From: an uncultured Prochlorococcus sp.
GTDB lineage: Bacteria; Cyanobacteriota; Cyanobacteriia; PCC-6307; Cyanobiaceae
Assembly: GCA_902634515.1 (NCBI GenBank)
Contig: CACPKH010000006.1
Location: 1 to 64,000, forward strand
Direction: 5' to 3'
DNA length: 64,000 nucleotides
Shown here: positions 1-64,000 of the stretch, one piece after another
How the letters are laid out: every line of letters starts with the position of its first letter
How positions within the stretch are numbered: the first letter of the stretch is position 1
The notes under the pieces: model-generated
Told to the model about the DNA's origin: nothing
Database searches by the model: none
Seen by the model: the letters and a program-made list of their open reading frames with translations, nothing else
Program-made: the position numbers and the translations under genes

Positions 1-68
1 GAATTCTTGCAAGACTGGAAGGCCCTGAGCTTACTGAATGTGACCTTTCTTGTGATATTGAAAAGTAA
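1..68 (+). CDS. C-terminal tail of a gene cut by the window edge
   Basis: Frame 3 is open from the first base to a TAA at 66-68 and reads as 21 residues ending in a mixed polar tail (LTECDLSCDIEK). The start lies outside the window. The balanced composition looks coding, but the stretch is too short to assign to a family. The 88 bases after the stop hold no gene that I can see. Confidence 0.3.
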   Translation, partial: ILARLEGPELTECDLSCDIEK

Positions 69-156
69 ATCAATCTTGATAAACAGTTAAATTGATAAAT
101 TTCTGAAAAGTATTTTGTAGGATAAGAGATATATTTTGAGGATATGGTTTCTTTAA

Positions 157-408
157 ATGAAAACATTCGCTATTATTTCTATAATATTTATTTGTGTTTT
201 ATCCATAGTATTTGCAATATTTCATTTTTCCAATAGATACCAATCAGCTTTTGAGGCAGATCAGAATTGCCATTCAGAAATATATATTAATTACTCAGAA
301 GATTCTAAGGTTGGTTGTGATCATGACCTTGAGACTAGGCAATGGATCCTTTATAAAGAAGGGATAAATGGCTTGCCAGCAAATGTTTTGGAGAGATACA
401 AATATTAA
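157..408 (+). CDS. Small single-pass membrane or secreted protein, unknown function
   Basis: An 83-residue protein with a strongly hydrophobic N-terminus (about residues 3-22), followed by a polar segment with two cysteines (in DQNCHSE and VGCDHD). The hydrophobic part could be a membrane anchor or an uncleaved signal, which would place the rest in the periplasm or lumen, where the cysteines could pair. I do not recognise the family. It converges on the small gene that ends at 436. Lineage-specific small membrane proteins of this kind are common in marine picocyanobacteria. Confidence 0.55.
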   Translation: MKTFAIISIIFICVLSIVFAIFHFSNRYQSAFEADQNCHSEIYINYSEDSKVGCDHDLETRQWILYKEGINGLPANVLERYKY

Positions 409-435
409 ATTTTATTGAATATCTATGCATTATAA

Positions 436-654
436 TTAATCACTATTTATCCTCTTTATAAATGTAGGGAATAGTTTAATAGCAATAATAGATGAAATTA
501 TTCCCGTTAATGAGAATGTAGCGACCTGCCCCAAAGAGCCAGCAAGATAGATATTTTTCTCTAATAATGGGAGGTCAATTATTGAGCCTACTGATCCCCA
601 AATAATCACCCATAAGGATACATAAGCAATTCCAAGCCAATCTTGTTTCTGCAT
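436..654 (-). CDS. Small two-helix membrane protein, unknown function
   Basis: A 72-residue protein with two predicted membrane helices, about residues 8-27 and 44-62, joined by a short loop (DLPLLEKN) and ending in a charged tail. It has the look of small conserved cyanobacterial membrane proteins, but I cannot name a family. It lies just downstream of the Hli gene on the same strand, 61 bases away, so the two may be co-transcribed. That would hint at a thylakoid role, which is inference from position only. Confidence 0.6.
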   Translation of the reverse strand: MQKQDWLGIAYVSLWVIIWGSVGSIIDLPLLEKNIYLAGSLGQVATFSLTGIISSIIAIKLFPTFIKRINSD

Positions 655-715
655 GGTTTCATTAAGTCAAACAATATTATAGCTTTTGCAAATGAATTAA
701 ATCGATTCGATTCCG

Positions 716-991
716 TTAATTAATGGCAAAAATACTATGAGTAACAGGTGCTCCGTGAAAAATAAGTTCTGTAAGAACCAACATGAAAAAACCTATCATT
801 GCTGCCCTGCCATTAACTAGTTCAGAGTTTTCATTGAAACCAAATACTTGTTCTACTGCTTCATCTTGATTATTAATCCATTTTGCATCTCTTTGTTCAT
901 ATGATTTGTTTTCATCGGTAATTGATGAATCTTCACCTTTTAGAACCGTTGAATCATTACTCTTTAAACTTTGATTCAGTTGCTCTGCCAT
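716..991 (-). CDS. hli: High-light-inducible protein (Hli/HLIP, chlorophyll-binding-like)
   Basis: A 91-residue protein with a polar N-terminal half and one C-terminal membrane helix carrying the chlorophyll-binding signature ENSELVNGRAAMIGF, about residues 55-69. This matches the ExxNGRxAMxGF core of the light-harvesting/Hli family, in which the Glu, Asn and Arg bind pigment and hold helix pairs together. Hli proteins sit in the thylakoid membrane, bind chlorophyll and carotenoid, and protect photosystems under light or nutrient stress. The N-terminal extension of about 50 residues makes this longer than the shortest members. The helix ends in HGAPVTHSIF. The family call is firm; which paralogue it is cannot be told. 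Confidence 0.9.
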   Translation of the reverse strand: MAEQLNQSLKSNDSTVLKGEDSSITDENKSYEQRDAKWINNQDEAVEQVFGFNENSELVNGRAAMIGFFMLVLTELIFHGAPVTHSIFAIN

Positions 992-1022
992 TGCTAATTC
1001 TCGATTTATCTACTTAATTATT

Positions 1023-1178
1023 TTATTTGACTAGCTTCCTTTGAGAAGTATTTTTTCTTCGTTTCTTGACCATTCTCATTGATTTTCTTTGAAGGGAACA
1101 TTTTTCGTATATGTAAAGCCTGTAGCCAATCACAGAAATAATAAAAATAATTAGAATAAGTGAGAGGTAAAAATGCAT
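1023..1178 (-). CDS. Possible 51-residue membrane-anchored basic protein
   Basis: ATG at 1178-1176 opens 51 codons to a TAA at 1025-1023. The product has a hydrophobic N-terminus (about residues 3-22) followed by a very basic tail (KKRRKN near residue 38), the usual layout of a one-helix protein with its tail in the cytoplasm. It lies 31 bases upstream of the Hli gene on the same strand, so it could be its operon partner. No family is recognised. The clear hydrophobic-then-basic pattern supports a real gene, but the size leaves doubt. Confidence 0.42.
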   Translation of the reverse strand: MHFYLSLILIIFIISVIGYRLYIYEKCSLQRKSMRMVKKRRKNTSQRKLVK

Positions 1179-1231
1179 TCTATAGAATAGTTGCTATTTA
1201 ATCATTTTAATAATGATAAAGTTTGTTTTAC

Positions 1232-1291
1232 GGAGAGATATATAAACCTGTTACCCTTTTGCAACTGACTTCTTTATATCTAATTCTCTCC
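1232..1291. repeat. Imperfect inverted repeat, possible structured RNA element
   Basis: GGAGAGA at 1232-1238 is exactly complementary to TCTCTCC at 1285-1291, and TATATAAA at 1239-1246 pairs with TTTATATC at 1273-1280 except for one base. The two stems are separated by a one-sided bulge near 1281-1284 and enclose a loop of 26 bases. There is no T-run after it, so it is not an obvious terminator. It could be part of a small RNA or a leader. No match to a named RNA family is claimed. Confidence 0.3.
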
Positions 1292-1338
1292 TCATTATAA
1301 CTTTTTATTGCTAATGCTTTATTAAGCTGTCGAATTGA

Positions 1339-1425
1339 ATGAATAGTATTTCCCAAATTACTTTTGATGTTATATTTATGATGTTTGCATTCTTTGGAGC
1401 AATAGAGCTCTTTAAGGAGGTTTAA
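1339..1425 (+). CDS. Possible 28-residue hydrophobic peptide
   Basis: ATG at 1339 to TAA at 1423-1425 encodes 28 residues dominated by one hydrophobic segment (VIFMMFAFFGAIEL, about residues 11-24) ending in a charged KEV. One-helix peptides of this size occur as photosystem or NDH-1 subunits in cyanobacteria, but this one matches none that I know. It lies 25 bases upstream of the NdhF-like gene on the same strand. Chance occurrence in AT-rich DNA is quite possible. Confidence 0.25.
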   Translation: MNSISQITFDVIFMMFAFFGAIELFKEV

Positions 1426-1450
1426 GTAGTAATTCTAAAAAAGTAAGCTA

Positions 1451-1897
1451 ATGAATTCTTTCTTAGATTTAGCATGGCTAATTCCAGCATTTCCTTTGGT
1501 TGGGGCGTCTTTAATTGGGATTTTACTCGTCAGTTTTAATAGGACAATGAATAGGCTTTCAAAGCCAGTATCTTTTTTAATAATTAATTCTATTGGATTG
1601 TCGACGCTGCTTAGCATTATTTTGTATTTAAAGCACTTGTCGGGCGAACTATTTAGTTTGCATCTAAAAATTGGGACATTTGATTTTATTGCTAAATTTT
1701 CTTTAGAAGATTACTCATCTATTATTTTAATAGCTATTGGGGTGACTTTCTTTTCTATTAGCTTACTCTCCTACTATAAACTTAATCGAGCAATTGGATA
1801 TGTTAGGTATTTAACCTTATTGTCATTTGCTTGTGGTTTTTTATATTTATTTGTCTTAGATAATCAATTATTTGAAACTATTTTTAATCCACTTTAG
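1451..1897 (+). CDS. Stand-alone NdhF-like N-terminal domain (NDH-1 antiporter-type subunit fragment)
   Basis: A 148-residue, almost wholly hydrophobic protein with about four membrane helices. The opening (LAWLIPAFPLVGASLIG) and the later segment GYVRYLTLLSFACGFLY resemble the start of NdhF/NuoL, the large antiporter-like proton-pumping subunit of NADH dehydrogenase type 1, which normally has over 600 residues. The homologous region stops after the first few helices. The following DNA belongs to cobD on the other strand, so no remainder is present. It may be a degraded NdhF paralogue, such as those of CO2-uptake NDH-1 complexes, or a short protein kept for its own role. The frame is intact with no internal stop, which favours a maintained gene. 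Confidence 0.6.
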   Translation: MNSFLDLAWLIPAFPLVGASLIGILLVSFNRTMNRLSKPVSFLIINSIGLSTLLSIILYLKHLSGELFSLHLKIGTFDFIAKFSLEDYSSIILIAIGVTFFSISLLSYYKLNRAIGYVRYLTLLSFACGFLYLFVLDNQLFETIFNPL

Positions 1898-1918
1898 TCT
1901 AGTGTTTAAAACTATTCC

Positions 1919-2860
1919 TTATATTAAATAAATTATAATAGTAAAAAATAATGCCCACACTAATTCCAGCTTTAGAGAAAAACCTAATAATTTTCTAATG
2001 CTTTTTATTGTTGGTTTAGGTGAATCTTTAGAGAGTATAGGCTTCTCAATTACCTCTTTATCATATAAATTACTACCTCCTAATCTGATATCTGCACAAT
2101 GTGCAAATATCGCTTCTGATAATCCTGAATTAGGTGAAATATCTTTTCTCCCTTCTTTCAAAACATTTCTTATGATTTGAGGAGCTATTAGCCAATTTTT
2201 TAATACCAAAGGAAGAGTTATTACTACTAATCTGCAAGGGATAAATGTTAAACAATCATCCAATCTTGCACTGGCTGTTCCTAGCCATTTAAAGTTACTT
2301 CTTCTATAGCCAACCATTGAGTCCAATGTACTACTTGCTTTAAAAACTAATGCAAAGGCTAATGGCCCTGGCCATGAAGGGGATATTTGCCAACAAATTG
2401 ATCCTATAAAAATCCAAAAAAGAGGTGCAAAAACACCATCAACTGAGTTTTCACTTGCTGTTTCAGCTACTGCTCTAAGGATGTCATCTTCATTTAGATT
2501 CTCAACATCCCTTCCCACAATTTTGCGTAATTCTTTGCGGGCTTTTTCAAGACTCTTACCTGGAAAGTCATTGTCTAAGCAATTAAGAACTTTAAGTGCG
2601 CTGATATTTAGGCTTTTATATGCAAGTGTGCTTGATAATGCAATAGCTAAAATAAAATAATTAAAAATAATTGGTAAAGAAGAAAGTTTGTTGACTAGTT
2701 GTTCTATCATCCATCCACTGAGGCCAGATATTGAAATTACAATTACCGTTAGAAAAAAACCACCAATTCTTAGATATAGGGGTGTTTCTTTTGATAATAA
2801 AAATATAGCTTTCTTTAGGAAATTGATTAAATAACCCATCAGCTGTACTGGATGAGTCAT
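1919..2860 (-). CDS. cobD: Adenosylcobinamide-phosphate synthase CobD/CbiB
   Basis: An integral membrane enzyme of cobalamin synthesis that attaches the aminopropanol arm to adenosylcobyric acid. Family marks are HPVQLMG at the N-terminus, the hydrophilic segment SENSVDGVFAPLFW, the STLDSMVGYR segment and the later GGSNLYD. From the ATG at 2860 the protein has 313 residues, close to family size, but reading in frame upstream gives FDLIIGDPEQ directly before that Met. This is the expected family N-terminus, and it stays open up to a stop at 2936-2938. No ATG, GTG or TTG lies in that extension, so the true start may be a rare codon such as ATT at 2923. It sits just after ilvC on the same strand. 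Confidence 0.9.
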   Translation of the reverse strand: MTHPVQLMGYLINFLKKAIFLLSKETPLYLRIGGFFLTVIVISISGLSGWMIEQLVNKLSSLPIIFNYFILAIALSSTLAYKSLNISALKVLNCLDNDFPGKSLEKARKELRKIVGRDVENLNEDDILRAVAETASENSVDGVFAPLFWIFIGSICWQISPSWPGPLAFALVFKASSTLDSMVGYRRSNFKWLGTASARLDDCLTFIPCRLVVITLPLVLKNWLIAPQIIRNVLKEGRKDISPNSGLSEAIFAHCADIRLGGSNLYDKEVIEKPILSKDSPKPTIKSIRKLLGFSLKLELVWALFFTIIIYLI

Positions 2861-2925
2861 TTGTTCTGGGTCTCCAATGATTAAATCAAAGAAGACTGCT
2901 CCTAGTAATAGAAAAGAAGAAATCT

Positions 2926-3933
<1,008 letters not shown>

Positions 3934-4000
3934 TCAGTTTTGTATTAGGGCAGACCTTACGAAAGTTTTCAACTCTCTTGAAAAGGATCTCTAAAGCTAA

Positions 4001-4020
4001 TTCTAAGAGTCAGCTTAGAA
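4001..4020. terminator. Short perfect hairpin after clpP, weak terminator candidate
   Basis: TTCTAAG at 4001-4007 and CTTAGAA at 4014-4020 form a seven-pair stem around AGTCAG. It lies one base beyond the clpP stop codon in the direction of clpP transcription, but no T-run follows on that strand. It may be a weak terminator or an mRNA 3'-end stabiliser between clpP and ilvC. Confidence 0.35.
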
Positions 4021-4021
4021 C

Positions 4022-4624
4022 TTAAGCTTCATTTGGGTGAGAAATAACTTTATCAATTAGTCCATATTCTTTTGCTTGCTTAGCACTTAAGAAGTAGTCC
4101 CTGTCAGTATCTTTTTCAATTTTTTCATAGCTCTGGCCTGTCATATCAGCCATTGAACGATTTAGCATTTCTTTAATTCGGAGTATTTCGTTTGCTTCTA
4201 TTTCAATATCGCTTGCCTGTCTCTGGGAGGTGCCGCCAAGAGGTTGATGAATCATGATCCTACTGTGAGGCAAAGCAAGACGTTTATTCTTTGTCCCCGC
4301 TGATAAAAGGAATGCACCCATTGAAGCAGCTAAACCTACGCAAATTGTTACCACATCACTCTTGACGTATTTCATGGTGTCATAAATTGCTAATCCTGCA
4401 GTTACTGAGCCCCCAGGACTATTTATATATAGATAAATAGGTTTAGCACTATCTTCAGAGTCAAGATAAAGCATTTGAGCAACCAGACTATTTGCAACAG
4501 CGTCTGTTACTTCTTGGCCAAGAAATAAAATTCTTTCTGCACCAAGTCTGGTATAAATATCTACCCAACGTTCAAATTGACTGCCTGGAAGTCTATAAGG
4601 AACGCTGGGAGTACCAATAGGCAT
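4022..4624 (-). CDS. clpP: ATP-dependent Clp protease proteolytic subunit ClpP (catalytic)
   Basis: A 200-residue serine peptidase with the full triad: Ser101 in GLAASMGAF, His126 in IMIHQPLGG and Asp176 in TDRDYFLS. The substrate-cleft segment YINSPGGSV at about residues 66-74 is also intact. ClpP forms a two-ring barrel fed by a Clp ATPase in the cytoplasm. The gene lies 82 bases downstream of clpR on the same strand. In cyanobacteria such as Synechococcus elongatus this order marks the ClpP3/ClpR pair, which makes a mixed core served by ClpC. The pairing is known for the family, and assignment of this copy as ClpP3 is inferred from order. Confidence 0.96.
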
Positions 4625-4706
4625 GATAATAAAATGGGTTTGTTGATAAAAAAAGAATGTTTTTAATTAGAGAGTTAATTCAAGGTGACATTGGTAATTC
4701 TTAGTC

Positions 4707-5378
4707 TTAAGAAATTTGATGTGAACTGGGTAAATCTTTTCTACTTTTTAAAACTCTATCTATAAGTCCATAATCAACAGCTTGATTTGGATTTAGATAA
4801 CTCATTCGATCAGAATCCTTGGTCAATTGCTCAATAGTCCGGCCAGTATTTTTTGAGAGTATTTCTAGCATTGCTTGTTTGTTGTGAATAACTTCTTTTG
4901 CTCTGATTTGAATATCTGTTGCTTGCCCTTGAGCTCCGCTCCTTGGTTGATGTAGAACGATAGATGCATGAGGCAGAGCAGCTCGGTGCCCTTTGGAGCC
5001 GGCTGAAAGGATAACTGCAGCTGTTCCCATGGCTTGACCTATGCATATTGTATGAACAGGTGGCTTGATATAGCTAATGGTGTCGCATATAGCAAACGCC
5101 TCGGTTTCGAAGCCAATAGCATCTCCTGTATACCAACTTGTGCCTGTGGAATTTATATAGAAATAAACGGGTTTCTCAGGATTATCAAACTCTAGATATA
5201 GCAACTGAGCAACAATTAATTCTGTAACGTCAATACCAAGTTGTCTTTTGGCATCATCATCAGAGAAAAGAGGAAGGCCAAGATAAACAATTCTTTCTTT
5301 TAGCAGCAGAGAAGGCAAGTCGGGTGGTGGAGTTCGGAGAACAGTTGAATCTCCGTAATAGGGAGCGGATGCCGTCAA
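4707..5378 (-). CDS. clpR: ClpP-like protease subunit ClpR (inactive)
   Basis: A 223-residue ClpP relative that has lost two catalytic residues. Aligned with the neighbouring ClpP, the serine position holds Gly118 (GQAMGTAAV) and the aspartate position holds Met192 (SDRMSYL), while the histidine is kept (His143 in IVLHQP). There is also an insertion of about nine residues after YINSTGT, typical of ClpR. ClpR subunits are structural partners in mixed ClpP3/R rings. The gene precedes clpP on the same strand, and co-expression would fit joint assembly. Confidence 0.95.
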   Translation of the reverse strand: MTASAPYYGDSTVLRTPPPDLPSLLLKERIVYLGLPLFSDDDAKRQLGIDVTELIVAQLLYLEFDNPEKPVYFYINSTGTSWYTGDAIGFETEAFAICDTISYIKPPVHTICIGQAMGTAAVILSAGSKGHRAALPHASIVLHQPRSGAQGQATDIQIRAKEVIHNKQAMLEILSKNTGRTIEQLTKDSDRMSYLNPNQAVDYGLIDRVLKSRKDLPSSHQIS

Positions 5379-5416
5379 ATTAAATTAGTTTATATAGAAA
5401 TCTAGACTAGCTAGGA

Positions 5417-6529
5417 CTAGCCAGAAGAGCGATTTGTTTGTTCAGATTTAGTTGTAGGAGTATTATTTTTTTCAAATTTGCCAAAAATCATTCTTCCAGT
5501 TGGCGTTTGTAAGGCCCCTGTGACGATAACGTTTAATCTCTCTCCTATTAGTTCTTTTGCTCCTTCAATTACAACCATAGTTCCATCATCGAGGTAAGCG
5601 ATACCTTGATTCTCTTCTTTTCCTTCTCTAACAATCTTCAAATTAAGCTCTTCTCCTGGTTGAACTTCTGGTCTTAATGCGATTATTAAATCACTTAGAT
5701 TTAAAACATTTAAATTCTTGACTTGTGCTACCTGAGAAAGATTAAAGTCTGCCGTTATAAGAGTTCCTCCAGTATCTTCAGTAAGCTTTAAGAGCTTTTC
5801 GTCAGTTCCGTCTCCTTCATATTTTGTGCTATTAAGTACCAGCTTCTTTTTATAGCTTTTTCTTAATTCATTTAATAGTTTTAAACCTCTTCTACCTTTA
5901 GAACGTTTTTCAGTATTACTTGAGTCAGATAATGTCTGAAGTTCTTCTATAACACTTTGAGCGACAATTACTTGTCCTTCGATAAGAGCACATTTCAGCA
6001 AGGCTTTAATTCGACCATCAATAATTACGCTTGTATCAAGAATCTTGGCTGTGGCTGGTGTAAGTATTCCTTCTGAGATGAGAAGTGCTTCTGTACTGTT
6101 TGGGTTAAACAGCCTAAGAAATGTTCTTCCATGAACTTCTGCAAGGCTATACCCCAAAACCCCAAAAACAATATTGCTAAGAACTGCAATTAGAGGCTTT
6201 ATGAAAAAGATTTCATTAGGTAAAGGAAGTAAAAGTATTGGTGCCAAAAGTAGGTTCGCAACTAAAAGACCAAGTATTAGCCCAATGGATCTGCTTACAA
6301 GTAAATCGGTTGGAGTGCTTCGGATTTGTTGTGTAAGCCTTGTCCTTAATTGTTGGAACAAGAGGCCGATTAATAAACCTAATAAAGAACCAAAACCTGC
6401 GAGTACAACTTTTAAACCTTCAAGATTGGTAACTCCTTCCAGCATGGTAGATGGCAAGAAATCTGCTCCAAGCCAGCCACTTGCAGCTCCAGTAATTAGA
6501 AATAGGATCAGAATTAGTGGATCCACCAT
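5417..6529 (-). CDS. Membrane-anchored PIN and TRAM domain protein (YacL-like putative RNase)
   Basis: A 370-residue protein with about four membrane helices in the first 130 residues, then a PIN nuclease-like domain (about 160-285) and a C-terminal TRAM domain (about 295-355). The PIN acidic residues are visible in LDTSVIIDGRI, the VIEELQ segment and LITADFNLSQVA. The TRAM part (QGIAYLDDGTMVVIEGAK) suggests RNA binding. This matches the YacL family of Gram-positives and cyanobacteria, whose substrate is not settled. The gene is divergent from hemW, with 120 bases between the two starts. It is 38 bases upstream of clpR on the same strand, so it may lead a clpR-clpP operon. Confidence 0.85.
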   Translation of the reverse strand: MVDPLILILFLITGAASGWLGADFLPSTMLEGVTNLEGLKVVLAGFGSLLGLLIGLLFQQLRTRLTQQIRSTPTDLLVSRSIGLILGLLVANLLLAPILLLPLPNEIFFIKPLIAVLSNIVFGVLGYSLAEVHGRTFLRLFNPNSTEALLISEGILTPATAKILDTSVIIDGRIKALLKCALIEGQVIVAQSVIEELQTLSDSSNTEKRSKGRRGLKLLNELRKSYKKKLVLNSTKYEGDGTDEKLLKLTEDTGGTLITADFNLSQVAQVKNLNVLNLSDLIIALRPEVQPGEELNLKIVREGKEENQGIAYLDDGTMVVIEGAKELIGERLNVIVTGALQTPTGRMIFGKFEKNNTPTTKSEQTNRSSG

Positions 6530-6649
6530 GAGATTAAAATTTGGGACCTCCTTCTTTATTCATTAATATATTCATTAAGCATGCTCCAAATGCAAGGAGA
6601 TGGCTAAGGAAGTTCTGAATACCTTTGCCACTGCTCTACAACACAAGCT

Positions 6650-7897
6650 GTGAATTCCCCAAGAAGTGCTTACATACATATTCCTTTTTGTCATAGGAGA
6701 TGTTTCTATTGTGACTTTCCAGTAGTCCCTTTGGGGGATAAAGCGAGAGGTGATTATGGACCAGGTAGTTCATCAATTAAGTCATATTTAAAACTCCTTT
6801 TTAAGGAGATTGAAATAACGCCGGAAGGACCACCTTTGGCAACTTTATATATAGGAGGCGGCACTCCTTCTCTTTTAACCCCAGACCAAATTTTTGAATT
6901 ACTCTCTCATCTTAAAAAAAACTTTGGCTTTCAGCATGGTGCAGAAATTTCTTTAGAAATTGATCCTGCTAGTTTTAATCAAAAAGATCTTTTAGAATAT
7001 TTGTCTGCTGGAATTAATAGATTAAGCCTAGGAGCACAAAGTTTTGATAATGAAGTTTTAAAAAAAATTGGAAGAAGGCATACTTTTACTCAATTAAAAG
7101 AATCTTGTGACTGGATTAGTCAAATTTTTAAGGAAGGAAAACTTGTTAGTTGGAGTTTAGATCTAATTCAAAATTTACCTGATCAGAAGATTGAATCTTG
7201 GAAGAATCAACTTCAACAGGCTATTGACACTTTTGCTCCTCATCTTTCTGTATATGATTTATCAATAGAAGATGGCACTGTTTTTGATTGGAAACTTAGA
7301 AGAGGAGAATTGAATTTGCCCAACCATGATACTGCTGCAGATATATCGAGGATGACTTCTAGAATTCTTAAGGAAGCAGGTTTTTCTAGGTATGAAATTT
7401 CAAACTTTGCATTGCCTGGTCATGCTTCTCGACATAATAGGGTTTATTGGAGTGGTGCAGGATGGTGGGGTTTTGGACAAGGCGCAACTAGCTGCCCATG
7501 GGGGACAAGATTGAATCGACCTCGAAGAAGTAGTGAATATATAAATTGGCTTAAGAAACAAGAGAAGCAAGGATTGGATGCATCGTTGTTATTTAAAAAT
7601 CGAGCTCCAATAGAAATGGATGAATTGCTGCTAACAGGACTAAGAAGGCGAGAGGGAGTTGATTTTCAAGAATTGGCGAATAATTGTGGATGGGATAAAC
7701 AACAGAAAACAATTTTTTTAAATCAATTAATAAACAGATGGGAAAAATTTATAAAAGAGGGATTGATTAGATTTAGAGGTGAAAGGTTTTGCTTAAGTGA
7801 TCCTGAAGGGATGGATCTAAGCAATCAAATACTTGTTGAGATGATCTTATGGTGGGATTCTTTGCCTAAAGATGCTGTTGCCTTACCCAATCCTTGA
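6650..7897 (+). CDS. hemW: Radical SAM protein HemW (coproporphyrinogen oxidase-like)
   Basis: A 415-residue radical SAM enzyme with the iron-sulfur motif at Cys14, Cys18 and Cys21 ([10 protein letters not shown]). The FYCDF form is that of HemW, a heme-binding protein thought to deliver heme, rather than the CxxxCxFCxC form of true HemN. The SAM-binding GGGTPS segment, EIDPAS and LSLGAQSF follow, with the C-terminal HemN-like domain about residues 315-390. The start is a GTG. Its 3' end overlaps the convergent panB gene by 32 bases. It is often annotated as oxygen-independent coproporphyrinogen III oxidase; the motif argues against that activity. Confidence 0.88.
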
Positions 7898-8636
7898 GCG
7901 CATTGACACACAATTCTCGAGTTTTTATTAATGGCTTGCAAAATGGAGGCTGAGAATTTGTTAATCCAAGCAAATCAGCAGTTACTCTTATTTGCCCATC
8001 ACATTGAGTTCCGGCACCTATACCTATTACTGGGATTCTTAGTTGTTTTTGTACTTTTCCAGCCAGAATATCTGGCACATGTTCTAAAACAATTGCAAAA
8101 CATCCTGCGTTTTGTATTTGAATTGATTGTTTTAATATTTGTTCTTGAGAAAGTTCATCTTCAGCTTGTCGACGATATCCAAGATTATGAACCGATTGAG
8201 GAGTAAGACCAAGGTGACCCATTACAGGAATACCCATTCTTATTAAACGTTCTATCACTTTTATAGTTTCAGGTTCAGCTCCTTCAAGCTTTACTCCTGA
8301 AGCGCAAGAGTTTTTTAGCAAAGTACCTGCTGCTTCAACAGCTTTATCTTCACCACATTGATAGCTAAGAAAAGGTAAATCACAAATTACTAAAGGTTGT
8401 TTTTTGAGAGAGTTTGAAAAGCCTCTGCATACCGCTTGAGTGTGATCCAGCATTTGTTGCAGAGTTATTGGCAATGTTGTGGCATGTCCATGAACAAACA
8501 TTGCTAAAGAATCTCCTACAAGAATTACCTCTGCACCTGCTTCTTCAACTATTGCTGATGAAATGCTGTCCCATGCAGTGAGAATTGTAATTGGTTTTCC
8601 AAGCTCTTTGAAACGAATTAATTCCTTCGGTAGCAT
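7866..8636 (-). CDS. panB: 3-methyl-2-oxobutanoate hydroxymethyltransferase
   Basis: The first dedicated step of pantothenate (coenzyme A) synthesis: it transfers a hydroxymethyl group from methylene-tetrahydrofolate to ketoisovalerate. The 256 residues show the family marks [16 protein letters not shown] near the start, [26 protein letters not shown] and [16 protein letters not shown], which together form the metal- and substrate-binding TIM barrel face. Start ATG at 8636. The last 32 bases overlap the 3' end of the opposing hemW gene, so the two mRNAs can pair there. Confidence 0.95.
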
Positions 8637-8680
8637 CTCACTTGTGGGCTAAATGGATCATGTTGCTAAAATCTAGGAGA

Positions 8681-8775
8681 CTCGGACCCATGCGGCTTCA
8701 ACACCTAAATCTGGTCAGGACCGGAAGGTAGCAGCCAAAAGGGATGCTTGAAGCAGGCGTGGATTCCGGGTCACC
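8681..8775 (+). ncRNA. ffs: Signal recognition particle RNA (4.5S-type)
   Basis: The universally conserved SRP apical domain GGTCAGGACCGGAAGG, with the following TAGCAGCC, lies at 8713-8736. Flanking arms pair: GCTTCAA (about 8694-8700) with TTGAAGC (about 8748-8754), and GACCC (about 8685-8689) with GGGTC (about 8768-8772), giving a hairpin of about 95 bases. The RNA binds Ffh, encoded at 35.5 kb in this window, and directs ribosomes making membrane proteins to the membrane. The ends are estimated from base pairing. It lies downstream of ftsZ and is encoded on the opposite strand. Confidence 0.95.
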
Positions 8776-8788
8776 TAAATATTTGAAA

Positions 8789-9913
8789 TTAATTGTCAGT
8801 CTCTTTTCTGATATTTCTAAGCCTTAGGAATTCTGGGATGCTTGCTCCAGCTTCTTTATTCCCTTTTTGGCGGTACATGGCTTGTTGGGATAATTTAATA
8901 TTAGATTTTTGATTATTATAGGGTTGGACACCATTGAAGCCTGTTGCAATAACTGTGACTTGAACCTCTCCTTCTAGTTCTTCATCAATTACTGCTCCAA
9001 CAATAATATTTGCTTCTGGGTCTACAACCTCTGAGATCACTTCTGATGCAGAAGTCATGTCTTCTAGAGTCATATCTTTCCCTCCGGTAATATTTAATAC
9101 GCATCCTTTGGCACCATCTATTCGACTTGCTTCTAACAAAGGACTATTAATGGCAGCTTGAGCAGCTTCAACAGCTCTTGAACGTCCAGATCCTAAGCCA
9201 ATGCCCAATAAAGATGTTCCTGCTTCTGTCATCACTGAGCGAACATCTGCAAAGTCAACATTTACTAATCCCGGACATGTGATTATGTCACTAATCCCTT
9301 TAACGCCCATCCTCAAAATATCATCAGCATTCCTAAAAGCTTCTTGAAGAGGTGCTCCTGAATTTACGTCCTTAAGACGATCGTTAGGAATAACGATTAA
9401 TGTATCAACATTCTCAGCAAGTTTTTGTATACCCTCGTCAGCTTGTCTCATTCTACGTCTGCCTTCAAAGCTGAATGGCTTGGTAACTATTCCTACTGTT
9501 AGAGCTCCAGTCTCTTTCGCGACTTCTGCTACCACTGGCGCTGCTCCAGTTCCAGTTCCTCCACCCATCCCAGCTGCAATAAAGACTAAATCGGCTCCTT
9601 CTAGGGCTTGTTGAAGATCTGCTCTAGATTCTTCTGCAGCTTTTTGTCCAATACTTGGATTGCCTCCTGCTCCTAATCCTCTAGTTAAGGTTTGGCCAAG
9701 TTGAACCCTGTTTTTAGCAGAGGATTGCAGCAATGCTTGAGCATCCGTATTTAGGACTCTATAAGCAACTCCTCGAAGGTCGCTAATAATCATTCGGTTT
9801 ACAGCATTGCTGCCTCCACCTCCTACTCCAATTACTTCAATTCGAGCCGTTTGACTTGGTTGAATTTCTTCGGCTCGATTAGAGCTCACGTTGTTTCCCA
9901 TGCCTATAACCAT
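8789..9913 (-). CDS. ftsZ: Cell division GTPase FtsZ
   Basis: The bacterial tubulin homologue that forms the division ring at midcell. The 374 residues contain the nucleotide-binding [13 protein letters not shown] (about 29-41), the tubulin signature [10 protein letters not shown] (about 117-126), [12 protein letters not shown] and the T7-loop [11 protein letters not shown]. The C-terminal tail carries the conserved partner-binding peptide (IPEFLRLRN). Translation may start at 9913 or at the second Met, at 9901. The upstream 179 bases hold no gene and presumably carry the promoter. ZipN/Ftn2, the cyanobacterial FtsZ tether, is encoded at 33.4 kb. In Prochlorococcus, FtsZ level follows the cell cycle. 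Confidence 0.98.
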
Positions 9914-10092
9914 CTGTAGGATTTAAACGTTGAATTTTTGTGCATTATGAACTAGGAATTGAGTTCTGTAGGCTTTTTCAAAAAAATCTAGTTATCTATA
10001 CATGTTAAATCAGAATTTACTGACTTTTGGTATTTGAAGCTACTTGACTATGTGATTCGTTGTGATTTTTTTTTCATAGAAGATAGTGCGCC

Positions 10093-10848
10093 TCACTTTG
10101 TAAGCAGTTTTGGCCTTGTGGGATCTTTGATATCAATAGTTATTTCCTTGCTATTTTTGATTTCTTCTGGCAAAGAATCTATTAAATAAGGCAAGAGATT
10201 TATTTGCTCCTTTAATAGGTATTGATTGGAACCTAAATGAATTAGTTTGAAATCTTTAGTCGAGAGACTGATCTCTCCATTAGGGCTAATAATTATTTCT
10301 TGAAGAGGACTTCCTAGGGTATACCTTTCACGGAAGATATGAGCGATGCTTTTTTGATGACTTTCAACCCATCCATCAATAATTACTGCTTTATCTTTTT
10401 TGAAATTGATATTATTCGATGCAAAGCTAGGTATCCAATAACCATCATAATCAATCATTCCCTTTTCCTTGCGCCCAAATGAATTTCTTGTTGCATAAGC
10501 TACTGGAATCCTCTCAAGAATCTCTATATGGATTCCTGGAGGAAGAATGCTTCTATTTATCTTTACTGCTTTAATTGGTAGATCTTGTAGTAAAACTGAT
10601 TCAAAATACTTTGGATTAATAGTTATTAAAGGTAACTCTATATCTATACTATTGAGGATTTTATCTTTACTTATATAATCATTTCCAGAGATAAGGATCA
10701 TTTGTTGATTTACTTTTTCCCATCCATTTTTAATTAATAATATACTTATTATTCCGCCTAAAGATAGGTATATAAATAACCTCCAGCAATTAATTAAATT
10801 AGATTGAATAGTCCTATGATTTGCATTCTTTATTTCAGAAGATTTCAC
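10093..10848 (-). CDS. ftsQ: Cell division protein FtsQ (POTRA domain)
   Basis: A bitopic divisome protein with a short cytoplasmic N-terminus, one membrane helix (LFIYLSLGGIISILLI), then a POTRA-type domain (ISGNDYISKDKIL onward) and the FtsQ beta domain (ILERIPVAYATRN). I choose the GTG at 10848, because it overlaps the stop of the upstream gene in a GTGA junction and gives 251 residues. An ATG at 10887 or 10959 would add 13 or 37 residues that overlap the upstream gene. FtsQ links the early Z-ring to late wall-synthesis proteins. It precedes ftsZ on the same strand, in the usual division-cluster order. Confidence 0.87.
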   Translation of the reverse strand: MKSSEIKNANHRTIQSNLINCWRLFIYLSLGGIISILLIKNGWEKVNQQMILISGNDYISKDKILNSIDIELPLITINPKYFESVLLQDLPIKAVKINRSILPPGIHIEILERIPVAYATRNSFGRKEKGMIDYDGYWIPSFASNNINFKKDKAVIIDGWVESHQKSIAHIFRERYTLGSPLQEIIISPNGEISLSTKDFKLIHLGSNQYLLKEQINLLPYLIDSLPEEIKNSKEITIDIKDPTRPKLLTK

Positions 10849-11255
10849 AGGTCGCAACGAGCTGTTTCCATTAGTTGCGACATCCATTGGCGAGCCTTTT
10901 CCGCATCTGCAAATGGTACATCCACTTCTTTCCCACAGCCAATGAGCCTTAGACGACATTGCCCTTGGGCTTCATTTGTTAAAGGAGCCTCCCCTGAGCT
11001 AAGTGCCATTAATTCAACTAATTCCAATTCTTTGATCTCAAACTTTTCTTTATCGTTGAATTTCCCTGCTTCAAACATGCTCCAAGCAAGACACCCGTCT
11101 TTAACCCTAGCTGCGCAAGAGTTATCTAGCTTTGCCAAATCAGAACCTTGCGCCCATGAGCGGAATAGAGTTTGCCTCCTTCTTTCAAGCCATCCAAGTG
11201 CTGCTAAAAGCACAAAAGCAATTAATAAAGGAAACCAGAGCAAGCCGTGAATCAT
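10845..11255 (-). CDS. Small membrane-anchored conserved protein between ddl and ftsQ, unknown function
   Basis: A 136-residue protein with one N-terminal membrane helix (WFPLLIAFVLLAALGWL, about residues 7-23) followed by a soluble part with three cysteines (SCAARV, DGCLAW, QCRLR) and another in GCGKEV. I do not recognise a named family. Its stop overlaps the GTG start of ftsQ (GTGA), which suggests translational coupling, and its place between ddl and ftsQ suggests a role in wall synthesis or division. That role is inferred from position only. Confidence 0.75.
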   Translation of the reverse strand: MIHGLLWFPLLIAFVLLAALGWLERRRQTLFRSWAQGSDLAKLDNSCAARVKDGCLAWSMFEAGKFNDKEKFEIKELELVELMALSSGEAPLTNEAQGQCRLRLIGCGKEVDVPFADAEKARQWMSQLMETARCDL

Positions 11256-11302
11256 CGTTTTGGCAAAAAAGATTTCCTAAGACTTATTTAAATCAAGCTA
11301 AT

Positions 11303-12364
11303 TCATTCTTTAGCTGTTTCTACCAAGATTGCCACTAATTCATCGAGATTTATTCCTGATTCCTTCCATAACATTGGATACATACTTTGCTTTGTAAAGC
11401 CAGGCAGCGTATTTATTTCATTAACCCAAAGTTGATTTTCTTTTTCATTAAAGAAAAAATCAACTCTTGCTAGCCCTTCTGCAGATATTGCCTTACATGC
11501 GAGTAGGGATAATTCTTGGACTTTTGTGACTATCTTTTCAGGTATAGGTGCTGGTATCAATGCTTTACTTAAGCCTGTTGAATATTTTGTTTCATAGTCA
11601 TACCAATCAGAGCCAAAGGATACTTCGCCAACTGTTGAAGCCTTCAAATTTTTTTTTCCAAGTACAGCACATTCAAGTTCTTTTCCCTTGATGCTTTTTT
11701 CAATAACTATTCTTTTGTCAAAAGTAGCGGCTAATTTTAAGCCTAAGGAGGCTTCTTGGCTCGAATAAGCTTTTGTTATCCCTAAGGATGAACCTAAATT
11801 TGCTGGTTTAATAAAACAAGGGTATCCAAGAGAACTTTCAATTTGAGTGATTAATTCAACATGCTTTTCTTTGTCTAAGAAGTCATTATCTGTAATAGCT
11901 AAATATGGTGCTTGAGGTAACCCAACTGAAGTGAAGATTGTTTTCATTGCAATTTTATCCATTCCAATTGCAGAACCTAATATTCCTGAACCAACAAAAG
12001 GCTTTCCAGTGAGTTGAAATAATCCCTGTATAGAGCCATCTTCTCCATTAGGACCATGTAATACAGGGAACCAAATGTCTACGAGAGCTAAATCTTTATT
12101 TAAAATTTTCAACCCAATAGGATCATCAGCCTGAAACCTTTCTTCTAATTCTTTTAAAAGACCTTTATTTAGTACTTCTTCAGCTATTGCTCCAGTCCAC
12201 CATCGCCCTTTCTTGTCTATATATGTATTAATCACTTCGAATTTATTTTTATTAGATATTCCTCTTAATGCACTAACTATTGTCTTTGCAGACTTTATTG
12301 ACACATTATGTTCACTAGATACTCCGCCAAAAACCACACCTACCTTTGTAAGAGATTTATTCAT
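11303..12364 (-). CDS. ddl: D-alanine--D-alanine ligase
   Basis: Joins two D-alanines using ATP to make the dipeptide end of the peptidoglycan precursor. The 353 residues show the ATP-grasp pattern: VGVVFGGVSSEHNVS at the start, LHGPNGEDGSIQG, GIDK-type segment IGMDKIAMK, PCFIKPANLGSSLG and the C-terminal metal site RVDFFF...VNEINTLPGFT. It starts the ddl/ftsQ/ftsZ run on the minus strand, 56 bases after miaB. It acts in the cytoplasm. Confidence 0.97.
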   Translation of the reverse strand: MNKSLTKVGVVFGGVSSEHNVSIKSAKTIVSALRGISNKNKFEVINTYIDKKGRWWTGAIAEEVLNKGLLKELEERFQADDPIGLKILNKDLALVDIWFPVLHGPNGEDGSIQGLFQLTGKPFVGSGILGSAIGMDKIAMKTIFTSVGLPQAPYLAITDNDFLDKEKHVELITQIESSLGYPCFIKPANLGSSLGITKAYSSQEASLGLKLAATFDKRIVIEKSIKGKELECAVLGKKNLKASTVGEVSFGSDWYDYETKYSTGLSKALIPAPIPEKIVTKVQELSLLACKAISAEGLARVDFFFNEKENQLWVNEINTLPGFTKQSMYPMLWKESGINLDELVAILVETAKE

Positions 12365-12419
12365 ATTAGCTTTGAAATGAGGTAGAAGTTTTAAGACAAG
12401 TTTTCAGGCTTTCCATTTT

Positions 12420-13817
12420 TTATAAGGGTATTCCACTTAAGGAAAAAGAACGAATTTCATTGATTTTCACTTTCACAAGATCACCTGGTTTGAAATCTTC
12501 TTGATTAGGCCTTGATTTAGAAAAGAAAGTTAGTCTATTAGTCCGTGTTCTTCCCATTAGTTGTTGATCATCTTTTGGATTAATGCTTTCTGCAAGAATT
12601 TCTTCTACTTTCCCTTTATATCTATCATTTCTTTTTCTAGCTGTTTTATCTACAAGGGCATTTAATTCTTTTAATCGATCGATCTTTACCGCTTCAGGAA
12701 TTTGATTTGGCCAACATGCTGCTGGCGTATTTGGCCTAGGAGAATACGCTGCTGTGTTTAATTGGTCAAAACCAATCTCTTCAACAACTTTAAGAGTTTG
12801 CTTATATTGTTGATCAGTTTCCCCAGGGAATGCAACTATCACATCTGCGCTGATAGAAGCATTTGGCATGAGCTCTCTAATGCGAGAAATAATTTTCTTA
12901 TATTTGTCAATTTTGTACCCTCTACCCATCTTTTGAAGTATTTCATCATCACCACTTTGAAATGGAATGTGAAAGTGTTCGCAAACTTTTGGCAAATCAA
13001 AGCAAGCCTCAATTAATCGAGATGTGAAATAGCGAGGATGACTTGTTGCAAATCTAATTCTCTCAATTCCTTTAACATCATGGATGTGATAGAGGAGATC
13101 AGTTAATGTATTTTCTCTTCGTCCATTTTTAGTTATTCCTGGTAAATCTCTCCCATAGGCATCAATATTTTGACCTAGCAGAGTTATTTCCTTAAAACCT
13201 TTTGTAGATAATTCTTTTATTTCCATTTTTATCACTTCAGGACTTCTAGATTGTTCTTTCCCTCTTACTGATGGAACCACGCAATAAGTGCATCGTTCAT
13301 TGCATCCATATATGACATTTACCCATCCACAAATATTGCTTTCTCTTCTTGCAGTAGTTACATCTTCAAGTATTTGATTACTTTCTGTTGCCACTACCTG
13401 TTGGCCAGTGTCAACTTTATTGAGCAAGGTTTCCAATCTGTTTGCATGCTGAGGTCCCATTACAAGGTCAATTTCTGGAACCCTTCTTAGTAAAGATTCA
13501 CCTTCTTGTTGTGCAACACAACCAGCTACAACAAGTTTGAGATTTGGTAAAGATCTTTTTCGAATAGCTTGCCTCCCTAGATAGCTGTACACCTTTTGTT
13601 CTGCGTTGTCTCGAATAGTGCATGTGTTATAAACCACAATATCTGCATTTAGTTCGGACTCTGCTAGCTCATATCCCATGTTTTCTAAAATACCTGCCAT
13701 TCTTTCGGAATCAGCTTTATTCATTTGGCAGCCAAAGGTTGTAATCCAATACCTCCCTTTGCTTGAAATGAGATCATCTGATTTATGTTTTACTAGGCTC
13801 TCTTGGGTTGAAAACAC
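12420..13817 (-). CDS. miaB: tRNA-2-methylthio-N6-isopentenyladenosine synthase MiaB
   Basis: A radical SAM methylthiotransferase that adds a methylthio group to i6A37 of tRNAs reading UNN codons. It has both iron-sulfur clusters: Cys30, Cys66 and Cys100 in the N-terminal UPF0004 domain, and Cys172, Cys176 and Cys179 (CNERCTYC) in the radical SAM domain. A C-terminal TRAM domain lies about residues 395-460. Its length of 465 residues is typical. The related RimO is less likely given the [11 protein letters not shown] motif and overall layout. It stands upstream of ddl on the same strand. Confidence 0.95.
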
Positions 13818-13922
13818 GTTTTATTTCATCCTTAAAGGGAACTTAAAAATTTCAAAGATGTTTAGTATCAAAGAAACTTTTGATTTTGGAAAAGGTTTTA
13901 AATTCATAAAATCTTTAATAAG

Positions 13923-13996
13923 GGCGAGCGAGGGGATTCGAACCCCCGAATAGCGGCGCCACAAGCCGCTGCCTTAACCACTTGGCGACGCCCGCC
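13923..13996 (-). tRNA. tRNA-His (GTG)
   Basis: On the minus strand the sequence folds as a cloverleaf. The acceptor arm is GCGGGCG with CGCTCGC, the anticodon arm is GCGGC with GCCGC around TTGTGGC, and the T arm GGGGG/CCCCT surrounds TTCGAAT. The anticodon is GTG (His). An encoded extra G at 13996 faces a discriminator C at 13923, the identity pair of histidine tRNAs. The 3' CCA is not encoded. Confidence 0.97.
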
Positions 13997-14038
13997 GCAC
14001 ATATATAAATTTACCAATTCGTCTTGAATTCAGTTGCA

Positions 14039-15337
14039 ATGATTCGCCCAAAAATGCAGGATTCAAAAAATTCTTCTCTTGAAGTCCTAGTACCAAGGGC
14101 TTTGGTAGGCTGCGGAGAAAGAATTGCAGGAGCAAATGTTACAGGAGAAGGACTGTGTTCTCTAAAAATTAATTTGAAAGATGGTTTTGTTGCGAATATT
14201 GAACCTATAGAAAACCCTAATAATCATTCTTTAGAGATTCTTTTGCCGAGATTAGTAGAGTCACATGCCCATATTGATAAGGCTTTTACTTGGAAAAATT
14301 TTCCAAATCTTGCGGGAACTTATGCAGGTGCATTGGAAGCAAACTTAAAAGAACTTCAGTTAAGGACAAAGGAATCAGTCCTCATGAGCGCAGAAAAAGC
14401 ATTGAGCTTGTCTGTACGTAATGGATTTAGGGCACTTAGAAGTCATGTGGACAGTTTGGGAACTTCAGCTGATAAAACTTGGCAAGTTTTATTAGGTTTG
14501 AAAGATGAATGGAAAGAATTAATTCATTTGGAGTTAGTCGCTTTGGTCCCTTTGAATTATTGGAATACTCAGGAAGGCAATTCGTTGGCAAGGAAAGTTG
14601 CTAGCGAAGGTGAATGTTTAGGAGGAGTATTAACTCCGCCTTTCAAAGAAGAAGAAGTCAGGAATGATTTACAACACTTGTGCAGACTTGCTAATGAATT
14701 GGGCTGTGGTTTAGATCTGCATATTGATGAAAGTTCTCAAGAACCTGGTGCTGGCTTAAAGCAATTACTTTATGTCCTTGATCTTATGCAATTGGATGTT
14801 CCGATAACTTGTAGCCACTTAAGTAGTTTGGGGCTTTTAAAACCAAGACTATTGGAATATTTTTCCAATAAATTGCTTCAGCATCAAATAAATGTGATTG
14901 CCCTTCCCTTAACTAATGCTTGGCTTCTTGGAAGGAGTAAAGGCTTTAGAACTATTAAGAGATCAATTGCGCCAATCTCTCAGTTGCAGAATGCAGGAGT
15001 AAATGTTGCGATTGGGGGAGATAATGTCCAAGACCCATGGTTCCCAGGAGGTGATTTTGATCCTCTAATGTTGATGGCTTTTTCAATGCCTATTACTCAG
15101 TTGGCTCCATGGAATCGATTTGGAATTGCACCTTTTACAACAGCACCTTCACGAATAATGGATCTTGAATGGGATGGGACTATTGATATTGGTTCTCCTG
15201 CTGATTTTATATTGTTAGAAGCGAATACTTGGTCAGAAGCATTGTTTCTTCAACCTAAAAGGAAGATAATTATTAAAGGTAAATTCTTAGAAGAAAATTT
15301 CTTCGAAGTTGATAAACGGAGAAACGATCTCTTGTAA
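14039..15337 (+). CDS. Amidohydrolase of the cytosine deaminase (CodA-like) family
   Basis: A metal-dependent hydrolase of about 432 residues. Metal-site segments are visible in order: SHAHIDKAF (matching the HxHLDT of CodA), LDLHIDES, TCSHLSSLG and the late GGDNVQDPWFPGGDFDPL, which mirrors the HDDVFDPWYP segment of E. coli CodA. This supports deamination of a cyclic C=N substrate such as cytosine, but replacement of flanking residues leaves the substrate open. I prefer the ATG at 14039; a TTG at 14024 is also in frame. The stop is directly followed by the ATG of the flavin oxidase, so the two are probably co-translated and may act in one pathway. Confidence 0.8.
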   Translation: MIRPKMQDSKNSSLEVLVPRALVGCGERIAGANVTGEGLCSLKINLKDGFVANIEPIENPNNHSLEILLPRLVESHAHIDKAFTWKNFPNLAGTYAGALEANLKELQLRTKESVLMSAEKALSLSVRNGFRALRSHVDSLGTSADKTWQVLLGLKDEWKELIHLELVALVPLNYWNTQEGNSLARKVASEGECLGGVLTPPFKEEEVRNDLQHLCRLANELGCGLDLHIDESSQEPGAGLKQLLYVLDLMQLDVPITCSHLSSLGLLKPRLLEYFSNKLLQHQINVIALPLTNAWLLGRSKGFRTIKRSIAPISQLQNAGVNVAIGGDNVQDPWFPGGDFDPLMLMAFSMPITQLAPWNRFGIAPFTTAPSRIMDLEWDGTIDIGSPADFILLEANTWSEALFLQPKRKIIIKGKFLEENFFEVDKRRNDLL

Positions 15338-16672
15338 ATGACTGAAGCAACTAATTACAATCAGTTCCTAAAAGATCTTTACTCTTTACAAGATTTAGAA
15401 ATCATTGAGCATCCTTCTGAAAAGAAAAGATTCTCAAGAGATTTCTTTAACTATTCACCTGTTCTTTTTGAAAAACTTCATCAATGTTGTGCAGATGTTG
15501 TGTTAAGACCAAAATCAATAAAAGCAATATCTTTGATAGCAGAAGCTTGTTATAAATATGAAATTCCTTTGACTTTAAGAGGCTCAGGAACGGGAAATTA
15601 TGGTCAATGTGTTCCTATTGAAGGAGGGGCCGTGATGCTTATGGACTCTTTTAAGAAAATAAGAGAATTTGACCCTTTAACAGGCCAAGTAACCGTTGAA
15701 CCTGGTTGTTTACTTGGAAATTTAGATAGCTACTTAGCAAATGAAGGTAGGCAGCTCAGATTAATTCCAAGCACCTGGAGGAATGCTTCTGTAGGTGGAT
15801 TTATCTCTGGCGGATCTGGCGGTATTGGGTCAGTAAGATGGGGCTTTTTGAGAGACCCTGGTCATTTAAAGGAGTTGGAAATCTTGACTGTTGAAGAAAA
15901 ACCAAGACTTCTCAAATTGGATGAGATCTCATCAGAACCCATAAATCATGCTTATGGAACAAATGGAATTATTACTGCTTTAACACTTGCGACAGCCCCT
16001 TTTGAGGAATGGCATGAAATTACTATAGATTGTGATGACTTTTCACAAGCCATTGCATTAATTAAGAGTTGTTCTTCAGCAGCAATCAATATTTATTTAT
16101 GTAGCCTATTGGAAAGAAGAATTATTGAAAATATTCCTAATTGGAGTGGTGATATTACTGGTAAACATAGAATCTTAATACTAGTCTCTGCTGATGGAAT
16201 TAATACACTTAGGAAAATTACTTCTAATTACAATGTAATATTTAATAACTTAGGAAAAGAGAAATCTTCTAATGGTCTTAGAGAGCTTACATGGAATCAT
16301 ACGACATTACATATGAGAGCAAAAGATTCAAATTGGACTTATCTTCAGATGTTATTGCCACAACCTGAATTAGATGCAATAGATTTTATAAATAACAAAT
16401 GGGGTGATAATATTCTTTGGCATTTAGAGTCTGTTAGACAGCAGGGTGAGCAACGAATAGCAGCTTTGCCTTTAGTAAGATGGAAAGATAAAGAAGCTTT
16501 AGATAATTTAATTTCTGATTTCAAAAAAATAGGTGCTTTTATTTTTAATCCGCATGTGATAACTGTTGAAGATGGAGGGCTTGGCACAGTTGATATTGAA
16601 CAAGTAAAAGCTAAAAGAAATTTTGATCCAAAAGGACTTCTAAACCCGAGAAAGCTTAAAGGGTGGATTTAA
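15338..16672 (+). CDS. FAD-linked oxidase, GlcD/PCMH type
   Basis: A 444-residue flavoprotein with the PCMH FAD-binding domain in the N-terminal half. The phosphate-binding TLRGSGTGNYGQCVP (about residues 82-95), VEPGCLLGNLD and the later GGFISGGSGGIGSVRWG are clear. The C-terminal part ends in FDPKGLLNPRK, the standard closing motif of the D-lactate/glycolate oxidase (GlcD) family. The His/Cys of covalent FAD attachment are not evident. The substrate is unknown. It begins at the base after the amidohydrolase stop, so the two form a tight pair. Its end overlaps convergent folC by four bases. Confidence 0.85.
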   Translation: MTEATNYNQFLKDLYSLQDLEIIEHPSEKKRFSRDFFNYSPVLFEKLHQCCADVVLRPKSIKAISLIAEACYKYEIPLTLRGSGTGNYGQCVPIEGGAVMLMDSFKKIREFDPLTGQVTVEPGCLLGNLDSYLANEGRQLRLIPSTWRNASVGGFISGGSGGIGSVRWGFLRDPGHLKELEILTVEEKPRLLKLDEISSEPINHAYGTNGIITALTLATAPFEEWHEITIDCDDFSQAIALIKSCSSAAINIYLCSLLERRIIENIPNWSGDITGKHRILILVSADGINTLRKITSNYNVIFNNLGKEKSSNGLRELTWNHTTLHMRAKDSNWTYLQMLLPQPELDAIDFINNKWGDNILWHLESVRQQGEQRIAALPLVRWKDKEALDNLISDFKKIGAFIFNPHVITVEDGGLGTVDIEQVKAKRNFDPKGLLNPRKLKGWI

Positions 16673-17901
16673 TCAAATTCATTAGACATAAAATTTTCAA
16701 ATAAAAAAAGAGATCCTGCAATTATTGGGAAGGGTTTTGGCCATTCCCCTCTTTTAATAAATCTTTCCAGGATTTCTTCTACATTAGAGATTTGATGTAA
16801 TTGATTAGATAGATCAGGACAGCTTTTTGAAAGTTCACTTGCCAACCAAGAATTTTGATTTGGGACAGGAATGATCCATGCATGATCGTTCTTCTTAACA
16901 AGCAACCTAATTATTTCAGGCCCTTTTTTGTGAGATTGAATTCCAAGAATCCAATGCACTCCTTTTTCATTCTCTTTCCACAAAAGTCTTTCTTTTGCCA
17001 ATTCACTTGCTGCATGAGGGTTATGAGCCCCATCCAAAAGTAATGGCTTCCCTTTCCAATATATTCTTTGTAGTCTTGCTGGCCATTTTGCATTTTTTAA
17101 TCCATTTTTAATCTGGCTGGTATTAAGCTCCCAACCAAGATTCTTTAATTCTTGAATAATTCCTTTTGCTACTGCTGCATTTTTTCTTTGAACTTCTCCT
17201 GGGATTCCTAATTCCCAAGACTTTGGTAAAGGTTTTACCCATTTAAGAACCGCTTTTTTTTTAAAAGCTATTTCTTCAAGAATTCTTGAAACTTTTTCAT
17301 TTTGATTTGAACTTATCACTGTACTTCCAGTTGTAATAACAGCAGCTTTTTCATTCGTTATTGCAACTATATTGTCGCCTAGATATTCACAATGATCTAA
17401 TCCAATACTTCCTATTGCAATTAAAGGCCTTTTTGGGTGAGAAGTTGTAGCATCTAACCTGCCTCCCAATCCTGCTTCTAATATTATTAACTCTACATTT
17501 TTGATTGAAAAATAGTCAAGTGCACATGTTATTACAAGCTCAAACTCCGATAAATCTTGCGACAGGTTCTGAACTTTTAAAATGTGATTTGTAAATTCAT
17601 TATTAGAAATATTCTTACCATTTACACGAATTCTTTCATTCCAATTAACAAGATGTGGGGAAGTTGTTGCTCCTACATTTATCCCAGCTTCAATCAGACA
17701 GGACTCTAAGAATCGTGCTATAGAACCTTTCCCATTTGTTCCCACTACTTGAATTGCTGGTATTTCTTTGCAAGGGTTATTTATAAGATCTAATACATTA
17801 CTTATTCTTTCTAAATTAAGATTAGTACCCATACTATCTTTTGGAGACAGCTGTAAGAAATTATTTGAATTAGTAAATTCTAGTAATTTTTTATCTTTCA
17901 A
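16669..17901 (-). CDS. folC: Folylpolyglutamate synthase / dihydrofolate synthase
   Basis: A Mur-ligase relative of 410 residues that adds glutamate to dihydropteroate and to folates, using ATP. The ATP loop is VVGTNGKGSIARFLE (about residues 53-67). TSPHLVNWNERIRVNG, LEAGLGGRLDATT, IGLDHCEYLG and LLLDGAHNPHAA follow in family order. It directly follows argD on the same strand with no gap between argD's stop at 17902 and the folC start codon at 17901. The end overlaps the opposing flavin-oxidase gene by four bases. Confidence 0.95.
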   Translation of the reverse strand: MKDKKLLEFTNSNNFLQLSPKDSMGTNLNLERISNVLDLINNPCKEIPAIQVVGTNGKGSIARFLESCLIEAGINVGATTSPHLVNWNERIRVNGKNISNNEFTNHILKVQNLSQDLSEFELVITCALDYFSIKNVELIILEAGLGGRLDATTSHPKRPLIAIGSIGLDHCEYLGDNIVAITNEKAAVITTGSTVISSNQNEKVSRILEEIAFKKKAVLKWVKPLPKSWELGIPGEVQRKNAAVAKGIIQELKNLGWELNTSQIKNGLKNAKWPARLQRIYWKGKPLLLDGAHNPHAASELAKERLLWKENEKGVHWILGIQSHKKGPEIIRLLVKKNDHAWIIPVPNQNSWLASELSKSCPDLSNQLHQISNVEEILERFIKRGEWPKPFPIIAGSLFLFENFMSNEFD

Positions 17902-19083
17902 TTACAATATTCTTTCCAAAGTCACTCTAAGCTTTTTTATTAAAGTATTTATCTGCCTTTCATTAATTATTAATGGAGGTACCATCCTAATTACTTTTTC
18001 TCCTGCTGGAACAATAAGAAGGCCTTCATTTATAGCTTGATTAACTACTATTTGAGACTTTAATGTCGACCTCTCTTTGATAACTAGGCCTTGTATAAGG
18101 CCAAGACCCCTTATCTCTTTAAGATGTTCTGGGAAAAGTTTAATTAATTTTAATAGTTCATGCTCTAATTGTTTCCCTCTTTCTTTTGCGTTTTTAACTA
18201 AATTACGTCTTTCAATTTCTTTTGCGACTGTTATGCCAGCCTTGCAGGCAAAAGGATTACCGCCAAATGTGCTTGCATGATCACCTTTCTGAAATATGTT
18301 TGCTGATTCTTTAACAAGTAATGCGCCAATTGCATGACCTCCTCCCAAACCTTTTGCAATAGTAAAAACGTCAGGTTCAATATTTAAATATTCATATCCC
18401 CACAAATTACCAGTTCTTCCCATTCCTGTTTGGACTTCATCAAAAATTAAAAGAATATTATTTTGAGTACAAATATCTCTTAAATACTTAAAGAATATTT
18501 TTTCTCCTGGATAGATACCACCTTCGCCTTGTAATGGTTCTATTAAGACTGCAGCAATCCTAGGGCCATTTATTTCAATTAAATTATGCAATTCTTTAAA
18601 TGAACTTTCATTATTAAATTCAAAAAATTCAAAACCCTCTATAAGAGGTTCAAATCCTTTTTGATATTTTGGCTGACCAGTAGCACTTAATGCAGCAAGA
18701 GTTCTGCCATGAAAACTTGATTTAGCACAGAGGATAACAGGACGTTCAATATTTCTTTTAATATGAGCATATTTTCTGGCTAATTTGATAGCAGCTTCGT
18801 TAGCTTCAGCACCACTATTACAAAAGAAAACCTTGCTTGCGCAGCTTTTTTTTACTAACCATTGAGCCAAATCTTCTTGTTCTGGTATCTCATAAAGATT
18901 GGAAACATGTTGAATTTTTTGCAATTGGCTTGATAAAGCCTTCCTTAAGCTTCTATCGCTATGTCCAAGACTACAAGTTGCTATTCCCGCTACTGCATCA
19001 AGATATTTTTTGCCTTTTTCGTCCCATACCCAAACTCCTTTCCCTTGAATTAACTTTAAGGGAATTCTTTGATATGTATCCAT
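17902..19083 (-). CDS. argD: Acetylornithine aminotransferase
   Basis: A PLP-dependent class III aminotransferase of arginine synthesis; it converts N-acetylglutamate semialdehyde to N-acetylornithine. Marks are NSGAEANEAAIKLARKY, the PLP-site LLIFDEVQTGMGRTG, the Schiff-base lysine in FTIAKGLGGGHAIGA and TFGGNPFACKAG. The start is ATG at 19083. An apparent open frame extends upstream, but it is the translated tRNA-Leu gene, so it is not coding. It is followed without a gap by folC. Confidence 0.95.
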   Translation of the reverse strand: MDTYQRIPLKLIQGKGVWVWDEKGKKYLDAVAGIATCSLGHSDRSLRKALSSQLQKIQHVSNLYEIPEQEDLAQWLVKKSCASKVFFCNSGAEANEAAIKLARKYAHIKRNIERPVILCAKSSFHGRTLAALSATGQPKYQKGFEPLIEGFEFFEFNNESSFKELHNLIEINGPRIAAVLIEPLQGEGGIYPGEKIFFKYLRDICTQNNILLIFDEVQTGMGRTGNLWGYEYLNIEPDVFTIAKGLGGGHAIGALLVKESANIFQKGDHASTFGGNPFACKAGITVAKEIERRNLVKNAKERGKQLEHELLKLIKLFPEHLKEIRGLGLIQGLVIKERSTLKSQIVVNQAINEGLLIVPAGEKVIRMVPPLIINERQINTLIKKLRVTLERIL

Positions 19084-19091
19084 TAAAGAAA

Positions 19092-19173
19092 TGGGAGCGG
19101 TCGGACTCGAACCGACAAACCCGGAGGTGCCGCATTTTGAGTGCGGTGCGTCTACCAATTCCACCACGCTCCC
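19092..19173 (-). tRNA. tRNA-Leu (CAA)
   Basis: The minus strand gives acceptor GGGAGCG with CGCTCCC, anticodon arm CCGCA/TGCGG around CTCAAAA, a long variable arm as expected of leucine tRNAs, and T-loop TTCGAGT. The anticodon is CAA and the discriminator is A. It ends eight bases before the argD start codon on the same strand, so it is probably processed from a joint transcript. Confidence 0.96.
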
Positions 19174-19209
19174 TTAATTAGAGTTTCTGACAGGGATAGA
19201 AATTTGAGC

Positions 19210-20580
19210 TTAAGCCACTTTTGGGTTGTGACAAGAAATAGGCTCTATTCCCTGCTGAACTTCTTCTCTTACAGAAATATTAGGCTCTTTTCTTATAATA
19301 TTGCATCCAATCTGATTTAACTTGGTTTCAATCTTTTCATAGCCTCTATCTAAGTGCTCAAGACCTCGAATGATACTTATACCTTTAGCTGAAAGGCTAG
19401 CTATAATCATTGCGGCTGATGACCGTAAATCTCCTGCAGATAAAGAAGAACCACTTAATTGAGTAATTCCTTTAATAATTGCAGTATTACCATTTAATTG
19501 AATTGAACCTCCCATCCTTTTTAATTCTCCTACATGTTGCATTCGGTTCTCAAAAACTTTTTCAGTGATTTTGCTTGTTCCTTTTGCGGTTGCCATAAGT
19601 GCCATGAAAGGAGCTTGTAAATCAGTTGGAAAACCAGGGAAAGGACTTGTTGTGATATCAACAGCTTTAATAGATCCCTTTGGAGTTATTTTTATTTTCT
19701 CTCCTTTGATCTCAATTTCACATCCACATTCTTTAAGTTTATTAATTACAGCTTCTAAATGACTTGGAATAACTGGTGAGAGGGATAGCTCAGAACGAGT
19801 AATCGCAGCGGCAATAAGAAACGTTCCTGCTTCGATGCGATCTGGTATCACATTATGAGTTGAACCATTTAATTTACTAACTCCTTTAATTCTGATTTTT
19901 GATGATCCGGCTCCATTGATTTGAGCACCCATTGCATTAAGCATATTTGCAAGATCTTGAATTTCCGGCTCTTGAGCAGCATTTTCAATGATCGTTTCTC
20001 CTTCAGCAAGAGTTGCTGCCATGAGAATAGTTTCAGTCGCACCAACACTTTTGCAGTTTAATTTTACCTGTGATCCTAATAACTTATTTCTACCATTAGA
20101 TATTTTTGCTTCAACTACGCCATCCTCAATAATGACTTTTGCACCTAATGCTTGTAATCCTGAGATATGTTCATCAATTGGCCTTGCTCCTATTCTACAG
20201 CCACCAGGTAATGGGATCTTTACTTTCCCATTTCTTGCAAGTAGTGGGCCAATGCAAAAAAAACTTGCCCTTAAAGCGTGAACAAGGTTATAGGGTAGCT
20301 CTGATGTCTTTAATGATTTAGCACATAGCTCAATCACATTGGATTTGCGGTTAATAGATACACCTGCTGAAAGCAAGAGATCTGACATCACATCAATATC
20401 AGTTAGTTGAGGAATATTCTTTATAACTATTTTGTCTTCTGTTAATAATGAAGCGGCCATAAGCACTAAAGCCGAATTCTTCGCCCCACTTATTTTGATT
20501 TCTCCATACAGGCGACAGCTCCCACCAACCTCTAAATATGGCGCAATAATATTGTCTTTGATTGCAGCCACACTATGCAT
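19210..20580 (-). CDS. murA: UDP-N-acetylglucosamine 1-carboxyvinyltransferase MurA
   Basis: The first committed step of peptidoglycan synthesis: transfer of enolpyruvate from PEP to UDP-GlcNAc. The 456 residues show ISGAKNSAL (Lys34/Asn35) for substrate binding, the catalytic cysteine at Cys128 in [11 protein letters not shown], which is the fosfomycin target residue in this family, and [14 protein letters not shown]. Two-domain inside-out barrel repeats run throughout. The C-terminus has a polar extension (about residues 430-456). Upstream lies a 14-base perfect palindrome. Confidence 0.97.
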
Positions 20581-20594
20581 GCTTCAATCTAATC

Positions 20595-20608
20595 ATGTAT
20601 GCATACAT
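20595..20608. promoter_or_regulatory. 14-base perfect palindrome upstream of murA
   Basis: ATGTATGCATACAT at 20595-20608 reads the same on both strands. It lies 15 bases upstream of the murA start codon in the 207-base gap between murA and the divergent tRNA-Leu. It could be an operator for a dimeric regulator. No known motif is claimed, and such palindromes also occur by chance in AT-rich DNA. Confidence 0.3.
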
Positions 20609-20787
20609 AATGACAAGTATCTTTCAAAGCGTCTAGATAATCGAAATAAGATAACAAGATAATCAGATATTAGGAAGCAAAAGGTTTTCGTTATCTAATT
20701 TTGAAATATTTTGCACAGGGTATTAGAAAAAATGATCCTTTTTTTGCTGGAATGAACTAATTTCTAATAGATCAGGGTTTTCCCCTT

Positions 20788-20870
20788 GCGGGTGTGGCGG
20801 AATTGGTAGACGCGCATGTTTCAGGTACATGTGGCCTTGTGCTTTGGGAGTTCAAATCTCCCCATCCGCA
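20788..20870 (+). tRNA. tRNA-Leu (CAG)
   Basis: The cloverleaf has acceptor GCGGGTG with CATCCGC, anticodon arm CATGT/ACATG around TTCAGGT, a leucine-type long variable arm and T-loop TTCAAAT. The anticodon is CAG and the discriminator is A at 20870. CCA is not encoded. Confidence 0.96.
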
Positions 20871-20906
20871 CTGATTTATTAAGATCAAAAATTGCATTTT
20901 TACCAC

Positions 20907-21155
20907 ATGATTTGTTTAACAATTACTAATTCTTCAGAGTTAATCGCTTCGAAAGTTGGACAGTTTTTGGAAAAGCTGACTCCAGAAAGTATTGATCAGA
21001 GCTTTGTTGAAAAAAAAGTATTAGAGCAGATTTTAGAGAGCCTTTCTAAAGAAGGGCTTGAAGGAAAGATTTCTTTAGTTAAAGGGATAGAAATAGAACA
21101 AGAGGAAATTGTATTTCATAAAGGAGTTAGTGTGATTGAACAAATGGAATTCTGA
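20907..21155 (+). CDS. Small conserved protein, unknown function
   Basis: An 82-residue soluble protein rich in Glu and Lys, with helix-forming stretches (EKLTPESIDQSFVEKKVLEQILESL) and a short beta-like end (GVSVIEQMEF). I prefer ATG at 20907 to the upstream TTG at 20892. No signal peptide, membrane helix or known catalytic motif is visible. It lies between tRNA-Leu and the SpoU methylase, 25 bases before the latter, so it may share its transcript. No family is recognised. Confidence 0.65.
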   Translation: MICLTITNSSELIASKVGQFLEKLTPESIDQSFVEKKVLEQILESLSKEGLEGKISLVKGIEIEQEEIVFHKGVSVIEQMEF

Positions 21156-21180
21156 GGGTCTTTAAATAGAAATATCTAAT

Positions 21181-22014
21181 TTGCCATTGATATCTAGCCG
21201 ACGCAATCCAATTGTTCAGCGCTTAAAAAGATTATGCACCCTTAAGGGACGCAGAGATTCGTCTTTGATCTTATTAGAAGGGACTCACTTGCTTCAAGAA
21301 ATAATTAAAATAGGAAGGATGCCTTTAGAAGTAATTGCAACTGAGGAGTGGCTAAGAAATAACTATGAAATTATTAATTCTTTATCTAATCAAGTTAATT
21401 TAATTAAGGTCTCTAAAGAAGTGTTAGAGATATCTCTAACAACCATTAATCCAGATGGAGTTGCTTGTTTGATATCTTTTAAGGATCTTCCAGAATCAAA
21501 CAATAATCCAGATTATATTTTAGCTTTAGATCGATTGCAAGACCCAGGAAATTTAGGAACTATATTTCGCAATGCACTTGCTGCAGAAATAGAAATGATA
21601 TGGCTGGCCCTAGGAGCAGACCCGTTAAGTCAAAAATCTTTAAGAGCCTCTTCAGGGGCTATTTTACAATTACCTTTTCATCGATTTGGTTGTTCAGAAG
21701 ACCTTGCTGTGCAGGCATTAGCACAGAAGTTGAAAGTTGCAGTGCAAAATGGCTTTCAAGTTATAGGTGCATATTCTCCAAATTCTTCTCTTCCTTTCGA
21801 AATAATGCCTTATTGGGAACTTGATTGGATGAGACCGACAGTTTTAGTATTAGGGAATGAAGGGAATGGTTTGCATCCCATCATTCAGGCTTGTTGCACA
21901 TGTGGTGTTACTTTGCCACATAGTAAAGCTGTGGAGTCTTTAAATGTTGCATCTGCATCTCTTCCTCTACTGTTAGAAAGGCAAAGAGCCAAAATGACCT
22001 CTTATATAGATTAA
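21181..22014 (+). CDS. SpoU/TrmH family RNA 2'-O-ribose methyltransferase
   Basis: A 277-residue SPOUT-fold methylase. The N-terminal substrate-binding part begins ISSRRNPIVQRLKRL. The catalytic C-terminal knot has LALDRLQDPGNLGTIFRNA (motif 1), VLVLGNEGNGLHP (motif 2) and LPHSKAVESLNVASA (motif 3), which bind SAM and place the catalytic Arg and Asn. The start is TTG at 21181. The target, a tRNA or rRNA ribose, cannot be told from sequence. It is four bases upstream of lpdA. Confidence 0.88.
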   Translation: MPLISSRRNPIVQRLKRLCTLKGRRDSSLILLEGTHLLQEIIKIGRMPLEVIATEEWLRNNYEIINSLSNQVNLIKVSKEVLEISLTTINPDGVACLISFKDLPESNNNPDYILALDRLQDPGNLGTIFRNALAAEIEMIWLALGADPLSQKSLRASSGAILQLPFHRFGCSEDLAVQALAQKLKVAVQNGFQVIGAYSPNSSLPFEIMPYWELDWMRPTVLVLGNEGNGLHPIIQACCTCGVTLPHSKAVESLNVASASLPLLLERQRAKMTSYID

Positions 22015-22018
22015 AAAC

Positions 22019-23473
22019 GTGAGTGAAGCCAATTTTGATTTTGATTTAATTGTCATAGGCGCTGGTTATGGCGGCTTTGATGCAGCGAAGCATGCGGCTG
22101 AACATGGCTTGAAAGTTGCAATTATTGAATCAAGAGATATGGGGGGAACTTGTGTAAATAGAGGATGCGTCCCTTCAAAAGCTTTGCTAGCAGCAAGTGG
22201 CAAAGTTAGAGAATTGGCAGATGTTAATCATCTTTCTTCTTTGGGGATTCATTCTGCACCTGTTCGTTTTGAACGACAGAAAATTGCTGATCATGCAACT
22301 AAATTAGTTTCTAATATTCGAAATAATTTAACTAAAACTCTTGAACGATCTGGTGTTGAAATTATACGGGGGATTGGCAGATTAGAAGGCCATCAAAAAG
22401 TTGGCATACGACAGAAAGATGGGGTTGACCGTATCTTCTCAGCTGAAAATGTAATAATAGCAACTGGTTCGGATCCATTTGTGCCACCAGGTATTGAGAT
22501 TGATGGACGTACTGTTTTTACTAGTGATCATGCAATAAATTTAGAATGGCTTCCCAGGTGGATCGCAATTATTGGTAGCGGATATATAGGGTTGGAATTT
22601 GCTGATATTTATACAGCTCTTGGGTGTGAGGTCACGATGATAGAGGCATTGGAGACAGTAATGCCAACTTTTGATGTAGACATTGTGAAAATTGCTTCTA
22701 GAAATCTCATTGATGCTCGTGATATTGATACGAAGTCAGGAGTCCTTGCTAGCAGGATTACGCCAGGTTGTCCGGTAAGAATTGAATTGTCTGAAATGAA
22801 AACAAAAAAATTAATAGAAGAATTAGAGGTTGATGCAGTACTTGTGGCTACTGGAAGAGTCCCAACTAGCAAAAATTTAAATTTAGATACTGTTGGAGTA
22901 GAAACCAATCGAGGTTATATCCCTATAGATAATTCAATGCAAGTTATTTCTAACGATAAACCCATTCCTAATCTTTGGGCTGTTGGGGATGTGACTGGGA
23001 AATTGATGTTGGCTCATACTGCTGCTGCACAAGGAACGATTGCTGTAGACAATATTCTTGGGAAAGATCGAAAAATTGATTATCGAAGTATTCCTGCGGC
23101 TACGTTTACCCATCCCGAAATCAGCTCAGTTGGATTAGCTCAAGATGATGCTAAGGCTTTGTCAGAAAAAGAAGGTTTTGAGCTGGGTATTGTAAGGAGT
23201 TACTTTAAAGCAAATTCCAAAGCATTGGCAGAATTAGAAAGCGATGGGCTTATGAAATTACTTTTTCGCAAAGATAATGGAGAAGTCCTTGGGGCTCATA
23301 TCTATGGATTACATGCTGCGGATTTGATACAGGAGGTTTCAAATGCTTTGGCTAGACGTTCATCTGTTTGCGACTTAGCTCTAGAAGTTCATACACACCC
23401 TACGCTTAGCGAGGTGGTTGAGGTTGCCTATAAACAAGCTGCTCAGCAAGTAGTTAATCATTCCACTACATAA
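22019..23473 (+). CDS. lpdA: Dihydrolipoamide dehydrogenase (E3)
   Basis: An FAD flavoprotein of 484 residues that reoxidises lipoamide in the pyruvate dehydrogenase complex and glycine cleavage system. It has the FAD motif [12 protein letters not shown], the redox disulfide in [13 protein letters not shown] (two Cys five apart), the NAD motif [14 protein letters not shown] and the C-terminal HTHPTLSE with the catalytic His. GTG start at 22019. Followed by trpC after 11 bases, so probably one transcript. The pdhA gene for E1 alpha is in this window at 32.2 kb, far away. Confidence 0.96.
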
Positions 23474-23484
23474 TTTTTAGTCCT

Positions 23485-24369
23485 ATGGAGATTAGACGGC
23501 GTCCACCAAACCCAAAAGTTCAAGTTTCAAGCCTTGAGTATGCTATCCCTCATGCTGAAGCTGAGCCTCGAAATATTTTAGAAAAGATTGTTTGGGAGAA
23601 AGATCGTGAGATAAATATTGCTAGAGAACGTGTCCCTTTAGAAAATCTGCAATCACAGATCAATGATTTGCCTAGCACTAAAAACTTTTTGGATGCTCTT
23701 AAAGGTCAACCTCGATTACCAGCAGTTATAGCCGAAGTTAAAAAAGCAAGTCCAAGCAAAGGAATTATTCGAGAAGAATTTGATCCCGTTGAAATAGCGC
23801 ATTCTTATGAGAAAGGAGGAGCAACATGTATATCAGTTCTTACAGACAAAACTTTTTTCCAAGGAGGCTTTGATGTTCTTGTTCAGGTAAGGCAAGCAGT
23901 TGATTTGCCAATTCTATGCAAGGAGTTTATTCTTCAGCCATATCAGATTTATCAGGCTCGTGCTGCAGGTGCCGATGCAATTTTACTTATAGCAGGAATT
24001 CTTTCTGATCAGGACTTAATTTATTTGAGAAAGATTGCTATAAGCTTAGGACTTACAATTATGATTGAAGTTCACAATTTAGATGAATTAAAAAGAGTTT
24101 TGGACCTAGGCGGATTTCCTTTGATTGGAATAAATAATCGTGATTTACGAACTTTTGAGATTGATATTAAAACAACAGATTCCTTAGTGAGAAAATACTC
24201 TGAAAAATTGATATTGGAAGATATTTTTATAGTGAGTGAATCTGGCTTGTTTGATAGAAAGGATTTGGATATGGTTTTGCAATATGGAGCCAAGGGAGTT
24301 TTGGTAGGAGAATCTTTGATGCGAGAAGATGATGTTGAAAATGCATTAATAAATTTAATTGGGAATTAG
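23485..24369 (+). CDS. trpC: Indole-3-glycerol phosphate synthase
   Basis: Closes the indole ring of tryptophan by decarboxylating CdRP. The 294 residues form a TIM barrel with [14 protein letters not shown] (catalytic Lys and the substrate loop), [52 protein letters not shown] and VSESGLF. An N-terminal extension of about 45 residues precedes the barrel, as in other cyanobacterial TrpC proteins. It is a stand-alone enzyme, not fused to TrpF. It follows lpdA by 11 bases. Confidence 0.96.
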
Positions 24370-24462
24370 CCTAATCATGCAAATACAATTAAATTTCTTT
24401 CTCCTTTTCAAAAAAAACTACAAGTTTAATCTCTCACAAGGAGGCCTAAGTTAGTTCCTTAG

Positions 24463-25131
24463 ATGTTAATTAGTATCCTTACTGGCCTCACTGCAGGAGC
24501 AATACATGTCATAGGTGGACCTGACCATCTGCTTGCGATTGCTCCCACTGCTTTTCAAAAGCCAAGCCTGGCACTTCGTAATGGTTTGGCTTGGGGTATT
24601 GGACATTCGACTGGGATAATTTTCTTATCAGTAATAGCAATCTTCTTGAAAGATTTAGCACATATTGAAAAGATGTCATCCTTGGCTGAATTCTGTGTAG
24701 GTGTAATACTTTTGATTTTAGGTTTCTTAGCAATAAGAACATCTTTAGGCTTGAAGATACATAACCATGAACATAAACATGGCTTAAAAAATACACATCA
24801 GCACCTTCATCTGCATTTAAGAGGTAATAAAAAACATTTTCGTCATTCGCATGCTTTTACAAGTTTAGGTGTGATACATGGATTTGCAGGTGCTACACAT
24901 CTTTTAGTTGTTATTCCTGCTTTAGCATTACCTACATTAGGGGCGCTTGCTTATATGATCTCTTATCTTTTTGGGTCTATAATTGCAATGGCAGTTGTTT
25001 CAATTACTATATCTTTAGCAACATTTAAATCAGGCCAAAAGGTTTTACCAATTGTGATGCGCTTTACAGGTATCTTGTCAGTTTTAACTGGTTTCTTTTG
25101 GATACAAAAGACTTCAAGTTTCCTTCTTTAA
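24463..25131 (+). CDS. sodT: Putative nickel permease of the NiSOD cluster (SodT/UreH-like)
   Basis: A 222-residue membrane protein with about six helices. GAIHVIGGPDHLLAI near the start and GVIHGFAGATHLLVV after the loop are two related half-motifs with His and Asp, the metal path of NicO/UreH-type nickel transporters. A central loop of about 35 residues is very rich in His (HNHEHKHG, HQHLHLHL, HSHAF) and probably binds nickel. It converges on sodX with a four-base overlap, and sodN follows, so it most likely supplies nickel to the dismutase. An in-frame TAG directly before the ATG fixes the start. Confidence 0.85.
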   Translation: MLISILTGLTAGAIHVIGGPDHLLAIAPTAFQKPSLALRNGLAWGIGHSTGIIFLSVIAIFLKDLAHIEKMSSLAEFCVGVILLILGFLAIRTSLGLKIHNHEHKHGLKNTHQHLHLHLRGNKKHFRHSHAFTSLGVIHGFAGATHLLVVIPALALPTLGALAYMISYLFGSIIAMAVVSITISLATFKSGQKVLPIVMRFTGILSVLTGFFWIQKTSSFLL

Positions 25132-25526
25132 GACGACGAAAATCGATTTTTTTGTGGAACAATATGTTGAACAATCCCTTGGATTTGTTTGTAATTAATG
25201 GGTCCAAACTCTCTACTATCAATGCTATCGGACTCGTTATCTCCTCTAACTTCAATAAGATTAGGCTTAATACTAAAGATTCTTTTTACTATTAAAATAT
25301 CTTCTTCATTTGGAAGGCTTAGAATTATTAAGTCGCCTATTTTAAGTTGACTGAACTTATGATCAAAAGGCTTGTAAATTAGCAAGTCCCCTTCATAAAG
25401 GGTTGGAATCATAGAGTCTCCAAAAACACGACAGTGTTTTCGAAGACCAATTGGAATTAATAATAATGCAATTAAAAGTCTATTTATTTTGAATTTTGTA
25501 TTAACTTGCTGTAACCCATGAATCAT
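25128..25526 (-). CDS. sodX: NiSOD maturation peptidase SodX (signal peptidase S26 type)
   Basis: A 132-residue S26 serine peptidase with Ser38 in GDSMIPTL, the general-base Lys81 in LIVKRIF and the later GDNESDS...DSREFGPI box. A membrane-like segment (LLIALLLIPIGL) precedes the catalytic Ser. In NiSOD systems this small peptidase removes the SodN leader so that His becomes residue 1 of the nickel hook. The gene overlaps the end of sodN by 26 bases on the same strand, so the two are coupled. A general signal peptidase is longer. Confidence 0.93.
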   Translation of the reverse strand: MIHGLQQVNTKFKINRLLIALLLIPIGLRKHCRVFGDSMIPTLYEGDLLIYKPFDHKFSQLKIGDLIILSLPNEEDILIVKRIFSIKPNLIEVRGDNESDSIDSREFGPINYKQIQGIVQHIVPQKNRFSSS

Positions 25527-25971
25527 TACGCCCTTTAGATTTCCAAAACATATTATGAATCTTTTCTACTGATTCCATTAATTGTTCTGCTTTTGATTGG
25601 TCAATGTTTACTTTACATGCACTACAAAGCTTGGCTGCCTTCCAGAATGTGTCATGGAGATCAGGGTAAGCGGATAAATGCTCAGGCTTAAAATAATCTG
25701 TCCAAAGAATTAATAGCTCTTTCTTTGTTTCTTGAGCCTGCTCTTCTTTGATGGCTACAAACCTAGAGAAGGTGTTGTTGTATGCAGCTAAGGATGCAGG
25801 ATCATTACCTTCTGGAGATAATGCAAGAAGCTTTTTAGTCATAGAAAGAACTGCCTCAGCTGATACCCTTGCCGATGCAGGGTCATAAACCCCGCAAGGA
25901 CCATCGCAGTGAGCATGAACTTTTTTAGCTGGAAGCTTCTTAAGAATTCTAGAAAGAGTCGAAAACAACAT
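25501..25971 (-). CDS. sodN: Nickel-dependent superoxide dismutase
   Basis: A 156-residue precursor containing the nickel hook HCDGPCGVYDP at residues 21-31. Cleavage before His21 would free the His, Cys22 and Cys26 ligands (His1, Cys2 and Cys6 of the mature enzyme). The remaining four-helix bundle (about residues 35-150) matches the family. The enzyme converts superoxide to oxygen and peroxide and replaces Fe- or Mn-SOD in many marine picocyanobacteria with scarce iron. SodX is encoded directly downstream with an overlap, and the transporter gene converges on it. It is 85 bases downstream of the FKBP gene. Confidence 0.97.
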   Translation of the reverse strand: MLFSTLSRILKKLPAKKVHAHCDGPCGVYDPASARVSAEAVLSMTKKLLALSPEGNDPASLAAYNNTFSRFVAIKEEQAQETKKELLILWTDYFKPEHLSAYPDLHDTFWKAAKLCSACKVNIDQSKAEQLMESVEKIHNMFWKSKGRNDSWVTAS

Positions 25972-26056
25972 CTGGCAAAAATGAAATCTTTTGAATAGGT
26001 TACTTTGCTTTATGGCTAATTGAGTGTGATTTAAATTCTTAATTGAAAATTAAATA

Positions 26057-26659
26057 TCAAGTTACACTTAGTAATTCAACTTCAAAGATCAATGTTGCAT
26101 CAGGAGGAATTACTCCTCCAGCGCCTCTACTCCCATAACCCATTGAAGGTGGAATAACCAATTTTCGCTTTCCACCAACCTTCATTCCAGCTACGCCTTC
26201 ATCCCAACCTTTAATTACTCTTCCTGCTCCTAGAGGAAAACTAAAAGGCCCTCTTCCGTAGCTACTGTCAAATTCTTTCCCATTTTCAAGAGTTCCTTTG
26301 TAGTGAACGGAGACAGTTTGTCCGGCACTTGCTTCAACTCCATCGCCAATTATTAAGTCAGTAATTTTTAAGCCACTAGCAGTCATAATTGAATTTTCTG
26401 AATTAATTGTGCCTCCAAGAGAACTAGAGGCTGTTTTTTGATCACTCTTTGCCATCGCAAATAGTAGTGGATTTGGATCGTTCGGATCAATCTCATAAGG
26501 TTTTGTCACAGCGATTTTATTAGCTGAGCTTTTTAGATCAGCTTGAACACTTGAATTAATACTTGAAGCTGTAACTTCAGTAGGAGAAATGATTTGGCTG
26601 GCTATAGCCAAAATCACGCATGACAAAAAAATTGAAAAACTAATTAGAACCTCTTTCAC
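26057..26659 (-). CDS. FKBP-type peptidyl-prolyl cis-trans isomerase, exported
   Basis: A 200-residue protein with an N-terminal hydrophobic signal or anchor (about residues 5-24), a linker of about 65 residues and an FKBP domain in the C-terminal half (about 95-200). Family marks are [37 protein letters not shown], and [18 protein letters not shown] followed by [14 protein letters not shown]. It speeds proline isomerisation in folding proteins, most likely in the periplasm or thylakoid lumen. Its gene is divergent from lnt with 101 bases between starts. Confidence 0.93.
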
Positions 26660-26760
26660 TGAATTTATTAGTTGATATAAAAGATTCTTACAGAAGATTC
26701 GCTTATGAGAACCCTTTTTGTATTTATAAGCGAAGAAACTAGCTATTAATCTTGTAGAAA

Positions 26761-28245
26761 GTGGCTAATTCATTGAAGAAAAATAAATTTGGTGCATTAA
26801 TTCAAGGGGGTTTTGGCGGACTGCTTGCTGGAACTTCTCTTCTTCAACCGAGTTGGGCTTTAATGCCTTTCTCACTTGCATTCCTTTTGGCGGCTAGCAA
26901 TTTCCCTTTAGCAGGTTCTATTTGGGGAGGAGTCGCAGTCTTAATAAGTCACTCATGGCTTTTGGGATTGCATCCTTTGACCTGGATTGGCGTACCGGAA
27001 TTACTTAGTCTCCCTATCGCAATCTTAATTTGGTTGCTTTGTGGATTTCTTGGATGTGTCCTTTGTGGTGGGTGGTGCTGGCTTGGACAAATTTCTTTTT
27101 TAGGGCAAGCAAAAAAGAAATCATTGAGAGCCAACTTTTTTCATACTTTGTTTATGTCGTCAGTATGGGGGCTTGCCGAGGTCGTTCTTGCACAGCTTCC
27201 TTTGTTTTGGATTGGAGTTGGTAATTCTTTGTTACCTAATGATAGGTGGCTGGCTGGTTTGGCTAGATGGTTTGGATCAGGAGGCTTGGTAATAGTTCAA
27301 TTTCTAATTGCTTGGTGGATATTGCAAACAACTCTTTATTTTCAGAGGCGAAAAAGCTGGCAAAAGATTTTTTCGGTTGGCTTAGTAACCATCTTCTTGG
27401 CTCATTGTCTTGGATGGTTTCTGTTGTTTAAGCAAAAAACTTTTGATAAGAAGCCCATCGCCCTTTGGCAGTCAGCAATCCCTACAAGAGAAAAATTTTC
27501 TGCGCAACAAATTTCTCTTACTCCGAAACTATTAATTGAAGCTTTAAAGAAAGGGAGTGAAATGGGTGCTTTGTTAATGGTTGCACCTGAAGGAACTATC
27601 AATATAAATCAGCCATTAATTTCTCCTGCTCCTATTCCTTTGCTTGCAGGAGGGTTTCGTTTGATTGAGGGAAGGCAAAGGAGTTCAATACTTTTCTTTG
27701 ATAAAAATCAGACTTCTTTTTCGACTGCTTTGGATAAGCATCGCTTAGTCCCTCTAGGAGAATGGGTTCCAAATTTAGGATTTACTTTTAATGGCCTATC
27801 TGCTTTAGGGGGACTTGAAGCAGGAGATCGGTCAAGATTCTTCTCCTGGGGAGGCCCGCCATTGGCTGGAGCAATTTGTTATGAATTAAGTGATGGACAT
27901 TCTTTGGCAGAGGCAATTAATCAAGGAGCAGAATGGATTTTAGCCATAGCAAATCTAGATCCATATCCATTGTCTCTTCAGAAGCAGTTTATTTCTTTGG
28001 CTCAGTTGAGAAGTATTGAAACAGGTAGAGATTTGGTTATTGCAGCAAATACTGGGCCTACAGCACTCATTGCAAATAATGGTGTAATTGCAAATGTGTT
28101 TCCCCCTTTTAGAGATGGTATAAGTATTGTTGAAGTGCAATTTTCTCAGGAGAGGACTGGCTATCTTGATTATGGGGAATTACCATTGCTTGGTTTTTTG
28201 ATCATTGCTTTCATTCAGCTATACCCTTTTCAAGATAAGAATTGA
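26761..28245 (+). CDS. lnt: Apolipoprotein N-acyltransferase
   Basis: A membrane enzyme that adds the third acyl chain to lipoproteins. It has about six helices in the first 230 residues, followed by a nitrilase-type domain. The triad is visible: Glu in APEGTINI, Lys in [14 protein letters not shown] and Cys in [10 protein letters not shown], as in E. coli Lnt. A final hydrophobic segment is near the C-terminus ([12 protein letters not shown]). 494 residues; GTG start at 26761. The 3' end is four bases from that of convergent mnmA. Lnt is not present in all cyanobacteria, so its retention in a reduced genome is notable. Confidence 0.93.
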
Positions 28246-28249
28246 TTTT

Positions 28250-29413
28250 TTAGAGATTATTATTGGATTGAATAATTCCTCCTCCAAGAACAACTTCTCC
28301 TGAATAGAAAACTGCTGCTTGGCCTGGAGAAATGGAAAATTGTTCATCTTTGAATTCAAGTAAACATCTATTAGGTCTTTGAGCCTTTTTATCTTTTTCA
28401 AGTGGCTCAATTGGTATTAGCCTTGCAATTATTGGTTTGCTTCTATATCTAACTTGAACTTCTAACAATATTGGTTCAATTGGCGCTGGGATAGAAACCC
28501 AATTAATTTCGCCTACTTCACATTGTGATTGCCCTGCTTCAGATCTTGGCGCAACTATAACTTTGTTTTCTGATGCTTCTATTGCTATGACATGCAGTGG
28601 CTCTTCCCAAGAGACCCCTAAACCTTTCCGTTGTCCAACTGTAAAATGTTGAATCCCTTCATGCTCCCCAAGCAATAAACCATTTTTATGGATAATTTTT
28701 CCTTTTTTTGGAGGTAGATAATTTTCTAGAAATGCCTTCATTGAGCCATGATGTTCAGCAAGGCAAAGGTCCTGGCTTTCTGGCTTGTTAGCAGTTCTAA
28801 GTTTATATTGATTTGCTTCATGACGAGTGTCTGTTTTTGTAAGTTCACCAAGTGGAAAGATTGTTTTACTAAGAACATCTTGGGAGAGGTCATAAAGGAA
28901 ATAGCTTTGATCTTTATTTGAATCAATACCTCTTAAAAGTTGATGCCTCTGAGAAGAATCATTGCCTGAGGAGGATTCCGCATATTTAATTCTTGCGTAA
29001 TGACCTGTTGCGATTCTTTCAACCGCAAGATTATTTTTTGCCCAGTTGATCATTGGTGAAAATTTAACTAGGCGATTGCATTTTGAACAAGGCAGAGGAG
29101 TAATACCATCCTTATATCCATTAACAATGCTTTCAATAATTTCTTTGTTGAAATTAGATCTCCCATCTAATACATGGTGAGGAATATTAAGCTGCTCACA
29201 AATCCCAGCAGCATCTATTAATCCATCTGAGCAACAGGACCCTTTCCCACTCATAAGCCATAACGTTAAGCCATGAACTTCCCATCCTGCCTCTACAAGA
29301 AGTGCAGCTGTTAAAGAGCTATCAACTCCACCAGATAGCCCCACTGCAATCTTCCCCTGACCATGCTTTTCTTTGAGCTCTGATAAAGCTTTTATATATC
29401 CGATAGAAGACAT
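28250..29413 (-). CDS. mnmA: tRNA-specific 2-thiouridylase MnmA
   Basis: Thiolates U34 of Glu, Gln and Lys tRNAs. The PP-loop [16 protein letters not shown] (about residues 24-39) activates the base with ATP. Catalytic cysteines lie in [12 protein letters not shown] and [26 protein letters not shown] and [12 protein letters not shown] complete the family pattern. I prefer the ATG at 29413 ([10 protein letters not shown]), because the in-frame ATG at 29452 would leave only two bases to the divergent nnr frame. Convergent with lnt. Confidence 0.94.
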
Positions 29414-29496
29414 TCTTTGTTGATCATTTTTTTTGTAAGAAGTGATAGGCATTAGTGCACTTATTTCCCCATAGTGGAGTAATTCGCGAGGAAGTT

Positions 29497-31071
29497 TTGA
29501 CTTGGCCTAAGGCAGATAAGAATCACCTCATTGTCACATCTGCACAGATGAAAGAGTTTGAGGAGAAGATCTTTTCTAAAGGGATGCCAGTTGAGGCATT
29601 GATGGAAAAAGTTGGTTTAGGAATGCGAGATTGGATTTTAGAAAAGCCTGAATTATTGAATTCAGGAGTAGTTTTTCTTGTTGGACCAGGGCATAACGGT
29701 GGCGATGGACTTGTTTTAGCAAGGGAGCTTTACCTTGCTGGCGTTGAGGTTTCATTATGGTGTCCATTTCAAAATAAGAAAGAGTTAACGAAAAAGCATC
29801 TTGCCTATTGCAATTGGATTGGTATTCAACAATTGCAAAAAGCTCCAGATGTAATGAAGAACAACCTTTGGATTGATGCTTTATTTGGGATTGGTCAGAC
29901 TCGACCAATCCCAAATAATATTCAGCATCTTTTAGATTCTAGAGAACAAAAACAGCCTGGTAAATTGATAAGTCTTGATGTGCCTACAGGTATTTGTTCA
30001 GATACTGGGAGGCCTATTTGTAACTATGTTGCGACAGCTTCTTTTACTTTAACTGTTGGCTTATTTAAGCAAGGACTTTTGCAGGATATTGCTTTGCCTT
30101 ATGTAGGAAAATTGGTAAGAATCGATATTGGGCTGTCTCAACATTTTCTAAATGCAGAGTCTAAAGGTTTCCCTTTAAAATTAGCTCCAATGGACATACT
30201 CTCTTTACCTTTTCCTCGTCTAAAATCTAATTTAAATAAATATCAGCGAGGAAGGGTTCTTATATTGGCTGGAAGCGAACAATATCGTGGAGCTGCAATT
30301 TTGGCTTTGCAAGGTGCTATGGCTAGTGGTGTTGGCGCTATTAATACTGTTATTCCAGAAGTGGTCGCTGACTCTTTATTGCAAGTTACACCTGAAGTTG
30401 TAGTTAGTGGCTTTATAAAGACTTGTCCTAAGGGAAAGACATTACTAGGAAGTTCATTGGGCTTGCAAAAACTAGATCAATTTGACTCATTGTTAATTGG
30501 CCCTGGCTTGGGTCTTTCTGATGAGAAATGGTATGAATCAGAAAATCTGTTGGCAGACTTTAAGGGCTTATTAGTTTTAGATGCAGATGGAATTAATCGA
30601 CTAGCTCAAGCAGACCAAGGTTGGCAATGGTTGTTAAAACGCAAAGGACCAACTTGGATTACCCCTCATAAAAAGGAATTTGATCGGTTATTTCCTGAAT
30701 TAATTAATATGGATCCTTTTGAGGCTTCGTCTTTAGCTGCGCATAAAAGCAGAACAGTAATTTTGTTGAAGGGTGCCCATAGCTTGATTGCAGATGAATC
30801 AGGAGCAAAGTGGCAATTAACTGAAACCTCTAGTTTTTCGGCTCGTATTGGACTAGGGGATGTTTTGGCTGGTTTTGTTGCAGGTCTTGGTGCTATGAGT
30901 TTTTCTGGAGATAAAAACCTTGGTAGTAATTCATTGGCAATTGGTGCATTCCTTCATGCATTGGCAGCAAAAAATTGTTCTTATGGGACAAGTGCAAGCT
31001 TGATTGCGAATTTTTTAGGCGAATTGGTAAAGGACCTTCAAAGTGGCAAATGTCTTCAAAGACACATTTAA
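29497..31071 (+). CDS. nnr: Bifunctional NAD(P)H-hydrate repair enzyme (YjeF_N epimerase + carbohydrate-kinase-like dehydratase)
   Basis: Repairs hydrated NADH and NADPH. The N-terminal YjeF domain (about residues 10-215) has [16 protein letters not shown] and [10 protein letters not shown]. The C-terminal domain (about 235-520) has [47 protein letters not shown] and the catalytic [14 protein letters not shown]. Family homologues begin close to the LTWPKAD stretch, so I choose the TTG at 29497; a GTG at 29455 is also open. Divergent from mnmA. Confidence 0.92.
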
Positions 31072-31202
31072 ATGTTCCAAATGATGGTTTTTTGCCAGAA
31101 ATGTTTACGTTTCCTAGCAAGAATCTGAAGGGTTTTTGAAGCATTGGCCACTTTTGCAATTTTCGTAGGAAAGTCAGTAGTAATAAATTTGGGGTAGAGA
31201 AA

Positions 31203-32144
31203 ATGGTTTCCTCAGCGCCCAAGTCAGCTGAATCACAAAAACGTCGCAACAGCGATCCAATTAGTTGGTACTTATCAACTATTGGAAGAGTCCCCCTTTT
31301 AACTCCTGCAGAGGAAATTGAGCTAGGTAATCAAGTTCAATTGATGATGGATTTAACAGAAGATGGAACAGTTGATGAAAAGACTAAAGATTTCACCTCA
31401 CATCAGAGAAGACTTATAAGAATTGGTAGGCGAGCAAAAGAAAGAATGATGAAAGCCAATCTGCGATTGGTCGTTAGTGTCGCAAAAAAATATCAAGGTA
31501 AAGGTTTAGAGCTTTTAGACCTTGTACAAGAAGGTTCTCTTGGCCTTGAAAGAGCTGTTGAGAAATTTGATCCGACTAGAGGGTATAAGTTTTCAACATA
31601 TGCATTTTGGTGGATTCGTCAAAGTATGACTCGTGCAATTGCATGCCAGTCAAGAACAATAAGATTACCTGTGCATTTGAGTGAAAGACTCGCCACTATT
31701 AGAAAAATCAGTTCTGAGTTAGCTCATAAATTAGGTGCAATGCCTAATAGAATTGAGCTTGCTGAAGCAATGGATATAGATGTTGAGGAACTTGATTCTA
31801 TTTTGAGACAAGCCCTTACTACTAGCAGTTTAGATGCCCCTGTAAATGGTGATGATGGTAGAAGTTTCTTAGGAGATTTAATAGCAGATGGATCTCAAGA
31901 AGAACCTTTAGACAAGGTTGAGCAAAGGATCCACCAAGAACAGCTTGGGCGTTGGCTTACTCACTTAAGTGAACAGGAACAGCATGTTTTAAAACTTAGA
32001 TTTGGACTAGAAGGTAATGAAAGGCATACCCTCGCTGAAATTGGAAGACTTTTGCAGGTCTCTCGAGAGCGAGTAAGACAAGTTGAATTGAAATCTTTAA
32101 GAAAACTTAGAAATCTAACTAGAAAACTTCCAAGCGGAATTTAA
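31203..32144 (+). CDS. RNA polymerase sigma factor, RpoD-like group 2
   Basis: A 313-residue sigma-70 protein without the long acidic N-terminus of the main sigma. Region 1.2 begins DPISWYLSTIGRVPLLTPAEEIELG. Region 2 has NLRLVVSVAKKYQGKGLELLDLVQEGSLGLERAVEKFDPTRGYKFSTYAFWWIRQSM, region 3 follows, and region 4 ends with TLAEIGRLLQVSRERVRQVE, the -35 reading helix. Marine picocyanobacteria carry several group 2 sigmas for stress or daily rhythm; I cannot tell which this is. It is convergent with pdhA, 23 bases apart. No anti-sigma gene is next to it. Confidence 0.93.
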   Translation: MVSSAPKSAESQKRRNSDPISWYLSTIGRVPLLTPAEEIELGNQVQLMMDLTEDGTVDEKTKDFTSHQRRLIRIGRRAKERMMKANLRLVVSVAKKYQGKGLELLDLVQEGSLGLERAVEKFDPTRGYKFSTYAFWWIRQSMTRAIACQSRTIRLPVHLSERLATIRKISSELAHKLGAMPNRIELAEAMDIDVEELDSILRQALTTSSLDAPVNGDDGRSFLGDLIADGSQEEPLDKVEQRIHQEQLGRWLTHLSEQEQHVLKLRFGLEGNERHTLAEIGRLLQVSRERVRQVELKSLRKLRNLTRKLPSGI

Positions 32145-32167
32145 AATTTATCTAAATCTTTGAAGAG

Positions 32168-33238
32168 TTAATCAGCCCAAATATATCTAGTTAATTCACT
32201 TGGATCAGGATCATTAGCACTTAGCGCATAATCAACTGCCTTATTTATCTCTTGATCGATTTCTTTCTCGATTGCCTTTAATTCATTCTTGCTAATTAAT
32301 TCATTACTTAGAATTATCTTCTCGAGAGTTTTTATGGGATCTCTTTTTGCCCAAAATTCTTTTTCTTCTTCAGATCTTAGTTCGTCTGGATCGGCTAAAG
32401 AGTGGCCTCTAAATCTATATGTAAGGCATTCTAGGAGGGTTGGCCCTTCTCCCGCTCTTGCTCTTTCAATTGCTCTTAAGGCAGCCTCTCTGACTGCAAG
32501 TACATCCATTCCGTCAACTTCTTCTCCTTTCATCCCAAAAGCATCAGCCTTTCTCCAAATTTCTGGATCACTAGTAGCTCGATCATGAGCCATCCCTATG
32601 GCCCATTTATTGTTTTCCACTACAAAAATAATTGGCAATTTCCAAAGCTGAGCCATATTCAAACATTCAAAGAATTGACCGTTATTGCATGTACCATCTC
32701 CAAAGAATGCCGCAGTTACTGAATCACTATCTTTGTCTTTTAGAGCATCTTTTTTGTAACGACTAGTAAAAGCAGATCCAAGAGCCACAGGTATGCCCTC
32801 TCCTATAAATGCATATCCACCTAGCAAATGATGCTCTTTTGAAAATAGATGCATTGACCCACCTCTGCCTTTGCTACAGCCTGTTTCTTTTCCAAATAGC
32901 TCGCTCATTACTTCTTTCGCAGGAACGCCTGCGCTTAGAGCATGCACGTGATCTCGGTAAGTACTGCAAAACCAATCATGCTTTAACTTCATTGCGCCTA
33001 TGACACCCGAACTAACAGCTTCTTGACCGTTATAAAGGTGAACAAAACCAAACATTTTTCCTCTGTAATACATTTCTGCGCATTTATCTTCAAATCTTCT
33101 ACCTAAGGTCATGTCCTTAAATAGTTTTAGAGCAGTTTCGCGATCGAGATTGCTTGATTCCCTTAGAGGGAGTTGATTTAGGCGTTCTGCATGCGAGCCT
33201 TGTGTCATAGGAAAATTTGTTTTTTGGGTTGTTGACAT
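32168..33238 (-). CDS. pdhA: Pyruvate dehydrogenase E1 component, alpha subunit
   Basis: Binds thiamine diphosphate and decarboxylates pyruvate in the complex that makes acetyl-CoA. The thiamine motif [17 protein letters not shown]...[11 protein letters not shown] is clear. [28 protein letters not shown] and the loop [15 protein letters not shown] are also typical. I prefer ATG at 33238; in-frame ATGs at 33268 and 33208 give 10 more or 10 fewer residues. The other subunits are not adjacent; E3 (lpdA) is at 22 kb. Genes of this complex are scattered in cyanobacteria. Confidence 0.95.
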
Positions 33239-33355
33239 GAGATTTTTTTGTACTTCAATCTTTTTCAATCCTTTTCAACTTTAAAGCTCAATGGAAGAAG
33301 AATGTGCAGAGATCTTTCATATGCCTAGAGTTTCTCTTTAATAGCTCATTGTTGC

Positions 33356-35470
33356 TTGGAACTCCCGATAGACCATTTTCGTTTGCTTGGAATCAGCCCC
33401 TCTGCTGATGCAGAGGAGGTACTTAGGTTCTTTCAGTTGAGATTGGATCGCATTCCTCATGAAGGATTTACTCCTGAAGTTATAGCCCAGCGTTCCGAAT
33501 TGTTACGGAGATCTGCTGATCTTCTTTGTGACAATGTTATGCGTCAGGAGTATGAATCAGCCTTATTGAGTGGGGCGGTTGGACTTGAATTCTCTACTAA
33601 TCGTGAAGTAGCAGGACTAATCCTCTTATGGGAAGGAGGAGCACCTTTTGAGGCGTTTAGACTTGCCAAGAAGTCTTTGAGGCCCCCTCAGGCCCCAGCT
33701 CTTGGGAGTGGTAGGGAATCTGACCTTACTTTGTTAGCAGCATTGTCATGCAGAGATGCTGCAGTTCAAGAGGAAGAACTAAGACATTACGCAAATGCTT
33801 CAGAGATATTGCAAGAAGGTATTCAGTTGCTTCAGAGAATGGGAAAGCTTCCTGAACAACGCAACATATTAGAAAGAGATTTAGAAGGATTATTGCCTTA
33901 TAGAATTCTTGATTTATTAAGCAGAGATTTATCTAATCCAAAATCACATGAAGAGGGTTTGAATTTATTGGATAGTTATGTTCTCAAGAGGGGAGGACTA
34001 GAAGGTACGAAAAAACTTAATGCATCTTTTGAATTAAATCAAAATGACTTTGAACTCTTTTTTCAACAAATAAGAACCTTTCTTACAGTACAAGAGCAAA
34101 TTGATTTGTTCATTGATTGGCAAAAAAGAGGTTCTTCAGATGCAGGATTTCTAGGAGCTCTTTCTTTAGTGGCATCAGGTTTTTATTGGAGAAAGCCAGA
34201 TGCCTTGCAAAAAGCCAGACGGCAATTTAACTCTTTGAATTTAGAAGGATTTGATCAGAAGCCTTTACTTGGATGTATTGACCTTTTGCTTGGCGATGTT
34301 CAACAATCCAAGGTTTCTTTTAGAAGTTGTAGTGATAATGGCTTAAAAGATTGGTTGAATAATTATCCTGGGGAGGAACTTGCTGCGCTTTGCGATTACT
34401 GTAGGAATTGGCTGCAAAATGATGTTTTAGTAGGGTTTAGAGATATTGATAGCCATCCAGTAGATTTAGAAGCTTGGTTTTCTGATAGAGATGTTCAGGA
34501 ATATATAGAAAAAATTGAAAGGGGAGGAGCATTGGGTTTTGCTAAAGCAGGCTTTTCTTTCCTTTCAGGAATTTCAACAGAAAAACCTTCTGTAAAAATT
34601 GAAAATGACTTCACTCAAGTAGATGAACTTTCTCTTGATTTTGATAAAGACAGTAAGAAACTTGATGAAGAGGATGATAAGAGTAAAGAAGCAGAAGATA
34701 GAGAAACTTTTAAAGAGATAGTTGTAAAATATAAAGACATATTAAGGACCTTCTTTGGCTCTTTAAAGACTCCTGCAGTGCCTTTAAGAATTCCTGAAAT
34801 TAAATTTATTTCATTTAGTTTTGTTATTTTATTTTTATTCTTGTCCGGGACTTCAATTGGTTTGCTTTTAATCAGGAATAGGTCTAATCAAGAAAAGATT
34901 AAAAGCTCGACAATTGATAAGCCTATAGAAAGTTTTTCTAATGATCAAGTTGAAGATTCATTAGTAAGTGTTTCTGGTGAGAACCTAGAAAAGACCGTAG
35001 AAATTCTTTCTAGCGATAAGGAGCAAATTAATGAATCTGATCAAGGATTTTCTTATGAATTGCCTATTAGATTTATTGCTTTAAAGGATAAAAGCCCATC
35101 TGAACAACAAATTAGAATGCTTATAAATTATTGGCTAAAGGGTAAATCAGATATTTTATCTGGAGTTAAAAACTCACAATTATCTATAGTTGCTAGACCT
35201 GTTCTTGTAAATATAGTCAATGATCAGAGAGAGAAAGATAAAGCTTTGGGAGAAAGGCAAATCATTAATGCTTATATAAAAAATTTAGAAATTGAGTCTC
35301 AAACTGAAAAAAGAATCTCTGTTAAAGTTGAGATTTCTTATAGAGATCAAAGATTAAATTCCTCTGATGAGATGATATCAGAGACAATTATTCCTTCTTT
35401 AAAATTAAAATATATAATAGGAAGAGAAAAGAAACTTTGGCAATTGGTTGATTTCTCAAGAGGAACCTAA
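33356..35470 (+). CDS. zipN: Cell division protein ZipN/Ftn2 (ARC6 homologue)
   Basis: A cyanobacterial and plastid-specific division factor that tethers FtsZ to the membrane. The N-terminal J-like domain begins DHFRLLGISPSADAEEVLRFF (about residues 6-26) and continues to ALLSG. A long helical middle follows, then an acidic linker (about 425-465), one membrane helix (about 482-506, FSFVILFLFLSGTSIGLLLI), a Ser-rich region and a C-terminal domain (about 575-700) on the other side, as in ARC6. Length 704 residues; TTG start at 33356. FtsZ is encoded at 8.8 kb and FtsQ at 10.1 kb. Confidence 0.92.
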   Translation: MELPIDHFRLLGISPSADAEEVLRFFQLRLDRIPHEGFTPEVIAQRSELLRRSADLLCDNVMRQEYESALLSGAVGLEFSTNREVAGLILLWEGGAPFEAFRLAKKSLRPPQAPALGSGRESDLTLLAALSCRDAAVQEEELRHYANASEILQEGIQLLQRMGKLPEQRNILERDLEGLLPYRILDLLSRDLSNPKSHEEGLNLLDSYVLKRGGLEGTKKLNASFELNQNDFELFFQQIRTFLTVQEQIDLFIDWQKRGSSDAGFLGALSLVASGFYWRKPDALQKARRQFNSLNLEGFDQKPLLGCIDLLLGDVQQSKVSFRSCSDNGLKDWLNNYPGEELAALCDYCRNWLQNDVLVGFRDIDSHPVDLEAWFSDRDVQEYIEKIERGGALGFAKAGFSFLSGISTEKPSVKIENDFTQVDELSLDFDKDSKKLDEEDDKSKEAEDRETFKEIVVKYKDILRTFFGSLKTPAVPLRIPEIKFISFSFVILFLFLSGTSIGLLLIRNRSNQEKIKSSTIDKPIESFSNDQVEDSLVSVSGENLEKTVEILSSDKEQINESDQGFSYELPIRFIALKDKSPSEQQIRMLINYWLKGKSDILSGVKNSQLSIVARPVLVNIVNDQREKDKALGERQIINAYIKNLEIESQTEKRISVKVEISYRDQRLNSSDEMISETIIPSLKLKYIIGREKKLWQLVDFSRGT

Positions 35471-35535
35471 ATATTGTTTAATAGTCATAACAGATTTTAA
35501 AGCTGTGATTACTTTGATTTGCCTTTTTTATTGAT

Positions 35536-36990
35536 ATGTTTGATGAACTCTCAGCCCGCTTTGAAGACGCAGTCAAAGGATTTAGAGGGGAAAACAAAAT
35601 TAGTGAAGAGAATGTTAGTGATGCGCTGAAAGAAGTTAGGCGTGCTCTACTTGAGGCAGATGTGAGTTTGTCTGTAGTAAAAGGTTTTATAGAAGAAGTT
35701 CGAGAGAAAGCTCTTGGGGCCGAAGTGGTTAGAGGCGTAAAGCCCGGGCAAAAGTTTGTAGAAGTTGTCCACCAACAATTGGTGGAAATTATGGGAGGAG
35801 CTAATTCGCCATTAGCTAATTCCAAAGAGAAGCCAACTGTTGTACTTATGGCAGGACTTCAAGGCGCTGGTAAAACAACTGCTACGGCAAAATTGGCTTT
35901 GCATCTTAAAGATCAAGGACGCAAAACATTGATGGTTGCTGCAGATATTTATAGACCAGCTGCAATTGAGCAATTAAGTACTTTGGGCGGCCAGATAGGA
36001 GTCGATGTTTTTAATTTAGGGAAAGAAACAAGTCCTGAAGAAATAGCAATTAAGGGACTTGAGAAGGCTAACGCAGAAGGATTTGACACTTTATTGGTAG
36101 ATACTGCGGGCAGATTGCAAATAGATAATCAAATGATGGATGAGATGGTGCGTATTCGTAAAGCAGTTGAGCCAGATGAAGTCTTATTAGTAGTTGATTC
36201 AATGATTGGTCAAGAAGCTGCTGATTTGACTAGAGCTTTTCATGAAAAAGTTGGTATTACCGGAGCGATTCTTACTAAATTAGATGGTGACTCTAGAGGA
36301 GGGGCCGCCCTTTCTATTAGAAGGATCAGTGGCCAGCCAATCAAATTTATTGGTACAGGTGAAAAAGTAGAAGCTCTGCAGCCTTTTCATCCTGAGAGGA
36401 TGGCTAGCAGAATATTAGGAATGGGAGATGTATTAACACTTGTTGAAAAAGCCCAAAAAGAAGTGGAGCTTGCAGATGCTGAAGAGATGCAAAGAAAGTT
36501 TCAGGAGGCCAGTTTTGATTTTTCAGATTTCGTTAAACAAATGAGGCTAATTAAACGAATGGGCTCATTAGGAGGATTAATGAAAATGATTCCTGGAATG
36601 AACAAAATTGACGATGGAATGATTAAAAGTGGTGAAGAACAATTAAAGAGGATTGAGGCAATGATTGCCTCTATGACCCCTGATGAGAGGAGTAAGCCAG
36701 AGTTGCTTTCAGCGCAACCTTCAAGGCGTCATCGAGTCGCTTCAGGGAGTGGGTATAAAACTGTTGATGTGGATAAAGTTTTGTCAGATTTTCAAAGGAT
36801 GCGCGGATTTATGAAACAAATGTCTAGCGGAGCAGGGATGCCAGGAATGGGAGGGATGCCAGGAATGGGAGGGATGCCAGGAATGGGAGGGATGCCAGGA
36901 ATAGGAGGTGGTCAAATGGGAGGCAGAGCTGGAAAAAATATCAAACGTCAGCGTCCTGCTAAGAAAAAGAAAGGTTTTGGAGACTTATGA
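35536..36990 (+). CDS. ffh: Signal recognition particle protein Ffh
   Basis: The SRP GTPase that binds signal peptides and the 4.5S RNA encoded at 8.7 kb. The 484 residues contain the N domain, the G domain with GLQGAGKTTATAKLA (about residues 106-120), DTAGRLQ, TKLDGDSRGGAAL and the M domain rich in Met (IKRMGSLGGLMKMIPGM). The tail has four GMPGMG repeats and a basic end (KNIKRQRPAKKKKGFG). The Gly-Met repeat is coded by an 18-base tandem repeat. rpsP follows 80 bases later. Confidence 0.97.
   Translation: MFDELSARFEDAVKGFRGENKISEENVSDALKEVRRALLEADVSLSVVKGFIEEVREKALGAEVVRGVKPGQKFVEVVHQQLVEIMGGANSPLANSKEKPTVVLMAGLQGAGKTTATAKLALHLKDQGRKTLMVAADIYRPAAIEQLSTLGGQIGVDVFNLGKETSPEEIAIKGLEKANAEGFDTLLVDTAGRLQIDNQMMDEMVRIRKAVEPDEVLLVVDSMIGQEAADLTRAFHEKVGITGAILTKLDGDSRGGAALSIRRISGQPIKFIGTGEKVEALQPFHPERMASRILGMGDVLTLVEKAQKEVELADAEEMQRKFQEASFDFSDFVKQMRLIKRMGSLGGLMKMIPGMNKIDDGMIKSGEEQLKRIEAMIASMTPDERSKPELLSAQPSRRHRVASGSGYKTVDVDKVLSDFQRMRGFMKQMSSGAGMPGMGGMPGMGGMPGMGGMPGIGGGQMGGRAGKNIKRQRPAKKKKGFGDL
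36835..36906 (+). repeat. Four 18-base tandem repeats inside ffh
   Basis: The unit GGGATGCCAGGAATGGGA is repeated at 36835, 36853, 36871 and 36889. The first three copies are identical and the fourth has one change (ATGGGA to ATAGGA). Each codes GMPGMG or, in the last copy, GMPGIG, so a copy gain or loss keeps the frame. It lies in the flexible Met-rich tail of Ffh. Confidence 0.95.
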
Positions 36991-37070
36991 ACCCTCAAAG
37001 AGTTAAGATAATAGTTTGGCAGGTGTTAAACATGCCTTTAATCACATTCAACATTAAAAGCTAATTCAAG

Positions 37071-37463
37071 ATGATCAAGCTCCGCCTGAAGAGGTTTGGG
37101 AAGAAGAGAGAAGCTAGCTTTCGTTTAGTAGCTTGTAATAGTACCTCTCGTCGAGATGGCAGACCTTTGCAGGAATTGGGTTTTTATAATCCAAGAACTA
37201 AAGAAACAAGGCTTGATACTGAAGCCATTAGGTCGCGATTAAGCCAAGGAGCTCAGCCTACAGATGCAGTAAGAACTCTTTTAGAAAAAGGTGGGCTAAT
37301 TGAAAAAACTGTAAGGGCTGCAGAAATCATTGGTAAAGCTAAGCAACAAGCTGAAAGGGTAAAAGCTTCAAAAGATGAAAAGGTTAAAAAGTCAAATGAA
37401 AAGAAACAAGAATCTAAGTCTGCAGAACCAGAAACAGACTCTGAAAGTGAAGCTTCAGCTTAA
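37071..37463 (+). CDS. rpsP: 30S ribosomal protein bS16
   Basis: A 130-residue small-subunit protein with the bS16 opening [20 protein letters not shown] and the segment [17 protein letters not shown]. The core ends about residue 80. The last 45 residues are a charged tail rich in Lys, Glu and Ser ([21 protein letters not shown]), longer than in most bacteria and probably disordered. It lies between ffh and the phoH-like gene; in many bacteria ffh, rpsP and trmD cluster, and trmD is at 40.8 kb here. Confidence 0.96.
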
Positions 37464-37471
37464 AAAGCTTT

Positions 37472-38443
37472 ATGTCTGAAGCAGTCACCTCAGGATGCTT
37501 CTCAATTGATTTACCTGATTCTGATGCAGCAATTGCATTAGCAGGTGCTGGGCAGAAAACTCTTCATCGGTTGGGAGCTTTTAGTGGAGCTTCTCTTGTT
37601 CTAAGAGGACTAAAATTAGAAATTACTGGATTATCTAGTCAAATTGAAAGAGCAGCAGCTTTGGTTGAACTTGTCAGACCTATTTGGCAAGAGGGACAAT
37701 TCGTTTCAGCAGTTGATCTTCAAGCAGCATTAACTTCTCTTGATACAGGAAGAAAAGCTGACCATGCTTCATTAGGAGACAATGTTCTTGCTAGAAGTCA
37801 GCGAGGGAAACTATTAAGGCCAAGAACACTTAGACAAAAGGCGTATTTTGAGGCTATGCAAGATAATGACCTTACATTTGCATTAGGCCCTGCAGGTACT
37901 GGGAAAACATTCTTGGCAACTGTATTGGCAGTGCGAATGCTAACAGAGCGAAATATTGACAGAATTATTCTTACCAGACCAGCCGTTGAAGCAGGGGAAA
38001 GTTTAGGTTTTTTACCTGGGGATATTCAACAAAAAGTAGACCCTTATTTGAGACCTCTTTACGATGCTCTTCATACTTTGCTCGGCCTAGAAAAAACATC
38101 CACTTTGCTAGAAAAGGGTGTTATAGAAGTGGCTCCATTGGCTTATATGCGTGGGAGGACACTTGAAGATGCTTTTGTAATAGTTGATGAGGCCCAAAAC
38201 ACTACTTCAGCTCAAATGAGAATGGTCCTTACAAGACTTGGCGAAAGATCTAGGATGGTGATAACTGGAGATATTACTCAAATTGATCTACCTAAGGGTC
38301 ATCAGAGTGGCTTGATTGAAGCTATAGATATTCTTGCGAGTGTTAATGGGATTTCTATTTGTCGTTTAACTTCAAAAGATATTGTTAGGCACCAACTTGT
38401 GCAAAAAGTTGTTGATGCTTATGCAAAGAAAGAAAAACGATAG
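37472..38443 (+). CDS. phoH: PhoH-like ATPase
   Basis: A 323-residue P-loop protein. A small N-terminal domain (about residues 1-115) has KH-like features (TLHRLGAFSGASLVLRGLKLEITG), followed by the PhoH domain with Walker A LGPAGTGKTFLATVLAV (about 138-154), RPAVEAGESLGFLPGD, and Walker B AFVIVDEAQNTT followed by MVLTRLGERSRMVITGDITQIDLP. The family is linked to phosphate stress and RNA metabolism, with no settled reaction. It follows rpsP by eight bases, so it is probably translated from the same mRNA. Confidence 0.93.
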   Translation: MSEAVTSGCFSIDLPDSDAAIALAGAGQKTLHRLGAFSGASLVLRGLKLEITGLSSQIERAAALVELVRPIWQEGQFVSAVDLQAALTSLDTGRKADHASLGDNVLARSQRGKLLRPRTLRQKAYFEAMQDNDLTFALGPAGTGKTFLATVLAVRMLTERNIDRIILTRPAVEAGESLGFLPGDIQQKVDPYLRPLYDALHTLLGLEKTSTLLEKGVIEVAPLAYMRGRTLEDAFVIVDEAQNTTSAQMRMVLTRLGERSRMVITGDITQIDLPKGHQSGLIEAIDILASVNGISICRLTSKDIVRHQLVQKVVDAYAKKEKR

Positions 38444-38516
38444 TGACATCCGCACTATTTTTTTCACATAATTATTTTTTTTCTGGCAGAGTGGTTTATA
38501 AGTTATCTGGTCTCTT

Positions 38517-39254
38517 ATGCCAGCAAGTAGTAATTTTCAACAGGCCATACGTGAAGCGCAATCAGGCGCAATTGTAGGGCCAAATGTAGTAAACAAGGCT
38601 CTTCCCTATGTAGGGGGAGGAATGGTTCTTACTGCTCTTGGAGTATTAAGTGGTATTTCTTTGTTAGCTACTAACCCATCTTTATTCCAACCACTTGCCA
38701 TTGTTGCTTTTATTGCAGAGCTAGTGCTTTTCTTTATGGCAACAAGTGCAGCTAATAATGCTAATAACAGCAAGGCATTGCCTCTTTTGACAGGATTTAG
38801 CCTTTTGACCGGTTTTACTCTTAGCGGAATTGTTGCAATAGCTATTGGTACTGTTGGGATTGGATCAGTTGGGACAGCAGCATTGGCAACGGGAATTACC
38901 TTTGTTATTGCTTCTTATGCAGGACGTCGCATGAGCGATAGTGTTGGTCAAGCTCTTAGTGGTGTTGTTGGACTAGGTCTTATCGGACTAATAATTGCAA
39001 TGGTTATTCAACTTATTGGAGGGTTCTTCGCACCAGATATGTTTGGAGGGGGCTCTTTTGAGTTGATGATTGCTGGTTTTGGAACAGTTCTTTTTGTAGG
39101 CATGTCATTTGTTGACTTTTATACTATGCCTCGCCGTTATAACGATGAACAATATTTAGCTGGTGCACTTGGCATGTATTTAACCTATATAAATTTATTT
39201 GTCTTTATTCTTCGTTTAATGATTGCCTTACAAGGAGGGGGAAGAAGAGATTAA
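38517..39254 (+). CDS. Bax inhibitor-1 (BI-1/YccA/YbhL) family membrane protein
   Basis: A 245-residue protein with about seven helices and a short cytoplasmic N-terminus. GYVGG-like LPYVGGGMVLTALGVLSG, the central FSLLTGFTLSG and the late FGTVLFVGMSFVDFYTMPRRYND fit the UPF0005/BI-1 family, where conserved Asp residues sense or pass ions. In E. coli the relative YccA binds FtsH; here an FtsH gene lies at 54.3 kb but is not adjacent. Its own function is unknown. It is followed by a two-way terminator-like hairpin. Confidence 0.88.
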   Translation: MPASSNFQQAIREAQSGAIVGPNVVNKALPYVGGGMVLTALGVLSGISLLATNPSLFQPLAIVAFIAELVLFFMATSAANNANNSKALPLLTGFSLLTGFTLSGIVAIAIGTVGIGSVGTAALATGITFVIASYAGRRMSDSVGQALSGVVGLGLIGLIIAMVIQLIGGFFAPDMFGGGSFELMIAGFGTVLFVGMSFVDFYTMPRRYNDEQYLAGALGMYLTYINLFVFILRLMIALQGGGRRD

Positions 39255-39279
39255 ACCCTAATTAATAAAGGCTTTGATT

Positions 39280-39313
39280 AAAAGGGTGGGGATTAAATCC
39301 TGACCCTTTTTTA
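39280..39313. terminator. Two-way rho-independent terminator between convergent genes
   Basis: AAAAGGGT at 39280-39287 pairs exactly with ACCCTTTT at 39303-39310, leaving a 15-base loop in which TGGGGATT and AATCCTGA may pair partly. A T-run follows on the plus strand, and an A-run (T-run on the minus strand) precedes it, so it can end transcripts from both sides: the BI-1 family gene and the convergent gene at 39311. Confidence 0.8.
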
Positions 39314-39829
39314 TTTTTCAGCTACTGAATAAATACTTTCCGCTATGGCTGCTTTTTGTGAATTGTCATAATTCCAGCGATTTAGAAACTCAACATCTTT
39401 TCCTTTCCCTTCAATAGCCCATAAAAGAAGTTCAAGCCTTTTTTTAACTGATATTGGATCAAGGCTTCTTAAAAGCTCTATGCATCTTTGTTTGACTTTT
39501 TCTGAACCTGCTTGCATGTCAAAATCATTATTTCTTTCGTGGTGTAAAGACATTGCACTACTCATGGCTAAATTCCGCACTGTTAGGTCTACGACAAGCT
39601 CCCCAGCATTCCTTAATTGAATAAGAAGAGCCTCAGGAACCCTATCCATAAGCACTGCTTTACTTGAAAGGCTAATTACAAAAAAAGCACGTGCCCCAAT
39701 TTTTGTCTCTAAAAGCTCTGCAACTCTGTCTGCAAGCACTTCATCGCTAAGTTCTTCTTTTTGCCATGCATCACACCATATAGCTGCTGCGTTAAGAGCT
39801 TCTTCGAAACTGGGATTTTGTTTTTGCAT
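39311..39829 (-). CDS. Conserved picocyanobacterial protein, unknown function
   Basis: A 172-residue soluble, mostly helical protein without a signal or membrane helix. Visible stretches include EALNAAAIWCDAWQKEELSDEVLADRVAELL, which resembles a short helical regulatory module, and a second helical half (KVKQRCIELLRSLDPISVKKRLELLLWAIEGKG). I know no named domain that it matches. It lies convergent with the BI-1 gene and divergent from era, with 50 bases to the era start. Well-formed codon use and length support a real gene. Confidence 0.75.
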   Translation of the reverse strand: MQKQNPSFEEALNAAAIWCDAWQKEELSDEVLADRVAELLETKIGARAFFVISLSSKAVLMDRVPEALLIQLRNAGELVVDLTVRNLAMSSAMSLHHERNNDFDMQAGSEKVKQRCIELLRSLDPISVKKRLELLLWAIEGKGKDVEFLNRWNYDNSQKAAIAESIYSVAEK

Positions 39830-39879
39830 GGCTTTATCTTGCTTTTAGAGTCAGGCTATAAGAAAGATAGGTCTAGTTC

Positions 39880-40824
39880 ATGTCTTTACTCGAGACCACT
39901 AAAAAGGGTTTTCGATCAGGATTTGTCGCTTTGATTGGAAGGCCAAACGTAGGCAAATCAACTTTAGTTAATCAACTTGTTGGTAAAAAAGTCTCTATTA
40001 CTTCACCAGTTGCACAAACTACACGTAATCGTCTTCGGGCTATTTTGACAACCTCTAAAACGCAAATCGTTTTTGTAGATACTCCTGGGATTCATAAACC
40101 TCATCATTTATTAGGTGAACGTTTAGTTCAAAGCGCCAAAAGGACTCTTGGGGAAGTCGATGTTGTGGTCCTTATTTTTGAAGGTTGTTTTCCCCCTGGG
40201 AGAGGTGATCTTTTCTTGATTCAACTTTTGGAGTCTCAAAAGATACCAGTTTTAATTGTTTTGAATAAGTGGGATCTTGTTCTTGCTGATCAATACCAAA
40301 AAAGAGAAAGCGAATACCAAGAATTATTTAAAAAAACTGAATGGCCGGTATTTTGTTGTTCTGCAATTAATGGAAATGGTTTTGATGCTTTGATAGATGC
40401 CATATCAACTCATTTACCTATCGGTCCTTATTTGTACCCCCCAGATTTTGTTTCTGATCAGCCAGAGAAGGTTTTGTTAAGTGAATTAATTAGGGAACAG
40501 GTTTTAATTCATACGCGAGAAGAGGTACCTCATAGTGTTGCAGTGACTATTGATCGATTGGAAGAAGTTCCTTTAGTAAAAAAAAATCAATCAAAGAAAA
40601 TACAAACTGCTGTTTTGGCAACAATATTTGTTGAGCGAAAAAGTCAAAAAGGTATTTTAATTGGTAAAGGAGGCTCTATGTTGAAGAAGATAGGGAAAGG
40701 CGCAAGATTGCAAATGAGAAATGTTATTGATGGACCTTTGTATCTTGAACTTTTTGTAAAGGTTGTACCAGATTGGCGTAGTAAGCCAGCAAGGTTGTCA
40801 GAGTTAGGTTATGAGGGTAATTAA
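39880..40824 (+). CDS. era: GTPase Era
   Basis: A 314-residue essential GTPase for 16S rRNA processing and 30S assembly. The G1 loop is ALIGRPNVGKSTLVNQL (about residues 17-33). VAQTTRNRLRAIL, VDTPGIHKPHH and VLNKWDL follow. The C-terminal KH domain contains GILIGKGGSMLKKIG. A short insertion with Lys-rich sequence (VKKNQSKKIQ) lies before the KH domain. It is followed five bases later by trmD. Confidence 0.96.
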   Translation: MSLLETTKKGFRSGFVALIGRPNVGKSTLVNQLVGKKVSITSPVAQTTRNRLRAILTTSKTQIVFVDTPGIHKPHHLLGERLVQSAKRTLGEVDVVVLIFEGCFPPGRGDLFLIQLLESQKIPVLIVLNKWDLVLADQYQKRESEYQELFKKTEWPVFCCSAINGNGFDALIDAISTHLPIGPYLYPPDFVSDQPEKVLLSELIREQVLIHTREEVPHSVAVTIDRLEEVPLVKKNQSKKIQTAVLATIFVERKSQKGILIGKGGSMLKKIGKGARLQMRNVIDGPLYLELFVKVVPDWRSKPARLSELGYEGN

Positions 40825-40829
40825 AAGAT

Positions 40830-41552
40830 ATGAATTCATATCGATTTGATGTATTAAGCCTTTTACCAAAATCATTCTCAGCAATGACTGAGCTTGGTGT
40901 GATTGGGAGAGCCTTAAATAAGGGAATAGCCGAATTACATCTGCATAACCCTCGTGACTTTACTAAGGATAACTATCACAAAGTAGATGATGAGCCATAT
41001 GGGGGAGGTGCTGGAATGGTACTTAAGCCCGAACCAATTTTTACTGCCTTTGAGAATATACCTACTTACAAAAGAAGGAAAGTTTTAATGATGACACCTC
41101 AAGGCAATGTTCTTGCTCAAAAAGATCTTTTGAGATGGTCTGAAAATAATGATCAATTAGTTTTCCTTTGTGGTCAGTACGAAGGCTTTGATGAACGCAT
41201 TAGGACTCTTGCAGATGAAGAGGTCTCAGTTGGAGATTTCGTCTTAACTGGAGGTGAATTGGCAGCAATGACAATTATTAATGGAGTTATACGATTGCTC
41301 CCTGGGGCTATTGGTGCAGCTGAGTCATTAATAGAAGAAAGCTTTTCAGATTTATTACTTGAACATCCCCATTACACACGCCCGGCAGAGTTTTGCGGTA
41401 TGCGAGTGCCTCAAGTCCTAAGGAGTGGCGATCATGGTGAAATCGCAAAATGGAGGCAGGAGAAAAGAATTGAGAGGACGAAAAAGCGCCGCCCTGATCT
41501 TTATAGACGTTGGATTGAAAATGATCAATCTACTGAGGAAGAAAATGATTAG
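40830..41552 (+). CDS. trmD: tRNA (guanine-N1)-methyltransferase TrmD
   Basis: Makes m1G37 in tRNAs with G at position 36, preventing +1 slips. The SPOUT-knot motifs are present: DDEPYGGGAGMVLKPEP, FLCGQYEGFDERI, VSVGDFVLTGGELAAM, and the C-terminal HPHYTRPAEFCGMRVPQVLRSGDHGEI. Length is 240 residues. It follows era directly. A hairpin at 41636-41659 lies downstream, between it and the convergent rubredoxin gene. Confidence 0.97.
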   Translation: MNSYRFDVLSLLPKSFSAMTELGVIGRALNKGIAELHLHNPRDFTKDNYHKVDDEPYGGGAGMVLKPEPIFTAFENIPTYKRRKVLMMTPQGNVLAQKDLLRWSENNDQLVFLCGQYEGFDERIRTLADEEVSVGDFVLTGGELAAMTIINGVIRLLPGAIGAAESLIEESFSDLLLEHPHYTRPAEFCGMRVPQVLRSGDHGEIAKWRQEKRIERTKKRRPDLYRRWIENDQSTEEEND

Positions 41553-41635
41553 TTGTAGACACTTTCCTTTAATAGTTAGAGGTGGAAAACTTTAAAGAAA
41601 AAATTTAAGAAAGTGATTTGATGTCAGTGAATGCC

Positions 41636-41659
41636 AAGTCAACCTAAGATGGTTGACTT
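41636..41659. terminator. Perfect nine-pair hairpin between trmD and rubredoxin
   Basis: AAGTCAACC at 41636-41644 and GGTTGACTT at 41651-41659 pair fully around a six-base loop. It lies at the meeting point of the convergent transcripts and touches the rubredoxin stop codon. It lacks a long T-run on either side, so it is a probable rather than certain two-way terminator. Confidence 0.55.
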
Positions 41660-41817
41660 TATTGTTGTCGTCTAAACCTTTTTTTAGTTGCTCCGCAGAT
41701 AGGGCATTCCCATGTATCAGGCAAGTCTTCAAATGAAGTGCCAGCTGGAATTCCATTTTTAGGATCACCTTTTTCTGGCTTATAAGCGTAGATGCAATCT
41801 CGACACTGATAAATCAT
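41659..41817 (-). CDS. Rubredoxin
   Basis: A 52-residue iron protein. Cys5 and Cys8 ([10 protein letters not shown]) and Cys38 and Cys41 ([10 protein letters not shown]) form the one-iron site; [13 protein letters not shown] between them is the classic rubredoxin segment. It carries electrons at low potential. The first Cys pair lacks the usual Gly after the second Cys (Ile here). There is no membrane helix, unlike RubA of photosystem assembly, which has a C-terminal anchor. It lies 22 bases downstream of a small membrane protein gene on the same strand, which may act as its anchor or partner. This small gene is easily missed. Confidence 0.92.
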
Positions 41818-41839
41818 ATTTTCATTTTAAATAGATCGT

Positions 41840-42013
41840 CTACTTACCAATATTAATCAAAGCAATAATGCCTATGATCCCTATTAATATAGTAAAAATA
41901 GCTCTTTTCATCTTTATTTGTTTTTTTGATTTTTTCTTAGTAATAGATCCATAATGCTTTTTTGTATAAATAGGCTCACGATAATATTTGATGTTTTTAT
42001 CGGATTGAGACAT
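41840..42013 (-). CDS. Small basic membrane protein next to rubredoxin
   Basis: ATG at 42013 to TAG at 41842-41840 encodes 57 residues. The N-terminal two thirds is polar and basic (YYREPIYTKKHYG, KKKSKKQ), and the C-terminus is one membrane helix (IFTILIGIIGIIALINIG, about residues 39-56). The tail-anchored form with a basic cytoplasmic head fits a membrane tether. It is probably co-transcribed with the rubredoxin 22 bases downstream. No family is recognised. It is divergent from ispF. Confidence 0.65.
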   Translation of the reverse strand: MSQSDKNIKYYREPIYTKKHYGSITKKKSKKQIKMKRAIFTILIGIIGIIALINIGK

Positions 42014-42066
42014 CTTGAGATAAATTGCCTTTACATATTGTTTTTAGATATTCTAACCTTACTGCT

Positions 42067-42576
42067 ATGACTAGTAATTCTTCAGAGCTTCGCATCGGTA
42101 ATGGATATGATATCCACCGCTTAGTTCCTGGTAGGCCATTGATTATTGGTGGAGTTCAGCTTGAACATCCTGATGGACTAGGTCTTGATGGGCATAGTGA
42201 TGCTGATGTATTAGTACATTCGATTATGGATGCTCTTCTAGGTGCTTTATCATTAGGAGATATTGGAAAATATTTTCCACCAGATGACCCTAAGTGGAAA
42301 GATTCCAATAGTTTGATTCTTTTAGAAAATGTCAGAGAACTTCTTGATATCAGAGGATGGAAAGTGATTAATATTGATTCAGTTGTTATTGCAGAAAGAC
42401 CAAAGTTGAAGAATCATATTGATTTGATGAAGGAAAATATTGCTCAAAGGATTGACCTTGACCTTGACTGTATTGGCATTAAGGCAACTACTAATGAGTT
42501 ACTTGGACCTGAAGGCCGTGAAGAAGGCATTAGTAGTCAAGCAGTGGCCCTTTTAAACAGGGTAGATACGAAATGA
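42067..42576 (+). CDS. ispF: 2-C-methyl-D-erythritol 2,4-cyclodiphosphate synthase
   Basis: Fifth enzyme of the MEP isoprenoid route; it cyclises the phosphorylated CDP-ME and frees CMP. Zinc and substrate residues lie in [11 protein letters not shown] and [22 protein letters not shown], with [11 protein letters not shown] and the C-terminal [20 protein letters not shown] choose ATG at 42067 (169 residues), which fits family length; an in-frame ATG at 42025 adds 14 unlikely residues. Its end overlaps the next gene by four bases. Confidence 0.95.
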
Positions 42577-43019
42577 CTGCTCAAAGTAATAAAAAAAGCC
42601 TTTTTTTATTAGTTACAAGCTTGCTATTTGGAGTAATGTTTTTATTTATAAATTTTCAAGCTGTTCATGCTGCTTCCATGAAAACTATAAAAAAATCTGC
42701 GCCTTGCATTGTTGAGCAAATACGTTTGAGCGTTCCTTCTAAAAATAGGCGAGCTTGGTTAATGGCGGAAGAAAAAACATGGAAGCCATGGTTGGCTCAG
42801 AAAGATGGTTTTCTTGACAGACAACTTTTGTGGGATAGACATAAAGAAGAAGCAACATTGTTAATTAGATGGTCAACTAGAGAGAGATGGAAGAGCATTC
42901 CTAAATCAGAGATAGGTGAAGTACAAGAGCTTTTTGAAAATGTTGCAAGAGATTTGACAGGTCAAGATTCTGGAAATCCATTTCCTATTACATATGAAGG
43001 TGAATTGTTACCTCAGTGA
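42573..43019 (+). CDS. TIGR03792 family cyanobacterial protein, exported
   Basis: A 148-residue protein with an N-terminal signal peptide (about residues 10-34, ending VHAAS) and a soluble domain with [42 protein letters not shown] and a Trp-rich segment ([12 protein letters not shown]). I recognise the cyanobacteria-restricted TIGR03792 pattern, which resembles the antibiotic-monooxygenase-type ferredoxin-like fold. The function is unknown. It starts within the ispF stop (ATGA) and ends in a GTGA overlap with larB, so these three genes form an operon. Confidence 0.75.
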
Positions 43020-43669
43020 CTAATAAGAACAAGAGATTGGATTTTAATCGACAAAAGAGATTAGGAATGGTTGAGGCCATATGGGGCGAACATAAAACAT
43101 CGGAACAGATAGCTCAAATACTTTCTGAATTTGAGTCTTCTGGACAATTCGCTTTAGTAACAAGGGTTGATTTGGTTAAAGCTGAGACATTGTTAGGGCT
43201 TTTCAAAAAAGCAAAGTTTTATCCTGATTCTGGTTGTTTAACTTTAGGTAAAGGGTTTCCAGTTAATGAATCGAAGGGAAGGGTAATAGTCGTCAGTGGA
43301 GGGACTAGTGATTTATCGGTAGCTACAGAGGCAGAATTAGCTCTGAATTTACATGGCATTAAAACAGAACTGTTGCTTGATATAGGAGTTGCTGGGTTAC
43401 ATAGAGTTTTAGAAAATTTAGAGATAATTAAAGAAGCCAAGGTGGTTATAGCTTGTGCAGGCATGGAAGGTGCATTGCCAACTGTTTTGGCAGGTTTGAT
43501 TCCTCAGCCAGTGATTGGAGTTCCGGTGTCTATTGGTTATGGGGTTAGTTTTGGTGGTAGAGCTGCAATGGAGGGTATGCTTGCAAGTTGTGCGCCAGGA
43601 TTATTGGTTGTTAATATTGATAATGGTTATGGGGCGGCAATGGCAGCTCTAAGGATTATCAACTCTTAA
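43016..43669 (+). CDS. larB: LarB/CpmA: pyridinium bis-carboxylate synthase-like protein (PurE fold)
   Basis: A 217-residue protein with a PurE-like C-terminal domain: IVVSGGTSDLSVATEAELAL, LLLDIGVAGLHR, VVIACAGMEGALPTVLAGL and PVIGVPVSIGYG. In the lactate racemase system LarB carboxylates nicotinate adenine dinucleotide to start the nickel-pincer cofactor. In Synechococcus elongatus the same family is CpmA, a circadian phase modifier. GTG start overlapping the upstream stop (GTGA). No larA, larC or larE is in this window. Confidence 0.88.
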   Translation: MTNKNKRLDFNRQKRLGMVEAIWGEHKTSEQIAQILSEFESSGQFALVTRVDLVKAETLLGLFKKAKFYPDSGCLTLGKGFPVNESKGRVIVVSGGTSDLSVATEAELALNLHGIKTELLLDIGVAGLHRVLENLEIIKEAKVVIACAGMEGALPTVLAGLIPQPVIGVPVSIGYGVSFGGRAAMEGMLASCAPGLLVVNIDNGYGAAMAALRIINS

Positions 43670-43710
43670 AAAGTTGCATAATAATTTTAAAGACTTTTAA
43701 TTTATATTCT

Positions 43711-43845
43711 TCATTCTTTTGAATTTATATCAAGCATTTCTTCAACCCATAGTTTCAAAGGTTTAGGCAATCTACCTTCTTCGTATCTCACAATTGCTTC
43801 TGTTAAGACAGGAGTATTAACCCATAAGATTGATCTCCTATTCAT
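43711..43845 (-). CDS. Probable 44-residue small protein
   Basis: ATG at 43845 to TGA at 43713-43711 encodes 44 residues without a membrane helix. The sequence is well balanced (VLTEAIVRYEEGRLPKPLKLW followed by VEEMLD), with charged residues and prolines placed as in a folded helical peptide, which is unusual for chance frames in AT-rich DNA. It stops 42 bases after larB on the other strand. No family is recognised. A search against other picocyanobacteria would settle whether it is conserved. Confidence 0.55.
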   Translation of the reverse strand: MNRRSILWVNTPVLTEAIVRYEEGRLPKPLKLWVEEMLDINSKE

Positions 43846-43945
43846 TCTTGATTATGTGTGAATGATCCAAGATGGTTTATAAATCGTCTTAGTGCAATAG
43901 CCAGAGCAACTAATTATTCCTGTTCGTCACATTTAGTACCTAACC

Positions 43946-44092
43946 ATGAGAGTTCGCTCCCATTACTTTGTGATTCGACATCAAGCAGTTTATTTACTAG
44001 TTCAGAGAGGTCTCTTTGAGCTAATTCACCATTGCTCTCCCACTTCATCGAGCGAGGCTCAGGCTGGGTTGAAGGTGAGGGCACTTAAATAA
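43946..44092 (+). CDS. Probable 48-residue small protein
   Basis: ATG at 43946 to TAA at 44090-44092 encodes 48 residues: a start rich in Arg, His and aromatic residues (MRVRSHYFVIRHQAVYLLVQ), then a Ser/Ala-rich stretch and a basic end. The local DNA (CGAGCGAGGCTCAGG) is richer in GC than the surroundings, suggesting coding constraint. It ends close to the hairpin that terminates the opposing gene. No family is recognised. Confidence 0.5.
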   Translation: MRVRSHYFVIRHQAVYLLVQRGLFELIHHCSPTSSSEAQAGLKVRALK

Positions 44093-44126
44093 TAAAAAAC
44101 TTCAATACAATGTAATTGTGTTGAAG
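44091..44126 (-). terminator. Rho-independent terminator for the DUF1517 gene
   Basis: On the minus strand CTTCAACACAA pairs with TTGTATTGAAG (one G-T pair) around TTACA, at 44126-44100, and is directly followed by a T-run (TTTTTT at about 44099-44094). It lies about 70 bases after the stop of the gene ending at 44198 and ends the thiE-thiS-DUF1517 transcript. Confidence 0.85.
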
Positions 44127-44197
44127 CCCTGATTTGGTAGTTATTGCGAGTTTTTAGCGAAAGAAATTGTAAAGATTTTGATTTAAGGCAATTTTCT

Positions 44198-45136
44198 TTA
44201 TAAATGCTTCAGGTTTGGGTATGAAGTAACAAGCTCCTCTTGGCTAAGAATTTCTGCATCGCCCTCTGGTTGCCAGATTATTTCTAATGCTAATAAGTCA
44301 GAATTACTTATTGAACCAATTTTTTTCAGGCTATCTTTTAACCCTTCACTTGAACTTGAATCTTTTATTGAAAGAGTTTGGTTTGATGCCATTAGTATTG
44401 TTACAACAATGAATTCATTGATTTGCTCTTCTGGCTTCTTTTGTTCATCAGGGAAATATATTTCATCAATTTTTCCTGAGAAATTAGAAATAGATTCTCC
44501 TTTTAGCTTGCTTCTTTCATTGATGGAAAGTTTATTGAATGTATTTTCTACATTCTTGATTGGAATTTGTGCATATTCAAGATTTCCGTATACCCATAAT
44601 TCTGATGATCGTAAAATAGCAAGGCTGGTTTCTTCTAATACTTTTTTTAGTCCTTGTGCATCGCTTGTATTTGCTGATTGCGCTAGTTGAGTAAGAGTAC
44701 TTTTTAAATTTTTTGCGGTAGATAGAAGAGCAATTTGTAATTGAATTAAAGTTGAAGTCTGGGATTCCTTTTGTAGTAATGATTCAGAACTTGGAGAATT
44801 GATATTGTTTCTTAACGTATTGGCAATTACGCCACTAATTCCTAGCAGTAAAAGTAAACCAAATGCGCCTCCTCCTAAACCATATATTGGAATAAAGAAT
44901 GGTAAGCCGATATTACTTCTATAGCCCCTCGAGTTGAAGCTGTTATAACTTTTTGTTCTAGGGATTGAAGGGGCACTGAAGTTGCTTCCACCTATTCTTG
45001 CTCCATTTGCTGCAAATGTCTTTGTAGGTTGAATGAAAAATAATGATGCAGCAAGTATTGGTAGAAGCAGTGCAAATAAACTCTTTTTAAATTTGGGGTT
45101 TTCCCAAAAAGAAAATTCTAAGAGTTGCGAATTCAT
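44198..45136 (-). CDS. DUF1517 family membrane protein
   Basis: A 312-residue protein with an N-terminal signal or helix (FALLLPILAASLFFI, then TKTFAANG as possible cleavage), a Gly/Ser-rich start (RIGGSNFSAPSIPRTKSYN), a second membrane helix (GGGAFGLLLLLGISGVIANTL, about residues 88-108) and a soluble C-terminal domain with TLIQLQIALLSTAKNLKSTL and the late LAILRSSELWVYGNLEYAQ. This is the DUF1517 layout shared by cyanobacteria and plastids; the plant member FLAP1 is linked to control of photosynthesis under fluctuating light. It is eight bases downstream of thiS. Confidence 0.85.
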   Translation of the reverse strand: MNSQLLEFSFWENPKFKKSLFALLLPILAASLFFIQPTKTFAANGARIGGSNFSAPSIPRTKSYNSFNSRGYRSNIGLPFFIPIYGLGGGAFGLLLLLGISGVIANTLRNNINSPSSESLLQKESQTSTLIQLQIALLSTAKNLKSTLTQLAQSANTSDAQGLKKVLEETSLAILRSSELWVYGNLEYAQIPIKNVENTFNKLSINERSKLKGESISNFSGKIDEIYFPDEQKKPEEQINEFIVVTILMASNQTLSIKDSSSSEGLKDSLKKIGSISNSDLLALEIIWQPEGDAEILSQEELVTSYPNLKHL

Positions 45137-45143
45137 AGTTTAA

Positions 45144-45353
45144 TTAACCACCACCAACGATCGTTACTATTTCAACTTTGTCTCCATCTTCTACTTCATG
45201 TTCGAGCCACTTTTTTCGGTTGACAATGATTCCATTCAATTCAACCACAATTGATTGCGGATGATGACCTAGTTGGCTTATGACCATATCTAAAGTTGTA
45301 AGACTAGGGTTGGTCTCAATTGTTTTCAACTCTCCATTGATAGTTATATTCAT
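45144..45353 (-). CDS. thiS: Thiamine biosynthesis sulfur carrier ThiS
   Basis: A 69-residue ubiquitin-fold sulfur carrier. It opens MNITINGEL and ends in GG (VEIVTIVGGG), whose C-terminal carboxylate is thiolated to give sulfur for the thiazole ring. VVELNGIIVNRKKWLEHEVEDGDKVEIV is typical. Its start overlaps the thiE stop by four bases. The ThiG, ThiF or ThiO partners are not in the window. Confidence 0.94.
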   Translation of the reverse strand: MNITINGELKTIETNPSLTTLDMVISQLGHHPQSIVVELNGIIVNRKKWLEHEVEDGDKVEIVTIVGGG

Positions 45354-46387
45354 TTTAGTTGGTTTAATAAGTTTCTAGATGCATCTGCAACATCTTCTGC
45401 ACCCATGATGGCATTGATTATAGCTATGCGATTTGCTCCAGTCGCCAGTATTTCTGCTATATTCCTTTCACTAATTCCACCTATAGCGAAGCATGGTAGG
45501 TGTGTTGATTTTGATACCTCTCCCAAGATATTTAGGCCAATAGGTTTTGCATTGGGCTTAGATTTACTTTTAAAAATCGGGCCTATCCCGATATAGTCCC
45601 ATCCCTCACTTTCTGCTTGCTGCACCTGTTCAATTGAATGAGTACTGACACCTAAGATCTTCTCTTCTCCTAATACCTTTTTCGCATCATCTAAAGGAAA
45701 ATCTTCTTGACCCAGGTGAACTCCATCTGCATCAACAGCAATGGCTAAATCAATTCTGTCGTTAACAATAAACAGGGAGTTGTACTTTTTGCACATAGCT
45801 GCCAATTCTTTGGCTTGAGCAATCTTCTCTATATCAGTCTTTTCTTTGGATCTATATTGCACCATTGTGATTCCTGCCTTAAGTGCACAATTAACAGTGT
45901 TTATTAGGGTTGGCTGAGAGTCTGTCACAAGGCAGAGCTTAGAGTTATGAAGTATATCTTTAAGCCTACTGTTATTAGAGGCTTTTAGAATTTCTTGTTC
46001 TACTGAATAGAGTTCATAACGAATTTTTGATGAAATAACTGATAGTTGATTATTTGAGCCTCTAGAGAACTCTTCTATTACTCTTAAGGCTTCTTGAGCT
46101 CGAGCACAGTTCGCACAAACCACTTTTAAGGGGGCAATTCTGTTTTGTTGAAATGGATGGCTTAATTCAGCTCCTGGGTCTGAATGAGTTGATCTTGCAT
46201 GTTTATACGCATCTTTATGATTTGCGCCAAGCTCTTGCCTCAAATTCTTGAGAGTTACTACTAAATCTTTTCTTTTTAATCCAAACCTACACCAATCTTC
46301 AATGACTCTTATGCCTTCTCTTGCTCTATCAAGGTTGGCATCTATGAGCTGGGCAACATGTTGTGCATGTTTAGGGGTGACAGGCAT
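45350..46387 (-). CDS. thiE: Thiamine phosphate synthase with N-terminal cyanobacterial domain
   Basis: Joins HMP diphosphate and thiazole phosphate to make thiamine phosphate. The ThiE TIM barrel fills about residues 145-345: LCLVTDSQPTL, MVQYRSKEKTD, FIVNDRIDLAIAVDADGVHLGQED, GVSTHSIEQV and IGIGPIFKSKSKPNAKPIGL. The first 140 residues form a separate helical domain (DRAREGIRVIEDWCRFGL; a second copy of the motif in RAQEALRVIEEFSRG) that bacterial ThiE proteins of about 210 residues lack but cyanobacterial ones carry. Followed by thiS with overlap. Confidence 0.94.
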   Translation of the reverse strand: MPVTPKHAQHVAQLIDANLDRAREGIRVIEDWCRFGLKRKDLVVTLKNLRQELGANHKDAYKHARSTHSDPGAELSHPFQQNRIAPLKVVCANCARAQEALRVIEEFSRGSNNQLSVISSKIRYELYSVEQEILKASNNSRLKDILHNSKLCLVTDSQPTLINTVNCALKAGITMVQYRSKEKTDIEKIAQAKELAAMCKKYNSLFIVNDRIDLAIAVDADGVHLGQEDFPLDDAKKVLGEEKILGVSTHSIEQVQQAESEGWDYIGIGPIFKSKSKPNAKPIGLNILGEVSKSTHLPCFAIGGISERNIAEILATGANRIAIINAIMGAEDVADASRNLLNQLK

Positions 46388-46430
46388 TTATTTCGTGCCA
46401 ATCTGTATAGGATCGCATAAACCCCAATTC

Positions 46431-46541
46431 ATGGAGAAAAGTGATTTAGATAGCACCATGAATGTGCTCATTTGGGGTGTTTTGCTATTAGGTGGTATAG
46501 GTTTTTTTGTGGTTTGGGGGCTGTCAAATGCTTACCCTTAA
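46431..46541 (+). CDS. 36-residue single-helix membrane peptide
   Basis: ATG at 46431 to TAA at 46539-46541. The product has an acidic start (MEKSDLDS), then one helix (NVLIWGVLLLGGIGFFVVWGL) and the tail SNAYP. The size and layout resemble small thylakoid subunits of photosystems, cytochrome b6f or NDH-1, but it matches none that I can name. It is divergent from thiE (43 bases) and ends five bases before the convergent ribF stop. The longer upstream frame that includes it lies on the thiE antisense strand and is not coding. Confidence 0.6.
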   Translation: MEKSDLDSTMNVLIWGVLLLGGIGFFVVWGLSNAYP

Positions 46542-46545
46542 AAAG

Positions 46546-47463
46546 TTATAGCTCATTCAATATTGAATGAGCTTGATTTGCATCAAAACTAATCTGCTGA
46601 GACAACTCTTCAAGATTCTTAAATTTCTTTTGACCTCTAAGCCTTTGAATAGGTTCGACAATTACCTCTTCTCCTAGTAGATCAATCTTTTCGTTTAAGA
46701 AATGAACTTCTACTGCAGAAGGTGATTCAGGGTCAACGGTTGGTTGCGGTCCCAAATTCATAACAGCTGGAAATAATTTTGCTTCAGAGCCTGTCTTAGC
46801 CCAGGCTGCATATACGCCTAGAGCTGGAAGAAACTTTCTGCCATCAACTTCAAGGTTTGCAGTAGGCCAACCTATATTTCTGCCAATACCTTTGCCAGGG
46901 ATAACTACTCCTCGGAAGTTATAAGCCCTCCCAAGGAGATTTTTAGTTGTTTGTAAGTCACCTTCCTTTAGGGCTTCTCTAATACGACTGCTGCTCATTC
47001 TCCCTAATTTATCTTCTAGGATAGGGACGATTGAAAGTTCTATTCCTTCTTTTTCGCAAAGCCTTTGCAAAACAAATGGATCGCCTTTACGATTTTTACC
47101 AAAACGAAAATTTTCTCCCACAGCAATTTTTTTAGCCTGTAGCTTGTCTAAAAGTATTTGATTGAAAAATTGTTCAGCAGGAAGTGCCGCCAAGTCTTTA
47201 TCGAATGGAACTAGAACTAATTGCTTAATTCCTAACGGTTCTAATAAAAGAGATTTTTCGGAAGGTAGGTCTAGTCGAAGACGAGACTCCCCATATAGAA
47301 CTTCTCTAGGATGAGGCCAAAAACTAACAATAGTTGGGATCCCATCTCTATGATTTGTAATTTCTTTAATTACTCTCCTATGGCCTGCATGAAGACCATC
47401 GAAACTCCCTAGTGCCAATGCTGTAGGGAGGCGAGCATTAATTGGGGAAGAAAGTGGAATCAA
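46546..47463 (-). CDS. ribF: Bifunctional riboflavin kinase / FAD synthetase
   Basis: Turns riboflavin into FMN and then FAD. The N-terminal nucleotidyl-transferase domain has ALGSFDGLHAGHRRVI, FWPHPREVL, VGENFRFGKNRKGD and MSSSRIREAL. The C-terminal kinase domain (about residues 180-305) has GRNIGWPTANLEVDGRKFLPALGVYA and the late VEVHFLNEKIDLLGEEVIVEPI. 305 residues. RibD, the early enzyme, is encoded at 53.1 kb. Confidence 0.95.
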   Translation of the reverse strand: MIPLSSPINARLPTALALGSFDGLHAGHRRVIKEITNHRDGIPTIVSFWPHPREVLYGESRLRLDLPSEKSLLLEPLGIKQLVLVPFDKDLAALPAEQFFNQILLDKLQAKKIAVGENFRFGKNRKGDPFVLQRLCEKEGIELSIVPILEDKLGRMSSSRIREALKEGDLQTTKNLLGRAYNFRGVVIPGKGIGRNIGWPTANLEVDGRKFLPALGVYAAWAKTGSEAKLFPAVMNLGPQPTVDPESPSAVEVHFLNEKIDLLGEEVIVEPIQRLRGQKKFKNLEELSQQISFDANQAHSILNEL

Positions 47464-47523
47464 GAGTTACGTGCAAAAATTTCATTTAGATGGCAAGTTT
47501 GAAGTAACTTTGCAATCCTATTT

Positions 47524-48087
47524 ATGCCAGACCAGCCGGATTTTCCGTTGCTTTCCTTAGGCATGCGTCGAGTGGGATGGATACGCTTTTGGATCCAGAC
47601 AGTCCTTGGAGTCGTTGTTATTGGAGTTTTGCTTTTTAACAATGTTGGAAGCAGTTTGGCTAGAAATTCTGAAAGAGCATTGGGTTTAGGACCGGGATTG
47701 TCTTTAACCACTTTTGCATTTCTTTTATTGTTATACAGCCTTTGGCAGGGATGGTTGATAGTTCGTGCTGGTAGAGCAATTAATAGTTCTGCTCGACCAA
47801 GTCGTGGCGAGACTAGCCGATTATTAAAAAGAGGTCTAATAGTTGATCTTTTGGGATTGGTTTTCTCTTCCATTGGTTATCAATCTTTAGCAGGGGCTCT
47901 GTTTGTACAAGCTTCAATGCAAGCTCCAGGAATATCAATTGGGGCAGGCATGAGATCAATGGAAAATTACCCAATAACCTCTTTAGAAATGCTTTCAGTT
48001 TTAAGTAATACCCAAGTTTTATTTGCCCATTTAATAGGATTGATTTTTTCTCTTTGGTTAATTCAAAGGATTTATCGATTTAAATGA
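47524..48087 (+). CDS. DUF3611 family membrane protein
   Basis: A 187-residue protein with about four membrane helices: [51 protein letters not shown] and [19 protein letters not shown] recognise the cyanobacteria/plastid-limited DUF3611 pattern ([13 protein letters not shown], the [10 protein letters not shown] segment and the [15 protein letters not shown] loop). No function is known. Its start region faces ribF; its last 30 bases overlap the opposing surE gene. Confidence 0.83.
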
Positions 48088-48879
48088 TGTTTTTGTAAGG
48101 ATAGGTAATTCTGATATATCACCTCTCCAAAACAGATCTGGTTGTATAGGAGTTATAGAAGGAGATGCTGATTCAATTTGAGCAACATCACTAGGCCATG
48201 CTGATGGACCGTCACCTGCTGAATTAAGATCTTTTACAGCTTCTCCTGCCATCCAATAGTAGGTATTCCCTCTTGGATCTATTCGTTTACTAAATTGTTC
48301 CTCATATTGTCGAATTGAAAGACGTGTCCATTGTAGTGCTCCCATTTCCTTTGGTAAGCATGCAGGGATGTTTAAATTGAGCAGTAATTTTGTAGGCCAT
48401 GATGTAGCAAGTGAATTTTCTGCAATATCAAGAGCTAGTTGACTAGCAAAAGTGAAATCACGCCATTGAAAACTTGTGACGCTTGCAGCAAGTGAAGGAA
48501 TTCCTGCAAGGGTTCCTTCAAGAGCTGCTGCAACTGTGCCAGAACAAAAGACATCTGTTCCAAGGTTTGGACCATGATTTACTCCTGATAAAACAAGATC
48601 AGGTTTTTCTTTTAGGAGCTCATTTAAGGCTAGTTTTACGCAGTCAGCTGGTGTGCCATTACATCCCCAAGCTTCTACTCCATTCTCAAATAATTCATTT
48701 GCCTTTTCTGCTCTAATCGGAGCTTGCAATGTTAGCCCGTGACCTGTTGCTGACCTCTCTTGATCAGGGCATACAACATAAACCTTGTGACCACGATTTG
48801 AAGCTGCAGCAGCTAATGTTCTTATCCCATCAGCAAAAACACCATCATCGTTACTTATTAGAATTTTTAATGGTTTCAT
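48058..48879 (-). CDS. surE: 5'-nucleotidase SurE
   Basis: A 273-residue phosphatase acting on nucleoside monophosphates. The metal site lies in [14 protein letters not shown] at the start, [16 protein letters not shown], and [25 protein letters not shown]. It is common in stationary-phase survival gene sets. The tail (about the last 45 residues) is polar. Its end overlaps the convergent DUF3611 gene by 30 bases; its start is divergent from pheS, with 71 bases between. Confidence 0.95.
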
Positions 48880-48950
48880 TAATTGAAAAAGGTTTTAAGT
48901 GGAGTTAGGTCCTATAACTGTTTAAAGTTTGTATTCAATATCTTTTTCTC

Positions 48951-49958
48951 GTGAGTGAAACTGTATCTCTTAAACAGCTTACTGATGAACTTGATCAGTT
49001 AGAAACAAAAGCTGTAAAAGATATTTCGGAAGCTTTAGATGAACAAGCTCTTGAGCATTTGAGGATTTCCTTACTTGGCAAGAAAGGGAGATTGTCAAGA
49101 ATCCTTGGATCTATGGGAGGACTTAAAAGTTCTGATCGTCCAGTCATTGGTCAAAGAGCAAATGTATTGAAGAATCAACTTCAAGATTTACTGACAAATA
49201 AGCTAAAAAGATTAAAAAATAAAGCTTTAGATGAATTGTTATCTAAAGAAAAAATTGATGTGACGATGCCTCCATCAGGTATTCCATTTGGTCATAGACA
49301 TCCTTTGATTAGTACTACTGATCAAATTATTGATTTATTTTGTGGTCTGGGGTACGAAGTTAAGGAAGGGCCTGAGATAGAAAATGATTTTTATAATTTC
49401 GAGGCTTTAAATATCCCGCCAGATCATCCTGCTAGAGATATGCAAGATACTTTCTACCTCGGTGATAACTTGCTTCTTAGGACACATACTTCTCCAGTTC
49501 AAATAAGGTGTTTAGAGAAAAACCCTCCTCCTGTAAGAATTGTTGCTCCTGGGAGAGTTTTTAGAAGAGATGCAGTAGATGCTACTCATTCCCCTGTTTT
49601 TCATCAGGTAGAAGTACTTGCAATTGATGAAGGGTTGGATTTTAGCCATTTAAGAGGAACTGTTATGGCGTTCCTAAAATCTTTTTTTGGTGATTTACCT
49701 GTGCGGTTTAGAGCAAGTTATTTTCCATTTACTGAACCTTCAGCAGAAGTAGATGTCCAATGGAGAGGCAGGTGGCTTGAAGTTATGGGATGTGGAATGG
49801 TTGATCCTGCAGTTTTAGAAGAATTAGGCATTGATTCAGAGAGATGGACAGGTTTTGCAGCAGGTCTTGGCGTAGAACGATTTTGTATGGTTAGGCATGG
49901 TATTGATGACATTAGAAAACTTTATACAAGTGATCTTAGATTTCTTGAACAGTTCTAG
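48951..49958 (+). CDS. pheS: Phenylalanyl-tRNA synthetase alpha subunit
   Basis: A class II synthetase subunit of 335 residues. An N-terminal helical coiled-coil arm (about 1-85) binds tRNA. The catalytic core has motif 1 near [28 protein letters not shown], motif 2 [25 protein letters not shown] and motif 3 with [24 protein letters not shown] start at 48951. pheT (beta) is not adjacent. nadK follows 75 bases later. Confidence 0.96.
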
Positions 49959-50033
49959 ATTGAATCTTTTAGGTTATTTTTTAGTAATTAAGAGAAAAAC
50001 CCTTGTATGAATTAATATGATTGAGATGTTTAT

Positions 50034-50954
50034 GTGTATCGATCGGTGCCGCGTATAGGACTGATCGTTAATGATGGGAAGCAGCTCGCAGTTGATACTG
50101 CTTTAACTATCCAGAAAAAACTGGAAAAAGAACGCTATGAGGTAATACGCGCTAGTAGCTCAGGAGGGATGGTTGGTTTCGCTAACCCTGATCAACATAT
50201 GAGAACGCTTGGTTATAGCTCATGTGTTCCTGAAGGGTTTGATTCTTCAATGTCTCTTGCCATTGTATTAGGTGGTGATGGAACGGTTCTTTCTGCAGCT
50301 CGTCAGACTGCACCAGTTAAGGTTCCAATCCTTACAATTAATACTGGGCATTTGGGATTTCTTGCTGAAGCATATTTATCTGATGTTGATAGAGCATTAG
50401 AAGAAATTCTTTTAAAAAAGTGGGAAATTGAACTCAGGACAAGCCTTGTGGTGAGTGTTATGCGAGGTGATCAGAGGCGCTGGGAAACTCTTTGTTTGAA
50501 TGAAATGGCATTGCATCGTGAACCTCTGACAAGTATGTGTCATTTTGAGATATCTATTGGCCGGCATGCGCCAGTAGATATCTCGGCAGATGGAGTCATC
50601 CTCTCTACCCCTACTGGTTCAACTGCTTATTCATTGAGTGCTGGCGGACCTGTAATAACACCTGATTGCCCTGTCTTACAACTAACACCTATAGCTCCAC
50701 ATTCTTTAGCTTCTAGAGCACTTGTTTTTAGTGATTTAGAACCTGTAACTATTTTCCCCGCAACTCCTGAAAGATTAATGATGGTAGTGGATGGAACGGC
50801 TGGTTGTTATGTCTGGCCTGAAGATAGGGTTTTGATTCGTAAAAGTAATCATCCGGTTAGATTCATACGTTTATCAGATCATGAATTCTTTCAGGTATTA
50901 AGAAAGAAATTGGGATGGGGATTGCCACATGTAGCAAAGCCAGAAAAAAACTAA
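50034..50954 (+). CDS. nadK: NAD kinase
   Basis: Phosphorylates NAD to NADP. The 306 residues contain [15 protein letters not shown] (ATP site), [42 protein letters not shown] and [11 protein letters not shown]. The N-terminal part has a stretch of about 40 residues after [10 protein letters not shown] ([15 protein letters not shown]) before the GGDG motif. GTG start at 50034. Cyanobacteria often have two NAD kinases, one linked to photosynthesis; which one this is cannot be told. Confidence 0.95.
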
Positions 50955-50970
50955 TTTATTTTTAAGTGGT

Positions 50971-52278
50971 TTAGGTCAGTTTCGCTTTTAAAATAAATAC
51001 TGGGTTTATAGGAGAGAATCTTGTTCCATTTGGCATGGAAACTCCTCGGTAATTTTGATGTTGACTAATCTTGTAATCACAATAGTGGTTTTTAAAAATA
51101 GTTTCTATTTTTGGGATGGCTTCTAAAGTTGTTATAGGTATGACAATAATGCCTCCTGGTAGAATTCTTTTTAGAATTTCTTCTAGAAGAATATATTTTT
51201 CAGCACCACCACCTCCTAAAACGACTCGACTTGGAGTGGCAAGGTGAGAAGGGATTTCATTCTTTTTTAGAAGTGCTAAGGCGTCCGCTTCAATTATTTT
51301 AAAGGGAGAAACAAATAATCTAGAAGCATTATCTTCGATGAGCTTTTTTCCGCCTATTCGCTTTTCTATAGCTAATAATTTTAGTTTTGGACGTATGCGC
51401 AATGCTTCAATTCCAATACTTCCTACGCCAGCCCCAATGTCCCAAATAACTCCTTCAATAGGAAGGTCAAGGTCTGAAAGTACTTGAACTCTTATTTCTT
51501 TCTTGGTCATTAGTCCGGGACGATCATGATGTTGCAGGAATAAACCATCTTCTAATCCGAATAGAGGAAGCTCATTTGGATTTAATTCAGGATTCATTTC
51601 TTCAATGAGGACTACTAGGTGCAATGGATCAATATTTTTAGGAATTTGTTTTGAAGGATCAATTCTTTGGAAAGATTCTTGAGGGTGCCCTAATTGCTCA
51701 AAAATCCAAAAAGCATAGTTCTCGCATAGATCCCAAGCTTTTAGACTTTGCCTTACAACTTCTGCTCCTCCATGATTAGGATCTGTAAGAATTCCAATTA
51801 TTTTTGGTCTTTTTTTTAAAAGATTGATAAGTGGTTCAGGATCTCTTCCATGCAAACTTATCCATTTAGCATCATGCCAAGGTATTCCTAATTTAGAGAA
51901 AGCAAGTTGAAGCGAGGTTGGTGAAGGGTGAAAAGATAGTTTTGTATTAGGGAGATTTTGTACAAGAAGTCGACCAATCCCAAACCAAAGAGGGTCTCCA
52001 CTTGATAGCAAAATGACATTGTTTTTTTGCTTTTTAATCCAATCAATTATTTCGCTGGGATTATTGCTTTCATATAAATCTGGCAATGGTTTATTAATCT
52101 TTTGATTTTTCCACCATTCCTTAAATGCATTAACAATTCTTGGAGGACCAGTAATCTTTTTAGTTGAGACGATTAAATCTTTTAATGACTTAGGTAATTC
52201 TTCAACCCCTCCAGCATTAACACCAATCACATGAGTAGTGAAATCTTTTTGTTCCGATAGTGTATTGTTTCGTTTCAA
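50971..52278 (-). CDS. cobL: Precorrin-6Y C5,15-methyltransferase (CbiE + CbiT fusion, CobL)
   Basis: A two-domain enzyme of the cobalamin ring that methylates C5 and C15 and removes the C12 acetate carboxyl. The CbiE-type part (about residues 15-220) has VIGVNAGGVEELP, VILLSSGDPLWFGIGRLL and SPTSLQLAFSKLGIPWHDAKWISLHGRD. The CbiT-type part (about 240-435) has KKEIRVQVLSDLDLPIEGVIWDIGAGVGSIGIEALR (SAM site) and VVLGGGGAEKYI. The start is uncertain: TTG at 52278 is used, and GTG at 52230 or ATG at 52317 are options; the last would overlap the divergent gene at 52302. Confidence 0.93.
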   Translation of the reverse strand: MKRNNTLSEQKDFTTHVIGVNAGGVEELPKSLKDLIVSTKKITGPPRIVNAFKEWWKNQKINKPLPDLYESNNPSEIIDWIKKQKNNVILLSSGDPLWFGIGRLLVQNLPNTKLSFHPSPTSLQLAFSKLGIPWHDAKWISLHGRDPEPLINLLKKRPKIIGILTDPNHGGAEVVRQSLKAWDLCENYAFWIFEQLGHPQESFQRIDPSKQIPKNIDPLHLVVLIEEMNPELNPNELPLFGLEDGLFLQHHDRPGLMTKKEIRVQVLSDLDLPIEGVIWDIGAGVGSIGIEALRIRPKLKLLAIEKRIGGKKLIEDNASRLFVSPFKIIEADALALLKKNEIPSHLATPSRVVLGGGGAEKYILLEEILKRILPGGIIVIPITTLEAIPKIETIFKNHYCDYKISQHQNYRGVSMPNGTRFSPINPVFILKAKLT

Positions 52279-52301
52279 CAGAAAACCTCTTAAGTAAAAG
52301 A

Positions 52302-52613
52302 ATGGGGTTTGCTTCAATTACAAATCATTTTGTATCTCAAGATTCAGTGGAAAAGCCAATCAATCCAAAAAATAAACAATCCTTAAGGCGTCAAAGGCAG
52401 CATGAAATATTGATTGCTTTAATTCAACGACAAAAAGATTTAGAGCTTATGGAGACTGATAAAGCAAAATTTGATGGAAGCCTTAGTCATGAAAATGATC
52501 CTGCAAAATGGATAGACAAGAATAGGCGCATCCTTGAGAAATATCAGTCCTTAGTTAGATCTGCAATAACATTGGATGCTTTGCTTGAGTCAGAGCAATC
52601 TATAAGTGAATAA
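52302..52613 (+). CDS. Conserved picocyanobacterial protein, unknown function
   Basis: A 103-residue hydrophilic, mostly helical protein: a polar start, QSLRRQRQHEILIALIQRQKDLELMET, then DPAKWIDKNRRILEKYQSLVR and an acidic end. It has no signal or membrane helix. I choose ATG at 52302, since the upstream part of the frame (from 52260) lies within cobL antisense. It is divergent from cobL and runs into the DUF3122 gene one base later. No named domain is recognised. Confidence 0.7.
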   Translation: MGFASITNHFVSQDSVEKPINPKNKQSLRRQRQHEILIALIQRQKDLELMETDKAKFDGSLSHENDPAKWIDKNRRILEKYQSLVRSAITLDALLESEQSISE

Positions 52614-52614
52614 A

Positions 52615-53130
52615 ATGAACCTTGTTAAAAATTTTTTGAAGCATATCTTTCCTTTTTTTTTAGGTGCTGTTTTTTTATTTTCTGCGCCTTCAGAGACTCA
52701 AGCAAAAATTGACATTGCATATGAAAATGATATTCCTTTGCAAAGGAGTTTGGAGAGTTTAAGAGATCTAGATTTTCAAACCTGGCAAGTAGTTGCTTAT
52801 CCTAAAGAAAGAAAAGATAATTTTATTACCTTAAGAATAGTTGGGTATCCAGGTAGCCTGAGATTGAATCATCCTGAGGATTTAATTGTTAAGTCAGGGA
52901 TTAAAGAGTGGAAACTTAAGGATATAACCTTGGAAAATGTTCAACTTGCAAATGACTCACGTGAAGCAGCAGTTGAATTTGACTTAGAACCCTTGTTATT
53001 AGATTTAACTCAGAACCGCCCTTTGAGATTATTTTTACCTAATGGCTTTAATGAATTACCTGTACCTCCTTACTTAGTAAAAGAATGGAGATCTTTAAAA
53101 ATAAATGATTTGAAAAATGAAAAGATTTAA
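52615..53130 (+). CDS. DUF3122 family exported protein
   Basis: A 171-residue protein with an N-terminal signal peptide (HIFPFFLGAVFLFSAPSETQAK, cleavage likely after QA) and a beta-rich soluble domain with QRSLESLRDLDFQTWQVVAYPK, ITLRIVGYPGSLRLNHPEDL and FLPNGFNELPVPPYLVKEW. This is the DUF3122 pattern of cyanobacteria, of unknown function. ATG at 52615 is used; a GTG at 52606 lies inside the previous gene. Its end overlaps ribD by 14 bases, so they are co-translated. Confidence 0.8.
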   Translation: MNLVKNFLKHIFPFFLGAVFLFSAPSETQAKIDIAYENDIPLQRSLESLRDLDFQTWQVVAYPKERKDNFITLRIVGYPGSLRLNHPEDLIVKSGIKEWKLKDITLENVQLANDSREAAVEFDLEPLLLDLTQNRPLRLFLPNGFNELPVPPYLVKEWRSLKINDLKNEKI

Positions 53131-54211
53131 TTGCACTATCCAAAATTGTTCTTTTTGGATGAGGCGAGCTATTCAACTAGCCTCTTTGGGTGAGGGAACA
53201 GTAAGTCCTAATCCACTTGTGGGAGCAGTCGTCTTGGACAAGCATGGAAACATTGTAGGCGAAGGATTTCATTCCCGAGCTGGTGAATCTCATGCAGAAG
53301 TGGGTGCTTTAAAGCAGGCTCAACATAAAGCGCAAGGTGGAACTTTAATAGTTACTCTTGAACCATGTTGCCATCAAGGTAGAACTGCTCCATGTACTGA
53401 TTTAATCCTAAAGTCAGGTATAGCTAGGGTTGTTGTTGGCTTAGAGGATCCAGATTTAAGAGTTTCAGGTAAAGGTATATCTATTTTGCGAGAGGCTGGT
53501 ATTGAGGTTGTTGAAAAAATTCTTGAAAAGGAAATTGCTTATCAAAATAGAACCTTTTTGCATAGGAACTTAACAGGTCGACCTTGGGGAATCCTTAAAT
53601 GTGCAATCAGTCTTGATGGCCGAATAGGATTGCCGAATGGTAAAAGCAAATGGATTAGCAGTAAAGAATCTCGCTTGAAGGTTCATAAGCTTCGTTCAAT
53701 ATGCGATGCAGTAATTATTGGAGGAGGTACCTTGCGAAAGGACGACCCTCTTTTAACTTCAAGAGGCCTTGCTAGACAAGAACCTTTGAGAGTGGTTTTA
53801 ACTTCATCTTTAGATGTGCCTGAAAATGCGCAATTGTGGGATATCGATGTAGCCAGAACTCTCGTAGCTTTTGGTCCTCAGGCGAAACAGAGTTTGGTAA
53901 ATAAATTACCAATTGGGGTAGAAAAACTTAAGTTAGCTGAAAGCAAACCTAAAGAATTGTTGAAAGAGCTCGCAAAAAAAGGATGCAATAGGGTCTTGTG
54001 GGAGTGCGGCCCAGATTTAGCAACTGTTGCTTTAAATGAAAATTGTGTTCAGGAATTAGTTTTCTTTGTTTCTCCAAAACTTTTAGGAGGATTACCTGCA
54101 ATGACTCCCTTCTCAGACTTTGGATTTAATTCTATTGATCAAACATTTGCCTTAGAGAAGATTTCTTTGTCTAAGACAGGTAAAGACTTTGTGTTAAATA
54201 TTCTTGTCTAA
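53117..54211 (+). CDS. ribD: Bifunctional riboflavin biosynthesis deaminase/reductase RibD
   Basis: The second and third steps of riboflavin synthesis. The deaminase domain (about residues 1-145) has the zinc site HAEVGAL and EPCCHQGRTAPCTD. The reductase domain (about 150-364) has RPWGILKCAISLDGRIG, SICDAVIIGGGTLRKDDPLLT and RVLWECGPDLATVALNE. The opening RAIQLASLGEGTVSPNPLVGAVV is typical. It overlaps the upstream DUF3122 gene by 14 bases. Confidence 0.95.
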   Translation: MKRFNCTIQNCSFWMRRAIQLASLGEGTVSPNPLVGAVVLDKHGNIVGEGFHSRAGESHAEVGALKQAQHKAQGGTLIVTLEPCCHQGRTAPCTDLILKSGIARVVVGLEDPDLRVSGKGISILREAGIEVVEKILEKEIAYQNRTFLHRNLTGRPWGILKCAISLDGRIGLPNGKSKWISSKESRLKVHKLRSICDAVIIGGGTLRKDDPLLTSRGLARQEPLRVVLTSSLDVPENAQLWDIDVARTLVAFGPQAKQSLVNKLPIGVEKLKLAESKPKELLKELAKKGCNRVLWECGPDLATVALNENCVQELVFFVSPKLLGGLPAMTPFSDFGFNSIDQTFALEKISLSKTGKDFVLNILV

Positions 54212-54323
54212 ATGCTTGCATTGGCTTCTAAATTAATTGAGTTCGTTCGGTTCTTACACCTCATTTAAATCAACTCATTTGAAAATATTTGTTTAATTTG
54301 GTATTCACTATAGTTTTGGTTCT

Positions 54324-56189
54324 ATGCCGATTCGTCAAGACGAAAATCAACCGAATAGGCGTTTTGGAATTATAAACCTTGTTTTAATTGGATTTGGTGC
54401 TCTTTTGCTTTTTAGCAGTTTCTTCCCAAACCAGAGCATGCAAGTGCCTCGTGTACCTTATTCGCTTTTTATAAATCAAGTTAATGACGGAGAAGTTAAA
54501 AGAGCATATATAACTCAAGAACAAATTAGATATGAGCTTGAGTCTCCTGGAGAAGGTTCTCCATCAGTTTTGGCAACTACGCCAATATTTGATATGGACC
54601 TTCCTCAGAGACTTGAAAGTAAGGGCGTTGAATTTGCAGCTGCTCCTCCTAAAAAACCAAATATTTTTACAACTATTCTTAGCTGGGTAGTCCCACCGTT
54701 GATTTTTATCCTAGTGCTTCAATTTTTTGCAAGAAGAAGCATGGGTGGAGGCGGTGCTCAAGGTGCTTTAAGTTTCACAAAAAGCAAAGCAAAAGTATAT
54801 GTTCCTGATGAAGAGTCTCGAGTAACTTTTGCCGATGTTGCTGGTGTCGATGAAGCTAAAGATGAGTTGACCGAGATAGTTGACTTTTTAAAGAGACCTC
54901 AAAGATATTCAGATATTGGAGCGCGAATACCAAAAGGTGTTTTACTAGTTGGGCCTCCTGGAACTGGTAAAACCTTACTTTCTAAGGCTGTAGCAGGTGA
55001 AGCAGAAGTTCCCTTTTTTATTATCTCAGGATCAGAGTTTGTTGAACTCTTTGTAGGTGCTGGAGCTGCAAGAGTAAGAGATTTATTTGAACAAGCAAAG
55101 AAGAAAGCTCCTTGCATAATTTTTATTGATGAGCTTGATGCGATTGGTAAGAGTAGATCCGGTTCTATGGGTGTTGTAGGAGGCAATGATGAAAGAGAGC
55201 AAACTTTGAATCAATTGCTTACTGAAATGGATGGTTTTGCCTCTGCAGACAAACCAGTGATTGTATTGGCAGCGACTAATCAGCCTGAAGTGCTTGATGC
55301 GGCACTTTTAAGGCCAGGGCGATTTGACAGACAGGTACTTGTAGACAGGCCAGATCTTTCTGGAAGAAAAACAATTCTAGAAATTTATACTAAGAAGGTA
55401 AAATTGGCTGATGAGATAGATTTAGACTTGATAGCTCAGGCTACTAGCGGATTTGCAGGTGCTGACTTAGCAAATATGGTTAATGAAGCAGCCCTATTGG
55501 CTGCCAGATATAAACGAAATAAAGTAGAGCAACAAGACTTAAATGAGGCAATAGAGAGGGTAGTGGCAGGCTTAGAGAAGAAAAGTCGTGTTTTACAAGA
55601 AGATGAAAAGAAAGTTGTTGCTTATCACGAAGTAGGTCATGCAATAGTTGGACACCTTATGCCTGGGGGTTCAAAGGTTGCAAAAATTTCAATAGTTCCT
55701 AGAGGGATGAGTGCTCTAGGTTATACGCTGCAATTGCCTACTGAAGAGAGATTCCTGAACTCTAAGGAAGAGCTTAAAGGCCAAATAGCGACTTTATTAG
55801 GTGGTAGATCTGCTGAAGAAATTGTTTTTGGTAAAGTAACTACAGGTGCATCTAATGACTTACAAAGGGCAACAGATATAGCAGAACAAATGGTTGGTAC
55901 ATATGGAATGAGTGATATCTTGGGACCATTGGCTTATGACAAACAAGGTGGTGGTACTTTCCTTGGTGGAAATAACAATCCAAGGAGAGCCGTAAGTGAT
56001 GCGACAGCCCAAGCTATTGATAAGGAAGTTAGATCTTTAGTAGATGATGCTCATGAAAATGCTCTTCGGATACTAAAACATAATTTACCTTTGCTCGAAG
56101 ACATCGCTCAGCAAATTCTCGAAAAAGAAGTTATCGAAGGTAATGACCTTAAAGATATTTTAGCTAAAAGCACTCTGCCCTCTCCCTGA
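54324..56189 (+). CDS. ftsH: ATP-dependent zinc metalloprotease FtsH
   Basis: A membrane AAA+ protease of 621 residues. Two membrane helices lie at about 16-33 and 116-134, followed by the ATPase with Walker A GPPGTGKT (210-217), [11 protein letters not shown], the SRH segment [15 protein letters not shown] and the metalloprotease with HEVGHA (about 435-440). In cyanobacteria FtsH hexamers remove damaged D1 protein of photosystem II and regulators; several paralogues exist and I cannot tell which this is. argF follows 64 bases later. Confidence 0.97.
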
Positions 56190-56253
56190 TAATTAGCAAT
56201 AGATTTATTGAATTGATCTTGAACTCAAGTAACGATTTTTTGGAAAACTATTT

Positions 56254-57210
56254 ATGGACACTTTATCTATTGAAATAGCTAAAGAGCTTGGTTCTTTAAA
56301 TGGTAAAGACTACCTATCTTCTTCTGATATTTCATTTGGGCAAATAAATGCCTTGCTTGGTCTAGCATCTCAATTGAAAAATAGGAAGAGACGAATAGAT
56401 TTAGGGAATCGTACATTAGGGTTGATTTTCAGCAAGGCCTCTACGAGAACACGAGTCAGTTTTCAAGTCGCTATGGCAAGACTTGGTGGCCAAGTAATTG
56501 ACTTAAATGCTCAGTCAACACAAATTGGGAGAGGTGAACCTATTAAAGACACAGCTAGAGTTCTTAGTCGTTATTGTGATGCATTAGCAATAAGAACTTA
56601 TGAGCATCAAGAAGTTATTGATTATGCCAATTGGGCATCAATTCCTGTGATAAATGCATTAACAGATTTAGAGCATCCATGCCAAGCTTTGGCTGACTTT
56701 CTTACAATTGAAGAAACATTTGGAACTCTTAAGGGGATAAATCTCGCATATATAGGTGATGGTAATAATGTTGCCAACTCATTAATGCTATGTGGAGCTC
56801 TATTGGGTGTAAATATTTCCGTTGCCTCTCCTAAGGATTTTGAACCAGACATTTCAATCGTTCAAAGGGCACGTTCATTGGCCATTAGTGGAGCATCTAT
56901 CCAAATTTCTAATGATCCATTGAAGGCTGTTAAAGGTGTAAATGTTATATATACAGATGTTTGGTCATCAATGGGGCAAGAGCAACAACAGGAAAGCAGG
57001 CGGTTGGCATTTCAAAAGTTTACTGTTAATAAAAGTTTTTTAGAAGAAGCCGACAAGAAAGCGATTGTCCTCCACTGTTTGCCTGCCCATAGAGGGGAAG
57101 AGATCTCTGATGAGGTTATAGAAAGCGAAAATAGTCGAATCTTTGATCAGGCGGAAAACCGAGTGCATGTTCAACAAGCACTTTTAGCGGCTTTATTAGG
57201 AGGACTCTAA
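56254..57210 (+). CDS. argF: Ornithine carbamoyltransferase
   Basis: Joins ornithine and carbamoyl phosphate to make citrulline in arginine synthesis. The carbamoyl-phosphate loop is SKASTRTRVSFQVAMARLGG (about residues 57-76). DTARVLSRYCDALAIRTYEH, LTDLEHPCQALADFLTI and the ornithine site in VLHCLPAHRGEEI follow. 318 residues. ArgD of the same pathway is at 17.9 kb. lexA follows 66 bases later. Confidence 0.96.
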   Translation: MDTLSIEIAKELGSLNGKDYLSSSDISFGQINALLGLASQLKNRKRRIDLGNRTLGLIFSKASTRTRVSFQVAMARLGGQVIDLNAQSTQIGRGEPIKDTARVLSRYCDALAIRTYEHQEVIDYANWASIPVINALTDLEHPCQALADFLTIEETFGTLKGINLAYIGDGNNVANSLMLCGALLGVNISVASPKDFEPDISIVQRARSLAISGASIQISNDPLKAVKGVNVIYTDVWSSMGQEQQQESRRLAFQKFTVNKSFLEEADKKAIVLHCLPAHRGEEISDEVIESENSRIFDQAENRVHVQQALLAALLGGL

Positions 57211-57234
57211 CGCTTGCGCTTTTAATCTTTTATA

Positions 57235-57248
57235 GGTACATATGTATT
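57235..57248 (+). promoter_or_regulatory. Near-consensus cyanobacterial SOS (LexA) box upstream of lexA
   Basis: GGTACATATGTATT at 57235-57248 matches the cyanobacterial LexA box RGTACNNNDGTWCB at every defined position but one (T instead of C at the 13th). It lies 28 bases before the lexA start codon, where an operator would give self-control. The motif is known for cyanobacteria; binding here is inferred. Confidence 0.6.
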
Positions 57249-57276
57249 AAGAACAAATCAATTACTTAAGAGCTCA

Positions 57277-57885
57277 ATGGGAGAAGAATCTTTAACTCCT
57301 GCTCAGAAGGAACTTTATGATTGGCTCTCTGACTTCATAAGTGCTAATCACCATAGTCCTTCAATTAGGCAAATGATGAAAGCTATGGGACTTCGTTCTC
57401 CTGCGCCAATTCAAAGTCGGTTGAAGCATCTGCAAGAGAAAGGATGGATTACTTGGTCAGAAGGCCAAGCAAGGACATTGCAATTATTAGGTGATGTTTT
57501 TACAGGCGTCCCAGTTCTTGGATCAGTCGCTGCTGGAGGATTAGTTGAAGCTTTTGATGATGTTCAAGAAACACTTGATTTAAATTCAATACTTCAAACC
57601 AAAGGTCTGTTTGCGTTAACTGTTAACGGCGATTCTATGATTGATTCATATATTGCTGATGGAGATATGGTTTTAATGGAACCCGTTAATGATGCTTTGC
57701 AAATAAGAAATGGCACAGTTGTAAGTGCAATGGTTCCTGGTTCAGGTACAACGCTTAAACATTTCTTCAGGCAAGGATCAAAAGTTAGGCTTGAGGCTGC
57801 TAATCCTGCTTATGAACCTATTGAGATCAGTGCTGAAAATGTCCAGGTGCAGGGAAAACTATTGGCTGTATGGAGAAAAACCTGA
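57277..57885 (+). CDS. lexA: SOS repressor LexA
   Basis: A self-cleaving repressor of DNA-damage genes, 202 residues. The winged-helix DNA-binding part (about 1-70) has SPSIRQMMKAMGLRSPAPIQSRLKHLQEKGWI. The cleavage site is Ala86-Gly87 in SVAAGGLVEAF, and the peptidase pair is Ser120 (NGDSMIDS) and Lys161 (TTLKHFF), so cleavage should work. A near-consensus SOS box lies upstream. This is the last core gene before the polysaccharide cluster, which is transcribed towards it. Confidence 0.96.
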   Translation: MGEESLTPAQKELYDWLSDFISANHHSPSIRQMMKAMGLRSPAPIQSRLKHLQEKGWITWSEGQARTLQLLGDVFTGVPVLGSVAAGGLVEAFDDVQETLDLNSILQTKGLFALTVNGDSMIDSYIADGDMVLMEPVNDALQIRNGTVVSAMVPGSGTTLKHFFRQGSKVRLEAANPAYEPIEISAENVQVQGKLLAVWRKT

Positions 57886-57937
57886 AACTTATCAAAGGAA
57901 TATTTTCAAAAATTTCTATCTTGGAAATTTATCTTAT

Positions 57938-58999
57938 TTATAGAAAGATATTTTGGTATGGGACCCAGCAGGATGCATGATTAGCAAATGATAGCCATGT
58001 TAATAATGTTATAAATGAAAAAGATATTATTAAAAGTTCCCAAATATTCTTTGAAATAGAAAATAATTCTAAATCAGGCAATCTAGACCCAATATATACT
58101 TGAATAGGAATTAGATATAAGGAAAGTCTATAAGTAGCAGTAGCCTTTAGGAGCAATAACATAGGGAAGGAAAGTAGGGAGCCTATAGATAGAATTATCC
58201 AAAACTTTTTCGCTTTATTGGGTAATTGAAATTTCTGATAATTTAATAAATAGATAGCACCAGGAATTGCATTTAGTGAAAGAAGAAAAATAGCACCCTT
58301 TGCTGGTGGAAGATTATTTTGTAATTCATAATGTACGTACACCCAAATATACCAAGAAATTTTTTCAAAATTATATAAAAATAAAACTATTAATGTAGTA
58401 AATAATATCGCAGCATACAAATAGTTCTTTAATTTATTCACCCCATTCCCTCCTAAAGGCACTAGTGATCCTGGAATAAGAGTTATGATTGATGTTCTAT
58501 GAAAAGATAAAGAGACTAATGAAACAATAAAATAATAGAACTTATATGACTTCTCAAGCATTAGAGCGCCTAACATAAAAAATGCTATTGCAATCCCTTG
58601 CCTTAAGAACCCAAAACCTATAACAGTAATCAAATACGAAAAGGCAATATTTAATGCAAGGAACGGCCTTGGTGAGTTATGACAAAATATAAGAACAGGT
58701 ATAAGAAAAATTAAACTACTTATGAAAATAAAAAATTCAAATGAACCTCCTAAATAAGAAGAAACACGCACCAAAATGTTAAAACCAAAATCTTTTTGAT
58801 AATCGACTACATTGTTTATTTCAGAGAATATTCTCTTATAACTAATAGTATCACAGCCTATCTGAGTTCTTAGAGACATGAAAAATATGAGAATTGAACT
58901 AATAGTAAAAAAATATATTTTGGAAAGTCTCTTGCCCCTTGAACTTTCCTTGAAGGATAATATTGAGATTAATAAAGATATTATTAGATAAGGCAACAT
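57938..58999 (-). CDS. EpsG-family polysaccharide polymerase (Wzy-like)
   Basis: A 353-residue membrane protein with about ten helices, which fits the EpsG family of exopolysaccharide repeat-unit polymerases. Marks are the early SLRTQIGCDTISYKRIF (the GxDxxxY loop), IGFGFLRQGIAIAFFMLGA (the LRQxIA motif) and SLSFHRTSIITL. It would join sugar repeat units outside the membrane. It is the last gene of the minus-strand cluster, 27 bases after the glycosyltransferase. The DNA is visibly richer in A and T than the core genes, with many ATA isoleucine codons. Confidence 0.78.
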   Translation of the reverse strand: MLPYLIISLLISILSFKESSRGKRLSKIYFFTISSILIFFMSLRTQIGCDTISYKRIFSEINNVVDYQKDFGFNILVRVSSYLGGSFEFFIFISSLIFLIPVLIFCHNSPRPFLALNIAFSYLITVIGFGFLRQGIAIAFFMLGALMLEKSYKFYYFIVSLVSLSFHRTSIITLIPGSLVPLGGNGVNKLKNYLYAAILFTTLIVLFLYNFEKISWYIWVYVHYELQNNLPPAKGAIFLLSLNAIPGAIYLLNYQKFQLPNKAKKFWIILSIGSLLSFPMLLLLKATATYRLSLYLIPIQVYIGSRLPDLELFSISKNIWELLIISFSFITLLTWLSFANHASCWVPYQNIFL

Positions 59000-59026
59000 A
59001 ACTAATGATTGTTTTGCTTGATAACT

Positions 59027-60172
59027 TTATATATATTCATTATAAACTTTAAAGATAATATCATTTATTATATCTATAGAATATTTGTTTATAGCATTTT
59101 TGCGTGCTTTTTCTCCATAAGATATTGCTATATCCATGTTTAGGATTAAGGATTTTATTGCCTCTTTTAATTTGATAGATTCCTTAGCAGGAACAATCAA
59201 GCCTGAAACTTTATCCTCAACTATCTCTCTACATCCTGGAACATCTGTTGTTATGATTGGTAGTCCCATTGAAGAAGACTCAATGAGTGATAAAGATAGA
59301 CCCTCTCTCCACGAGGGAAGAACAACTATATCTGCTTTGTAGTAAAGTTTTCTTATAAATGATGCTTTGCCATGAAAGATTATATTCTTAGCGCTTTGAG
59401 TTATTAGATCAAGCTCTTTACTAGTTAAAGAGCTTCTATTTCCTTTGTCTAACGTTCCTGCAATATTAAGTATGAAATCAAAGCCATCGTCCCACAAAGC
59501 ATTGCAAGCAGTTAAAAGTTCTAAAAAGCCTTTTTCTTTTATAACTCTCGCTGGAAAAAGTAATTGCAAGGGTTGATTAGCTTGCTTTTTCTCGGTTAAT
59601 GGTGAGAAGTAATCAGTATCAACTCCTGAACCATTAATAATTACTGAGTTATTCTTACTGCAGAGACCTAATTTCTGGAGTATAGCTTGATCAGCTTTAT
59701 TATGAAAAAATACTTTTGTTAAATTCGAATTGAAAGCAAACTTATAAATAGGTCTAATTAATAGATTGATAAGCTTTAATATTCTGTTATTATTAAAAAA
59801 TGTTGGGCCTAGACCAGTAATGTGATTAATTACTTTACTTTTAGTTGATACCCTAGCTGCAACTCCACCATACAAGCAACCTTTCATAGTGAAGTTATGA
59901 ATAATATCTGGACTAATTCTTTTGTATAAGATAATAAGAGAGATTAGTGAATACAACTCTTTTACTGGGTTAATAGAGCGTCTATCTAGGTCCCACTTGA
60001 TAAATTTTATGCTTTTCTCCTTTAGCATATTTGTATAAGAATCTTTAGGTGCAATTAGGATTACGTTGTAATTATTAGATATCAGCTTCTCAATTAGTTT
60101 CAGTCTGAAGTTGTAAAGATACCAACTTGTATTTGCTAAAAGAATTATAGTTTTTGGTCTAACCTCTACCAC
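59027..60172 (-). CDS. Glycosyltransferase, GT-B fold, family 4-like
   Basis: A 381-residue enzyme. The N-terminal Rossmann half starts TIILLANTSWYLYNFRLKLIEKL and has IIHNFTMKGCLYGGVAARV and NHITGLGPTFF. The C-terminal nucleotide-sugar half has LLFPARVIKEKGFLELLTAC, VVLPSWREGLSLSLIESSSMGLPIITTDVPGCREIV, the EGxxxxxxE motif of GT4. The opening resembles PglA-type N-acetylgalactosaminyltransferases of lipid-linked glycans, but the sugar cannot be known. It lies 143 bases downstream of the next glycosyltransferase in the same direction. Confidence 0.85.
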   Translation of the reverse strand: MVEVRPKTIILLANTSWYLYNFRLKLIEKLISNNYNVILIAPKDSYTNMLKEKSIKFIKWDLDRRSINPVKELYSLISLIILYKRISPDIIHNFTMKGCLYGGVAARVSTKSKVINHITGLGPTFFNNNRILKLINLLIRPIYKFAFNSNLTKVFFHNKADQAILQKLGLCSKNNSVIINGSGVDTDYFSPLTEKKQANQPLQLLFPARVIKEKGFLELLTACNALWDDGFDFILNIAGTLDKGNRSSLTSKELDLITQSAKNIIFHGKASFIRKLYYKADIVVLPSWREGLSLSLIESSSMGLPIITTDVPGCREIVEDKVSGLIVPAKESIKLKEAIKSLILNMDIAISYGEKARKNAINKYSIDIINDIIFKVYNEYI

Positions 60173-60315
60173 TTAAAAGATAAAGCATAATATTTTCATT
60201 ATACACTGCAGAACAGTCACACGCTTTTATAGGTTAAAGATATCTAAAAAGACTTTTATTAGTCCATACATTTCTATTCATAGAATATCTAATCATTAAT
60301 AAGATAGTTAAAATC

Positions 60316-61431
60316 CTATATGTATATATTCTCATATCTATTTATCATTAGATCTAGACCAAAAAACTCCTCTACCCTTTCTCGAGCTAATTGTCCTTTA
60401 CTTAATAAGTCATCATTCATTGAGCTTATAATCGCTTTTGATAATTCTTCTGGCGATTTCACCTTGACAACCCAACCAGCATTACCAATTATATTTTTCG
60501 AGTCACCAGCATTAGTACTTATGCATGGGATAGCACATGACATGGTTTGAATTAATATATTAGGAAAGCCTTCTTTAATAGAACTGGAAACATAAATGTC
60601 AAGGGAATTGATTAATTCATAAATATTAGTGGACTCCTCAAGTAGTATCAAATTCTCAGACAAACCAAGAGTTTTTATTAACTTCCAAAGAAACTTGTTT
60701 TTGCTGCTAATACCTCTACCTACTAATAGACACTTAAATTTAATACTTTTATCTTTTAAAATTGATAGAGATTTTAACAGGTTATTATAATCTTTATTAG
60801 GATGAAACCTTGCGATCATACCAATCAGAAAATCTTTATTATTTAGATTTAATCTTTTTCGTACTTTTAATCCTAGTTCTTTGTCTGGTTTGTAGGTATT
60901 AGTGCATACACCAAGAGGTATAAAAGTAATAGCAGTTCTCTTATACCCTGCAAGTATATGATTATTAGCTCCAATCTCTGAACAACTTATTATTTTATGC
61001 GGAATATATTTAGAAAGAAATGCTAATAATCTTATTGCAAGTATATTTCTAAAATTACTATTTGCTGGCATATAGTCGTTGACTATGCTCCAGTAGATTT
61101 TCTTTACTCCAGAAAACTTTGCAACGAGACCACCAATGAAATCTGCAAATGGTAGCCATGTATGCACTATGTCAGGGCTGTAGAATTTTATTATCTTATG
61201 CAATCTAATAAGCTTATTTAGAAAAAATAAACTCGGTTTTAATTCTAGAGCAATTACTATAAAACCTAACTTTTTAAGTTTTTTACCATAATAATCCAGA
61301 TGACCAAGGGAGATAACAACGTGGTCAATCCCTTTACTTTTCATTACAACATTGCTCAATGCTGTTTCGGCACCGCCGATTTTTAATCCAGTAATAATAT
61401 GTAAAACCTTTGGTCTTTGATTTTTTTTCAT
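60316..61431 (-). CDS. Glycosyltransferase, GT-B fold, family 4-like
   Basis: A 371-residue enzyme distinct from its neighbour. It starts KVLHIITGLKIGGAETALSNVV, a GT4 opening with the GGAE loop, then HTWLPFADFIGGLVAKF. The second half has LIGMIARFHPNKDYNNLLKSL, LVGRGISSKN and SSSIKEGFPNILIQTMSCAIPCISTNAGDSKNIIG, which holds the acceptor Glu. The substrate is unknown. It is 31 bases downstream of the ABC transporter and has the same AT-rich composition. Confidence 0.86.
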   Translation of the reverse strand: MKKNQRPKVLHIITGLKIGGAETALSNVVMKSKGIDHVVISLGHLDYYGKKLKKLGFIVIALELKPSLFFLNKLIRLHKIIKFYSPDIVHTWLPFADFIGGLVAKFSGVKKIYWSIVNDYMPANSNFRNILAIRLLAFLSKYIPHKIISCSEIGANNHILAGYKRTAITFIPLGVCTNTYKPDKELGLKVRKRLNLNNKDFLIGMIARFHPNKDYNNLLKSLSILKDKSIKFKCLLVGRGISSKNKFLWKLIKTLGLSENLILLEESTNIYELINSLDIYVSSSIKEGFPNILIQTMSCAIPCISTNAGDSKNIIGNAGWVVKVKSPEELSKAIISSMNDDLLSKGQLARERVEEFFGLDLMINRYENIYI

Positions 61432-61462
61432 CCCTGCTTTAATAAAGTTTCTCTATATACCG

Positions 61463-63175
61463 TTAGTTTATATTATTATAATTAACTCTCTGAGATATTT
61501 CACCATCTTCTAAGAAATATATTATATCTGATTCCTTGGCTAAACTTTCCTTATGAGTTATAAGTAATATTGTCAACTTGCCTTTCAGCTTATTAAGGCT
61601 AGAAATTATACTTCCTTCTGAAGCCTTGTCTAAAGCGCTAGTAGGCTCATCAAGTATCAATAACTTGGGATCCCTATATAGAGCCCTGGCTAATGCAATC
61701 CTCTGCCTTTGACCTCCAGAAAATCTTGCACCTCTTTCCATAACACATTCATTTATTCCATTAGGAAGATTCTGAATAAATCCCCATGCATTTGCTTTTT
61801 TTAATGAATCTATTACTTTATTTCTATCAATCTCTTTTTCACCCAAAGCAACATTATAAGCAATGGATTCATTGGCTAAATAATTATCCTGCATCACAAT
61901 CCCTATCCTTGAACGCCAACTAATTATATTTTTAGAATTCAAAGACTGGTTGCCTATCGTTATATAACCTTTAGAAGGCTTTATTAAGCCAGTTAGTATA
62001 TCTGAGATTGTTGATTTTCCAGAACCTGATTTACCAAGTATTGTAACCATAGTATTTTCTTTAATAATAAGATTTAAATTGCTAATGATATTTTTAGAGT
62101 TTGGATATGCAAACTCAATTGAGCTAAAAACTATGTCTCCTTTAATATCTATACTTGTATTCTTAAACTCACTTTCAACTTCCTGATGTTTTATAGCAAT
62201 CTTTAATCTTTCTTGGTATGATTTTGGCCACGAAACAAGAGCTGTTGCCTCTAAGAGCCTAAATTGAAGGTTAAATATATTTGGAGCCATCCTTATAAAT
62301 AAGGCCAAGGATAATAGTAAGCTATAGCTACTAGAACTAGTATAAATTATATATATTAAAACTATTAGGATAAATACGGAAGATAAAATTTGCATTATAC
62401 CCTTAGTTAAATAACTTGAAGTCATTGCTCTTTCATAAGCCTTTCCAAAATCTTTGTAAATTCTATAAGAATCCTTTTTGACTTGTTTGTTTAGATTTCC
62501 TACTCTTAGATATTTTAGATTTCCAAAAATAGATCCAGAAGAATTTCCTATGGATGAAGTTATTTTAGATAAGTCTTTGCCGAGCCTCTCTGCTCTTCTA
62601 GCAAACCTTTGATATATTTTGTAAGCAAAAATACCATATAGTATTAATATTATTAAGGAATCTCTAACTAGTAATAAAGATAGGCATAAATAAGTAAAGG
62701 ATATACAGAAATAAGTGATCCCAGAAATAAAGTACATGCAGCCTGTAGATATTTGCTCTCCTTCAGCAATAATAGATTTTGCAATATCACCTTGTTTGAT
62801 CTTTAGAAAGTGCACCCATTCCATTTTTAATAACGCATCAGTCGTTTTAGTCCTTACTAACTTTTCTACTAAGGATTTTATTCTAAGTACATATTTTTGT
62901 GATAGGAAATATAAAACTGATGCTGATATTGCAAATATTATGAATATTGAAAGAAGGTATAACTTGCTTTCGTTATTAATTAATAGGTTTGAATTTACGA
63001 AAGAGATATCATCAGCATAACTCCTGGCTTTTAACTCATTAATAATCTCTACCAATATATAAATAGCATAAGCTTCTGAGAAAGCACCAATTATTGAGGA
63101 TGCTATAGCTATAGATGCTTCTTTCTTAAATCCTTTAATAAAAGTCCAATAATTAATAAAAAGTTCTTTAATCAT
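61463..63175 (-). CDS. ABC exporter, permease-ATPase fusion (PglK/MsbA-like lipid-oligosaccharide flippase)
   Basis: A 570-residue half-transporter. About six membrane helices lie in the first 320 residues. The ATPase has Walker A GKSGSGKST (381-389), the Q-loop SRIGIVMQDNYLANESIAYNVALG, signature FSGGQRQRIALARALYR and Walker B LLILDEPTSALD. With glycosyltransferases and a polymerase beside it, the likely cargo is a lipid-linked sugar chain; PglK of Campylobacter is the model. A lipid or peptide exporter is possible. It is 26 bases downstream of the epimerase gene. Confidence 0.85.
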   Translation of the reverse strand: MIKELFINYWTFIKGFKKEASIAIASSIIGAFSEAYAIYILVEIINELKARSYADDISFVNSNLLINNESKLYLLSIFIIFAISASVLYFLSQKYVLRIKSLVEKLVRTKTTDALLKMEWVHFLKIKQGDIAKSIIAEGEQISTGCMYFISGITYFCISFTYLCLSLLLVRDSLIILILYGIFAYKIYQRFARRAERLGKDLSKITSSIGNSSGSIFGNLKYLRVGNLNKQVKKDSYRIYKDFGKAYERAMTSSYLTKGIMQILSSVFILIVLIYIIYTSSSSYSLLLSLALFIRMAPNIFNLQFRLLEATALVSWPKSYQERLKIAIKHQEVESEFKNTSIDIKGDIVFSSIEFAYPNSKNIISNLNLIIKENTMVTILGKSGSGKSTISDILTGLIKPSKGYITIGNQSLNSKNIISWRSRIGIVMQDNYLANESIAYNVALGEKEIDRNKVIDSLKKANAWGFIQNLPNGINECVMERGARFSGGQRQRIALARALYRDPKLLILDEPTSALDKASEGSIISSLNKLKGKLTILLITHKESLAKESDIIYFLEDGEISQRVNYNNIN

Positions 63176-63201
63176 ATTTATTCTAACTTCTTTAAAATTT
63201 A

Positions 63202-64000
63202 TTATACATTGTAGTATTCTCTATACCATTTTACAAAATTTTTAATACCTTCTTCGATAGAAGTCATTGGCTTAAAATTAATTAAATCTTCAAGACATAA
63301 TGTATCAGCAGCAGTCTCAGGCACATCTCCAGGCTGCATGTCTAGCATGGATAAGCTTGCTTTCATATTTAATGAATTTTCTATAGCATCAATATATTTC
63401 AGCAAGTCTGTCGGCTGAGAGTTGCCTATATTAAAAACCTGGTAAGGAGCCCAGCTTTTTGCAGGATTAGGATTATTTTTATTAAAAGCTAGGTTAACTT
63501 CCGGTGCCTTTTCTATTAATCTAACTATACTTTCAACAACATCATCTATATATGTAAAATCTCTTTTCATCTTTCCATGGTTATATACTTCTAGTTGTTT
63601 ATTTTCTAATATCGCCTTAGTAAACTTGAATAAAGCCATATCTGGTCTTCCCCATGGACCATATACAGTAAAAAATCGCAGCCCAGTAGTAGGTAGATTA
63701 TATAAATGACTATAACTATGAGCCATTAATTCATTAGCTTTCTTTGTAGCAGCATAAATACTAACTGGATGATCAACATTTTGTGTTTCTTTAAAAGGTA
63801 GATTTGTATTCCCTCCATAAACAGAACTACTACTTGCATATATCAAATGTTTAATTTCATTCTTTTTGCACGCTTCTAGGATATTCAAGAATCCAACTAT
63901 GTTTGCTTGTATATAAGCATTAGGATTTATTATTGAATAACGGACTCCAGCTTGAGCCGCTAAATGAATTACAACTTTAGGCTTACTAATCTTTAGGTTT
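63202..64000 (-). CDS. NAD-dependent sugar-nucleotide epimerase, 5' end outside the window
   Basis: An extended short-chain dehydrogenase with at least 265 residues visible. The frame runs to the window edge; the in-frame TTG at 63888 is internal, since conserved [20 protein letters not shown] precedes it. The catalytic SSSSVYGGN and YAATKKANE (Tyr and Lys) are present, then [18 protein letters not shown] and [25 protein letters not shown] and [16 protein letters not shown] are typical of UDP-glucuronate 4-epimerase, so the product is probably UDP-galacturonate for the polysaccharide. It leads the ABC, glycosyltransferase and polymerase genes. Confidence 0.85.

Follow-up and report, generated by a model that had tools for sequence, protein, structure and literature searches.

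Uracil catabolism by the Rut system is carried out by a flavin oxygenase, a RidA-type protein, an amide hydrolase and a flavin reductase, together with a transporter. Pterin deaminases are amidohydrolases acting on an amino-substituted ring. One of them, Arad3529, reportedly deaminates its best substrates, 6-formylpterin and pterin-6-carboxylate, at a high rate; both compounds are folate photoproducts, and the authors are said to have proposed that the enzyme starts an undescribed pathway of pterin degradation. Another, PDA from Variovorax sp. F1, has been characterised as a deaminase of folate and pteroate; it is a C-N hydrolase, and the genes that follow it include conserved 'endoribonuclease' genes (PMC9513972). 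Judging from this old annotation name, these genes plausibly encode RidA. The most relevant flavoprotein is PDB entry 6V42, which is titled 'Crystal structure of the flavin oxygenase with cofactor bound involved in folate catabolism'. A literature search found no publication that stands behind this title or gives the reaction of the protein described here as B.

The gene pair A and B of an uncultured Prochlorococcus sp. combines a candidate pterin deaminase, A, with a relative of the protein in 6V42, B. The window, i.e. the whole stretch of 64,000 nucleotides that was analysed, covers positions 1 to 64,000 of contig CACPKH010000006.1; the source genome (GCA_902634515.1) is an incomplete assembly of 1.19 Mb, 65.7% complete. 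Its genes and its relatives also mark it as a picocyanobacterium of the Prochlorococcus/Synechococcus group, in the family Cyanobiaceae. The features of the locus are as follows.

13922-13995, minus strand: tRNA-His (gtg), divergent from gene A; upstream boundary, context only
14039-15337, plus strand: gene A, amidohydrolase, 432 amino acids, ATG start (M1 at base 14039)
15335-15340, plus strand: A/B junction, TAA stop followed by ATG, same frame, 0 bases between
15338-16672, plus strand: gene B, FAD-dependent enzyme, 444 amino acids, ATG start
16669-17901, minus strand: FolC-type open reading frame, convergent with B, 4-base overlap with its end; bounds the unit on the downstream side, context only

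Alternative in-frame starts for gene A are a TTG upstream at 14024 and an ATG at 14054. The stop codon of A (TAA, 15335-15337) directly precedes the ATG of B, which confirms the gene positions and the gapless abutment given in the original prediction. The genes are not 'fused', as it had also stated, because the TAA lies in frame between them, and they encode two separate proteins. The junction is consistent with a single, putative transcript. The downstream frame is presumably FolC, a name given by recognition; Pfam yields only a weak, below-cut-off Mur_ligase_C match.

Family and fold of the two proteins

PF01565 (FAD_binding_4, E 5.4e-26) is the sole Pfam domain seen in B. Among the sequences of solved structures, B matches chain 6v42_A with an E-value of 6.3e-84 and 36% identity, the next chain being 7qh2_C at 2.6e-18; the similarity to 6V42 covers the full length and is well above that to other FAD oxidases. 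The predicted structure of B (mean pLDDT 78.7) aligns with 6V42 with a Z of 36.6 and an rmsd of 2.7 over 419 positions, and the next entry has a Z of 26.0 (VIA-align). The alignment of 37 B proteins has 66 near-invariant positions, of which the window's B keeps 65, the exception being R438 for G. The family motifs are N87-Y88-G89-Q90, W319-N-H-T-T323 and T334-Y-x-Q337. B is thus clearly a member of the 6V42-type flavin oxygenase family, and a link to folate would follow from the title of the PDB entry. B had been called 'GlcD-type', and this holds at the level of the superfamily, since GlcD shares the PF01565 FAD domain. It does not hold for GlcD itself: the score of B against TIGR00387 is 72 bits, the cut-off being 567.9, and the NYGQ, WNHTT and TYxQ motifs are all missing from E. 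coli GlcD.

A is an amidohydrolase by Pfam (PF07969, E 1.5e-13). The nearest solved fold to its predicted structure (pLDDT 89.6) is that of E. coli cytosine deaminase, CodA, with a Z of 41.6 and 23% identity. A was aligned with CodA in a set of 37 A proteins, consisting of the window's own, 8 from picocyanobacteria, 10 from other cyanobacteria, 8 from plasmids and 10 from the 80 alphaproteobacterial loci described below. The amidohydrolase metal site and the catalytic glutamate (H76 and H78 of the HxH motif, H228, E231, H260 and D328) are kept in A, and the alignment as a whole preserves them. The positions of CodA were matched to this alignment by motif. Q156 and D314, the cytosine-binding residues of CodA in literature numbering, are kept in none of the 37 rows: N stands in place of D314 throughout, and P, S, G, T or R in place of Q156. 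The window's A has P for Q156 and N329 for D314. Thus A is like CodA in fold and metal site (Z ~41), but differs from it in sequence (23-24% identity) and in both of these contacts.

The picocyanobacterial A proteins stand apart from the other A rows. In CodA column 283 all nine have L where the others have Q, in column 319 they have W in place of F, and their pocket differs from the rhizobial type in columns 81, 283, 316 and 319. The window's A stays below the cut-offs of two NCBIfam models, scoring 101.8 bits against PRK09230 (cut-off 483) and 248.9 bits against PRK07583, 'cytosine deaminase' (cut-off 403). The latter model is passed by the A proteins of Rhizobium (699.5 bits) and of one other cyanobacterium (631.6 bits). 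The name of this model appears doubtful for these A proteins, however, because those that pass it also lack the CodA contacts. A is an amidohydrolase of the cytosine-deaminase superfamily and, we propose, a deaminase of the pterin type; a pterin as the substrate of the picocyanobacterial A is uncertain because of the difference in its pocket. In phage records there are seven weak matches to A (22-25% identity) and none to B.

Distribution and neighbourhood of the pair

Both alignments were used to search 151 Cyanobiaceae, i.e. 150 relatives that are at least 90% complete and the source genome itself. B is present in 149 of them and A in 140, all of which have both genes. Nine genomes have B only (G025, G033, G320, G334, G339, G348, G360, G367 and G387, in the last of which a contig end cuts B), two have neither (G019 and G395) and none has A only. 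A is missing in every sampled member of three genera (g24, g161 and g32). In 135 of the 140 two-gene genomes B follows A on one contig and in one orientation, with 53-545 bases (median 122) between the matched stretches. The five unlinked pairs (G010, G329, G344, G353 and G374) all belong to genus g9, where the genes are apart in 5/5 genomes carrying both. The original prediction had named unlinked genes in relatives as a refutation, and within the Cyanobiaceae this refutation fails.

A smaller sample of relatives gives a similar picture: A occurs in 30 of 36 family members and, by coordinates, is linked to B in 29 of these, G010 being the exception. A is missing from G001 (70% complete), G016, G019, G025, G033 and G034 (53% complete), the last three of which have B. 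In a class-wide sample the linked pair was found in all 44 Cyanobiaceae among the matches listed; the family sample gives the better count, since 43 unmatched genomes of the class sample are not itemised. The pair is not indispensable, as G019 and G395, and G016 of the smaller sample, have neither gene. B can evidently be useful on its own, given the nine B-only genomes and an Agrobacterium cluster mentioned below. In the Cyanobiaceae B is sometimes found alone but A never, a one-sided pattern that would fit an enzyme A whose product is passed on to B.

Neither a transporter nor a match to three RidA proteins was recognised beside the pair in the picocyanobacterial regions fetched, and no linked amide hydrolase or flavin reductase was recognised either. 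Creatininase-family and RidA genes are present in all 14 genomes searched, so that downstream steps are possible. Each of 11 Cyanobiaceae has one or two RidA genes elsewhere in the genome; by coordinates, neither these nor creatininase-family genes are near the pair in the 11. NMT1-type substrate-binding proteins (SBPs) were not found in 8 of 11 Cyanobiaceae searched (G005, G012, G018, G032, G075, G127, G203 and G258), and the other three (G035, G024 and G011) have such genes away from the pair. In genome G060, a creatininase gene lies about 8 kb from B.

Outside the Cyanobiaceae, 246 genomes of the class were sampled with thresholds of E 1e-25 for A, whose matches may include paralogues, and 1e-40 for B. 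Both genes are present in 176 genomes, A only in 7, B only in 7 and neither in 56, which corresponds to an odds ratio of 201, uncorrected for shared ancestry. The best A copy is within 3 kb of B in 14 of the 64 comparable genomes listed and unlinked in 50. The linkage is looser in these cyanobacteria, although the two genes still tend to be present together. Some of their loci are richer. Two (L155 and L156) have the order SBP, ATPase, permease, A, B, and their proteins are 46-55% identical to those of Rhizobium; a formamidase/acetamidase gene adjoins A in L152 and L153, and an isochorismatase-type amidase gene lies between A and B in L168.

Bacterial genomes were also scanned with the alignment of B, and the best 80 loci, those nearest 6V42, are all alphaproteobacterial by their record titles. 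A is directly upstream of B in 80/80 of these listed loci, several of which have short flanks, and their partners are an NAD(P)H oxidoreductase (NADox) in 78, a permease in 74, an ATPase in 72, an SBP in 72, RidA in 71 and a creatininase-family protein in 64. Plasmid clusters around B were found in Rhizobium, Palleronia, Leisingera, Pseudosulfitobacter, Klebsiella, Pantoea, Agrobacterium, Ruegeria and Pseudooceanicola. All nine contain RidA, creatininase-family genes and an ABC substrate-binding protein; A is directly upstream of B in six and elsewhere in the cluster in two, and the Agrobacterium cluster (L068) has no A within the stretch shown. A also adjoins B in clusters of Roseateles and Nitratireductor found by a search with A. 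The redox partner is a flavodoxin-fold NAD(P)H oxidoreductase in Rhizobium and others, a PDR/VanB reductase with a ferredoxin domain in Klebsiella and Pantoea, and a 2Fe-2S protein in Leisingera, Roseateles and Nitratireductor; the clusters of Pseudosulfitobacter, Agrobacterium and Ruegeria have no annotated partner of this sort. These partners suggest that B may require a supply of reductant. Of 185 plasmid records matched by the Pantoea deaminase, the 60 listed include none that is labelled as a pterin deaminase.

The pair is therefore kept side by side in most sampled picocyanobacterial relatives and in distant soil and sea bacteria. The conservation of the A-B order in two phyla excludes a chance pairing, and it is well supported that A and B are a real, conserved and functionally coupled pair. 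The relatives with an ABC transporter are rhizobia, roseobacters and two other cyanobacteria, L155 and L156, whose form of the cluster appears to bridge the two phyla. Seen against these bridge clusters, picocyanobacteria appear to retain a cut-down version of a catabolic cluster that heterotrophs also have. In a tree of B, 19/19 cyanobacterial rows are on one side of a branch, the support of which (79/91) is not conclusive. A single cyanobacterial clade is rejected for A (p-AU 0.011, with long branches in play, that of CodA being 2.78), but not for B, and the picocyanobacterial A may therefore be of different descent or act on a changed substrate.

B is similar to 6V42 and 6V43 in its full-length family, its motifs and the type of its upstream partner at the listed loci nearest 6V42. 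Relatives of 6V42, however, mostly stand in a cluster with an importer, RidA, a creatininase and a reductase, whereas the picocyanobacterial B has A alone. The heterotrophic A-B cluster is like Rut in logic only: it adds a deaminase, and its oxygenase has a different fold, B having the FAD fold of the D-lactate dehydrogenase/VAO kind. Parts like those of Rut are present in most of the 80 listed alphaproteobacterial loci, but none was recognised beside the picocyanobacterial pair. Similarly, the 'endoribonuclease' genes of Variovorax, possibly RidA, are comparable to the RidA genes that follow the amidohydrolase in the Klebsiella and Pantoea clusters, and no such gene was found beside the picocyanobacterial pair.

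A proposed pterin pathway and its alternatives

The original prediction regarded the pair as foreign to the standard layout of pyrimidine salvage and as one short route of deamination followed by oxidation. Linkage, co-occurrence and the loss of the CodA contacts in 37/37 rows bear out both points. Our main reading, with a probability of about 0.5, is that A and B act one after the other in a short breakdown step for oxidised pterins, which makes pterin catabolism the most likely role of the pair. The substrate would be an oxidised pterin derived from folate or cyanopterin. A would remove the ring amino group hydrolytically, giving a lumazine-type product and ammonia, and B would oxidise or oxygenate this product, preparing the ring for opening. 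An NMT1-type ABC importer would supply the pair in heterotrophs, where RidA, amide hydrolases of the creatininase family and of other kinds and often a dedicated reductase go with it; in picocyanobacteria the electrons for B could come from photosynthetic ferredoxin. Picocyanobacteria keep the core pair only, and their substrate is therefore probably made inside the cell. The pairing and the class of chemistry are well supported; the pterin substrate, the order of the reactions, the electron donor and a role in cleaning up photosensitisers are what we infer. No description of the pair or its pathway was found in the literature searched, which was open-licence, with subscription papers mostly missing.

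Three points led to the proposal of a pterin: the title of 6V42, the nature and gene context of Variovorax PDA and the photochemistry of oxidised pterins. According to one paper, light turns folates into oxidised pterins, these sensitise the formation of singlet oxygen, and tetrahydropterin is plentiful in cyanobacteria (PMC9737128). It is possible, though we put this forward only tentatively, that the pair is a near-core system of oxygenic phototrophs which destroys photosensitising pterins. These would form in light from folate and cyanopterin, photosynthetic ferredoxin would replace the dedicated reductase, and the picocyanobacterial deaminase, of separate origin, would be tuned to its own pterin.

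The same logic could apply to another nitrogen heterocycle, such as a purine- or pyrimidine-like compound, a breakdown product of flavin or thiamin, or a cyanobacterial metabolite. The rejected single clade of A and the picocyanobacterial pocket, which is unlike the rhizobial one in the four columns named above, speak for such a ring, as does the fact that several flat heterocycles are assigned ligands of NMT1-type binding proteins. B, on the other hand, has kept 65/66 of its near-invariant residues (all but R438), which suggests that its substrate has changed little, and we consider a different ring possible but doubtful. If the ring came from outside, the ammonia released by deamination could supply nitrogen to a nutrient-limited cell, as had been suggested, and the ABC transporter genes of the proteobacterial clusters and of the two other cyanobacteria would agree with this. 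The picocyanobacterial cluster, however, has no recognised transporter, 8/11 Cyanobiaceae searched lack an NMT1 SBP, and the pair is kept in 140/151 members of the family. Furthermore, no NtcA box stands out above shuffled sequence in the nine regions upstream of A (the window's and those of 8 relatives): the best GTAN8TAC match in the window has one mismatch and is equalled by 260/300 shuffles, and in the relatives 209-300 of 300 shuffles do as well. Nitrogen scavenging is therefore unlikely, and this part of the original prediction is not upheld.

Slightly less likely again is that the two genes are neighbours and no more, A being an ordinary deaminase of cytosine, isocytosine or isoguanine and B an oxidase with a task of its own. 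CodA is the nearest fold of A, the picocyanobacterial A has W in the column of CodA W319, and B persists without A in 9/151 Cyanobiaceae; but the loss of Q156 and D314 from every A row, the low PRK09230 score, and the linkage and co-occurrence of A and B all argue to the contrary. The least probable of the explanations, and very improbable in itself, is that B is the missing dihydrofolate reductase (DHFR) of cyanobacteria without this enzyme. The flavoprotein family is linked to folate, Prochlorococcus has no recognisable DHFR according to excerpts of an earlier report (PMC1971073), the DHFR domain PF00186 is missing in 6/6 B-bearing Cyanobiaceae searched, and B is kept in 149/151 of the family, also where A is not. 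However, 8 of 11 genomes searched that lack B also lack DHFR (G016, G019, G051, G054, G057, G064, G069 and G078), and B therefore does not account for the DHFR gap. Pairing with a deaminase would also make no sense for the reductase of an essential cofactor.

Meaning for the picocyanobacteria

Few phototrophs are as abundant as Prochlorococcus and marine Synechococcus, and their genomes are very small. A pair that is retained so widely in their family and for which no assigned pathway was found marks a gap in their metabolism. The labels 'CodA-like' for A and 'GlcD-type' for B are misleading. If the pterin reading is true, such genes would no longer go by the working names 'cytosine deaminase' and 'glycolate oxidase', and the pair would represent a cyanobacterial route for destroying oxidised pterins that sensitise the formation of singlet oxygen.

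Name of the deaminase model and relatives on plasmids

The equivalog model NCBIfam NF005759 (PRK07583) is named 'cytosine deaminase'. Proteins above its cut-off do not keep Q156 and D314, the cytosine-binding residues of E. coli CodA, and their genes are located in the flavin-oxygenase cluster. The name looks doubtful for these proteins.

Two of the plasmid-borne relatives of gene A (the amidohydrolase) and gene B (the FAD-dependent enzyme) are as follows:

8920-10284, B-family gene, Agrobacterium plasmid (locus L068)
9133-10272, A-relative, Pseudomonas sp. ADPe plasmid (locus L173)

The Agrobacterium gene is accompanied by creatininase, RidA and ABC genes, with an isopenicillin-N-synthase-type oxygenase gene after the transporter; the stretch shown around it contains no amidohydrolase. 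The substrate of B may be a related one there. The Pseudomonas protein, at 43.5% to the Pantoea deaminase, is grouped with a BMP-type ABC transporter, and its neighbours include cyanuric acid genes (atzD, atzG, atzE).

Aminotransferase start

Two window features overlap:

17902-19167, minus strand, aminotransferase gene (mechanical ORF)
19092-19173, minus strand, tRNA-Leu gene

The ORF starts within the tRNA gene and its initial residues are translated tRNA sequence; therefore, a later Met (MDTYQRI) is probably the true start.

The locus across cyanobacteria

At the A-B locus of other cyanobacteria (L152, L153, L168), formamidase/acetamidase or isochorismatase-type genes hint at later pathway steps. 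PF00186 DHFR was absent from all eight Cyanobiaceae genomes searched (G005, G012, G018, G032, G035, G024, G016 and G019), in line with the DHFR gap reported for Prochlorococcus (PMC1971073).

Every sampled member of three Cyanobiaceae genera keeps B with A undetectable:

g24: G025 (locus L169), G334, G348
g161: G320, G339
g32: G033

In genus g9 both genes are present, unlinked. These genera are natural experiments on function.
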